A stretch of 35,000 bases of DNA from a virus, in the IMG/VR virus record IMGVR_UViG_3300047297_000103, positions 1-35,000 of that record; one strand, written 5' to 3'. Shown here one piece after another: positions 1 to 35,000 of the stretch (its first letter is position 1; each line of letters begins with the position of its first letter). The notes below the pieces were generated by a model, which worked only from the letters and a program-made list of their open reading frames with translations, was not told where the DNA came from and made no database searches. The position numbers were made by a program, and so were the translations under genes.

Positions 1-252
1 CCACGAAGCAACCTTAGCCATCAGCAAACTGCTCGGCCCTGAAGAGGACAACCAAGACGAAGCTGAGGCGCTAGACCCTGAAGAGGGTCAGGCAGAAGCA
101 GAATATGAGGAAGAAACCTCTGACGAGGAAGAAACCGAATATGATGAAGAAGCCGATCTGGACGAAGACGATAGCGACGAAGAAGAGCCGCAGGAACTTC
201 CTGATGATGTGACGGTCAAGGTCAAAGTTGACGGTCAGGAATTGGAAGTCAC
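1..252. repeat. Left copy of the genome-end repeat
   Basis: These 252 bases align without gaps to 34749-35000 with 13 substitutions, all between positions 78 and 210. The repeat lies inside the scaffold gene and joins both ends of the window in the same reading frame. It implies a circular or tandemly repeated genome of about 34,748 bp with sequence variation between the copies. Confidence 0.95.
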
Positions 253-970
253 CCTTGCAGAGCTTCGGAATGGCTACAGTCGGACCTCAGACTACACGCG
301 GAAGGCTCAGGCCCTAGCTGAAGAACGTAAAGCGTTCCAAGGTGAGGCTGAAACCATCCGTCAAGAACGCGCTCAATACGCTGAACTTCTGCCTTTGCTC
401 CAGCAGCAACTGATGCAGCAGAACAGTGCAGAGCCTGACTGGGACACTCTTTATAACGAAGACCCCATTGAGGCAGCGCGGTTGGAACGGCAGTGGAATA
501 AATCCCGTGAAGAGCAAGCGTATAGGCTGCAAGCCATTCAGGCAGAGCAGCAGCGCCTCGCACAGGAAGCCGCCACAGACCAAACGAGAGCCATTCAGGC
601 TTTTGTGGAAGCCGAACGCGCCAAGTTGCCCGATATTATCCCAGAGTGGAAAGATCAGGCTGTCATGGTGCAGGAGGCAAAGGATTTGCGAGACTGGGCA
701 GTAGCTCAGGGATTGTCAGAGCAGGAAATCGAGAGCCTGCGTCAAGCCAATCACGTCGCACTTCTCCGCAAAGCCATGCTTTACGATAAGGGCCGGACGA
801 AAGTCCAACAGTCCAAGGTTGCACCGAAAAAGTCAGCCAAGGTTGTTCGCCCCGGAAGCAGCGGTTCTCAGGCCAATGGTCGTCCAACCGAGGTAAAGAG
901 AGCTTCTCAGCGCCTTGCGCGTAGTGGTCGCATCAGTGATGCAGCCGCTCTTTTGGATAAACTCATTTAA
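2..970 (+). CDS. Scaffolding protein, C-terminal part (5' end missing here)
   Basis: This is an open frame from base 2 to a TAA at 970. It lacks its start because the window begins inside the gene; the matching start is the ATG at 34708. The first ~65 codons encode a strongly acidic Glu/Asp tract. A Gln/Glu/Arg-rich, helical and probably coiled-coil segment follows (about 300-620), and the tail is basic (Lys/Arg-rich, about 800-940). An acidic N-terminus with a basic C-terminus, sitting directly before the major capsid gene, is typical of phage scaffolds whose basic tail docks on capsid subunits. The scaffold role is inferred from composition and gene order, since no catalytic motif is present. 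Confidence 0.8.
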   Translation, partial: HEATLAISKLLGPEEDNQDEAEALDPEEGQAEAEYEEETSDEEETEYDEEADLDEDDSDEEEPQELPDDVTVKVKVDGQELEVTLAELRNGYSRTSDYTRKAQALAEERKAFQGEAETIRQERAQYAELLPLLQQQLMQQNSAEPDWDTLYNEDPIEAARLERQWNKSREEQAYRLQAIQAEQQRLAQEAATDQTRAIQAFVEAERAKLPDIIPEWKDQAVMVQEAKDLRDWAVAQGLSEQEIESLRQANHVALLRKAMLYDKGRTKVQQSKVAPKKSAKVVRPGSSGSQANGRPTEVKRASQRLARSGRISDAAALLDKLI

Positions 971-983
971 GGACACCTAAGTT

Positions 984-1946
984 ATGGCTATTGTTGCAAA
1001 TACCTTCACCCGGTACTCCGCTATCGGTATTCGTGAAGACCTGTCGAACGTCATTTATAACATCGCGCCGGAAGAGACCCCGTTCATCTCGAACATCGGT
1101 CGTGAGACGGTCAAGAACACCTACTTTGAGTGGCAGACGGACACGCTCGCCGCTGCATCGGCTGCTAACGCCGCGCTTGAAGGTGATGATGTCACTTCGT
1201 TCACTGCTGTTAACCCGACCGCTCGCGTTGGTAACTACACGCAGATCAGCACGAAGAACGTCGTCATCTCCGGTACGCTTGACGCGCTGGACAAGGCCGG
1301 TCGTCGCTCGGAAGTCACCTATCAGCTTGCTAAGATGGGTTCCGAACTGAAGCGTGACATGGAAGCCGCCCTGCTTGCTAACCAAGCATCGGTTGCCGGT
1401 AACACCACCACTGCACGTCGCACGGCTGGTCTGCCTGCATGGCTTACGTCGAACACCTCGGCTGGCGTTGGCGGTGCTAACCCGACTGTTGGCTCGACCC
1501 CAACGGCTGCTCGTACTGACGGTACGCAGCGCGCCTTTACCGAAGCCCTGCTGAAGACTGTTGTCGCTTCGGTTTGGGATAACGGTGGTACGCCGAAGAT
1601 GCTCATGGTTGGCTCGTTCAACAAGCAGGCAGCTTCCGCGTTTGCCGGTGTCGCCACGAAGTTCCGTGACGTTCCCGCAGGCCAGCAGGCTCAGATCATC
1701 GGCGCTGCCGACGTGTATGTTTCGGACTTTGGCACGATCAACATCGTTCCTAACCGCTTCATGCGCGCTCGCGACGCTCTGATCGTCGATCCTGAATACG
1801 CATCGCTCGCAGTTCTGCGTCCGATCCAGCAGGAAGAGCTTGCCAAGACGGGCGACGCTGAGAAGCGCCTGATGCTCGTTGAGTATGGTCTGAAGGTAAA
1901 AAATCAGGCTGCTCATGGCGGGGTATTCGATCTGACCACGTCGTAA
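984..1946 (+). CDS. Major capsid protein (SU10 / DUF5309 type)
   Basis: This 320-residue protein builds the icosahedral head. The N-terminus (ANTFTRY, then REDLSNVIYNIAPEETPF) and the conserved TKNVVISGTLD and GVFDL elements are typical of the SU10/DUF5309 branch of HK97-fold capsid proteins. The position right after the scaffold gene agrees. A TAAGGA ribosome site sits near the scaffold stop, about ten bases before the ATG. A strong intrinsic terminator follows at 1969-2009. Codon use is rich in C- and G-ending codons compared with the early genes, as expected for a highly expressed gene. A 370-codon open frame on the opposite strand is a shadow of this composition. Confidence 0.93.
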   Translation: MAIVANTFTRYSAIGIREDLSNVIYNIAPEETPFISNIGRETVKNTYFEWQTDTLAAASAANAALEGDDVTSFTAVNPTARVGNYTQISTKNVVISGTLDALDKAGRRSEVTYQLAKMGSELKRDMEAALLANQASVAGNTTTARRTAGLPAWLTSNTSAGVGGANPTVGSTPTAARTDGTQRAFTEALLKTVVASVWDNGGTPKMLMVGSFNKQAASAFAGVATKFRDVPAGQQAQIIGAADVYVSDFGTINIVPNRFMRARDALIVDPEYASLAVLRPIQQEELAKTGDAEKRLMLVEYGLKVKNQAAHGGVFDLTTS

Positions 1947-1968
1947 GATAGACTTGACACTTAAAAGG

Positions 1969-2009
1969 CTCCCGGTGTATGGAAGTAACTCCTGCACCGG
2001 GAGTTTTTT
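1969..2009 (+). terminator. Intrinsic terminator after the capsid gene
   Basis: The arms at 1969-1979 and 1993-2003 form an 11-bp stem (one G-U pair) around a 13-base loop, followed by six T (2004-2009). This is a textbook rho-independent terminator for abundant capsid mRNA. The next gene's ATG begins on the very next base, so the GGAG at 2000-2003 in the descending arm is also its only visible ribosome site. Confidence 0.88.
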
Positions 2010-2588
2010 ATGCGCGAATGTTCTATCGAAGGTTGCACAAAGCCGTTTGTGGCTCGTGGTTTTTGCGGCGCTCACTACATGGAGGCGCGTCGGGCTGACC
2101 CCGCGTTTTCATGTATCAGGCCGCGAGGGACGCTGGAGGAGCGGTTTTTCCGAAAAATCGTTGTAACTGACGATTGTTGGAAATGGATCGGGCCAGTCAG
2201 GCCGAATGGATATGGCCAAATCCAAGAGGGCGGGAAGGGGTCTCGCAATATATCCGCGCACAGGTTGTCATATCAAATTCACAAGGGCGAGATACCAGAC
2301 GGCCTAGTTGTCATGCACTCTTGCGATAACCCGTCTTGCGTAAATCCAGATCACTTGTCTGTCGGAACGCACAAAGAGAATATGGCTGACATGGTCGCAA
2401 AAGGCCGGAAACGCACCGTTGCACCAAAGGGGACGGGCAATGGAAAGGCTAAGTTGAATGATGGCCTTGTTAGGTATATAAGGCAGAGCGATAAAAAACC
2501 TGCTAGCATCGCAAGGGAGCTAGGCCTGAGCGAAAATTGCATTAGAGGTGTGTTGTCTGGCAGGACATGGAGCCACGTTAATGACTAA
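2010..2588 (+). CDS. HNH homing-type endonuclease
   Basis: This 192-residue DNA nuclease is probably a selfish homing element. An N-terminal Zn-ribbon-like start (Cys4, Cys9, Cys19, His22) precedes the HNH_3-type core: AHRLSYQIHKGEIP, then H103-S-C, C110, and NPDHL with a KEN motif near 122-124. The C-terminus (about 155-187) looks like a helix-turn-helix for target binding (PASIARELGLSENCIRGVL). The ATG at 2010 is supported because it keeps the Cys pair and is preceded by GGAG at 2000-2003, although that GGAG is buried in the upstream terminator stem. It overlaps the next gene by 8 bases. Lower GC and different codon use than the capsid gene suggest recent insertion. Confidence 0.9.
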   Translation: MRECSIEGCTKPFVARGFCGAHYMEARRADPAFSCIRPRGTLEERFFRKIVVTDDCWKWIGPVRPNGYGQIQEGGKGSRNISAHRLSYQIHKGEIPDGLVVMHSCDNPSCVNPDHLSVGTHKENMADMVAKGRKRTVAPKGTGNGKAKLNDGLVRYIRQSDKKPASIARELGLSENCIRGVLSGRTWSHVND

Positions 2589-2889
2589 CCGTATTATCTC
2601 TGACGACAGCGCCTCAACAGGCATCGTCACCAAGTTTCATTACGATGCTGAGACGGATGAAGCCGTCATCCAGAAGACCCAAGATGTGTCTTCCATCATC
2701 GAAGCCAACAAGGTTGAGTTTAACGCCGCGCCTGAGCGATTTGGCGAATTCACCAAGGTTGGCAGCATCCCACTTTCAGTGTATTACGAGCTTGAGCGCA
2801 AAGGCATTCTGAATGACCAAAAGGCGCTCGCTAAATGGCTGAATGACCCTGACAATCGAGCATTCCGCACAAGGCCGGGGACCATCTAA
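2581..2889 (+). CDS. Hypothetical structural-module protein
   Basis: This 102-residue soluble protein is placed between the capsid and adaptor genes. The ATG at 2581 overlaps the HNH stop (ATGACTAA), and the stop overlaps the next start (TAATG). No catalytic motif is seen. The C-terminal half has a short helical pattern (SVYYELERKGILNDQKALAKWLND) ending in an Arg-rich tip. Position suggests a head-completion or neck accessory role, which is inference only. Because the HNH gene overlaps its start, this gene was probably once immediately downstream of the capsid terminator. Confidence 0.75.
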   Translation: MTNRIISDDSASTGIVTKFHYDAETDEAVIQKTQDVSSIIEANKVEFNAAPERFGEFTKVGSIPLSVYYELERKGILNDQKALAKWLNDPDNRAFRTRPGTI

Positions 2890-3509
2890 TGGCAATTACT
2901 ACGTACTCTGAATTGAAGACAGCGGTTGCAGACTTCCTCAACCGTGATGATCTGACCTCCGTCATTCCAAACTTCATTGCGTTGGCAGAGGCAACCCTCA
3001 ATCGCCGTATGCGCGCCCCTGAGATGGTGACGCGGACTGCTGTGACGGTTGATGCAGAGTACGAGAACCGTCCGGCTGACTGGATGGAGACGATCCGCTA
3101 CCAGATCACCACAAACCCGATCACTGTGTTGGAGTTTGTAACTCCGGAAGAAGCCATCATCCAGAAGACGAAGTTCTCTGCCGCTGGTGTGCCGCTGTTC
3201 TTCTCGACGGTCGGCACCCAGTTTCAGCACGTTCCTGCGCCGGATGGGTCTTACACTGGCGAGCTGATGTATTATGCCCGGATCGCTGGGCTGTCCGACG
3301 CAAACACAACGAACTGGCTTTTAACGGCCAACCCTGATATATACCTGTATGCAACGCTTATTCAGAGTGCGCCCTACTTGAAAGAGGATGAGCGCATTAG
3401 CGTCTGGGCAGGGATTTACGACCGCCTGATGTCTGAATATGATGTCGCAGAACAGCGGGCCAAGACTGGCTCAAGCAGATTGGTTGCTCGGACAAGGACG
3501 TTTGGCTAA
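2889..3509 (+). CDS. Head-tail adaptor protein (SU10-adaptor-like)
   Basis: This 206-residue protein is expected to join the portal ring to the tail. The N-terminus has the pattern of phage adaptor proteins ([20 protein letters not shown] then [17 protein letters not shown]), followed by a beta-rich middle and a helical end. The family is known from SU10-like and other podovirus genomes beside the capsid gene. Starts and stops overlap by one base on both sides (TAATG), so translation is coupled with its neighbours. Confidence 0.82.
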
Positions 3510-4693
3510 TGGCTGATACTACGACCACAAACCTCGGCCTTACCAAACCCGAAGTTGGCGCATCGTCCGACACTTGGGGAAATAAGCTAAACACCGACCT
3601 TGACCTCGTTGATGGCGTCTTTGCCGCTGACGGCACTGGTACATCTGTTGGCCTGAAGGTTGGCGCTGCGAAGACCCTCGCTGTCGCAGGCACGATCAAC
3701 GTCACTGGCTCCGTCACTGGTGGCATTGTTGCCCCGCTGGCATCTCCGACTTTCACGGGGACTGTGGTTCTTCCATCTACCACCAGCATTGGCTCGGTCT
3801 CCTCGACTGAGATTGGCTACCTTGATGGCGTGACATCCGCTGTTCAGACGCAGATCGACAGCAAGTTGGCAATCTCCACTGCTGCATCGACCTATGCGCC
3901 GCTTGTCAGCCCGACATTCACTGGCACTGTCGTTCTGCCGTCCACAACCAGCATTGGCGGCGTTGACGCAACTGAGATCGTCTATCTGGATGGCGTGACC
4001 TCAAATGTCCAGACGCAGTTGGATGGCAAGGCCGCGTTGGCCTCTCCTGCATTCACTGGCACACCGACAGCGCCGACAGCCGTCTCAGGGACGAACACCA
4101 CGCAGGTCGCCACGACAGCCTTCGTGCAGCAGGTTGCGCTTAACAACCAGCTTCCTTTGCAGACCGGCAACACCGGCAAGTATCTTACCACTGACGGATC
4201 GAACGCAAGCTGGGGAACGGTTGCGGCACAAGTCTATCCGGGCGCTGGTATCGCTGTCTCTACCGGAACCGCTTGGAACACGTCTCTCACGGCTCCGTCG
4301 GGTGCTATCGTCGGCACTACTGACACGCAGACGCTGACGAACAAGACCGTTGAAGCTGGCACGTTCGCCAATGGCTACACTGAAGAAGTCGCAACGGCTA
4401 ACACTGGCACGGCTTACACCATCGACCTTGCTGGCGGCTCTGTTCAGATTTTGACGTTGACGGGCAACTGCACGTTTACCTTCCCGACTGCCACCGCTGG
4501 CCGCAGCTTCATCCTTATCTTGAAGCAAGACGGCACCGGCTCTCGCACGGCTACATGGCCTGCTGCTGTTAAGTGGCCCGCTGGCACTGCTCCGACGATC
4601 ACCAGCACGGCATCTAAGTCAGATAAGTACATCTTCACTGCTGATGGCACCAACTGGATTGGCTCAAACGCTGGTCAGAACTACACGCTTTAA
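3509..4693 (+). CDS. Tail fibre-like protein with SPxFTGT repeats
   Basis: This 394-residue, Thr/Ser/Gly-rich protein is probably a trimeric tail fibre or appendage. The N-terminus ([20 protein letters not shown]) is a widespread phage-fibre start. Three SPTFTGT or SPAFTGT units follow at about residues 78, 133 and 178, each with YLDGVTS- and VQTQID/LDGK-type heptads, as in triple beta-helix fibres. The end is a beta-rich domain ([19 protein letters not shown]). It follows the adaptor gene with a one-base overlap. The receptor is not predictable from sequence. Confidence 0.85.
3737..4171 (+). repeat. Tandem coding repeats in the fibre gene
   Basis: Units start at 3737, 3902 and 4037, giving periods of 165 and 135 bases. 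The first two encode nearly the same ~50 residues ([19 protein letters not shown] and later YLDGVTS). The third keeps only the SPAFTGT start and diverges. Such units often vary in number through recombination. Confidence 0.75.
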
Positions 4694-4705
4694 GGGAAAC
4701 GGGTA

Positions 4706-6589
4706 ATGTTCTCCGGTAACACATCGCAGGTATCAGCAGATCAGCTTTACGTTGAGGATGTCTTCTCGACGTGGCTTTACACGGGCAACGGCAGCACACA
4801 GACTATTACCAACGGGATCGACCTTGCTGGTAAGGGTGGGTTGGTATGGACGAAGGTGCGTAATAGCAACTTCAATCATATCCTCGCTGACACGACGCGT
4901 GGAGGAAACAACGTCCTATATTCAAATAGTTCAGTTGGAAATCAGGCATACGGATCGACAATCTATACCGCATTTGGATCAACAGGCTACACCCTCGGCA
5001 ATGCGAACGAGGTGAACGGCGCGTATAATTACGCCTCATGGACATTCCGCGAAGCGCCTAAGTTCTTTGATGTTGTGACGTATACGGGGACAGGCGCTAA
5101 CCGAACCATCGCGCATAACCTTGGCGTTGCTCCGGGCTGCATTCTTATCAAGCGGACTAACACGTCAGGCGATTGGCAGGTCTACCATCGTGGCAATGCA
5201 AACACGCAGTATATGGTGCTAAATAGCACGGCTGCTGTCGTCACTGACACGACACGCTGGAACAGCACAACACCAACTGCGACTGAGTTTACTGTCGGCA
5301 CGGACGCAACGGTCAACGCATCTGGCGGCACCTACGTAGCCTACCTCTTCGCCCACGACGCAACGTCTGACGGGGTTATTCAGTGTGGGTCGTTTACGAC
5401 TGATGGCAGTGGCAACGCGACTGTAAACCTTGGGTATGAGCCGCAGTGGTTGATGGCGAAATGCGCAAGCAGTACCGGCAACTGGTTTTTGTTTGACACC
5501 ATGAGGGGGTTGACTGCTGATTTTACTAACCCAGCAGCAACGCTTTTTCCAAACTTAACTACGCAAGAAGTTGGAAACCAATACGCCAGAGTTAACGCAA
5601 CGGGCTTCGTTGTCCAATCAATGGTCGCCTCGCAAACCTACATCTACATCGCCATCCGTCGCGGGCCTATGAAGACACCGACGCTGGGGACGAGTGTGTT
5701 TGCGCCTACACTGGCTACGTTCAGCGGAAGCACCGTGACCAACACCGGCTTCGTCGTCGATATGGTTATTAACAAAACTGGTGTAGCGACGACGAGTAAT
5801 AACTTTGTACTCGACCGCCTACGCGGGTCTGACAACGGCGCAAACCAGCAAACTATGTCAACCAACGAAACTAGCGCAGAGGTCGCAAGTTCAGGGCGCG
5901 TTGCCCTGACCGGCTCAGTAACAGTCCAAAATGGCTTCCTCGAGCAAAACACTACAGCAAATAACATCGTATGGGCCTTCCGCCGCGCTCCATCCTTCTT
6001 TGATGAGGTTTGTTACAGCATTCCATCTGCCGGGTCTGTAAATCACAACCTTGGCGTAGTTCCAGAAATGATGATATTAAAAACCAGAAACACCTCTGAT
6101 AATTGGTATGTTTACCACTCAGGCGCTCCCGGTAAATTGTTGCGACTTAACACTACAGCCGCTGCTGATACAGCAAATTACTCATCTGTATGGGGAAGTT
6201 CTGCTCCAACCGCTACTCAATTTAGTGTTGGTGGGTGGGGAACATATTTTAACTACGTTTGGTATGGTTTTTCCTCATGTCCCGGCGTGAGCAAGTGCGG
6301 GAGTTATACCGGCAACGGAAGCAGCCAGACAATTAACTGTGGCTTTGCGGCTGGTGCGCGGTTTGTGATGATTAAGCGGACTGACAGCACGGGCGATTGG
6401 TATGTCTGGGACACCGCCCGTGGCATCGTCGCTGGTAATGATCCGCATCTTTCGCTAAACACAACGGCAGCAGAAGTCACCACGGACGACACCATTGATA
6501 CCGACAGCAGCGGTTTTGTGGTAAACCAAGTGGCGGCAACAAACGTCAACGTATCGAGTGCAACCTATATCTACCTCGCAATCGCGTAA
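4706..6589 (+). CDS. Structural appendage protein with repeated DUF7483-type modules
   Basis: This 627-residue protein is built from about five related ~45-residue beta modules. Each has a YTGNGSxQTI-like strand, a LGVxPxxxxIKRT strand and a GDWxVxDTxRG-like end. They start near residues 25, 118, 225, 430 and 525. This matches the DUF7483 family, which occurs in phage tail proteins and is thought to form surface-exposed repeats. The gene lies between the fibre gene and a fibre-assembly chaperone, so a second tail fibre, spike or head decoration is likely. The ATG is preceded by AAGGGAAA. Confidence 0.8.
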   Translation: MFSGNTSQVSADQLYVEDVFSTWLYTGNGSTQTITNGIDLAGKGGLVWTKVRNSNFNHILADTTRGGNNVLYSNSSVGNQAYGSTIYTAFGSTGYTLGNANEVNGAYNYASWTFREAPKFFDVVTYTGTGANRTIAHNLGVAPGCILIKRTNTSGDWQVYHRGNANTQYMVLNSTAAVVTDTTRWNSTTPTATEFTVGTDATVNASGGTYVAYLFAHDATSDGVIQCGSFTTDGSGNATVNLGYEPQWLMAKCASSTGNWFLFDTMRGLTADFTNPAATLFPNLTTQEVGNQYARVNATGFVVQSMVASQTYIYIAIRRGPMKTPTLGTSVFAPTLATFSGSTVTNTGFVVDMVINKTGVATTSNNFVLDRLRGSDNGANQQTMSTNETSAEVASSGRVALTGSVTVQNGFLEQNTTANNIVWAFRRAPSFFDEVCYSIPSAGSVNHNLGVVPEMMILKTRNTSDNWYVYHSGAPGKLLRLNTTAAADTANYSSVWGSSAPTATQFSVGGWGTYFNYVWYGFSSCPGVSKCGSYTGNGSSQTINCGFAAGARFVMIKRTDSTGDWYVWDTARGIVAGNDPHLSLNTTAAEVTTDDTIDTDSSGFVVNQVAATNVNVSSATYIYLAIA

Positions 6590-6599
6590 GGATTAAACA

Positions 6600-7052
6600 G
6601 TGGCTGAATATCGCATCAGAGAAACAGGCGCAGTGGTAACGGAAAGCGAACTCCGTGCGCTGCATCCGTACACATCCTTTCCTTATGTCCTGACTGAAGA
6701 GTTGGTGAACGACTTGGGCGCAGACGTTGTATTTGAAGGCCCTCAGCCGACAGCCACGAAGTATCAGGTCTCCTACCGCGATGGTGTCGAGCAGATCGAA
6801 GGCAAGTGGTACACCAAGTACGCTGTGGCCGACATGGACGCAGACGCTATTGCTGCTGTTGATGCGGGTACAATTGCTGCAAACAAGGCGATCCGCAACA
6901 CGAAGTTGGACAACACGGACTGGACGCAGCTTCCAGACGTTCCTATTACAGTGGCTTGCTTGACTGCATTTCAGGTTTACCGCCAAGCGTTGCGTGATCT
7001 GGATATGCTCAACCCAGTATGGCCTGAAGCGCCTGCGGAAGAGTGGGCATAA
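6600..7052 (+). CDS. Tail fibre assembly chaperone (Phage_tail_APC-like)
   Basis: This 150-residue protein has a hallmark C-terminal half: a helix with the pattern IRNTKLDNTDWTQLPDVPI followed by YRQALRDLDMLNPVWPEAP, as in the Phage_tail_APC/DUF4376-like family that helps fold or attach tail fibres. The GTG start at 6600 is set by an AAGGA site seven bases upstream. The location right after the two appendage genes fits the role. Its stop is followed within two bases by the next ATG. Confidence 0.83.
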   Translation: MAEYRIRETGAVVTESELRALHPYTSFPYVLTEELVNDLGADVVFEGPQPTATKYQVSYRDGVEQIEGKWYTKYAVADMDADAIAAVDAGTIAANKAIRNTKLDNTDWTQLPDVPITVACLTAFQVYRQALRDLDMLNPVWPEAPAEEWA

Positions 7053-7054
7053 CA

Positions 7055-7273
7055 ATGGATATGTCATTCGGCATCGACACGCTTCTCACCCTGATTGCTG
7101 GCGTCTTTGCCATCATTGGCGTTTGGACGAAGTTGAGCAACCGTCTGGCAATTCTAGAAACCAAGTTAGATTTTGGTGATGAGAGATTTGGCGCTATCGA
7201 CAAGAAGTTTGATGAGGTGATGATCCACCTTCGCCGGATTGAGGACAAGCTAGACAATAAGGCTGACAGATGA
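7055..7273 (+). CDS. Small membrane-anchored coiled-coil protein (holin-like or XhlA-like)
   Basis: This 72-residue protein has one N-terminal membrane helix (IDTLLTLIAGVFAIIGVW) followed by a charged helix with heptads (RLAILETKLDFGDERFGAID, then KKFDEVMIHLRRIEDKL). This is the layout of XhlA-like lysis proteins. It is the first gene of the lysis cassette and overlaps the next by four bases (ATGA). ATG 7055 was preferred over an in-frame GTG at 7043 that would overlap the previous gene, and ATG 7061 is also possible. Role is inferred from layout and neighbours. Confidence 0.7.
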   Translation: MDMSFGIDTLLTLIAGVFAIIGVWTKLSNRLAILETKLDFGDERFGAIDKKFDEVMIHLRRIEDKLDNKADR

Positions 7274-7791
7274 GCTTCTTGAACGACTTTGAAAGCAAGA
7301 CGGACGGTGTGAACGATACCGTCGAGTTTGTGATCCGCGTGGCTATCGTCACCCTGTCCGCTGTCATCCTTGTGGTGGTGGCGGCTTTGGCTGTGGCGCT
7401 GTTCGTGCCGAATGAATTGGTAGACAGCACGGCCATCCTTGAGACAATCAACCCAGCGTTTCAGACCATCGTCGGTGCGTTTGTTGGCTTGCTCGGTGGC
7501 CTGAGCCTCAATGCCAATGCCCGCGATAAGGGAGAACCTGTCGAGCCTGAAGCGCCGGAACCTGATCCAGAAGTCGGTGAGTTTAAGCCTGTGCCGTTGG
7601 TTCGTCCTGTTGTGTCTCATCCGGTAGCATCAAACCATGTTGATGTTACTGAAACGCCGGATATTGAAGACAACGACGATGACGACATGGCTCCGTGGGA
7701 AAAGTACCGCAACGACTTGCGCTATGACGCCAACGGCGATGGCGTTGTCGATCAGGAAGATTTTCCCGACTGGCGTAACCCGGCAGCATAA
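7270..7791 (+). CDS. Two-helix membrane protein, holin candidate with EF-hand-like tail
   Basis: This 173-residue protein has two hydrophobic segments, about residues 20-48 and 60-82. An acidic, proline-rich cytoplasm-like region follows. A C-terminal calcium-loop-like motif (D153-A-N-G-D-G-V-V-D161-x-E-D) matches the spacing of dockerin/EF-hand loops. Two membrane helices beside an endolysin make it a holin or antiholin candidate. The acidic tail is unusual for holins, which mostly end in a short basic stretch. Translation is coupled to the gene before it by ATGA. Confidence 0.72.
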   Translation: MSFLNDFESKTDGVNDTVEFVIRVAIVTLSAVILVVVAALAVALFVPNELVDSTAILETINPAFQTIVGAFVGLLGGLSLNANARDKGEPVEPEAPEPDPEVGEFKPVPLVRPVVSHPVASNHVDVTETPDIEDNDDDDMAPWEKYRNDLRYDANGDGVVDQEDFPDWRNPAA

Positions 7792-7793
7792 CG

Positions 7794-7958
7794 ATGGGCG
7801 ATCTCTCCACCGTTGAACTCATTGGTCAGCTTTGGCCGCTGGTTCTCGCGTTCATTTCACTGGTCATCATCCTCGCCAAGATGGACGTGCGCCTCGCTGT
7901 GGTTGAAGAGAAGATCAAGACGCTCTTTGAGCTTTGGAACAAGGGACAGGACAAATGA
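7794..7958 (+). CDS. 54-residue single-helix membrane protein (holin-like)
   Basis: This short frame begins with ATG two bases after the previous stop and ends in an ATGA overlap with the endolysin. It has one membrane helix (LWPLVLAFISLVIILA, about 13-28) and a charged amphipathic helix (RLAVVEEKIKTLFELWNK). The layout repeats that of the gene at 7055 without being a close copy. Tight coupling to the endolysin supports a lysis role (holin, antiholin or endolysin partner), but which of the three membrane proteins is the holin cannot be told. Confidence 0.75.
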   Translation: MGDLSTVELIGQLWPLVLAFISLVIILAKMDVRLAVVEEKIKTLFELWNKGQDK

Positions 7959-8566
7959 GCCTGATTAACCTGCAAAAGAAGATTGGAGCAACGGCTGATG
8001 GTGCGTTTGGTCCGGGAACTTTCAAGCGCGCTGCTGCTTATTATAAGCTATCACCAAATCGCGCTGCACATTTTTTTGCTCAAACGGCGCATGAAACGGG
8101 CAACTTCAAGACGTTCTCAGAAAATCTCAACTACAGCGCCAAAGGGCTTCGCGGCACGTTTGGTAAGTATTTCCCGACTGGCCTCTCAGCACAAATGTAT
8201 GCGCGCCAGCCGCAGAGGATAGCCAACCGCGTCTACGCCAATCGCATGGGCAACGGCCCTGAGAGTAGCGGCGACGGGTGGAAGTTTCGTGGACGCGGGG
8301 CGCTTCAGCTTACCGGCAAGAACAACTATCAGGCTTTCGCCAATTACGTTCGCCGCCCTGACATCATGGACAACCCTGATCTGGTAGCCACTGAGTTGGC
8401 CTTTGAAAGCGCGCTGTGGTTCTTTGACCGCAACAAGCTATGGTCGATCTGCGACTGGGGCGTCAACGAAGCTGCTATTGTTGCGCTAACCAAGAGAGTG
8501 AATGGTGGTCTCCACGGGATCGACGACCGCCGCATGAAAACGAAGAAGTATCGGACTTGGGCATGA
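7955..8566 (+). CDS. Endolysin, glycoside hydrolase family 19 type
   Basis: This 203-residue enzyme is predicted to cleave the glycan strands of peptidoglycan. Family marks are TAHETGNF (Glu47, likely acid), SENLNYSA (Glu56), RIANRVYANRMGNG, SGDGWKFRGRGALQLTGK and NY. A short start resembling a peptidoglycan-binding half-repeat (IGATADGAFGPGTF) precedes the core. There is no signal peptide, so release depends on a holin. ATG 7955 overlaps the previous stop (ATGA), and the stop overlaps the Rz-like start in the same way, making a compact lysis operon. Confidence 0.92.
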   Translation: MSLINLQKKIGATADGAFGPGTFKRAAAYYKLSPNRAAHFFAQTAHETGNFKTFSENLNYSAKGLRGTFGKYFPTGLSAQMYARQPQRIANRVYANRMGNGPESSGDGWKFRGRGALQLTGKNNYQAFANYVRRPDIMDNPDLVATELAFESALWFFDRNKLWSICDWGVNEAAIVALTKRVNGGLHGIDDRRMKTKKYRTWA

Positions 8567-8958
8567 TCCCAAATCCGTTGATGGTCTATGTGGCGGCAGG
8601 CACTCTTGTTATTGGCGCAGCCGCCGGATACAAGGTCCGTGACTGGCAGTGTGACGCAGCATATTCAAAGGCTCTGGAAAAGGCTGAAAAGCAACGGGCC
8701 GAAATGCAAAAGGCGGTAGACGATGTTTCGCAAGTTTACGAAGTCGAACGGGATCAAGCCGATGTCGTGGCAACCGAACGCACCAACACTATTCGTGAGA
8801 TATACAAAACGGCTCCTGCAATTCCTGCTGATTGTACTCCTCCTATGGGCATTAGCGGGTTGCTCGAAGGCGGTGTCCGTGACGCCAATGCCGCAGCTAC
8901 CGGCAAACCTAGCGTCGAATTGCCCGCTGCTTCCGGCACCGCCAGCAGTCCTAACTGA
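8563..8958 (+). CDS. Rz-like inner-membrane spanin
   Basis: This 131-residue protein has an N-terminal membrane anchor (about 7-25), a long charged coiled coil (about 33-85) and a short, proline-containing periplasmic end. That is the i-spanin layout that fuses inner and outer membranes at lysis. The start overlaps the endolysin stop (ATGA). A second spanin gene is nested in another frame from 8723 or 8762 and runs past this gene's end. The pair defines a Gram-negative host. Confidence 0.85.
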   Translation: MIPNPLMVYVAAGTLVIGAAAGYKVRDWQCDAAYSKALEKAEKQRAEMQKAVDDVSQVYEVERDQADVVATERTNTIREIYKTAPAIPADCTPPMGISGLLEGGVRDANAAATGKPSVELPAASGTASSPN

Positions 8959-9067
8959 CCCTGACCGAGCCGTCTGGGAAAGCGATATCATTGCACGATA
9001 TACCGATTGCAGCGTAAAGCACCGCTTGACAGTCGAAGCATGGGTGAAGGCTTTGGAAGCCAAGTAA
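8762..9067 (+). CDS. Rz1-like outer-membrane lipoprotein spanin, nested in Rz
   Basis: A basic N-terminus and hydrophobic stretch lead to a lipobox (WALAGC) whose Cys is residue 34 if translation starts at ATG 8762, or 47 from ATG 8723. After the Cys the protein is proline-rich near the start (PMPQLPANL, PLLPAPPAVL), as in Rz1 o-spanins. The first 197 bases overlap the Rz-like gene in another frame and the rest extends beyond it. The lipobox is strong evidence, but the start is uncertain. Confidence 0.85.
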   Translation: MSWQPNAPTLFVRYTKRLLQFLLIVLLLWALAGCSKAVSVTPMPQLPANLASNCPLLPAPPAVLTDPDRAVWESDIIARYTDCSVKHRLTVEAWVKALEAK

Positions 9068-9080
9068 GGGAGATTACATT

Positions 9081-10076
9081 GTGCCAGCAGCAACATTCAC
9101 AGACGAAGAGTTTATAACAGCGTGGGAGCGTGGCAAGGGCAGCCCTATCAAGGTTGCCGCCATCCTCGGCATCAAAGAGCGTGGCGTCTATTCTCGTCGT
9201 GAGCGATTGGCGCAGCGCGGGATTATCCTCAAGAGCGTCCCGTCGGATGGCAAGCCAACTAAGTGGGCCTCTGACGACGCTGGACGCGCATACAAGCGAC
9301 AGATCGACCTCAGCATAGACACAGGCACCGTCATTGCGTTCTCTGACGCGCATTGGTGGCCCGATCAGGTGCGAACGACAGCCAATGAGGCTCTGCTGCT
9401 GCTGATTGAGGATTTGAAGCCTCGCACGATATTTGCGAACGGCGACTTGTTTGATGGCGCACGGGTAAGCCGTCACGCACCTCTGGGCTGGGCTGAGTTG
9501 CCCACTGTCAAAGAAGAGTTGGAAGCCTGCCAAGATCGACTGGATGAGATTGAGCAACGGCTCCCCAAGGGCTGTGTCAAGATTTGGAACGTCGGAAACC
9601 ATGATGCGCGCTTTGACCGGGCGCTCTGCGTCAACGCATCGGAATATGATGGCGTGGTGCAGCGGCTGGAAGACAAGTTCGACCGCTGGAACTTCGCATG
9701 GTCAACGATGGTTAACGATAACCTGATGGTCAAGCACCGCTATCACAACGGCATCCATGCCACCTATAACAATGCCCTCAAATCTGGCCGCTCAATCGTC
9801 ACTGGACACCTTCACCGGCTCGCCGTGACGCCTTGGGCCGATTACAACGGACGGCGCTATGGCGTCGATACAGGGACGCTCTCCAACCCGCATGGCCCGC
9901 AGTTTGATTACGCAGAGAACAACCCGTCTCCGCATACGTCTGGCTTCGCCGTTCTGACGTTCAAGGATGGGCTGCTGCTGCCGCCTGAGTTGTGCGAAGT
10001 CATTAACGACAAGGCATATTTCAGGGGCGAATGTGTTTTCGACGGAGGGGCTGACGATGACAATTTCGGCAATTGA
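9081..10076 (+). CDS. Calcineurin-like metallophosphoesterase with N-terminal HTH
   Basis: This 331-residue protein has all core metallophosphoesterase motifs: D89-x-H91, G121-D-x-x-D125, G172-N-H-D175, His219 or His225, and G242-H-L-H245. Residues about 7-48 form a helix-turn-helix-like start (VAAILGIKERGVYSRRERL). This combination occurs in phage genomes, where the substrate is unknown; nucleic-acid or nucleotide phosphoesters are plausible. The GTG start follows AAGGGAG. It sits unusually between lysis genes and tail genes and overlaps the next gene by 20 bases. Confidence 0.88.
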   Translation: MPAATFTDEEFITAWERGKGSPIKVAAILGIKERGVYSRRERLAQRGIILKSVPSDGKPTKWASDDAGRAYKRQIDLSIDTGTVIAFSDAHWWPDQVRTTANEALLLLIEDLKPRTIFANGDLFDGARVSRHAPLGWAELPTVKEELEACQDRLDEIEQRLPKGCVKIWNVGNHDARFDRALCVNASEYDGVVQRLEDKFDRWNFAWSTMVNDNLMVKHRYHNGIHATYNNALKSGRSIVTGHLHRLAVTPWADYNGRRYGVDTGTLSNPHGPQFDYAENNPSPHTSGFAVLTFKDGLLLPPELCEVINDKAYFRGECVFDGGADDDNFGN

Positions 10077-10386
10077 GTTTTTAGAGCGAGCCGCTGATTT
10101 GATGCTCGAACGCGGGCAAGAATACGATACGCCAGAAGGCGAGCGTAGCATGGCGCGGACGGTTGCGGCCTTCAATGTGCTTACCGGAAACATCCTGAGT
10201 GAGCAGGACGGCTGGCTGTTTATGCTGCTCTTGAAACTTGCGCGGCAGCAGCAATCTGACACTTGGCATCAAGACAGTTCTGAGGACGCAATCGCCTACG
10301 CGGCCCTGATGGCAGAAGCGTGGCAAAATGCAGACAATGATGATATAGAGGTGGTGTTTACTTTCAGCACTGACGATGAAGAGTAG
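10057..10386 (+). CDS. DUF6378-like (MazG-like helical) protein
   Basis: This 109-residue protein is all-helical with the pattern RGQEYDTPEGE, then WLFMLLLKLARQQQS, then DTW and DAIAYAALMAEAW. It resembles the phage DUF6378 group, which shares the helical look of MazG-like nucleotide-handling proteins. The ATG at 10057 follows a GGAGGGG site and lies inside the phosphoesterase gene. Co-translation suggests the two act together, perhaps on nucleotides or DNA metabolites. Function is unproven for the family. Confidence 0.75.
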   Translation: MTISAIEFLERAADLMLERGQEYDTPEGERSMARTVAAFNVLTGNILSEQDGWLFMLLLKLARQQQSDTWHQDSSEDAIAYAALMAEAWQNADNDDIEVVFTFSTDDEE

Positions 10387-10388
10387 CT

Positions 10389-11876
10389 ATGGCCCTAGTT
10401 CCGATTAAAATTCCACCGGGCGTTTATCGCAACGGAACTGAGCTTCAGGCATCAGGGCGCTGGTACGACAGCAATTTGGTGCGCTGGCATAACGGAACTA
10501 TTCGACCAGTTGGCGGGTGGCGCATCCGCAACAGCACGGCCACTGACGGCTTCCCGCGCACGACGCTTGCATGGCGCTCTAACGATGGCTCTCGCCGTCT
10601 TGGCGTAGGGACGAACACCAAACTCTACAGCATGACTTCGGCAGGTACGCTTGTCGATATTACGCCCGCAGGCTTTGTTCCGGGTGCGGCGAACGGCAGC
10701 GACAACACTGGCTACGGCAATCTCGCCTATGGCAGCTATGCCTATGGCACACCGCGTCCTGACATTAGCCCGATCACAGAGGCCGCGACGTGGAGCCTTG
10801 ATACGTGGGGTGAGTATCTAGTCGCCTGCTCGACATCTGACGGCAAGCTGTATGAGTGGCAGTTGGACGATGTTGCGCCGGTCACAGCCGCAGCCCAGAT
10901 CACTAACTCCCCCACAAACTGCGTGGGCCTGACCGTGACTGATGAACGGTCGATCTTCGCTCTTGGTGCAAATGGCAACCCGCGCAAGGTTGCATGGTGT
11001 GACCTTGAGGACAACACCGTCTGGACTGCCGCGTCTACCAATCAGGCCGGCAGCTTCACCCTGACGACATCCGGCAAGATTATGTGCGCCCGTCGCGTTC
11101 GTGGACAAATCCTCGTGCTGACTGATATTGATGCGCACGTCGCTAATTACGTCGGTCTGCCATTCACATATCAGTTTGAAACCGCTGGTCGGAATTGCGG
11201 TATCATCTCCCGCCAAGCCGTTGCTGTTCTCGACAACATGACGATCTGGATGGGCAATCGTGGCTTCTTCGTTTACGACGGCTACGTGAAGCCTCTGGCC
11301 TCCGACGTTGAGGATTACATCTTCTCCGACCTCAATGGCACTCAGCGATCCAAGATTGTCTGCGTCCCCAACACTGAGTTTGGTGAAATTTGGTGGTTCT
11401 ACCCGTCTTCATCATCGGTCGAGAATGACCGCTATGTCGTTTACAATTATCAGGAAGGCCACTGGGCAATCGGCCAGATGCCTCGCACTTGCGGCACCGA
11501 TAAGGGCGTCTTCAATTACCCAATGATGTGGACGCCTGAAGGCTACGTCTATGACCATGAAGTCGCATTTGTCCGTCCGGGCGGCGGTGCTGTATATGCA
11601 GAGACTGGGCCTGTGCAGATTGGTGAAGGCGACCGCATCCTACATATCAATGAACTCATCCCAGATGAGCGAACGCAGGGCGATGTGACGGCGACGTTCT
11701 TCAAGAAATATTACCCGAACGGGGTGGAAAGCACCTACGGGCCATACACACTTAATAACCCAACATCTGTTCGCTTCAATGGCCGACAGATCAGTATGCG
11801 CATTGATGGTGCGCGTAACGTCGATTGGCGGGTTGGCATCATGCGTCTTAACGGCATCAGTGGTGGGCGCAGGTGA
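10389..11876 (+). CDS. Tail hub / DNA-stabilisation-like protein (P22 gp10 type)
   Basis: This 495-residue, beta-rich virion protein contains repeated short strands and WxxG motifs: PPGVYRNGTELQASGRWYDS, LVRWHNGTIRPVGGWR, IWMGNRGFFVYDGY, VYNYQEGHWAIG. This architecture is seen in the packaged-DNA stabilisation/tail-hub proteins of podoviruses, which plug the portal after packaging and form the tail base. Gene order before the ejection proteins agrees. Its stop overlaps the next GTG start (GTGA). Confidence 0.75.
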   Translation: MALVPIKIPPGVYRNGTELQASGRWYDSNLVRWHNGTIRPVGGWRIRNSTATDGFPRTTLAWRSNDGSRRLGVGTNTKLYSMTSAGTLVDITPAGFVPGAANGSDNTGYGNLAYGSYAYGTPRPDISPITEAATWSLDTWGEYLVACSTSDGKLYEWQLDDVAPVTAAAQITNSPTNCVGLTVTDERSIFALGANGNPRKVAWCDLEDNTVWTAASTNQAGSFTLTTSGKIMCARRVRGQILVLTDIDAHVANYVGLPFTYQFETAGRNCGIISRQAVAVLDNMTIWMGNRGFFVYDGYVKPLASDVEDYIFSDLNGTQRSKIVCVPNTEFGEIWWFYPSSSSVENDRYVVYNYQEGHWAIGQMPRTCGTDKGVFNYPMMWTPEGYVYDHEVAFVRPGGGAVYAETGPVQIGEGDRILHINELIPDERTQGDVTATFFKKYYPNGVESTYGPYTLNNPTSVRFNGRQISMRIDGARNVDWRVGIMRLNGISGGRR

Positions 11877-12466
11877 CACTCCGGCTTCCACCCGCTCCTA
11901 GCGCATATAGCCCTGCGTATGAAGCGCAGCGCAACCGCCTTATTGAGCTTTATTCCAACAAACTTTACGAAAAAGGTCAGGACGTTGGCATCTATGCGCC
12001 AGCAAAGTTGATCTATGAAGGGTTTTACGGCCAGTTCAAGAAAACTACTAGCGTAAGCCCTGCCGCCACGAATACGGCCTATGCAATTACATTTGATACA
12101 ACTGAGGAAAACAGAGGGGTCTCAATCGGTTCTCCTGCATCTCGGATCGTTGTAACGGAAGATGGCATCTATAATTTCTCAGCCCATTTTACGGTTCTGT
12201 CCAACAACAGCAGTGCAAAAACCGTATATTTTTGGTTCAGAAAAAATGGCGTTGACGTGTCCGCGAGTACGTTCTTGTCAACAAGCGACATCAATGGCGG
12301 TCACATGGCATCGGGCAGCGATGACTTCTTTTCCTTGGTTTCTGGCGATTACATTGAATTGATGTGGGCTGCTGATAGCACGAGCATTGAACTTCATGCC
12401 TCCCCAGCAACGGCGTTCGCTCCATCTGGGCCATCATGTATGCTGTCGGTAATGCAGGTCCAGTAG
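11873..12466 (+). CDS. Virion protein with C1q/TNF-like jelly-roll end
   Basis: This 197-residue protein has a GTG start overlapping the tail-hub stop by four bases. The N-terminal 50 residues are helical (EAQRNRLIELYSNKLYEKG). The rest is beta-rich with C1q-like features (ITFDTTEENRGVSI, GIYNFSAHFTVLS, VYFWFRKNGVDV, DYIELMWAADS). Such trimeric jelly rolls occur at tips of phage fibres and tail knobs. A trimeric tail-associated or head-decorating protein is likely, but the exact role is unknown. Confidence 0.72.
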   Translation: MTLRLPPAPSAYSPAYEAQRNRLIELYSNKLYEKGQDVGIYAPAKLIYEGFYGQFKKTTSVSPAATNTAYAITFDTTEENRGVSIGSPASRIVVTEDGIYNFSAHFTVLSNNSSAKTVYFWFRKNGVDVSASTFLSTSDINGGHMASGSDDFFSLVSGDYIELMWAADSTSIELHASPATAFAPSGPSCMLSVMQVQ

Positions 12467-12467
12467 G

Positions 12468-12827
12468 ATGGTCGAAGAGTTTATGCGCTGCCAGCCGTAT
12501 ATCAAAGCGGCGCTGGAATACACCAAGGGGACGCACAACATCCGTGACATCTGGGATGGGATTGTCACTGGTAACTTTCAGCTATGGCCGGGTGAGAAGT
12601 CGGCTGTCGTGACTGAAATACAAATCTTTCCGGGCAAGAAGGTGATGCACATTTTCCTTGCCGGGGGTGATCTGGATGAATTGCTGGAGATGGAGCGTTC
12701 TGTGCGGGCATTTGCCGTCACTATAGGCTGTAATTCCATGTCAATATCTGGTAGACGGGGTTGGGTTAAGATTTTCAAAGGCGACGGGTGGCAAGAGGTT
12801 TGCACCACCATCGCCAAGGAGCTTTAA
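12468..12827 (+). CDS. Conserved phage protein, possible GNAT-like fold
   Basis: This 119-residue protein has a helix pair, a FQLWPGEKSAVVTEIQIFP strand region, the core strand KKVMHIFLAGGDLDELLEME, and an end GCNSMSISGRRGWVKIF. This order of strands and helices resembles a trimmed acetyltransferase (GNAT) fold. Similar proteins precede the internal virion genes in T7-like podoviruses. Enzyme activity is not evident. The position right before the ejection-type genes suggests a virion-assembly role. Confidence 0.7.
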   Translation: MVEEFMRCQPYIKAALEYTKGTHNIRDIWDGIVTGNFQLWPGEKSAVVTEIQIFPGKKVMHIFLAGGDLDELLEMERSVRAFAVTIGCNSMSISGRRGWVKIFKGDGWQEVCTTIAKEL

Positions 12828-12829
12828 GT

Positions 12830-13729
12830 ATGTCCAAGGGCGGTCAGACTGCGACACAGCAGACAACGCAGCAGCTAAACCCATTTGTGCAGGATTTGCT
12901 GACCCGCAACTTTCAGGCGGCACAGCAGGTCTCGTCGATCCCCTATCAGGCATATGGTGGCCCGCGCATTGCCCAGTTCCGCCCACAGGAGCAGCAAGCC
13001 TTCCAGATGGCCGAACAGGCTGCAACCAATCGCGTAGGCGCTCCACAGCTTGAGCAGGCCACACAGGCCGCACAGCGCGCTGCTGGCTACTCTCCCGCAC
13101 AGTTCCAGACCGACGTGCAGGGTTTCATGTCACCCTATCAGGAAAACGTGGTTGACGCGACGATGCGCCGCCTTGCTCAGTCCCGTGCAGAGCGTGATGC
13201 AGCAACGAAGGCCCAGTTGGCTCAGTCTCGCGCATTCGGCAATGAACGTCGTGGCGTATATGAGGCGCAGATCGCAGGCGAGCAGGATTTGAACACCGCT
13301 CAGACGCTGGCGAACCTCTATCAGCAGGGCTACGGTCAGGCGGCAGGTCTTGCGTCTCAGGTGCCTACTCAGCAGCTTGCAGGCGCTTCTCAGTTGGCAG
13401 GCTTTGGCGCGCAGGCTCTTTCGCAGGAACAGGCCCGTCAGCAGATGCTCGCTCAGGCAGGTCAGGCACAGCGCGGTATGGCCCAGCAGAATATTGATCT
13501 GGCTTATCAGGACTTCCTCGCACAGCGTGGTTATCCAGTTGAGCAGCTTAAGATTTTCCAGACAGGTATCAGTGGCGTTCCCGCGACGACATCCACGACG
13601 CAAACATCTACCACTCCGGGTCAGGGTTTCCTTGGCGCTGCTGGTGACATCCTTGGCGTTGCTGGTGCGGCTAAGTCGCTGTTTGAGCCATCTCAGGCGA
13701 ACCTTCTCAAGAGCATTTTGGGGCTTTAA
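12830..13729 (+). CDS. Internal virion / ejection-type protein, Gln- and Ala-rich
   Basis: This 299-residue protein is dominated by Gln/Ala-rich helices, for example QQAFQMAEQAATN and QEQARQQMLAQAGQAQRGMA. A small hydrophobic Gly/Ala segment lies near its end (GFLGAAGDILGVAGAAKSLF). Such proteins are packaged in podovirus heads and released into the cell envelope with the DNA. The ATG follows AAGGAGCT eight bases upstream. It is the first of three adjacent genes of this type. Role is inferred from composition and order. Confidence 0.75.
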   Translation: MSKGGQTATQQTTQQLNPFVQDLLTRNFQAAQQVSSIPYQAYGGPRIAQFRPQEQQAFQMAEQAATNRVGAPQLEQATQAAQRAAGYSPAQFQTDVQGFMSPYQENVVDATMRRLAQSRAERDAATKAQLAQSRAFGNERRGVYEAQIAGEQDLNTAQTLANLYQQGYGQAAGLASQVPTQQLAGASQLAGFGAQALSQEQARQQMLAQAGQAQRGMAQQNIDLAYQDFLAQRGYPVEQLKIFQTGISGVPATTSTTQTSTTPGQGFLGAAGDILGVAGAAKSLFEPSQANLLKSILGL

Positions 13730-13731
13730 TT

Positions 13732-14430
13732 ATGGCACTTCCTCCGTCGTTTCTGACATCAAGGGCTGTTCGGGGTTACTCGCCTCAGTTTCTTGACACT
13801 GGCGTTGAGGCTCCTGCCCCTATGGCTGGTGCGCAGTCTCCCGATCTGACCAATCGCCTCTTGCAGATCATGGGCGGCAACCTTGCTGGCACACTGTCTG
13901 GCGGTGAGAAGCTGTCAGCCCTTGGCGCTCTGCTCAAGTCGGTAAGCCGTGGCAGTCAGCAAAGCCCGCAAGATGTTCTTCGAGCTGTGCAGTCTCAGAA
14001 AATGCAGGAAGTTCAGAGCGCGCTGCAAATTCAGGAGTTTCGCAAGCAGGCACAGCGTCAGGCTCAACTTGGAGCATTAAAAGCTGAATATGTTGCAAGC
14101 GCGCCAAATGAGCAAGCGGCCCGCGAGTTTCAGCTTATGAGTGATGAGGACTTCAGCGCGTTTTTGCGTGAGCGGAATAAGCCGACATCGCAAAATCTTG
14201 ATGGCATCCGAGCGCAATTAGCTGATCTGTATGGATTTGGAACGCCAGAATATAATCAGGCGCTAAAATCGTATATCGAGCGCCTGCAAACCATCTCTGG
14301 CCCCGGAGGCTCTGTCTTTACTCAGCAGCCGGTTTCTCTTCCAGCCCTTCCGGGCATAACACCTAAAAGCGTGACACCGGTTAATCGTGAAAAGGCGTTG
14401 GCCGAACTCAAAAAGCGTGGAGCTATTTAA
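13732..14430 (+). CDS. Putative internal virion protein
   Basis: This 232-residue protein sits two bases after the previous stop and overlaps the next gene by one base (TAATG). A proline-rich start is followed by a helical Gln-rich stretch (about 80-125) and a second helix region (LDGIRAQLADLYGFG). No enzyme motif is visible. Placement inside the ejection-protein block makes it a likely second internal virion protein. Confidence 0.72.
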   Translation: MALPPSFLTSRAVRGYSPQFLDTGVEAPAPMAGAQSPDLTNRLLQIMGGNLAGTLSGGEKLSALGALLKSVSRGSQQSPQDVLRAVQSQKMQEVQSALQIQEFRKQAQRQAQLGALKAEYVASAPNEQAAREFQLMSDEDFSAFLRERNKPTSQNLDGIRAQLADLYGFGTPEYNQALKSYIERLQTISGPGGSVFTQQPVSLPALPGITPKSVTPVNREKALAELKKRGAI

Positions 14431-16949
14431 TGGAAGATGATCTGTCCACACTGACGAATGAGCAGTTGATGCAAATGGCTGGAATTAGCACAGCCCAGCC
14501 TACCGCCCCTTCCGCTCCTGCTCCGCGTCAAATTATTGGGCCCGCTCCAACCAAGCCTGAAGGGCCGCCTTCGGGTTATCGCTATAACGCGCAAGGCGGA
14601 CTTGAGCCTATCCCCGGCGGGCCTGCTGATCCGAATGCAAAAAAGCCAGCCCCGACTGAAATTGAGTTGAAGGCTGAGTTGGACAGCATTCAAGCCATTC
14701 GTGACCAGATTAAGGATAGCTTGCAGTACGTGCGGCCCGGAACAACTGAGCTTGGCGCATATACAGGTAAATTTGGCGGCCTGTCGTCAACTTTTTTCCC
14801 AGATGCGGCAACACTTAATTCGCGCATCGACGAACTTGCTGGCAAGCAGACGCTTGATTATCTTAGCGGACTTAAGCAGCGCACAGAAGGTAATCCCCTT
14901 GCTGGTCCGACATCAGATCGGGACGTTAATCTTGCGCGTCAGGCTGCGGGTAACATTGACCAGACAGCGCAAACAGAGGAGTTGCGCCGCAATCTTTTGC
15001 GCTATGATAATACCCTCGAAAACTTGCAGTTGAAATTGCAAGGAAAAGAGGGAAAGCCATTCTCCGCATACATTAAGGATTATTCGCAGCAGGAAACATC
15101 CGCGCCAAAGGTTGGGGATGTGGCAACTGAAGCTGGCACATTGGCAACGCGGCCAGACCCGGCACTCACCGGGACGAATGCCAAGGTCCGCTCAATGCTC
15201 AAAGCTGGCGTTCCTCAGAACTTGATTGTTGAATATCTGAATTCAGTTCGACCGGGCCTTGGTGACGGCGCCGTTCCATCCTTGACCGCTGTTGAGCGTT
15301 GGAAGGCCGCAAATCCAGACTATAAGGGAGGGTATAAGGTAGACCTTGAAAAAGAGTATTATCGGACAACCCCAACTCAGTCTGTAATTGGACGTGCTGC
15401 GACCAGCGGACCCGGCGCATATGCCATTCAGGCTGCTAATACGCTTGCCCTTGGCGCGCTTCCCGAATTGACTGTGCGCCCTGAGCAAACCCGTGCAATT
15501 ATCGAAGGTCTCAGCCAGACAAATGATATTGCGTCTCCGCTTGGACAGGTGACGGGTTCCTTGATTGGTGCCGCACTTCCTGCGGGTATGCTTCGCTTTG
15601 CTGGCGCCGCACCTTCCATCGCTGGTCTTGCTGGTGAGGCTGCATTTGGGGCCGGTACCGGCGCGGTTGCTGGCGGAGAAGGTGGTCGCGTTAAAGGTGC
15701 GGCTGCGGGTGCTGGGTTGAGCTTGCTTGGATCGGCTGTTGGAGGCCTTGGGACAAAAATTGTTGCCGATATTGTATCGCCAGCAATCTCCAAAGAAGTG
15801 CGCCTTGCTGCGAAGTCCGATGTTCCCATGTCTCTTGGGACAATGTTGGGTGGCGGCTATAAGGCATTCGAAGAGCGGTTGGCAAACGTCATTCCTTTCT
15901 TCGACACTCAGTTGCAAAAAGTTAGCAATGATGCGGCTGAAAAGGCGCAACTTAAAGTATTTGATGAGGTTCTGGCCCCGACTGGCATTGCCTATCCAAA
16001 AGACGCTGGCATCGGTGAGGATGCCTTTAAGTTTTTTGAGGGAACGGATCAGTCAAAGGGCTTCTACGACAAAAAATATGATGAACTTTATTCGCAAATG
16101 CGCTTCTCTCGGACGCCAGACGTTGACCAGAAAATATCTGATTTGGTCAATGAGGTAAACTCACGTCCGGGGCTTACGCAGGATGATGTGTCGCAGTTTT
16201 CTCGTGATATTGCCAACACTGTCATTGGTCCGGTTACCCGTAACAAGGGTTATTTGACTGGGGAAGAGTTTGGCAAGGTCATGAGCAATCTCAAGACAGC
16301 GAAGCGAGCGGCTTACAAAAGAAATGATGAGCTTGGCGCTGCATTCAATGATTTGCAGGGCATTCTCGAAGAGGGCGCGATTGCGGCGACTAAGAGCAAA
16401 AATGTTGGTCAAAATTATCGTAACTTGAGCAACTCCTATCGCAAATATCTTATTGTGAAAACCGCTGCTGCGCGTCCGGGCGGGGGTGTCGGCGAGTTGA
16501 CTGGTGCCAGCCTTAAAAATGTTGCGGCTGCGGCTGAAGGCCCGACTGCGACTGTAACTGGTGAAGGCCCGCTGACAAGTCTTGGTCGCATGATGCAGAT
16601 GGTCACTCCGGCTGGGGCAACCGGTTCTGCATCGGCGCGGAATTTGGCAATCGGCGGCGCTTTGGGGCTTGGTGCTGGTGGGGCCACATTCCCAGAGGAA
16701 GTCGGTCCTGTTTCTGGGGCTGTCGGACTTGCGGCAATTCCGATGCTGCTTGGCTCCTCTCGGCGTCTTAACCCTGCAATGCGCGCTCTTGTTGCGAGTG
16801 AACGTCCAAAGGCTGTCCAGTCAATTGCAAACTTTACCCGTCGTGCTGTAGCCCCAGCGGCGGCTGCATATGGCCGTCAAACGCTTTTGGATCAGTATTC
16901 ACAAACGCAAGAACAAGAGCGGCTCCGCAGAATGGCACAGGGCTTCTAA
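14430..16949 (+). CDS. Large ejection protein (internal virion protein)
   Basis: This 839-residue protein is one of the largest in the genome. It has a proline-rich N-terminus and a coiled-coil region (about 75-230). A long Gly/Ala-rich segment at about 325-450 resembles membrane-inserting helices (GSLIGAALPAGMLRFAG, GLSLLGSAVGGLG). A helical middle and a second Gly/Ala block near 720-770 follow. This layout suits a protein that forms part of a DNA-delivery channel across the host envelope. No lytic domain is seen in it; the M15-like protein encoded next may supply that. It overlaps both neighbours by one base. Confidence 0.8.
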   Translation: MEDDLSTLTNEQLMQMAGISTAQPTAPSAPAPRQIIGPAPTKPEGPPSGYRYNAQGGLEPIPGGPADPNAKKPAPTEIELKAELDSIQAIRDQIKDSLQYVRPGTTELGAYTGKFGGLSSTFFPDAATLNSRIDELAGKQTLDYLSGLKQRTEGNPLAGPTSDRDVNLARQAAGNIDQTAQTEELRRNLLRYDNTLENLQLKLQGKEGKPFSAYIKDYSQQETSAPKVGDVATEAGTLATRPDPALTGTNAKVRSMLKAGVPQNLIVEYLNSVRPGLGDGAVPSLTAVERWKAANPDYKGGYKVDLEKEYYRTTPTQSVIGRAATSGPGAYAIQAANTLALGALPELTVRPEQTRAIIEGLSQTNDIASPLGQVTGSLIGAALPAGMLRFAGAAPSIAGLAGEAAFGAGTGAVAGGEGGRVKGAAAGAGLSLLGSAVGGLGTKIVADIVSPAISKEVRLAAKSDVPMSLGTMLGGGYKAFEERLANVIPFFDTQLQKVSNDAAEKAQLKVFDEVLAPTGIAYPKDAGIGEDAFKFFEGTDQSKGFYDKKYDELYSQMRFSRTPDVDQKISDLVNEVNSRPGLTQDDVSQFSRDIANTVIGPVTRNKGYLTGEEFGKVMSNLKTAKRAAYKRNDELGAAFNDLQGILEEGAIAATKSKNVGQNYRNLSNSYRKYLIVKTAAARPGGGVGELTGASLKNVAAAAEGPTATVTGEGPLTSLGRMMQMVTPAGATGSASARNLAIGGALGLGAGGATFPEEVGPVSGAVGLAAIPMLLGSSRRLNPAMRALVASERPKAVQSIANFTRRAVAPAAAAYGRQTLLDQYSQTQEQERLRRMAQGF

Positions 16950-17476
16950 TGTCAGATGCAGTCAACCTCGTTAAGTCGCTGTTTCCTACGGCGCGGGTAA
17001 CAAGCACCAAGCGTTCACCCACAAGTGTCCTTGGCCGCAAAAACCCGCGCTCGTATCATAACATCGGCAGGGCCATCGACATTGCACCGATCCCCGGCAT
17101 CAATTTCAAGGATTACGTAAGCTCGGTTAGATCGGCCTTCAAAGACGCGGGCCTTGACCTCGTTGAGACGATTGAAGAGGTCGGTAAGGGCCGATCTAAG
17201 CACGCTACAGGCGATCACTGGCACATTGCCTATACGAGTGGCTCTAAGGCACCAAAGGCTGCTGTGAAGGCTCCCAAGGACGCTGTGCAGCCTCCTAAGC
17301 TAGACCAGACGGCATCTGTGGATGTCGAGAAGCCCGATATGCCTGATGCGCCTGACTTCGACATAGAGGCTGAGACCGAAAGCAACTTCGCCTCCCTGCT
17401 TGCCAAGATCGGCGCTGGCAAAAAGAAGCGTTCGACCAAGCGTAAGATGCCCGGTATTCTGGATGGACTGATCTGA
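16949..17476 (+). CDS. M15-type peptidase (virion peptidoglycan hydrolase candidate)
   Basis: This 175-residue protein has the M15 metallopeptidase zinc pattern: SYHNIGRAID (His37, Asp44) and GDHWHIAY (His90, His92). Family members trim peptidoglycan peptides, often as D,D- or L,D-carboxypeptidases or endopeptidases. The second half is a Lys/Pro-rich linker (KAPKAAVKAPKDAVQPPK), an acidic stretch and a very basic end (KKKRSTKRKM). It is tied to the ejection gene by one overlapping base and lacks a signal peptide, so a virion-borne enzyme opening the cell wall during entry is most likely. Confidence 0.82.
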   Translation: MSDAVNLVKSLFPTARVTSTKRSPTSVLGRKNPRSYHNIGRAIDIAPIPGINFKDYVSSVRSAFKDAGLDLVETIEEVGKGRSKHATGDHWHIAYTSGSKAPKAAVKAPKDAVQPPKLDQTASVDVEKPDMPDAPDFDIEAETESNFASLLAKIGAGKKKRSTKRKMPGILDGLI

Positions 17477-17595
17477 TGGCGAAGAAGGCTTCCAAAGAGA
17501 CTGCATGGCAACCTCAACAGCGGAAGAAGCGGCGTCATTCGCCTGCTGGCCTGCGTCATCGCAAGAAGCTGGGACCGCGCTCGCACTTGCGGTAA
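17476..17595 (+). CDS. 39-residue very basic peptide
   Basis: The ATG overlaps the peptidase stop (TGATG). About 15 of 39 residues are Lys, Arg or His (QQRKKRRH, RHRKKLGPRSH). This is the last plus-strand gene before the convergent region. Such peptides may bind nucleic acid or membranes. I recognise no family, and reality rests on coupling and clean codon structure. Confidence 0.6.
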   Translation: MAKKASKETAWQPQQRKKRRHSPAGLRHRKKLGPRSHLR

Positions 17596-17720
17596 TGGGG
17601 CAGTGATGCAGATCCCGATACACCACCGCCCCGGCACGTTGGATGCTGGAACCCCCGAAACAACATCCTACTGACATATACCATAAAGCCAACTTAGTTG
17701 TCGGGATGGGACAAAAATAA

Positions 17721-17788
17721 ATATGGTGGCCTGCCAGACCGATTGACGAAGGTGATTACCTTCCTATCCAGCAAGTGTGCCACCATAT
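17721..17788. repeat. 10-bp perfect inverted repeat enclosing a smaller hairpin
   Basis: The arms ATATGGTGGC (17721-17730) and its exact complement (17779-17788) flank 48 bases. Inside, GAAGGT and ACCTTC (17748-17753, 17758-17763) form a second stem with a 4-base loop, and CTG/CAG can add pairs. It looks like a structured RNA or a terminator for leftward transcripts, which would leave a TTATTTTT tail. No known RNA family was recognised. Confidence 0.55.
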
Positions 17789-17811
17789 CCAAGCGCAAAG
17801 GAGGTCCGAAG

Positions 17812-17853
17812 ATGTCCCAAGCCTCTTTCAAAGAGCGAGTGCTGGCCAGCTAA
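17812..17853 (+). CDS. Mini-ORF of 13 codons with strong ribosome site
   Basis: AAGGAGGT sits six bases before this ATG, the best ribosome site in the region. The peptide would be MSQASFKERVLAS. A hairpin follows the stop directly, as in leader-peptide arrangements, but no plus-strand gene lies downstream. It may be a relic or part of a small RNA. Confidence 0.3.
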   Translation: MSQASFKERVLAS

Positions 17854-17904
17854 GCCCCGGTGTCGCACCAAGGCATCTCACCCATTTGGTATTCTATACA
17901 ATCA

Positions 17905-18117
17905 CTATTCGTCGTCAATAACATTCACAGGACGCTCTGGTGGCTGTTCCTCTGGCAGCTTCACATAAGGCCCGCCAGCGTTGACAATCTCACTCATTGC
18001 GGTCTGGACCATGCTTCCACGGTCCCACTGTCCTGTCATTATGCCGCGATACACAACAGAGCCTACGCGATAGGCATTTGCGACTTTCTCACGCGCTTTA
18101 AGCAGCAGTGCGTTCAT
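17905..18117 (-). CDS. Hypothetical protein, last gene of the leftward operon
   Basis: This 70-residue protein has an N-terminal helix (MNALLLKAREKVANAYRVGS) and an acidic, proline-rich end. ATG 18117 is preceded by GAGGAAG at a good distance. A TTG at 18132 that overlaps the HNH stop (TTGA) is an alternative giving 75 residues. No family was recognised. It lies downstream of an HNH gene that sits behind a hairpin, so expression may depend on readthrough. Confidence 0.62.
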   Translation of the reverse strand: MNALLLKAREKVANAYRVGSVVYRGIMTGQWDRGSMVQTAMSEIVNAGGPYVKLPEEQPPERPVNVIDDE

Positions 18118-18128
18118 GTCTTCCTCGC

Positions 18129-18560
18129 TCAAGCCAATTTCTTTCGGCCCTTTATGGTTGGGCTATTTTCGCCCGTCCGACTTTTGCAGTATGCAATAAA
18201 ACCCGGCATATTCAAATTCTCCTTCTGCGTTCCCCACCTCAAGTTTTCAGGACGGTTGTTATGAGCATCCTCATCAAGGTGCAAAACGTATTTCATTCCG
18301 TCAGGCGCGGGGCCATAAAACGCTTCACAAACAAGGCGATGGACCTTCATATTCCCAAAAAACCTATTGCATAATCCTCTATAACTATGACGGGCAGTTT
18401 TGCTTGCTTTGCAAATGTGCCCATAAGTTGGCTTCGGAGTGTATGTCCTAATACCACCATGCGGCATTGGGACTTCCCTCGGTGGGAGAATTATACGGCC
18501 AAAACTACTTGCCATAATTCCCGGCTTTGACGGCACCGGAAGCCAAATTTCATCTTCCAT
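18129..18560 (-). CDS. HNH homing-type endonuclease (NUMOD4-HNH_3 type)
   Basis: This 143-residue protein starts with a NUMOD4-like DNA-binding part (EIWLPVPSKPGIMASSFGRI). It continues into an HNH_3 core: KVHRLVCEAFYGPAPDG, then VLHLDEDAHNNRPENLRWGT and KEN. This group is typical of free-standing phage homing endonucleases. It is placed just after the hairpin that ends the SSB gene, separated from the main operon by a 93-base gap. It is not similar to the HNH protein at 2010-2588 outside the shared core motif. Confidence 0.88.
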   Translation of the reverse strand: MEDEIWLPVPSKPGIMASSFGRIILPPREVPMPHGGIRTYTPKPTYGHICKASKTARHSYRGLCNRFFGNMKVHRLVCEAFYGPAPDGMKYVLHLDEDAHNNRPENLRWGTQKENLNMPGFIAYCKSRTGENSPTIKGRKKLA

Positions 18561-18608
18561 AAAAGCTCCATTAGAAATGATAACATATCAAGTCTAACAG
18601 AGCCTTCA

Positions 18609-18655
18609 AAGGGGAGCAAGCGGTAATTATTTACCGTTCTTGGCTCACTCCCCTT
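18609..18655 (-). terminator. Hairpin after SSB, probable intrinsic terminator
   Basis: Complementary arms AAGGGGAG (18609-18616) and CTCCCCTT (18648-18655) close a long stem. An inner CGGTAA/TTACCG stem (18621-18626, 18631-18636) and CAAG/CTTG pairs continue it. The hairpin begins on the SSB stop codon. On the leftward transcript the stem ends in CCCCTTT, so the U-run is short and termination may be partial, allowing readthrough into the HNH gene. Confidence 0.68.
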
Positions 18656-19034
18656 AATCAAAAGGGACATCGTCCTCTAGGTCGTCAGGCACGTAACCGT
18701 TCTTCTTGGCCGTATCGTGGGCTGTCGGCTGCTTGGCGTTATCCGCCCGCGACATAAACTCAACCTCATCGACTGAGACGTTGAATTGTGCCTTGCCTTC
18801 ATACTCACCGATAGCCAGCGAACCGACTGCCGTGACCTTCGTTCCCTTTAGCAGATAAGGATGCAGTGACCGGGCGCGCTTGCCCCAAAGAGAGCAGCGA
18901 AACCAATTGGTCGTCTTCTTGTCGCCAAAGCCCTGCGTGACACCGACTGGGAACGTCAGCACCTCATCTCCGCCCTGTGTGGCCTTGATCTCTGCATCGC
19001 GGCCCAGCGCGCCTGTAATTACAATTTTCTGCAT
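18654..19034 (-). CDS. ssb: Single-stranded DNA-binding protein
   Basis: This 126-residue SSB has the OB-fold start (QKIVITGALGRDAEIKATQ), the conserved NWFRCSLWGKRA strand, YLLKGTKVTAVGSLAIGEYEGKAQFNVSVDEVEF, a short linker, and an acidic C-terminal tip (DDVPFD) that docks recombination and replication partners. It protects single-stranded DNA made by the nuclease and annealing protein of the same operon. The start lies three bases after the stop of the GapR-like gene. It is shorter than bacterial SSB (~170), as usual for phages. Confidence 0.93.
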   Translation of the reverse strand: MQKIVITGALGRDAEIKATQGGDEVLTFPVGVTQGFGDKKTTNWFRCSLWGKRARSLHPYLLKGTKVTAVGSLAIGEYEGKAQFNVSVDEVEFMSRADNAKQPTAHDTAKKNGYVPDDLEDDVPFD

Positions 19035-19037
19035 GGC

Positions 19038-19274
19038 TTACATTCCCAACGCTGCGATATAGGTGTCCAGAATAGCTTCAAACTCAGCACGGTCATGTGC
19101 TTCCATTGCCCGCAGCTTGATGATCTGGCGCATAATCTTAGCTTCATAGCCTCGCGCTTTGGCTTCGGAATACACATCACGGATGTCGTCCGACACGTTC
19201 TTTTTGTCGGTTTCGAGATTTTCAATGCGCTCAATCAAAAGCCGAAGTTCGTCGGCTGCTACAATATCACTCAT
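19038..19274 (-). CDS. GapR-like (DUF2312) DNA-binding protein
   Basis: This 78-residue protein matches the DUF2312/GapR pattern almost throughout: DELRLLIERIENLETDKKNV, DDIRDVYSEAKARGYEAKIM, RQIIKLRAME, and DTYIAALGM at the end. GapR in Caulobacter binds AT-rich or overtwisted DNA and helps topoisomerases during replication. ATG 19274 follows a GGAG site at eight bases. An upstream in-frame start at 19310 would overlap NinB further. The gene overlaps NinB by eight bases and precedes ssb. It is a strong hint of an alphaproteobacterial host. Confidence 0.9.
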   Translation of the reverse strand: MSDIVAADELRLLIERIENLETDKKNVSDDIRDVYSEAKARGYEAKIMRQIIKLRAMEAHDRAEFEAILDTYIAALGM

Positions 19275-19647
19275 AATAATCACTCCATTTGACGCCATGC
19301 TTTGAGCCATAGGCGTACACGCTTTCGATAAGGTCTGACATCTGGGCTTTGGTCAGTTTGGAAGAGTGAAACCCAATAGGGAATGGCCTTCCATCCAAGC
19401 CGTTCTCAAATGCCACTTCATGCCCGCAGGCTGCCATAAAAATGCACTTCCAGACCTCTGGGATATACACACGGCCTTCCGGCTTTGATCTGCTGACATC
19501 AGAGATCATCGCCCACATTTTTGCGTTCTGGTCGTCGCTTCTGCGCTCAGGGCTAATGCGGACAACAGCGTTCTCCGGGGCCTTATCAATCAGCCGTTTA
19601 GCCAAATCTTTTTGGTAGTTTCCGCGCAGGTAGACAACCTGTGTCAT
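19267..19647 (-). CDS. ninB: NinB-like recombination protein
   Basis: This 126-residue protein has the NinB/Orf features: an N-terminal strand, ERRSDDQNAKMWAMISDVSR, a PEVWKCIFMAACG segment, then GFHSSKLTKAQMSDLIESVY and HGVKWSD at the end. In lambda, NinB (Orf) binds single-stranded DNA and SSB and loads recombinase in place of RecFOR. Its neighbours (ERF, YqaJ nuclease, SSB) are the expected partners. The stop overlaps the GapR-like start by eight bases. Confidence 0.87.
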   Translation of the reverse strand: MTQVVYLRGNYQKDLAKRLIDKAPENAVVRISPERRSDDQNAKMWAMISDVSRSKPEGRVYIPEVWKCIFMAACGHEVAFENGLDGRPFPIGFHSSKLTKAQMSDLIESVYAYGSKHGVKWSDYYE

Positions 19648-19650
19648 TTT

Positions 19651-19992
19651 CTAATCTCCTTCTCTGGTTTCTAACTTTTGTCGGTGCGGACTGGCTTTGA
19701 AAAACTCCATCGCCATCGCCTTCATATCAATGCCGTGGGCTTTTTCAAATGTTTCTTCACCCTGCTGGTGCTGTTGGGCATGGCAGGATTTGCACAAACT
19801 GATGACCCATTTGTCTGATGGCTTGATACCCATGCCACCATCTGTTCCCCGGCGAACGTGGGCGCATTCAATCGCCTCAGTCGATCCGCAGGCCGAGCAG
19901 GCGAAGCCACGAACCCAAGCGCGATGTGCTGGGCTTCTCTTCTGCTTGTCCGCCTTATCAGATTTGGCTTTAATGCGCTGTGGAAGGGCCAT
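19651..19992 (-). CDS. HNH-type nuclease, DUF968/NinG-like
   Basis: This 113-residue protein has a basic start, then a zinc-finger HNH layout: CSACGSTEAIECAHVRRGTD, GMGIKPSDKWVISLCKSCH and AQQHQQGEETFEKAHGID. The Cys pairs and the His residues fit the phage DUF968 group, which often lies in recombination operons beside NinB. A role in processing recombination intermediates is likely, though the precise cut is unknown. It overlaps the upstream gene by 23 bases and ends three bases before NinB. Confidence 0.83.
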   Translation of the reverse strand: MALPQRIKAKSDKADKQKRSPAHRAWVRGFACSACGSTEAIECAHVRRGTDGGMGIKPSDKWVISLCKSCHAQQHQQGEETFEKAHGIDMKAMAMEFFKASPHRQKLETREGD

Positions 19993-20176
19993 TTGCCGTG
20001 TCCTTTAACGCCATCATGCCTACTGTTTCATTATAGAGCTTAACCGCCTCAGAAATAACATCCTGAAGAAAATCCAACTGGAATATTTCAGTTTCCTCAC
20101 GAAGCCTTTCCACGTCAGCCTTGCTTGGTTTCGCCTCTGACCCAGCAATGGGCCAAGAGAATGTCAACTTAGCCAT
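19970..20176 (-). CDS. Hypothetical helical protein
   Basis: This 68-residue protein has a charged N-terminal segment (SEAKPSKADVERLREETEIF) and a helical middle (FLQDVISEAVKLYNETVGMM). It overlaps both neighbours, by eight bases upstream and 23 downstream. No family was recognised. Its place inside the recombination operon is the only hint of function. Confidence 0.7.
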   Translation of the reverse strand: MAKLTFSWPIAGSEAKPSKADVERLREETEIFQLDFLQDVISEAVKLYNETVGMMALKDTANGPSTAH

Positions 20177-20387
20177 TTGCCAGTTCCTTCAAAACATACC
20201 GCGCCACTCGACGCTCCTCACCATAGCGGTCAATCACGTAATCCCATTCCGTCTGGATTTTATGGCCGTCGTCACGTAGGTCTTTAATCCGCGCTGCCAG
20301 ACGCATAACGCCCAGTTCCTTCATTGCGACCATCGGGCCGATAGGGGCTTTCTTAATCCAGCCCAAAACCATTTCGTTCTGTGTCAT
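20169..20387 (-). CDS. Small helix-turn-helix protein
   Basis: This 72-residue protein looks like the phage winged-helix domain group (HTH_55-like): NEMVLGWIKKAPIGPMVAMK, ELGVMRLAARIKDLRDDGH, and a KIQTEWDYV wing. The family is a probable DNA-binding accessory factor found next to phage recombinases. It starts three bases after the nuclease stop and overlaps the next gene by eight. Confidence 0.78.
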   Translation of the reverse strand: MTQNEMVLGWIKKAPIGPMVAMKELGVMRLAARIKDLRDDGHKIQTEWDYVIDRYGEERRVARYVLKELANG

Positions 20388-20389
20388 GA

Positions 20390-20998
20390 TTAAAACCTCG
20401 CGTTTAGGTCGGCAATTTCCCGCTCTACCTCAGCCAGAAAATCTGAAACCTTGGCTTCCAATTCTAGAATTGCTGCGTCGTCTCGCTCAACCCGCTTTAC
20501 GAAAAGCTGGAGGTTATCCGGCAGTCGGGGATCGAAGGAAACAAAGTCGCACCACTGGCGGTCAACGCAACGCATCTGCCAGAGCATCTGGTTCATATAT
20601 TTGGCAGGAACCTTCTGCGACTTGAGCGTCTCAATGTGCGTCGTGGTGTTGGGACACTTTATCTCAATCAGGCCATCCTCATCGACAAGGCCATCAGGGC
20701 TTGCGTGAGTGTGCTTGAGCGTTGGATGCAGGGCGATGCCCATTTCCTCCACAAACGTCCCTGTGGCCGCCTCGTAGGCTTTTCTGGCGTTATCCTCCTG
20801 CTCCTGACCCCAGATCATAGCGGCGTTCTGGAAACCCTCTGAGGGGATACCTGTGAGCCTCTCTGCGATGATCTTGTTCTTCAGGTTCTCACGCGATGCG
20901 CCCCAGCCGCTTTTGGTGGTGGCAAGGGCTTCGTTAAGCTGGCTTGCACCAAGCGACCCGCATCGGGCGGCAAACCATTCAGGTGATTTCTGTTCCAT
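20390..20998 (-). CDS. YqaJ-type exonuclease (lambda Exo-like)
   Basis: This 202-residue recombination nuclease has the PD-(D/E)XK core: SPEWFAARCGSLGASQL, the WGQEQEDNARKAYE helix (first Glu), SPDGLVDEDGLIEIKCP (Asp, then Glu-Ile-Lys), and a Gln/Met helix (MNQMLWQMRC). These enzymes resect a DNA strand for annealing proteins, and the ERF partner is encoded just upstream. ATG 20998 is preferred because GGAG lies at eight bases. ATG 21016 would add six residues but has no clear ribosome site. It overlaps the HTH gene by 20 bases. Confidence 0.9.
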   Translation of the reverse strand: MEQKSPEWFAARCGSLGASQLNEALATTKSGWGASRENLKNKIIAERLTGIPSEGFQNAAMIWGQEQEDNARKAYEAATGTFVEEMGIALHPTLKHTHASPDGLVDEDGLIEIKCPNTTTHIETLKSQKVPAKYMNQMLWQMRCVDRQWCDFVSFDPRLPDNLQLFVKRVERDDAAILELEAKVSDFLAEVEREIADLNARF

Positions 20999-21407
20999 TT
21001 TTTCGTCTCCATTCATTTGCTATTTTAAGTTCGTTTAAGTCATCAGGCAGGTAGGAAATTCCAAATTGCTCCATCTCCCGGCAAGCCATATCAACATCCC
21101 TTGCAGCATCCTCCCATTCGGCCAATGCTTTGACCTGCTGATAGGATGCCGCGCTTGAGTATTCTGGAAAGTAGTTTTTAGGCTTAGAACCATGTTTGCG
21201 GCAATTTGCCCACAACTCTGCAACATGAGTACCGCCTCCACCTCTGGATTTGTGACCAATTTTGCGAATGGCTCTGAATGTTATCTGCCTTGATCTTTCC
21301 GTGCAAACCCCAAGCTGCTGCGCAATGGCACCATACGTCATACCATCGCGCCGCATTGAAACGCAGAGAAGCTCTCTCTCCGTCAGGTTGCCCAAAAGGT
21401 CTGTCAC
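20979..21407 (-). CDS. Sigma-70 region 4-like HTH protein
   Basis: This 142-residue protein begins with a region-4-like fold: LTERELLCVSMRRDGMTYG, AIAQQLGVCTERSRQITFRA, IRKIGHKS. That is the part of sigma factors that reads -35 boxes. The remaining ~90 residues are helical (VKALAEWEDAARDVDMACRE) and unfamiliar. There is no region 2, so it is unlikely to be a full sigma factor and may be a transcription regulator or anti-termination factor. It is coupled to ERF by ATGA. Confidence 0.78.
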   Translation of the reverse strand: MTDLLGNLTERELLCVSMRRDGMTYGAIAQQLGVCTERSRQITFRAIRKIGHKSRGGGGTHVAELWANCRKHGSKPKNYFPEYSSAASYQQVKALAEWEDAARDVDMACREMEQFGISYLPDDLNELKIANEWRRKNGTEIT

Positions 21408-21958
21408 CCCTTCTTCTTCTCAAGTACGCCAGTGACGTATGCGTATTGCTCCTGCGTCATCTCTTTCAGGCTGTTGACCTTCAGCTTCTTGCAGATGGCG
21501 ACCACATCGCTCTGAGTGGCGTCCACCAAGTCTTGGACCTTCTCAAGCTGCTCAGTGCTGATCGGCTGCGGTGATGCCGCCTCGATAGGCTTGGATGCGT
21601 CGATTGCATCATGCTCCACAATCTCAAGGGCGATCATATAGAGATAACGGCGCTGGTACGTCTCAACCGCACCAAGGTTCTGGATCGGGTGCGTTCCCTT
21701 GAGGTTTGCATCCGCCATTGGGCTGTAGAATGAGATGCGCTCTCCGGTTTCTACGTCAACAACCTCAAGCGAAGCCGTCTCAGGTGAGAATGAAACAATC
21801 GGGCAAAGGCCATAGGTCTCAAACACCTTGAGGGCTGGGATCAAGAAGTCGCCCAGTTCAAAGTAGCTGTAGCCTGCGAATGAGTTTTTGCCGGACTTCT
21901 TGAGCGGCATGGCATGGAAGGCTGCACGGGCAGCGTTGAGTTTAGCGTATACGGTCAT
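21404..21958 (-). CDS. erf: ERF-family single-strand annealing protein
   Basis: This 184-residue protein has the ERF pattern: KLNAARAAFHAMPLKKSGKN, then a GYSYFELGDFLIPALKVFET helix, CPIVSF, VDVETGERISFYSPMAD, and the hallmark QNLGAVETYQRRYLYMIALE followed by acidic DAID. ERF proteins pair complementary single strands during phage recombination and genome circularisation. The C-terminal ~60 residues are helical and may bind SSB. It overlaps both neighbours (TGATG, ATGA). Confidence 0.9.
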   Translation of the reverse strand: MTVYAKLNAARAAFHAMPLKKSGKNSFAGYSYFELGDFLIPALKVFETYGLCPIVSFSPETASLEVVDVETGERISFYSPMADANLKGTHPIQNLGAVETYQRRYLYMIALEIVEHDAIDASKPIEAASPQPISTEQLEKVQDLVDATQSDVVAICKKLKVNSLKEMTQEQYAYVTGVLEKKKG

Positions 21959-22137
21959 CAGTTTAATTCCCCTGCTGTTTTCAATCGGTCGCGCAAATCG
22001 TTAGCCACCTCTGGGTAGCGGTCTGCGAAGGTTGCCATCAATGAGACGAGATAGCCCAGCTTATATGAGCATCGGTCGCCATATGGATTGGACACTTGAG
22101 CGTCCAAAAGGTCGATGATTGTTTGGTAGTTGTCCAT
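21958..22137 (-). CDS. Hypothetical small early protein
   Basis: This 59-residue, mainly helical protein contains NYQTIIDLLDAQVSNPYGDR and SYKLGYLVSLMATFADRYPE. The ATG at 22137 overlaps the previous stop (TAATG), which is why this start is preferred to one four residues earlier. The stop overlaps the ERF start. No family was recognised. Confidence 0.72.
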   Translation of the reverse strand: MDNYQTIIDLLDAQVSNPYGDRCSYKLGYLVSLMATFADRYPEVANDLRDRLKTAGELN

Positions 22138-22304
22138 TAGAAGTTCCAAGGCTGTGCGTTGAGGGTCTGGGCGAGCTTACGTGCTTCGCGCTTTCCGTTG
22201 ACCGAGTAGCCTTGCAGGTATTCGCGGCGGCCATTCTCGATCTTGGTGATCCAGAGCATCGGAGCGATGCGGGTGGTGCCGTTGGTGTATTCTGCTGCAA
22301 TCAT
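22137..22304 (-). CDS. Hypothetical first gene of the leftward operon
   Basis: This is a 55-residue, mostly beta protein (TTRIAPMLWITKIENGRREY, then LQGYSVNGKREARKLAQTLN). It starts with ATG after AAGGGA at eight bases and overlaps the next gene (TAATG). It lies nearest the control region, so it should be the earliest leftward product. No function was recognised. Confidence 0.68.
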   Translation of the reverse strand: MIAAEYTNGTTRIAPMLWITKIENGRREYLQGYSVNGKREARKLAQTLNAQPWNF

Positions 22305-22354
22305 TTCTAAGTTCCCTTCGTTGCTAACCCGGTCAACATACAGCCGCCAACGGA

Positions 22355-22379
22355 CAATGCAATAGGAAAAATTGCGTTG
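22355..22379. promoter_or_regulatory. Candidate operator (imperfect inverted repeat)
   Basis: CAATGCAAT (22355-22363) and ATTGCGTTG (22371-22379) form two half-sites matching at eight of nine positions around a 7-base centre. The right half covers the first bases of the -35 box, so a bound protein would block the rightward promoter. The nearby Cro-like regulator is the natural candidate ligand. Confidence 0.5.
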
Positions 22380-22406
22380 ACAATATAATTTTTTAGATCG
22401 TATGAA
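22377..22406 (+). promoter_or_regulatory. Candidate rightward early promoter
   Basis: A perfect -35 box TTGACA (22377-22382) is followed by an 18-base AT-rich spacer and TATGAA (22401-22406, four of six). It would start transcription near 22413, just before the GAGGAG ribosome site of the regulator gene. Confidence 0.58.
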
Positions 22407-22429
22407 GGGCTTCCAACGAGGAGAATGAA

Positions 22430-22639
22430 GTGCATATTAAGGTAAGGGAACTACTCGCTAAGGCCGCATTCCACGGCATCACACGATCGGCCATTGCCGC
22501 GCAGGCAAAGTTGGCTCCGACGATTTTCACCAACTGGAAAAAGGTCACGCCCCGGCTAGACACTCTTGACCGGGCGACCAAAGCTCTTGATGATTTGATT
22601 ACACTGAAGGAGCTTACAGGTGAAAAAGTGGAAAGCTAA
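22430..22639 (+). CDS. Cro/CI-like helix-turn-helix regulator
   Basis: This 69-residue protein consists of a single HTH domain: VRELLAKAAFHGITRSAIAA, QAKLAPTIFTNWKKVTPRLD, TLDRATKALDDL. It resembles small phage Cro-type repressors. The GTG start at 22430 is set by GAGGAG (22418-22423) at six bases; an ATG at 22425 leads to a stop after six codons. It is the first rightward gene, behind a strong -35 box. No larger CI-like repressor or integrase was found. Confidence 0.75.
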   Translation: MHIKVRELLAKAAFHGITRSAIAAQAKLAPTIFTNWKKVTPRLDTLDRATKALDDLITLKELTGEKVES

Positions 22640-23042
22640 GAAAGCGTACTGCACCACCGGCCACAAGCATGACAGCATCTCGGAAGCCAAACGGTGTGAT
22701 GAACTGCACGTCATGCTGGCCGCTGGTGAGATTGATGACCTACTCGTTTTTCCGCAATTTTGGTTTGTTATCAATGGGATACAGGTCAAACACGATAACG
22801 GCAGGCGTCTAGGTTACGTCGCGGACTTTGCCTTCGTGCAGAACGGCAGAGAAGTGGTGGAAGACGTGAAGGGGTCAAAGGCTGTTGACAGCAGAGACTG
22901 GCCTATCCGCAAGGCGCTTTTCAAGGCACTGTTTCCGATGCACGATCTGCGGGAGATAAGGCCGGAGCGGAGGAAGGGAGTAACTCGACGCCCCGGCCAC
23001 GCCAAAACTGACGCAGACGAAGAATACAGAAAGAAGGGATAA
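22620..23042 (+). CDS. DUF1064 nuclease-like protein
   Basis: This 140-residue protein matches the phage DUF1064 group: an HDSISEAKRCDELHVMLAAG helix, the FPQFWFV strand, YVADFAFVQNGREVVEDVKG with Asp and Glu-Asp-Val-Lys like a PD-(D/E)XK site, and a DWPIRKALFKALF helix. The family is regarded as Holliday-junction-resolvase-like endonucleases. GTG 22620 has AAGGAG at eight bases and lies inside the regulator gene (20-base overlap). The C-terminus is very basic. Confidence 0.83.
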   Translation: MKKWKAKKAYCTTGHKHDSISEAKRCDELHVMLAAGEIDDLLVFPQFWFVINGIQVKHDNGRRLGYVADFAFVQNGREVVEDVKGSKAVDSRDWPIRKALFKALFPMHDLREIRPERRKGVTRRPGHAKTDADEEYRKKG

Positions 23043-23048
23043 AACACA

Positions 23049-23408
23049 ATGATTAGAATTACCACCAACCGCCAGCGCGCAACGCCGCTTCCACGGCCAC
23101 CAAGGCGCGCAATGCTGATGGCTCCAGTCGCTGTTAAGGTGCCTGTCTACACCAGCTTCAAGATGGACGATATAAAGCGCACTGTCACTCAAAAGCACGG
23201 TGTTTCAATTGAGGACATTTTCAGCCGATCGCGGGTGAAGCACTTGGTTGCAGCGCGTCGGGAGTTTATCCAAAGGCTGCACCACGAAATGCGCTGGAAC
23301 GCGACAAGGATTGCCACTCACTTGCAGATGGACATAACGACCATCAATCATCACTTGGGTCTGCGGCGGACATCCAGCGTCAAATATGGCGCTTTGAACG
23401 ACGATTGA
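23049..23408 (+). CDS. DnaA domain IV-like DNA-binding protein
   Basis: Residues about 40-103 of this 119-residue protein follow the DnaA C-terminal (domain IV) pattern: VTQKHGVSIEDIFSRSRVKH, LVAARREFIQRLHHEMRWNA, then TRIATHLQMDITTINHHLG, where TTINHH corresponds to the DnaA HTTV signature region. Domain IV reads DnaA boxes. The ATPase domain is absent and the first 40 residues are basic and proline-rich. It is likely a replication or regulatory factor that binds origin-like boxes. It lies two genes before the candidate origin. Confidence 0.82.
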   Translation: MIRITTNRQRATPLPRPPRRAMLMAPVAVKVPVYTSFKMDDIKRTVTQKHGVSIEDIFSRSRVKHLVAARREFIQRLHHEMRWNATRIATHLQMDITTINHHLGLRRTSSVKYGALNDD

Positions 23409-23426
23409 TTTGTGTTATGAAGAACG

Positions 23427-23461
23427 GGCGAGGGTGGAGTAGGACGCTCCATTCCCCCGCC
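23427..23461 (+). other. GC-rich hairpin in an 86-base gap
   Basis: Segments GGCG, GGG, T and GGAG (23427-23439) pair with CTCC, A, CCC and CGCC (23447-23461), leaving one A-C mismatch and a TT bulge around a 7-base loop. That gives a stem of about 12 pairs. No T-run follows, so it is not a classical terminator. It may protect mRNA ends or regulate the next gene. Confidence 0.5.
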
Positions 23462-23494
23462 GAATATCAAGCGATCTGAAGAAAGGAAAATCGC

Positions 23495-23734
23495 GTGACA
23501 CGTAAAATTCTTACAATCGCTGCCCCGAAAGCGCAAGGGGTTAAGCTGGATGATGTAGTGCCAAGAGCCTGCATTAATTGCCGCTTTTACGAAGACGCAG
23601 TTGATATTGTGGCAGGTCAATGCCGCCGACGGTCTCCATCTCTCTCGCCAGATAATAGCCTGAGATACTGGCCCCCAGTCGCGCCTGATATGTGGTGCGG
23701 AGAGTATAAGCGCCTGCCGACGCAGGTGTCGTGA
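23495..23734 (+). CDS. Small Cys-rich protein (possible zinc binder)
   Basis: This 79-residue protein has a GTG start behind AAAGGAAAA. Four Cys are arranged as ACINCRFYE, GQCRRRSPS and MWCGEY, which could bind one zinc ion. It precedes the replication protein with a one-base overlap. Similar short proteins occur next to phage replication genes. Function unknown. Confidence 0.72.
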   Translation: MTRKILTIAAPKAQGVKLDDVVPRACINCRFYEDAVDIVAGQCRRRSPSLSPDNSLRYWPPVAPDMWCGEYKRLPTQVS

Positions 23735-24444
23735 TGCACTATTTTCAATTTAACATTGGCGACTATGCCAGCCACACGCGCCACCTCTCACTGATGGAGG
23801 ATTTGGCTTATCGTCGGCTGCTCGATCTCTACTACCTGAAGGACGGAGAGATATACGGCGACGAAGCTGAAGTCGCTCGCCAGATCGGTATGCGTGATGA
23901 AGTTGCAGCCGTGGGGCAGGTTCTTCAGGACTTTTTCACGATTGACGAAGATCGGTGGTCGCATGGTCGTTGCGATGCAGAAATAACGCATTTTCGCCAA
24001 AAATCAGAGAAGGCGTCTAGCGCTGGTAAGGCATCCGCTCAACGTCGGTCCAACGAACGATCAACGGACGTTCAACAGACGTTCAACCAACCAATAACCA
24101 ACAACCAAGAACCAATAACCAACAACCAAGAGGATAAATCCCCTAAAGGGGATATGTCATCTGACGATGACCTCTCGGTCCAAGATGTTGTTGATGCTTG
24201 GAATGATCTCGCTGCTCAGTGCGGCCTTTCGGAAGTCGTCAAGATAACTCCAGCACGCAGACGGCAGGTGCAGGCACGGATTAAGGAATATCCAAGCGCA
24301 GAGGATTGGGGCAAGGCGCTGTCAGCCATTGAGAGATCGAAATTCATGTGCGGAGACAACGACAGAGGCTGGCGAGCAAACTTCGACTTCCTGCTTCAGC
24401 CCAGCACATTCATAAAACTTTTGGAGGGAACCTATGACCGATAA
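23734..24444 (+). CDS. DUF1376 (YdaU-like) replication protein
   Basis: This 236-residue protein has an N-terminal winged-helix DUF1376 domain (HYFQFNIGDYASHTRHLSLM, EDLAYRRLLDLYYLKDGEIY, about 2-90). A Gln/Asn-rich linker holds a duplicated QPITNNQE/EPITNNQE unit, and a C-terminal domain follows (VVDAWNDLAAQCGL; WGKALSAIERSKF; WRANFDFLLQPSTF). This C-terminal pattern is common in phage helicase-loader-like proteins. ATG 23734 overlaps the previous stop (TGATG); GTG 23731 is an alternative. The linker DNA is itself repeated and is a candidate origin. Confidence 0.86.
   Translation: MHYFQFNIGDYASHTRHLSLMEDLAYRRLLDLYYLKDGEIYGDEAEVARQIGMRDEVAAVGQVLQDFFTIDEDRWSHGRCDAEITHFRQKSEKASSAGKASAQRRSNERSTDVQQTFNQPITNNQEPITNNQEDKSPKGDMSSDDDLSVQDVVDAWNDLAAQCGLSEVVKITPARRRQVQARIKEYPSAEDWGKALSAIERSKFMCGDNDRGWRANFDFLLQPSTFIKLLEGTYDR
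24040..24153 (+). repeat. Iteron-like repeats and palindrome: candidate replication origin
   Basis: Inside the DUF1376 gene, imperfect 11-base units of the form TCAACNGACGT (about 24050-24090) are followed by a perfect 21-base tandem repeat (24090-24110 and 24111-24131) that is A/C-rich. Next is a perfect palindrome ATCCCC-TAAA-GGGGAT (24138-24153). Repeats within the linker of an initiator gene mirror the lambda origin within gene O. Confidence 0.55.
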
Positions 24445-24598
24445 GAAAATCACACGCTCCGCATCTGGGAGCATATCGACAAGCTCAACACACTTTGACG
24501 ACTATGTGAACTGGATTAATGAAAACATGAAAAGCACGAAGGCTGTCATCAGGCAGGATGAGAACGGACGTCGCTACTTTGATTTGGTGACGAAGTGA
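24434..24598 (+). CDS. Small accessory protein (54 aa)
   Basis: The ATG lies inside the end of the replication gene behind TTGGAGGGAA, and the stop overlaps the next start (TGATG). The sequence has a Ser/Thr-rich start and the segment FDDYVNWINENMKSTKAV, RQDENGRRYFDLV. First of a strip of small genes. No family was recognised. Confidence 0.65.
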   Translation: MTDKKITRSASGSISTSSTHFDDYVNWINENMKSTKAVIRQDENGRRYFDLVTK

Positions 24599-24756
24599 TG
24601 CCCAGAGGAACACCACTGCGGGCGGATCACAACGACGCCATCCACAAAGACCTTGCATGGCTGGAGATGCAGAAGGTGGCAATCGCTGCCCGGCACGGCG
24701 TCACGCTGGGAACGCTCGACAAGATCGACAAGCTGCGAAAGAAAAATGCCGTATAA
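24598..24756 (+). CDS. Small HTH-like accessory protein (52 aa)
   Basis: The middle of this basic protein has a helix-turn-helix-like pattern (AIAARHGVTLGTLDKIDKLR). The start overlaps the previous stop by one base and the end overlaps the next gene by 11. It is too small for a firm family call; a DNA-binding role is possible. Confidence 0.62.
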   Translation: MPRGTPLRADHNDAIHKDLAWLEMQKVAIAARHGVTLGTLDKIDKLRKKNAV

Positions 24757-24919
24757 CATAGGGCGGAAGCCACCCCATGAATTTATCGACATCAAGTTTC
24801 GAAATGGGCAGGTGCGCCGGAACGTCAAGACAGAGAACTGGCGCTTCCGGCCGTGGCCTTTTGAGAGCGAGTGGGACGTGGAGTTTTGGCAAAAATCAAC
24901 GGAAGGTGAAAAAAAATAG
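24746..24919 (+). CDS. Small aromatic-rich accessory protein (57 aa)
   Basis: The protein is rich in Trp, Phe, Lys and Arg (FIDIKFRNGQVRRNVKTENW, RFRPWPFESEWDVEFWQ). The start at ATG 24746 is chosen to limit overlap with the upstream gene. Some phage small proteins of this look are beta-rich. Function unknown. Confidence 0.62.
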   Translation: MPYNIGRKPPHEFIDIKFRNGQVRRNVKTENWRFRPWPFESEWDVEFWQKSTEGEKK

Positions 24920-24929
24920 CATTTGGGTA

Positions 24930-24957
24930 TTGACCTATATGATTTTGGCCGTAAAGT
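24930..24957 (+). promoter_or_regulatory. Possible internal promoter before the small-gene strip
   Basis: TTGACC (24930-24935, five of six) and TAAAGT (24952-24957, four of six) are 16 bases apart, inside the 69-base gap before the gene at 24989. They would give a local transcript for the following small genes. Confidence 0.32.
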
Positions 24958-24988
24958 GGGCTGCATAGAAACAAAGGGAGTTTAGAAA

Positions 24989-25210
24989 ATGTCACGCATA
25001 TACGGAGACCCCGGCGACATTCGGGTAGCAAAGCCAGACAGCATCGACGTTGCAATGCGTCGCGGATATGGCGCTGGCGAACACGGTGGTAACAATCCTT
25101 ACGAGGACGGCACACCGGAACACGCGACATTCGAAAAATACAAGGCCATCATGATTGAATATCAGGCAGCGAAGTCTGCCAATGGCGGCAACATTCCAAG
25201 TGGTTGGTAA
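24989..25210 (+). CDS. Hypothetical small protein (73 aa)
   Basis: The ATG follows AAAGGGAG at eight bases. The protein has a Gly/Asp-rich start (RIYGDPGDIRVAKPDSIDVA) and a helix (EHATFEKYKAIMIEYQAAKS). Clear ribosome site and codon use support the gene. Function unknown. Confidence 0.7.
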   Translation: MSRIYGDPGDIRVAKPDSIDVAMRRGYGAGEHGGNNPYEDGTPEHATFEKYKAIMIEYQAAKSANGGNIPSGW

Positions 25211-25223
25211 GGGAGATTATCAA

Positions 25224-25316
25224 ATGACACGCAGCGAAATGATTTTGACCGCAGCCATGACCTTTATGATGGGTTTCATCTGCACAGTCGCACTCGCAAA
25301 GGAATTGGCACTATGA
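25224..25316 (+). CDS. 30-residue single-helix membrane peptide
   Basis: An AAGGGAG site precedes the ATG. The peptide is nearly all one hydrophobic helix rich in Met (MILTAAMTFMMGFICTVALA). It overlaps the next start (ATGA). It could be a membrane-acting phage peptide; no family was recognised. Confidence 0.55.
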   Translation: MTRSEMILTAAMTFMMGFICTVALAKELAL

Positions 25317-25438
25317 CCAGCTATCGGGACTTCCTCGCCTTGAAGGGTATCAAGCCAATCGTCATCGAACGGACGCCAAAGAGCAAGGGCGACAAGGTTA
25401 TCGTCACAAGCTGCAAGCCTGCGGAGACTGTGCGATGA
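25313..25438 (+). CDS. Small basic accessory protein (41 aa)
   Basis: It overlaps both neighbours by four bases (ATGA). It is basic with two strand-like segments (GIKPIVIERTP, DKVIVTSCKP). The evidence is tight coupling within the strip. No function was recognised. Confidence 0.58.
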   Translation: MTSYRDFLALKGIKPIVIERTPKSKGDKVIVTSCKPAETVR

Positions 25439-25650
25439 ACGCTTTCATGACCCGCAACCCAAAACGCATTGAGGCACATAAGCTGCCCAGCAAGGAAAGC
25501 GACGCTCAATATTATGCCAAGCTGATTGAGGGATCACAGGAGCTTGCAAAGGCGATCATAGTGTCCGGGAAGCTGCACGGCCCAATGACAGAGGCAAAAC
25601 AGATTGACCTTGTTGCATGGGCCTATGACGTTAAAATCACTGTTGTCTGA
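25435..25650 (+). CDS. Hypothetical small protein (71 aa)
   Basis: The gene is coupled to its upstream neighbour by ATGA. It contains a helical centre (DAQYYAKLIEGSQELAKAII) and a short strand at the end. No motif was recognised. Confidence 0.65.
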   Translation: MNAFMTRNPKRIEAHKLPSKESDAQYYAKLIEGSQELAKAIIVSGKLHGPMTEAKQIDLVAWAYDVKITVV

Positions 25651-25661
25651 AGGAAATAGAA

Positions 25662-25748
25662 ATGACCGACCTGCCACTGTTCTTCACCGTGATCGCCATA
25701 GTGGTCGCTGTCATTTGGCTGATCGTCACAAGAGAGGACAATCTATGA
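25662..25748 (+). CDS. 28-residue single-helix membrane peptide
   Basis: It follows a GAAGGAAA site and overlaps the next gene by four bases. A single hydrophobic helix (LFFTVIAIVVAVIWLIV) is followed by a charged end (TREDNL), placing the C-terminus in the cytoplasm. Second such peptide in the strip. Confidence 0.56.
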   Translation: MTDLPLFFTVIAIVVAVIWLIVTREDNL

Positions 25749-26023
25749 CCGACACACCAATCCTGCCCGACTGGGTGCTGATCGAAGCTGCGAAGCGCGG
25801 CGCATTTATTGGCGACGTTTCCGACCTTCAGCACAGCTACGAAAGCATCAAGGTCTACCGCGCACTCTGCGACATGATCTTGAAGCACGAACAGCCGCCT
25901 GTTGATCGCCGACTGCTGTGTGCGGAGCAGGCCGCAAGCGAGTGGGACAACAGCCTATTGCTGCCGCCGATTGATGTCGCCGTCCGCGCCATCGAATTAT
26001 ATTTGGAGGGGTACGGGAAATGA
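25745..26023 (+). CDS. Hypothetical accessory protein (92 aa)
   Basis: This is a helical, acidic protein (PDWVLIEAAKRGAFIGDVSD, IKVYRALCDMILKHEQPPVD, IDVAVRAIELYLEGYGK). ATG 25745 overlaps the upstream stop (ATGA) and the stop overlaps the next start. Similar ORFs occur as small phage proteins of unknown role. Confidence 0.7.
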   Translation: MTDTPILPDWVLIEAAKRGAFIGDVSDLQHSYESIKVYRALCDMILKHEQPPVDRRLLCAEQAASEWDNSLLLPPIDVAVRAIELYLEGYGK

Positions 26024-26163
26024 GCCTAACATCTAAGCAGATCGGTCGGTTGCCGAAAAACTATGACGAGATTTTCAAGATGATGCTCGACAGCCGAGGT
26101 CGTCCGCTGCGCACTGTTTACAGTGTTGCAGAGGCGCTTCGCATACAAGGAACACAGCAATGA
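26020..26163 (+). CDS. Small basic accessory protein (47 aa)
   Basis: ATGA overlaps link it to both neighbours. A helical middle (NYDEIFKMMLDSRGRPLRTV) and an end resembling a short DNA-binding helix (VAEALRIQG) can be seen. Function unknown. Confidence 0.6.
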   Translation: MSLTSKQIGRLPKNYDEIFKMMLDSRGRPLRTVYSVAEALRIQGTQQ

Positions 26164-26336
26164 GCGACAGAGGAAACTGCCCTGATTGCATTGAACAGAT
26201 CGAAGCCCAAGCGGCGGAGATTGAGAAGCTGCGTGAGGAGGTGGCGCATCAAGGCGGACCACTTTGCATGGCACGTTACCATCCAACTGCCGAATGCACC
26301 TGCGGTGTCAGCGCAGCCTTGGGAGAAACGAAATGA
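26160..26336 (+). CDS. Small Cys/coiled-coil protein (58 aa)
   Basis: The start CPDC (Cys7, Cys10), a charged helix (QIEAQAAEIEKLREEVAHQG), then Cys36, Cys46 and Cys48 could form a zinc site. It overlaps both neighbours by four bases. Its role is unrecognised. Confidence 0.62.
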   Translation: MSDRGNCPDCIEQIEAQAAEIEKLREEVAHQGGPLCMARYHPTAECTCGVSAALGETK

Positions 26337-26617
26337 CTGAGGTCACACAGGCAGATCGTGAGGCGTTTGCCCGCATGGAAGGCCACGAACCGGACGACAT
26401 GGGTTGGCGCATCATAACGGAGCCGACAAACGGCGACTGTGTCGGTGTCCAAGCCTTTGCCCGTCACCGTCAATACGGTCACGATCAGGGATACTACGAC
26501 GGGCGGCAATATGACGGCGCAGAAGAGCGCGCCAAGATCGTGGCGTATCTGCGGAAGACGTTTGGCTTTGACAGCGAGGCCGCCGACGCCATCGAAGCAA
26601 AGGAGCATTTGAAATGA
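26333..26617 (+). CDS. Hypothetical accessory protein (94 aa)
   Basis: This is a soluble alpha/beta protein with the parts TQADREAFARMEGHEPDDMG, ARHRQYGHDQGYYDGRQYDG and a final helix. The ATG at 26333 overlaps the previous stop. A HDQGYYDGR-like segment recurs in small phage proteins. Function unknown. Confidence 0.68.
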   Translation: MTEVTQADREAFARMEGHEPDDMGWRIITEPTNGDCVGVQAFARHRQYGHDQGYYDGRQYDGAEERAKIVAYLRKTFGFDSEAADAIEAKEHLK

Positions 26618-26799
26618 TCGAAGTATACCTATCAGGCATCGCCCTGTTCCTGTCAGGCGCAGCCATTGGCTTTACCGTCGCGCACGCAGGCATGAAGCGC
26701 AAGCTGGAAGAACTGCAGAGCGAATACGATACACTCGTTGACCGCGACCCCAAGACTGGGCGCTTCGTGAAGTCCATGCGCAAGCTGGAAAGGGACTGA
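26614..26799 (+). CDS. Membrane-anchored coiled-coil protein (61 aa)
   Basis: One N-terminal membrane helix (YLSGIALFLSGAAIGFTVAH) is followed by a charged helix (KRKLEELQSEYDTLVDRDPK) and a basic end. It starts in an ATGA overlap. A membrane-linked accessory or superinfection role is possible but unproven. Confidence 0.66.
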   Translation: MIEVYLSGIALFLSGAAIGFTVAHAGMKRKLEELQSEYDTLVDRDPKTGRFVKSMRKLERD

Positions 26800-26800
26800 G

Positions 26801-26986
26801 ATGAGCATACTATCTACTGACGCAAAGGGTAGGGCAGCGATACGGCTCAAGAAACGCATTAGCGCAGCCATCAAGGAGGCTAGAACATCAGGCATGGTGG
26901 ATGCTGGCAAAAGCCTGAAAATCATTAAAGATCAAGTGGATCAAACCATCTCCTATATGGAGACAATCTACAGAACGAGGGACTGA
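26801..26986 (+). CDS. Small basic helical protein (61 aa)
   Basis: The ATG is one base after the previous stop, behind AAAGGGA. It is all-helical with basic faces (GRAAIRLKKRISAAIKEART) followed by KIIKDQVDQTISYMETI. No family was recognised. Confidence 0.64.
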   Translation: MSILSTDAKGRAAIRLKKRISAAIKEARTSGMVDAGKSLKIIKDQVDQTISYMETIYRTRD

Positions 26987-26987
26987 A

Positions 26988-27170
26988 ATGATAATTGACA
27001 TCGACCCATCCATGCTAGACGGCCTTATCCGTGCATGGTTGAAGGATACACTTAAGACACTGGAGGACAATTTCCACGCCAGTTATGTGCATCCAGATGA
27101 TGTCAAAACATACAAGAAAGACATCAAGGCGGTGAAGCGATTGCTGGATTACGTTGGCGACCCGCTTTGA
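26988..27170 (+). CDS. Small helical accessory protein (60 aa)
   Basis: The protein pattern (IIDIDPSMLDGLIRAWLKDT, LKTLEDNF, KKDIKAVKRLLDYVG) resembles many ~60-residue phage proteins with two long helices and no assigned role. It starts two bases after the previous stop. Last of the small-gene strip. Confidence 0.66.
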   Translation: MIIDIDPSMLDGLIRAWLKDTLKTLEDNFHASYVHPDDVKTYKKDIKAVKRLLDYVGDPL

Positions 27171-27228
27171 CAAAACAGGGATGAGAGCCTAGATAGATTT
27201 GCAGGCCGAAGTGGAGTATAAGCCTGTT

Positions 27229-28491
27229 ATGAGCCATTCAATTAATATCGAGTATGTCCCGGTAGCGGATCTCATTCCGTATGCGGCCAACTCCCGAACG
27301 CATAGCGACGTTCAGGTAACGCAGATTGCTGCCAGCATTCGGGAGTTTGGCTTCACCAATCCAATCTTGGTCAATGGTGAGAACACCATCATTGCTGGGC
27401 ATGGTCGCCTTATGGCCGCAAAGAAGCTGGGCCTTGATGAGGTTCCGGTTATATGCCTCGACCACCTCAGCAAAGCGCAACAGAAGGCGCTGGTCATCGC
27501 AGACAACCAACTGGCTCTCAACGCCGGGTGGGATATTGATATGCTGAAGGTTGAGATTGAGGGCTTACAGCTAGAGGACTTCGACCTTGATCTGCTGGGC
27601 TTTGATGACAAGTTTCTTGACGGGTTGCTTGAGCCTGAGCCAGCTGAGGGCCTTACTGACGAAGACGCTGTTCCAGATGTGCCGGAGACACCGAAGACCG
27701 TTCTTGGTGACGTTTGGGTGCTGGGCAATCACAGGTTGATGTGTGGGGACAGCACTAGCATTGATGCGGTTGATAAGCTGATGGCTGGTGTGAAGGCGGA
27801 TATGATTTTCACTGATCCGCCTTACGGAATGTCGTATGGGGGGGGGGCGCTCGCAGGTTCAACCCCGAAAGGCGCGCTCGTGAAAGCGCATGGTCCAATT
27901 ATGGGTGACGATAAAACAGGCGATGACCTGATTGCCCTCGTTCGCGATGCCGTCGCGTGCTCCGTATCAGTTAGCAAGGCCGGTGCTGCGGCTTATATTT
28001 GTTTCCCTTGGCGAACATATAGCGAGTTTGAGGCTGCGCTAAACGAATGTGGCCTAAAACCATCTGCTTGCATTGTGTGGGATAAAAAGTCGATTGGCCT
28101 TGGAAATAGCAACTATCGACCACAGCATGAGTTTATCTTTTATATTAAAGGCGGCTCTTGGTTTGGCGATAAGGCTCAGTCAGACGTTTGGTATATGAGC
28201 CGTGGCAATACCAGTGCTTATGTCCATCCGACACAAAAACCCGTTGAACTCATTGAGCGCGCTCTCAATAATAGCAGCAAGGCTGGTGACGTTGTGATCG
28301 ACTGTTTTGGTGGCTCTGGCTCCACCCTTATCGCTTGCGAAAAAAACAATCGAAATGCGCGCCTCATGGAACTTGACCCCAAACACGTAGATGCAATCAT
28401 CAAGCGTTGGCAGGACTTCACAGGAAAGGAAGCCATTCACGCTGAGACGGGTTTGCCATTCAACGAGATGACCAATGTCGCTAACAGTTAA
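27229..28491 (+). CDS. ParB-domain DNA methyltransferase (N6-adenine or N4-cytosine)
   Basis: This 420-residue fusion has an N-terminal ParB/Srx-like domain (about 8-100; ADLIPYAANSRTHS, NTIIAGHGRLMAAKKLG) and a methyltransferase with motif IV DPPY (196-199) before motif I FGGSGST (360-366), the beta-class order. A WVLGNHRLMCGDS start and VHPTQKP are typical. It may modify phage DNA against host restriction. Ten consecutive G (27838-27847) lie just after DPPYGMSY and could slip. ATG 27229 is used; an in-frame TTG at 27199 is possible. It overlaps TerS by 17 bases. Confidence 0.9.
   Translation: MSHSINIEYVPVADLIPYAANSRTHSDVQVTQIAASIREFGFTNPILVNGENTIIAGHGRLMAAKKLGLDEVPVICLDHLSKAQQKALVIADNQLALNAGWDIDMLKVEIEGLQLEDFDLDLLGFDDKFLDGLLEPEPAEGLTDEDAVPDVPETPKTVLGDVWVLGNHRLMCGDSTSIDAVDKLMAGVKADMIFTDPPYGMSYGGGALAGSTPKGALVKAHGPIMGDDKTGDDLIALVRDAVACSVSVSKAGAAAYICFPWRTYSEFEAALNECGLKPSACIVWDKKSIGLGNSNYRPQHEFIFYIKGGSWFGDKAQSDVWYMSRGNTSAYVHPTQKPVELIERALNNSSKAGDVVIDCFGGSGSTLIACEKNNRNARLMELDPKHVDAIIKRWQDFTGKEAIHAETGLPFNEMTNVANS
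27838..27847 (+). repeat. G10 homopolymer in the methyltransferase gene
   Basis: Ten consecutive G encode three Gly codons and the first base of an Ala codon, just after the catalytic DPPY motif. Gain or loss of one G would shift the frame and remove the SAM-binding motif. Confidence 0.9.
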
Positions 28492-28861
28492 ACAGGAAGC
28501 ATTCGCTCAGGGTATCGCTGATGGTCTCGACCAAGCCAGCGCATATCGTGCTGCTTATGACGCTGAAGGCATGGCTGATAACACGATTTATGCCCGTGCA
28601 TCTGAGCTTGTCCGTAACAGTAAGGTAGCGGATAGGATCGCCGAACTGAAAGGCGCTCTTGCTGAGAGGGTTCTATGGACACGGGAAATGTCTGTAAAAG
28701 CCCTTGTGCAGACGTTCCGTGAGAGCGCAGGAAGCGTAAGGGTTGCAGCCGTCAAAGAGTTGAACGCAATGCACGGTTACAACGAGCCATCAAAGCTGCA
28801 CGTCGAAGGAAACATCGGCATTGTGCGCTATCCCGGTCTGGATGATGGCGCAGACGATTGA
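28475..28861 (+). CDS. Terminase small subunit
   Basis: This 128-residue protein matches the small-terminase (Terminase_2-type) pattern: LTVKQEAFAQGIADGLDQAS, AYRAAYDAEGMADNTIYARA, SELVRNSKVADRIAELKG. It binds the packaging start site and recruits the large subunit. The ATG overlaps the methyltransferase end by 17 bases, and its own end overlaps the large-subunit start. Confidence 0.85.
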   Translation: MSLTVKQEAFAQGIADGLDQASAYRAAYDAEGMADNTIYARASELVRNSKVADRIAELKGALAERVLWTREMSVKALVQTFRESAGSVRVAAVKELNAMHGYNEPSKLHVEGNIGIVRYPGLDDGADD

Positions 28862-30110
28862 CCTAATTAGCCCGTATAGGCCGCGAGACCAATTCCTCCC
28901 GCTGCATAAACGTAAAACACGATGGATGATTACCGTTGCCCATCGTCGTGCCGGTAAGACGGTCGCCTGCGTCAATGAGGTAATCCGCAGGGCATTGGCT
29001 TGTAAGCTGCCCAATCCTCGCTTCGCATACATTGCACCTCAGCTTAATCAGGCGAAAGACATCGCGTGGACGTACATCAAGGAAGCGGTTGCCTTCCTGC
29101 CGAACGTCAAGATTAACGAGAGCGAACTTTGGGTGGAGCTTCCCAATAGCGCCCGCGTCAGGGTTTATGGCGCTGATAATCCAGATCGGCTGCGTGGTAT
29201 CTATCTCGATGGCGTTGTGCTGGACGAGTTTGGGGACATGAACCCAACAGTCTGGACGCAGGTGATCCGACCCGCTCTGTCTGACCGCAAGGGCTGGGCA
29301 ATCTTCATCGGCACACCAAAGGGTAAGAACGTCTTCTTCGACCTGTGGCAGAACGCAGAGAACGACGAGGACTGGACACGCCTCATCCTCAAGGCGTCTG
29401 AGACCGGGCTGCTGGACGACAAGGAACTTTCCGACGCTCGCCGCATGATGAGCGAGGACGAGTACGCGCAGGAATACGAGTGCAGCTTTGAAGCCGCTGT
29501 GCGCGGTGCATACTACGGCAAAGAGTTTGGCGAGATGGAGGCCAGCAACCGCATCACGTCCGTTCCATACGATCCGGCGCTTCCGGTGCATACCGCATGG
29601 GATTTGGGGATGTCAGACAGCACGGTGATCTGGTTCGTGCAGGCGCATGGCGGTGAGACACGCTGGATTGATTGCCTGAAGGGTGAAGGTGTAAGCCTCG
29701 ACTGGTATGTAAAGCAGCTACAGGACAAGCCCTACGTCTGGGGCAATCACTATCTACCGCATGACGTTCGCGTCCGTGAACTGGGGACAGGCAAGAGCCG
29801 CTTAGAGGTTCTGAGCGAGCTTGGGCTGCGTAACGTTGAGGTTGCGCCACGTATGGACATCATGGACGGCATTCAGGCTCTGCGTATGCTCCTGCCGCGC
29901 TCTTGGTTCGATAAGGACAACTGCAAGACCGGGATTGAAGCCCTGCGGATGTATCGCCGCCACTACGATGAGAAGCGGCAAGAGTTTCAGACGCATCCAT
30001 TTCATGATTGGACCTCGCATTGGGCCGACGCCGCTAGATACTTTGCCATAGCGCATCGGGAGCAAATGGGTTATACGCCTATCAGGCGAAATATACGTGG
30101 TATCGTTTAA
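28845..30110 (+). CDS. Terminase large subunit
   Basis: This 421-residue packaging motor has Walker A VAHRRAGKT (about 31-39), Walker B VVLDEFGD (about 124-131) with the catalytic Glu, and a FIGTPKGKN coupling element. The RNase H-like nuclease shows Asp in HTAWDLGMSDSTVI, LPHDVRVRE, and a final Asp in HWADAARYF. It cuts and pumps DNA through the portal. ATG 28845 (or 28842) starts within the small-subunit gene. Its end overlaps the next ATG by one base. It is shorter than T7 terminase (~586). Confidence 0.93.
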   Translation: MAQTIDLISPYRPRDQFLPLHKRKTRWMITVAHRRAGKTVACVNEVIRRALACKLPNPRFAYIAPQLNQAKDIAWTYIKEAVAFLPNVKINESELWVELPNSARVRVYGADNPDRLRGIYLDGVVLDEFGDMNPTVWTQVIRPALSDRKGWAIFIGTPKGKNVFFDLWQNAENDEDWTRLILKASETGLLDDKELSDARRMMSEDEYAQEYECSFEAAVRGAYYGKEFGEMEASNRITSVPYDPALPVHTAWDLGMSDSTVIWFVQAHGGETRWIDCLKGEGVSLDWYVKQLQDKPYVWGNHYLPHDVRVRELGTGKSRLEVLSELGLRNVEVAPRMDIMDGIQALRMLLPRSWFDKDNCKTGIEALRMYRRHYDEKRQEFQTHPFHDWTSHWADAARYFAIAHREQMGYTPIRRNIRGIV

Positions 30111-30412
30111 TGAAGTCTCCTGCTTGGCAGCGCAAGGAAGGTAAGTCGGCATCTGGTGGCTTGAACGCCAAAGGCCGTGCGTCTGCAAAAGCTGAGGGGA
30201 TGAACCTAAAACCACCAGTCAAGTCAGGTGATAACCCACGGAGGGCGTCATTCTTAGCGCGGATGGGGAATATGCCGGGGCCAGAGCGTGACGAGAAGGG
30301 CAAGCCGACCCGATTACTCCTATCTCTGCAAGCGTGGGGTGCGTCATCTAAAACAGACGCGAGAACGAAAGCTAAAGCCATTTCCGCCCGCAACAAGGGG
30401 AAGTCCAAGTGA
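30110..30412 (+). CDS. DUF6321-like basic protein
   Basis: This 100-residue Lys/Arg/Gly-rich protein has the family marks SPAWQRKEGKSASGGLNAKG, PPVKSG, RRASFLARMGNMPGP and DEKGKPTRLLLSLQAW. DUF6321 proteins occur in phage packaging blocks and are unassigned; a DNA-associated virion protein is plausible. It is linked to TerL by TAATG and to the next gene by GTGA. Confidence 0.8.
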   Translation: MKSPAWQRKEGKSASGGLNAKGRASAKAEGMNLKPPVKSGDNPRRASFLARMGNMPGPERDEKGKPTRLLLSLQAWGASSKTDARTKAKAISARNKGKSK

Positions 30413-30414
30413 AG

Positions 30415-30570
30415 ATGGGTCTCTATGCTAATATTGCGGCGAAGAAGGCGCGGATTAAAGCTGGTTCCGGTGAGAAAATGCGCAAGGTCGGGGCCAAGGG
30501 CGCTCCAACTGCGGCTGCATTTAAGGCGGCTGCGAAAACAGCTAAGAATGCCAAGCCGAAAGGAAAGTGA
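30415..30570 (+). CDS. Small basic phage protein (51 aa)
   Basis: The pattern MGLYANIAAKKARIKAGSGE, KMRKVGAKGAPTAAAFKAAA, KTAK is one often seen in phage genomes near terminase or portal genes. ATG 30415 is preferred, and GTG 30409 overlapping the previous stop would add two residues. It is highly basic and lacks acidic residues almost completely. Function unknown. Confidence 0.75.
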   Translation: MGLYANIAAKKARIKAGSGEKMRKVGAKGAPTAAAFKAAAKTAKNAKPKGK

Positions 30571-30571
30571 T

Positions 30572-30745
30572 ATGAAACTGGATGCAGCAGCCAAGAAGAT
30601 TGGCAAGGTACTTGGTGAGTATAAGCGCGGCACCCTTCACGCTGGCGTAAACCCCAAGGGACCGGCCAAGGCTCCGCTGGCTAAGAGCCGCAAGCAGGCC
30701 ATCGCAATCGCATTGTCGGAAGCTGGCAAGTCGAAAAAGAAGTAA
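30572..30745 (+). CDS. DUF6496-like basic protein (57 aa)
   Basis: The C-terminal SRKQAIAIALSEAGKSKKK is the hallmark of DUF6496, and EYKRGTLHAG matches its middle. The gene starts one base after the previous stop behind AAAGGAAAG. It is the third basic protein in a row before the portal gene. The family is widespread in phages and unassigned. Confidence 0.8.
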   Translation: MKLDAAAKKIGKVLGEYKRGTLHAGVNPKGPAKAPLAKSRKQAIAIALSEAGKSKKK

Positions 30746-30754
30746 GGCAAAACT

Positions 30755-33004
30755 ATGGCATATCGGAAGAACGCAAAGCCTTCTAACCAAGAGGTTGACG
30801 ACGCAATGGTGCTGGACGACGGCATCGAGATTGACGTTGGCGCGTCTGACGAAGAGATGATGTCGGATGAAGAACTGGAAAGCATTATCTCCGGCGAGAT
30901 CGACGACGCTCAAGCCTACATTGACGACACCATCTCCCCGCTGCGGGCTGAGGCTGGCCAGTATTACAAGGGCGAGCCATTCGGCAACGAAGAGGAAGGC
31001 CGGTCGTCTGTCATCTCAATGGACGTGCGCGATACCGTGCAGGCCATCATGCCGTCGATCATGCGCGTCTTCTTTGGCTCCTCCAGCGTTGTTGAGTTTG
31101 CCCCAAATGGCCCGGAGGACGTAGCGAACGCAGAGCAGGCGACGGATTACGTCAACTACTGCCTGACACGCGACAACAACCTGTTCTTCCATGCCTATGC
31201 GATGTTTAAGGACGCATTGGTCCGCAAGAACGGCTTCGGAAAAGTCTGGTGGGATGAGAAGGAAACCGTCAAGACCTACGAGATCGAGGGATTGGACGAG
31301 AACGCCTATTCCGTGCTGCTGTCTGACCCCACCGTCGAACTGCGTGAGGTTGAGGTAGAATACGGCGAAATGGAGGCAATGACGCCTGAAGGCATCGCTA
31401 CCGTCATCCAGATGCCGACCTACAGCGCAACCGTCGTCCGTAAGACCAAAGAAGGTCGCCTCAATATGCAGGCGCTTCCTCCCGAAGAGTTGCTGATCGA
31501 CCGTCGCGCTAAGTCCATGAACGACTTCGAGTTTATCGGCCACCGTCGCTATCTCACCGTCTCCGAACTGGTCCAGATGGGCTATGAGCAGGACGAAGTT
31601 GAGCAGCTTGGCTACGAGACGCAGGACGACTTCGAGGGCAATCAGGAAGCGTTCGACCGCAACCCGCAGGCGACCATCCTTGGCGCTGGCCGCACTGATA
31701 CCGCGTCGAAGAAGGTTCTCTATATCGAGGGTTATCTCTATGTGGACATGGACGGTGACGGCATTGCGGAACTGCGCAAGGTCTGCGTTGGCGGCGGTGC
31801 GAGCAAACTCCTGCATCACGAAGCTGTGGACGACCATCCGTTCTTCGACTTCTGCCCGGACCCTGAGCCGCATACGTTCTTCGGTATGTCGATTGCTGAC
31901 GTGGTTATGGACATCCAGCGCATCAAGTCGTCGATCATGCGTAACACGTTGGACAGCCTTGCTCAGTCGATTTACCCGCGCATGGGTGTGGTTGAAGGAC
32001 AGGCTTCGATTGAAGATGTTCTAAACACTGAGGTTGGCGGCATCATTCGCATGAAGTCACCGGGTGCCGTGCAGCCGTTCATCACGCCGAACGTCTCACA
32101 GGCCGCATTCCCGATGCTCCAGTACATGGATGAGGTGAAGGAAAGCCGCACCGGCATCAACAAGGCTTCGGCTGGCCTTGACGCAAACGCGCTTAGTGGC
32201 GCAACTGCAACAGCCGTGAACGCGACTGTGACCGCAGCGCAACAGCACATTGACCTGATCTGCCGGATGTTTGCAGAGACTGGCTTCAAGACGCTGATGT
32301 CTAAGTCATTGAAATTGCTGGTAAAGCATCAGGATAAGCCGCGCATGGTTCGCCTGCGCAATGAGTTTGTGCCGATCGATCCCCGCGTCTGGGATGCCGA
32401 CATGGACGTGCTAGTCAATGTGGCTCTTGGCACTGGCTCTGACGACCAGAAGATGGGCTTCCTCAACGTGATTGCCCAGAAGCAGGAAATGATCCTTCAG
32501 CAGCTTGGCCCGATGAATAACCCGCTGGTCAGCCTTGAGGGCTACTACAACACGCTGGAGCAGATGCTGGCAATCGCTGGCTTCAAGGATGTGTCGCGCT
32601 TCTTCACCAATCCGCAGGGCTTCCAGCCACCCGCACCGACACCTCCTCCGCCAAGCCCAGAAGCAATTCTGGCACAGGTGCAGGCACAGAGCATTCAGGC
32701 TGACATTCAGAAGAAGGCCGCAGAGCTCGAACTTCAGCGTGAGGATATGCTGCTGAAGGATGACCGCGAACGCGATAAGCTGGACGCAGAGGTGATGCTG
32801 AAGTCCGCTGAGATTGAAGCCAAGTATGGTTCACAGGTAAACACGGCCAACATTCAGGCCCTGATGCAGCGTGACCGCGAGTTTCTCCGCCAGCAGGGCG
32901 AACTGGAACGCTCAGTCATTCAGGCTGCACAGGCGGCTCCAGCTGCACCGATGCCGGTTGAGATGCCGATGCCCGTTGAACTTCCGCCAGAAGGAATGAT
33001 GTAA
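30755..33004 (+). CDS. Portal protein
   Basis: This 749-residue protein forms the dodecameric DNA channel. The marks are an acidic start, RSSVISMDVRDTVQAIMPSI, a VEFAPNGPED stretch, KVWWDEKETVKTYEIEGL, LPPEELLIDRRAKSMNDFEF, PEPHTFFGMSIADVVMDIQR and RTGINKASAGLDANALSG. These are typical of long podovirus (P22-like) portals. A helical, Gln-rich end (about 640-720) would form the barrel. The size is close to P22 gp1 (725). Confidence 0.92.
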   Translation: MAYRKNAKPSNQEVDDAMVLDDGIEIDVGASDEEMMSDEELESIISGEIDDAQAYIDDTISPLRAEAGQYYKGEPFGNEEEGRSSVISMDVRDTVQAIMPSIMRVFFGSSSVVEFAPNGPEDVANAEQATDYVNYCLTRDNNLFFHAYAMFKDALVRKNGFGKVWWDEKETVKTYEIEGLDENAYSVLLSDPTVELREVEVEYGEMEAMTPEGIATVIQMPTYSATVVRKTKEGRLNMQALPPEELLIDRRAKSMNDFEFIGHRRYLTVSELVQMGYEQDEVEQLGYETQDDFEGNQEAFDRNPQATILGAGRTDTASKKVLYIEGYLYVDMDGDGIAELRKVCVGGGASKLLHHEAVDDHPFFDFCPDPEPHTFFGMSIADVVMDIQRIKSSIMRNTLDSLAQSIYPRMGVVEGQASIEDVLNTEVGGIIRMKSPGAVQPFITPNVSQAAFPMLQYMDEVKESRTGINKASAGLDANALSGATATAVNATVTAAQQHIDLICRMFAETGFKTLMSKSLKLLVKHQDKPRMVRLRNEFVPIDPRVWDADMDVLVNVALGTGSDDQKMGFLNVIAQKQEMILQQLGPMNNPLVSLEGYYNTLEQMLAIAGFKDVSRFFTNPQGFQPPAPTPPPPSPEAILAQVQAQSIQADIQKKAAELELQREDMLLKDDRERDKLDAEVMLKSAEIEAKYGSQVNTANIQALMQRDREFLRQQGELERSVIQAAQAAPAAPMPVEMPMPVELPPEGMM

Positions 33005-34450
33005 ATGGCAAGAATTGACATGCCCGAAGGTGCGAACGTCGCCGTGCCGGGTACTTACTCGCTCATTCAGGCTGCCATGTCGAACAAGGGCAACCCGACA
33101 TCACAGGGCTTCAATAACCTGATGCTTGTCGAACAAGACCAGCCTGTCCGCATTGTCGATAAGACCGGGGAAGTCCTATTTGAGGGGACAGGCCCTGAGG
33201 CGGCACGTCAGGCTGTCGTGATTGGGCAAGACCTGACCAACACAATGGGCAAGAAGGCTGGCTGGGATATTCAGACGGTCCCGGTCGGTACGTCAAACTT
33301 TAAGACGATTGCCAATGAGAAGGTGGATACAAATGTCCTTGGCACGATTGCCGACATTGGGCTTCCGATCCTTGCCTCTGCGCTTATTCCCGGTGGCGGG
33401 CTTCTAGGCACAATCCTCCCGGCTGCTGCTGGCTCTGCTGCGTCAAGCGTTGCTCAGGGGCGCAGTCTTGAGAACACTCTTCTCCGTGCAGCTATGGCTG
33501 GCGGCGGCGCTGGGCTTGGCGAGAAGTTCCTTTCTCCTGCGATTAACGCGGCATTGAAGCCCGCAACAGCCGCAGTTACTCAGGCCGGTACAAACGCTGC
33601 CGTGCAAGCGGCTACGCAAGCCGCGGGTGATGGCCTAAGCACGATTATCGTCAACGGCATTCCTCAGCTAGTATCGACTGCCGGTTCCGCGATTGGTTCT
33701 GCGTTGGCATCGGGGCTTAGTGGTGCTGCGTCAGGCCTAACGGGATCACAGCCGACAGCCCCATCAAACATGGGTGAAGATATTTTCGTGACTGCCGCTC
33801 AAAATACGGTTCCCAATGTTGGTAGCATCGCTGGGGGCGTCACATCACTGCTAACTCCACCTTCTACACCGACCGTTGGCGACGAGATTTTTGTAACCGC
33901 AAAAGACCAGCCCGGCTTGAACCTTGGTGGATCGATTGGCGCGCTTCCGTTGACACCAACTCCGCCGGTTAACACTCCGCCTACTGTCGGTGACGAAATT
34001 ATCGTTAACGCGCCCACTGACACACCGCCATTTGCGCCGCCAATCTTTGTGCCACCCGGCATCCTTCCGCCGTCAACTCCGCCGACAGCACCGCCAGAGG
34101 CTCCTACGGACACAACGCCACCCGGCGACAAGAAGGACGTGCTTGGCACCGGCCTAACCGCATCGGAACTTGCTCTCATCGGAAGCCTCGGCACGTCGGT
34201 GATCGGCAGCCTGTTTGGTGGCGGCGGTGGTGGCACCGGCCCGACAACTCCTTACGTTTCACCATTCGGTGGCGGCACAGGCTTCGGCACTGGCATGGAT
34301 TACCGCGCACAGCCTGCGATTGCTGATTACGAGCGTTATGGCTTTGGCCCGGAGGCCACGTTCTTTCGGCCTGAGTATAACCGGCTGATCTCTGCTGCCG
34401 CGCCTGCTCCTGCTGCGACGACAACGCCAACCTATCAGCCGCTCATCTGA
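33005..34450 (+). CDS. Gly/Ala- and Pro-rich protein with GDEI(F/I)V repeats
   Basis: This 481-residue protein has a soluble beta-rich first 100 residues (MARIDMPEGANVAVPG, VRIVDKTGEVLFEGTG), then Gly/Ala hydrophobic helices (about 115-250). Three units containing GEDIFVTA, GDEIFVTA and GDEIIVNA lie near residues 257, 291 and 328. A Pro-rich linker and a Gly-rich end follow. The hydrophobic part resembles ejection proteins. It starts directly after the portal stop, so virion assembly is likely. I do not recognise the family. Confidence 0.72.
   Translation: MARIDMPEGANVAVPGTYSLIQAAMSNKGNPTSQGFNNLMLVEQDQPVRIVDKTGEVLFEGTGPEAARQAVVIGQDLTNTMGKKAGWDIQTVPVGTSNFKTIANEKVDTNVLGTIADIGLPILASALIPGGGLLGTILPAAAGSAASSVAQGRSLENTLLRAAMAGGGAGLGEKFLSPAINAALKPATAAVTQAGTNAAVQAATQAAGDGLSTIIVNGIPQLVSTAGSAIGSALASGLSGAASGLTGSQPTAPSNMGEDIFVTAAQNTVPNVGSIAGGVTSLLTPPSTPTVGDEIFVTAKDQPGLNLGGSIGALPLTPTPPVNTPPTVGDEIIVNAPTDTPPFAPPIFVPPGILPPSTPPTAPPEAPTDTTPPGDKKDVLGTGLTASELALIGSLGTSVIGSLFGGGGGGTGPTTPYVSPFGGGTGFGTGMDYRAQPAIADYERYGFGPEATFFRPEYNRLISAAAPAPAATTTPTYQPLI
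33769..34015 (+). repeat. Three coding repeats with a GDEI(F/I)V(T/N)A core
   Basis: Cores begin near 33772, 33874 and 33985, giving spacings of about 34 and 37 codons. The surrounding sequence is Pro/Thr-rich and diverged. The core resembles the N-terminal DEIVVTA motif seen in many proteobacterial TonB-dependent receptors. Confidence 0.6.
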
Positions 34451-34686
34451 TGGATAAAGTAGACATTATCGCTCAGGCTCATCACGCCCAGCGCCTTCTG
34501 GAAGACGAAACGCTTCTGGACGCATTCGCTGAGATTGAAGCCGACATTTACTTGGAATGGCGCACCACCACGATTAGTGATGAGCGCCAGCGCCAAGACC
34601 TGTTTCACACGCTAAAAGGATTAGAGCGTTTGAAAGCCCGCCTACAGGCATACCTTGACGCAGGAGTGCTTGCATCAAGGATTTAA
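34450..34686 (+). CDS. Hypothetical helical protein before scaffold (78 aa)
   Basis: The start overlaps the previous stop (TGATG). It is acidic and all-helical (AHHAQRLLEDETLLDAFAEI, YLEWRTTTISDERQRQDL, LKGLERLKARLQAYLD). Small proteins of this type are common between portal and scaffold genes and remain unassigned. Confidence 0.75.
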   Translation: MDKVDIIAQAHHAQRLLEDETLLDAFAEIEADIYLEWRTTTISDERQRQDLFHTLKGLERLKARLQAYLDAGVLASRI

Positions 34687-34707
34687 CTTTTACGAAAAAG
34701 GTGATAT

Positions 34708-35000
34708 ATGACGGAACAAGTCGGCAACCCCGATAGCGGGATCGGCCTCCACGAAGCAACCTTAGCCATCAGCAAACTGCTCGGCCCTGAAGAGGACAAC
34801 CAAGACGAAGCTGAGGCGCTAGACCATGAAGATGGTCAGGCAGAAGCAGACTATGAGGAAGAAGCCTCTGATGAGGACGACACCGAATTAGATGACGAAG
34901 CCGATCTGGACGAAGACGATAGCGACGAAGAAGAGGCGCAGGAACTTCCTGACGACGTGACGGTCAAGGTCAAAGTTGACGGTCAGGAATTGGAAGTCAC
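34708..35000 (+). CDS. Scaffolding protein, N-terminal part (3' end beyond window)
   Basis: ATG 34708 follows AAAAAGGTGAT. The first 14 residues (TEQVGNPDSGIG) are unique to this end. From 34749 on the frame matches the start of the window, continuing into the gene described at base 2. The complete protein would be about 336 residues. The acidic tract here differs from the left copy at nine residues. Confidence 0.85.
   Translation, partial: MTEQVGNPDSGIGLHEATLAISKLLGPEEDNQDEAEALDHEDGQAEADYEEEASDEDDTELDDEADLDEDDSDEEEAQELPDDVTVKVKVDGQELEV
34749..35000. repeat. Right copy of the genome-end repeat
   Basis: It matches 1-252 with 13 substitutions and no gaps. The first 77 and the last 42 bases are identical. 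Confidence 0.95.

Follow-up and report, generated by a model that had tools for sequence, protein, structure and literature searches.

A probable replication origin in the linker DNA of a phage DUF1376 initiator gene

The DNA that encodes the linker of the DUF1376 gene is very probably this phage's own replication origin, and the product of the gene its initiator. The window, by which we mean the whole stretch of DNA analysed, is a 35,000-base virus record, and in it the linker carries a block of 11-bp iterons, an A/C-rich array of heptamers and a hairpin. The simplest account of this arrangement is an origin lying within its own initiator gene, laid out as in lambda and P22, but with 11-bp iterons of a single turn each and with a heptad element rich in A and C; what is new here is the DUF1376 version of an initiator-gene-embedded iteron origin, a kind already known. 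Comparison of sequences provides the evidence: the repeats themselves, their periods, a constraint on the DNA beyond that on the protein, recurrence among relatives and an association between the protein's basic tail and the iterons. The original prediction had proposed an origin in the linker of an initiator gene resembling O, and this proposal is now supported by the peak in constraint, the recurring 7- and 11-bp periods and a sequence-blind scan, and further by a gp18/O match in the C-terminal domain, replication-gene neighbours and the layout of P22 and HK97.

Features of the putative origin, its initiator gene and the neighbouring DnaA-like gene in the window
Feature	Position	Strand	Basis or remark
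Putative DUF1376 initiator gene, 237 aa	23731..24444	+	Pfam PF07120, E 1.1e-24; PHROG O-like/primosomal families
Basic tail DAEITHFRQKSEKASSAGKASAQRRS, proposed iteron reader	23974..24051	+	iteron sequence tracks tail, not body
Iteron block, five 11-bp near-repeats	24040..24094	+	last unit overlaps heptamer array
Heptamer array, six AACCAAN, A/C-rich, strand-asymmetric	24089..24130	+	proposed unwinding element
Hairpin ATCCCCT-AA-AGGGGAT	24138..24153	+	7-bp arms
Helical C-terminal domain, may recruit helicase or its loader	24178..24441	+	gp18/O match; AF2
DnaA domain-IV-like gene	23049..23408	+	PF08299, E 1.2e-6, 28.9 bits, below the 31.5 cut-off

The repeats lie where they had been predicted, at 24040–24153 within the disordered linker of the DUF1376 gene. 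The near-repeats of 11 bases are confirmed as five units, CAACGTCGGTC (start position 24040), CAACGAACGAT (24051), CAACGGACGTT (24062), CAACAGACGTT (24073) and CAACCAACCAA (24084), all beginning with CAAC. The 21-base tandem is indeed perfect (24089–24130), although its true unit is the heptamer, with three heptamers repeated twice over; likewise, the palindrome expected after the tandem is present, but its arms are 7 bp long and not 6. The seventh base of the window heptamers is T, C or G, i.e., AACCAA(T/C/G), TRF reports a period of 7 with 6.0 copies (24088–24129), and the bases at 24088–24130 are 24 A, 15 C, 2 G and 2 T. AACCAANAACCAA is present in five copies in the array region, as against none in 100 dinucleotide shuffles of the window. 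When stretches of 33 comparisons are ranked over all 35 kb, the linker holds both the best lag-7 stretch (29/33, the runner-up scoring 17) and the best lag-11 stretch (26/33, the runner-up again scoring 17), and the two adjoin one another. By stability, the heptamer array ranks only within the lowest 3.5% of 43-nt windows, the local minimum being elsewhere, near 23018; a strand-asymmetric region of low stability adjoins the iterons, as expected of an initiator-gene-embedded iteron origin. Elsewhere in the window, a 21-bp tandem repeat of 2.6 copies is found at 17246–17299, near the end of the ORF at 16949–17476, and imperfect 18/36-bp tandem repeats are found at the left end (90–168).

The gene product is composed of a winged-helix-like body, the basic tail, the disordered linker and a C-terminal domain like that of P22 gp18 and the O proteins. 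In the AF2 model, made with 20 relatives, the mean pLDDT is 83.8, with residues 114–135 and 137–143 below 50; the N-terminal domain has a long last helix reaching residue 110, and the helical C-terminal domain begins at residue 149. Residues 156–234 match P22 gp18 (35.7% identity, E 3e-4 to 4e-4), the C-terminal domain also matches HK97 O and other lambdoid O proteins, and the O-like PHROG 345 is matched with an E of 1.6e-28. Foldseek returned no match to the initiator model at E < 0.001. A second fold search returned, for residues 5–99, mostly winged-helix chains with Z at most 6.3, the best row being the ADAR1 Zb domain (Z 6.3), and one row aligned the C-terminal part with lambda P (Z 5.6, rmsd 4.3 Å, 80 residues); no weight is placed on the ADAR1 Zb and lambda P rows. 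A sequence search of the PDB found no relative, with a single row at E 1.1.

On one reading, selection on the protein maintains a conserved low-complexity Gln/Asn linker peptide, and the DNA repeats simply come with it: peptides resembling TNNQEPITNNQ are widespread, the linker is disordered, and, the peptide itself being periodic, the signal is partly retained in synonymous shuffles. The observed lags, however, exceed those of the shuffles. For 38 non-redundant linkers, taken without a heptamer filter, comparison with synonymous shuffles gave z of 11.7 at lag 7, 12.0 at lag 11 and 13.2 at lag 22, and as a positive control the same type of scan recovers the lambda iterons annotated in the lambda record. 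In the 66 nt 5′ of the array, lag-11 identity over 56 array genes is 0.46 as against 0.34 (z 18.1), with lag 11 the best among lags 5–19 in 48 of the 56; within the 46 arrays that are long enough, lag-7 identity is 0.78 as against 0.54 (z 21.9). In the DUF1376 domain, which served as control, there is almost no signal beyond a slight lag-11 excess (0.29 versus 0.26, z 7.3). Of 35 non-redundant DUF1376 genes, 30 contain a strong lag-7 stretch and 10 a strong lag-11 stretch, and neither kind occurs in any of 540 non-overlapping ORFs of the same loci; this control set is free of overlaps, the first lag-7 scan having matched 23 “other” ORFs that may be frames overlapping the DUF1376 gene. Periods of 7 and 11 cross codons and, not being multiples of 3, fit poorly with either protein selection or in-frame slippage.

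Codon choice points in the same direction. Among 24 genes of one linker type, hand-chosen from 76 loci together with the window, where two genes agree in the amino acid they also use one codon for it at a rate of 0.89–0.98 over residues 106–140 (0.39–0.50 expected) and of 0.36–0.57 over residues 26–75, the start of the gene also being raised at 0.44–0.70; by this measure, synonymous-site constraint peaks at the repeats. Within the heptamer, positions 1–5 are conserved (0.87–0.99) at any codon position, while positions 6 and 7 are variable (0.61 and 0.50) even where the amino acid changes; the 56 genes were picked by array score, a filter favouring the consensus, so that the contrast between codon positions carries more weight than the absolute values. 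Isoleucine is encoded by ATA in 81% of heptamer cases versus 26% elsewhere in the gene, proline by CCA in 94% versus 34%, and glutamine by CAA in 98% versus 63%. In a linker held only by its peptide, synonymous sites would hardly be so nearly invariant when heptamer position 7 varies even at sites that change the amino acid, and we consider this explanation of the repeats very unlikely.

The array is found well beyond the window. In a survey of 78 non-redundant DUF1376 genes (seven loci were dropped as too short, and 18 of the 52 bacterial loci, having no HMM match, were excluded beforehand), an array score of at least 18/24 was reached by 35/38 viral, 11/14 GenBank phage and 10/25 bacterial genes; the other 15 of the 25 bacterial genes gave no array, a point against the origin reading, and within the DUF1376 domain itself none of the 78 genes reached a score of 18. 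Shewanella phage X14 and Vibrio phage 1.184.A are examples of DUF1376 phages with this layout. E. coli ydaU, with 13/24, was rejected as a carrier. A sequence-blind scan of viral contigs with AACCAANAACCAANAACCAA matched at least 120 stretches, 80 of which were taken as loci: among the matches listed, 72 of the 80 have the repeat in an ORF that contains a DUF1376-like domain, on its coding strand, a further truncated one (L139) looks alike, and seven are elsewhere. Tandem slippage in an unconstrained linker, leaving repeats that have no DNA function, would account for the varying number of units among relatives (4–9 heptamers), for the lack of any difference between the window's two copies of the 21-bp unit and for AACCAAG heptamer arrays outside DUF1376 genes (L095 and L130). 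Slippage in frame, however, predicts periods of 3n where 7 and 11 dominate, the same consensus with its free seventh base is found in distant genes, and codons are kept between diverged genes, all of which makes a purely mutational source very unlikely. The third element of the proposed origin is less widely shared: hairpins with arms of at least 6 bp within 50 nt 3′ of the array are found in 20 of 56 genes (6.9% in 2,696 control windows), and the viral set holds 17 of these 20 (17/35 viral versus 3/21 elsewhere), often with different arm sequences. On these sequence counts the hairpin is a feature of the clade and is not universal.

The sequence of the iterons follows that of the basic tail. 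In 114 array genes, of which the blind scan supplied 58, AGKASA tails pair with GTTCAAC iterons in 38/38 cases, GGRP tails with AACCCA in 30/33, SAxARW tails with GCGAACGC-like cores in 10/17 and GAAxRW tails with CCCCCTAA in 7/8, while 18 tails are outside any class; tail and iteron classes were set post hoc, and L126 stands in T2 by regular expression, with a tail resembling T4. A class-free test, using iteron DNA without the tail codons, gave a partial r of 0.63 (p 0.001) between iteron hexamer sharing and tail identity given the body, and of 0.02 (p 0.24) between hexamer sharing and body identity given the tail. The pair L009 and L011 illustrates this: the bodies are 94% identical, the tails 24%, and no iteron hexamer is shared, while array and hairpin remain similar. 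Since tail and iterons adjoin, physical linkage alone would move them together; a sign test on the body tree for the commonest class, underpowered with five supported independent pairs, gave a mean of 4.3 in agreement and none in disagreement (p 0.125). The linker is flanked by bodies, tails and C-terminal domains in shuffled combinations, which makes a recombination joint for domain swapping conceivable, and the DNA might also be functional as an operator, partition or packaging site without being an origin. A pure recombination joint, however, predicts neither the free seventh base nor the match of iterons to tail, the gene is that of an O-like initiator, and the layout fits known origins in O/gp18 genes; a function other than that of an origin is thus, we believe, very improbable.

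Among these, P22 gene 18 (L264, 937–1752), where we take the P22 origin to be located, and HK97 O (L267, 922–1743) carry, in this order, repeats at a 23-bp lag, an A-rich stretch with a 7-bp period (ACAAAAG ACAATAT ACAAAAG ACAATAA; lag-7 z 3.5 and 3.7) and a hairpin. They share with the window the homologous C-terminal domain, iteron-like repeats, a 7-bp-period stretch and the CCCCCTAAAGGGGG-type hairpin (CCCCCT...GGGGG), and differ from it in the 23-bp lag, in another N-domain and in heptads that are A-rich rather than A/C-rich. A lag-7 z of at least 2.8 is found in 6 of 16 O/gp18 genes (P22, HK97, L283, L311, L319 and L339), all of one sequence type, and the signal is absent from lambda (z 1.3), Aaphi23, phi297, D14O, Proteus V3, PSTCR7, CUS-3, phiRM10, L345 and L346; in this comparison 6 loci were hand-picked from 80, and a further 80, near-identical to lambda O, were left out. 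With 6/16 genes and one sequence type, the heptad was rejected as a feature of all O-type genes. In lambda, the iterons are inverted repeats of about 19 bp, bound by dimers and spaced by about 20–24 bp, whereas those of the window are 11-bp direct repeats; also unlike oriLambda, the N-domain is DUF1376 and the proposed unwinding region an AACCAAN array instead of an A+T/purine tract. According to PMC5043065 and PMC7466680, oriLambda lies inside gene O and consists of iterons and an A+T-rich region, which in lambda shows strand asymmetry. On that description lambda and the Shiga-toxin phages resemble the layout proposed for the window, with the origin within the initiator gene and a strand-asymmetric unwinding region after the iterons. 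An oriLambda of the lambda type proper was rejected for the window, in which no inverted-repeat iterons of about 19 bp were found and no helicase or P-type loader was recognised among the 24 distinct ORFs scanned.

More distant systems share single elements. YdaU of the E. coli Rac prophage is, as in the window system, a DUF1376 protein, and ydaV, encoding a putative ATP-binding protein, follows it; the ydaU linker has a 23-bp-lag repeat and, unlike the window, no heptamer array. The iterons of iteron plasmids are outside the rep gene and the Rep proteins are different, and the RepL initiator of P1 is not known to be related to the DUF1376 initiator. In PMC5043065, plasmid iterons are described as direct repeats in helical phase, a likeness to the window. 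P1 oriL, according to the abstract of PMC9948254, lies within repL, as the window origin would lie in its initiator gene, and synonymous substitutions in an AT-rich tract cut replication; that abstract, unlike the window, describes no iteron-plus-heptamer layout.

In GenBank phages, the gene adjoining several of the DUF1376 genes encodes replication protein P, a DnaB-like helicase, an IstB-like ATPase or a primase/helicase. Among the ORFs listed for 12 hand-picked relatives (up to eight per locus) none with a Walker A motif was found 3′ of the gene. The nearby DnaA-like gene had been taken as strengthening the case: tblastn finds relatives of it upstream of DUF1376 in a further 15 loci from the clade to which the window belongs, but DnaA boxes are not enriched (five sites with at most one mismatch versus 5.1 expected, and none in the linker). 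An origin based on clustered DnaA boxes was therefore rejected, and the DnaA domain-IV-like protein is at most a candidate participant in initiation. Cumulative GC skew, which had been expected to peak at the linker, fails as an origin marker: its minimum is off the linker (24.1 kb), near 21–22 kb at the junction of the divergent early operons, and is confounded by gene orientation. Other genes of the window include a ParB_N domain fused with an N6/N4 DNA methylase (27199–28491) and an HNH endonuclease (2010–2588), possibly a homing endonuclease, directly 3′ of the SU10-type major capsid gene.

How the initiator binds, how the duplex opens and what tail, array and hairpin contribute we infer as follows. 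Several initiator molecules would occupy the 11-bp iterons, roughly one to each helical turn, and the basic tail after the winged-helix-like body would confer lineage-specific recognition. The assembled complex would then destabilise the adjoining A/C-rich heptamer array, where the duplex would open, and a conserved part of the machinery may read the repeated AACCA core, in single- or double-stranded form. The gp18/O-like C-terminal domain would subsequently recruit the helicase or its loader, and the hairpin may mark the far edge of the origin. We consider it possible, if somewhat doubtful, that DUF1376 phages have a modular origin with a readable code, in which a swappable basic tail by the winged-helix-like body fixes the sequence of the 11-bp iterons, and that the heptad opening element (AACCAAN here, ACAAAAN in P22 and HK97) belongs generally to initiator-gene origins as a feature so far undescribed, setting how the initiator or helicase holds the opened strand.

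Our literature searches, which covered open-licence papers, returned no direct precedent for DUF1376 origins; five of the papers covered mention DUF1376, and to judge by titles and abstract openings none of these deals with origins. For a large family whose members carry just the annotation “DUF1376” or “primosomal protein,” the finding gives a testable assignment of origin and initiator, together with a DNA signature that is usable for scanning. The pairing of tail and iterons offers natural domain swaps for the study of how initiators choose their origin, and a 7-bp period common to the opening elements of otherwise different origins raises the question of what reads it.
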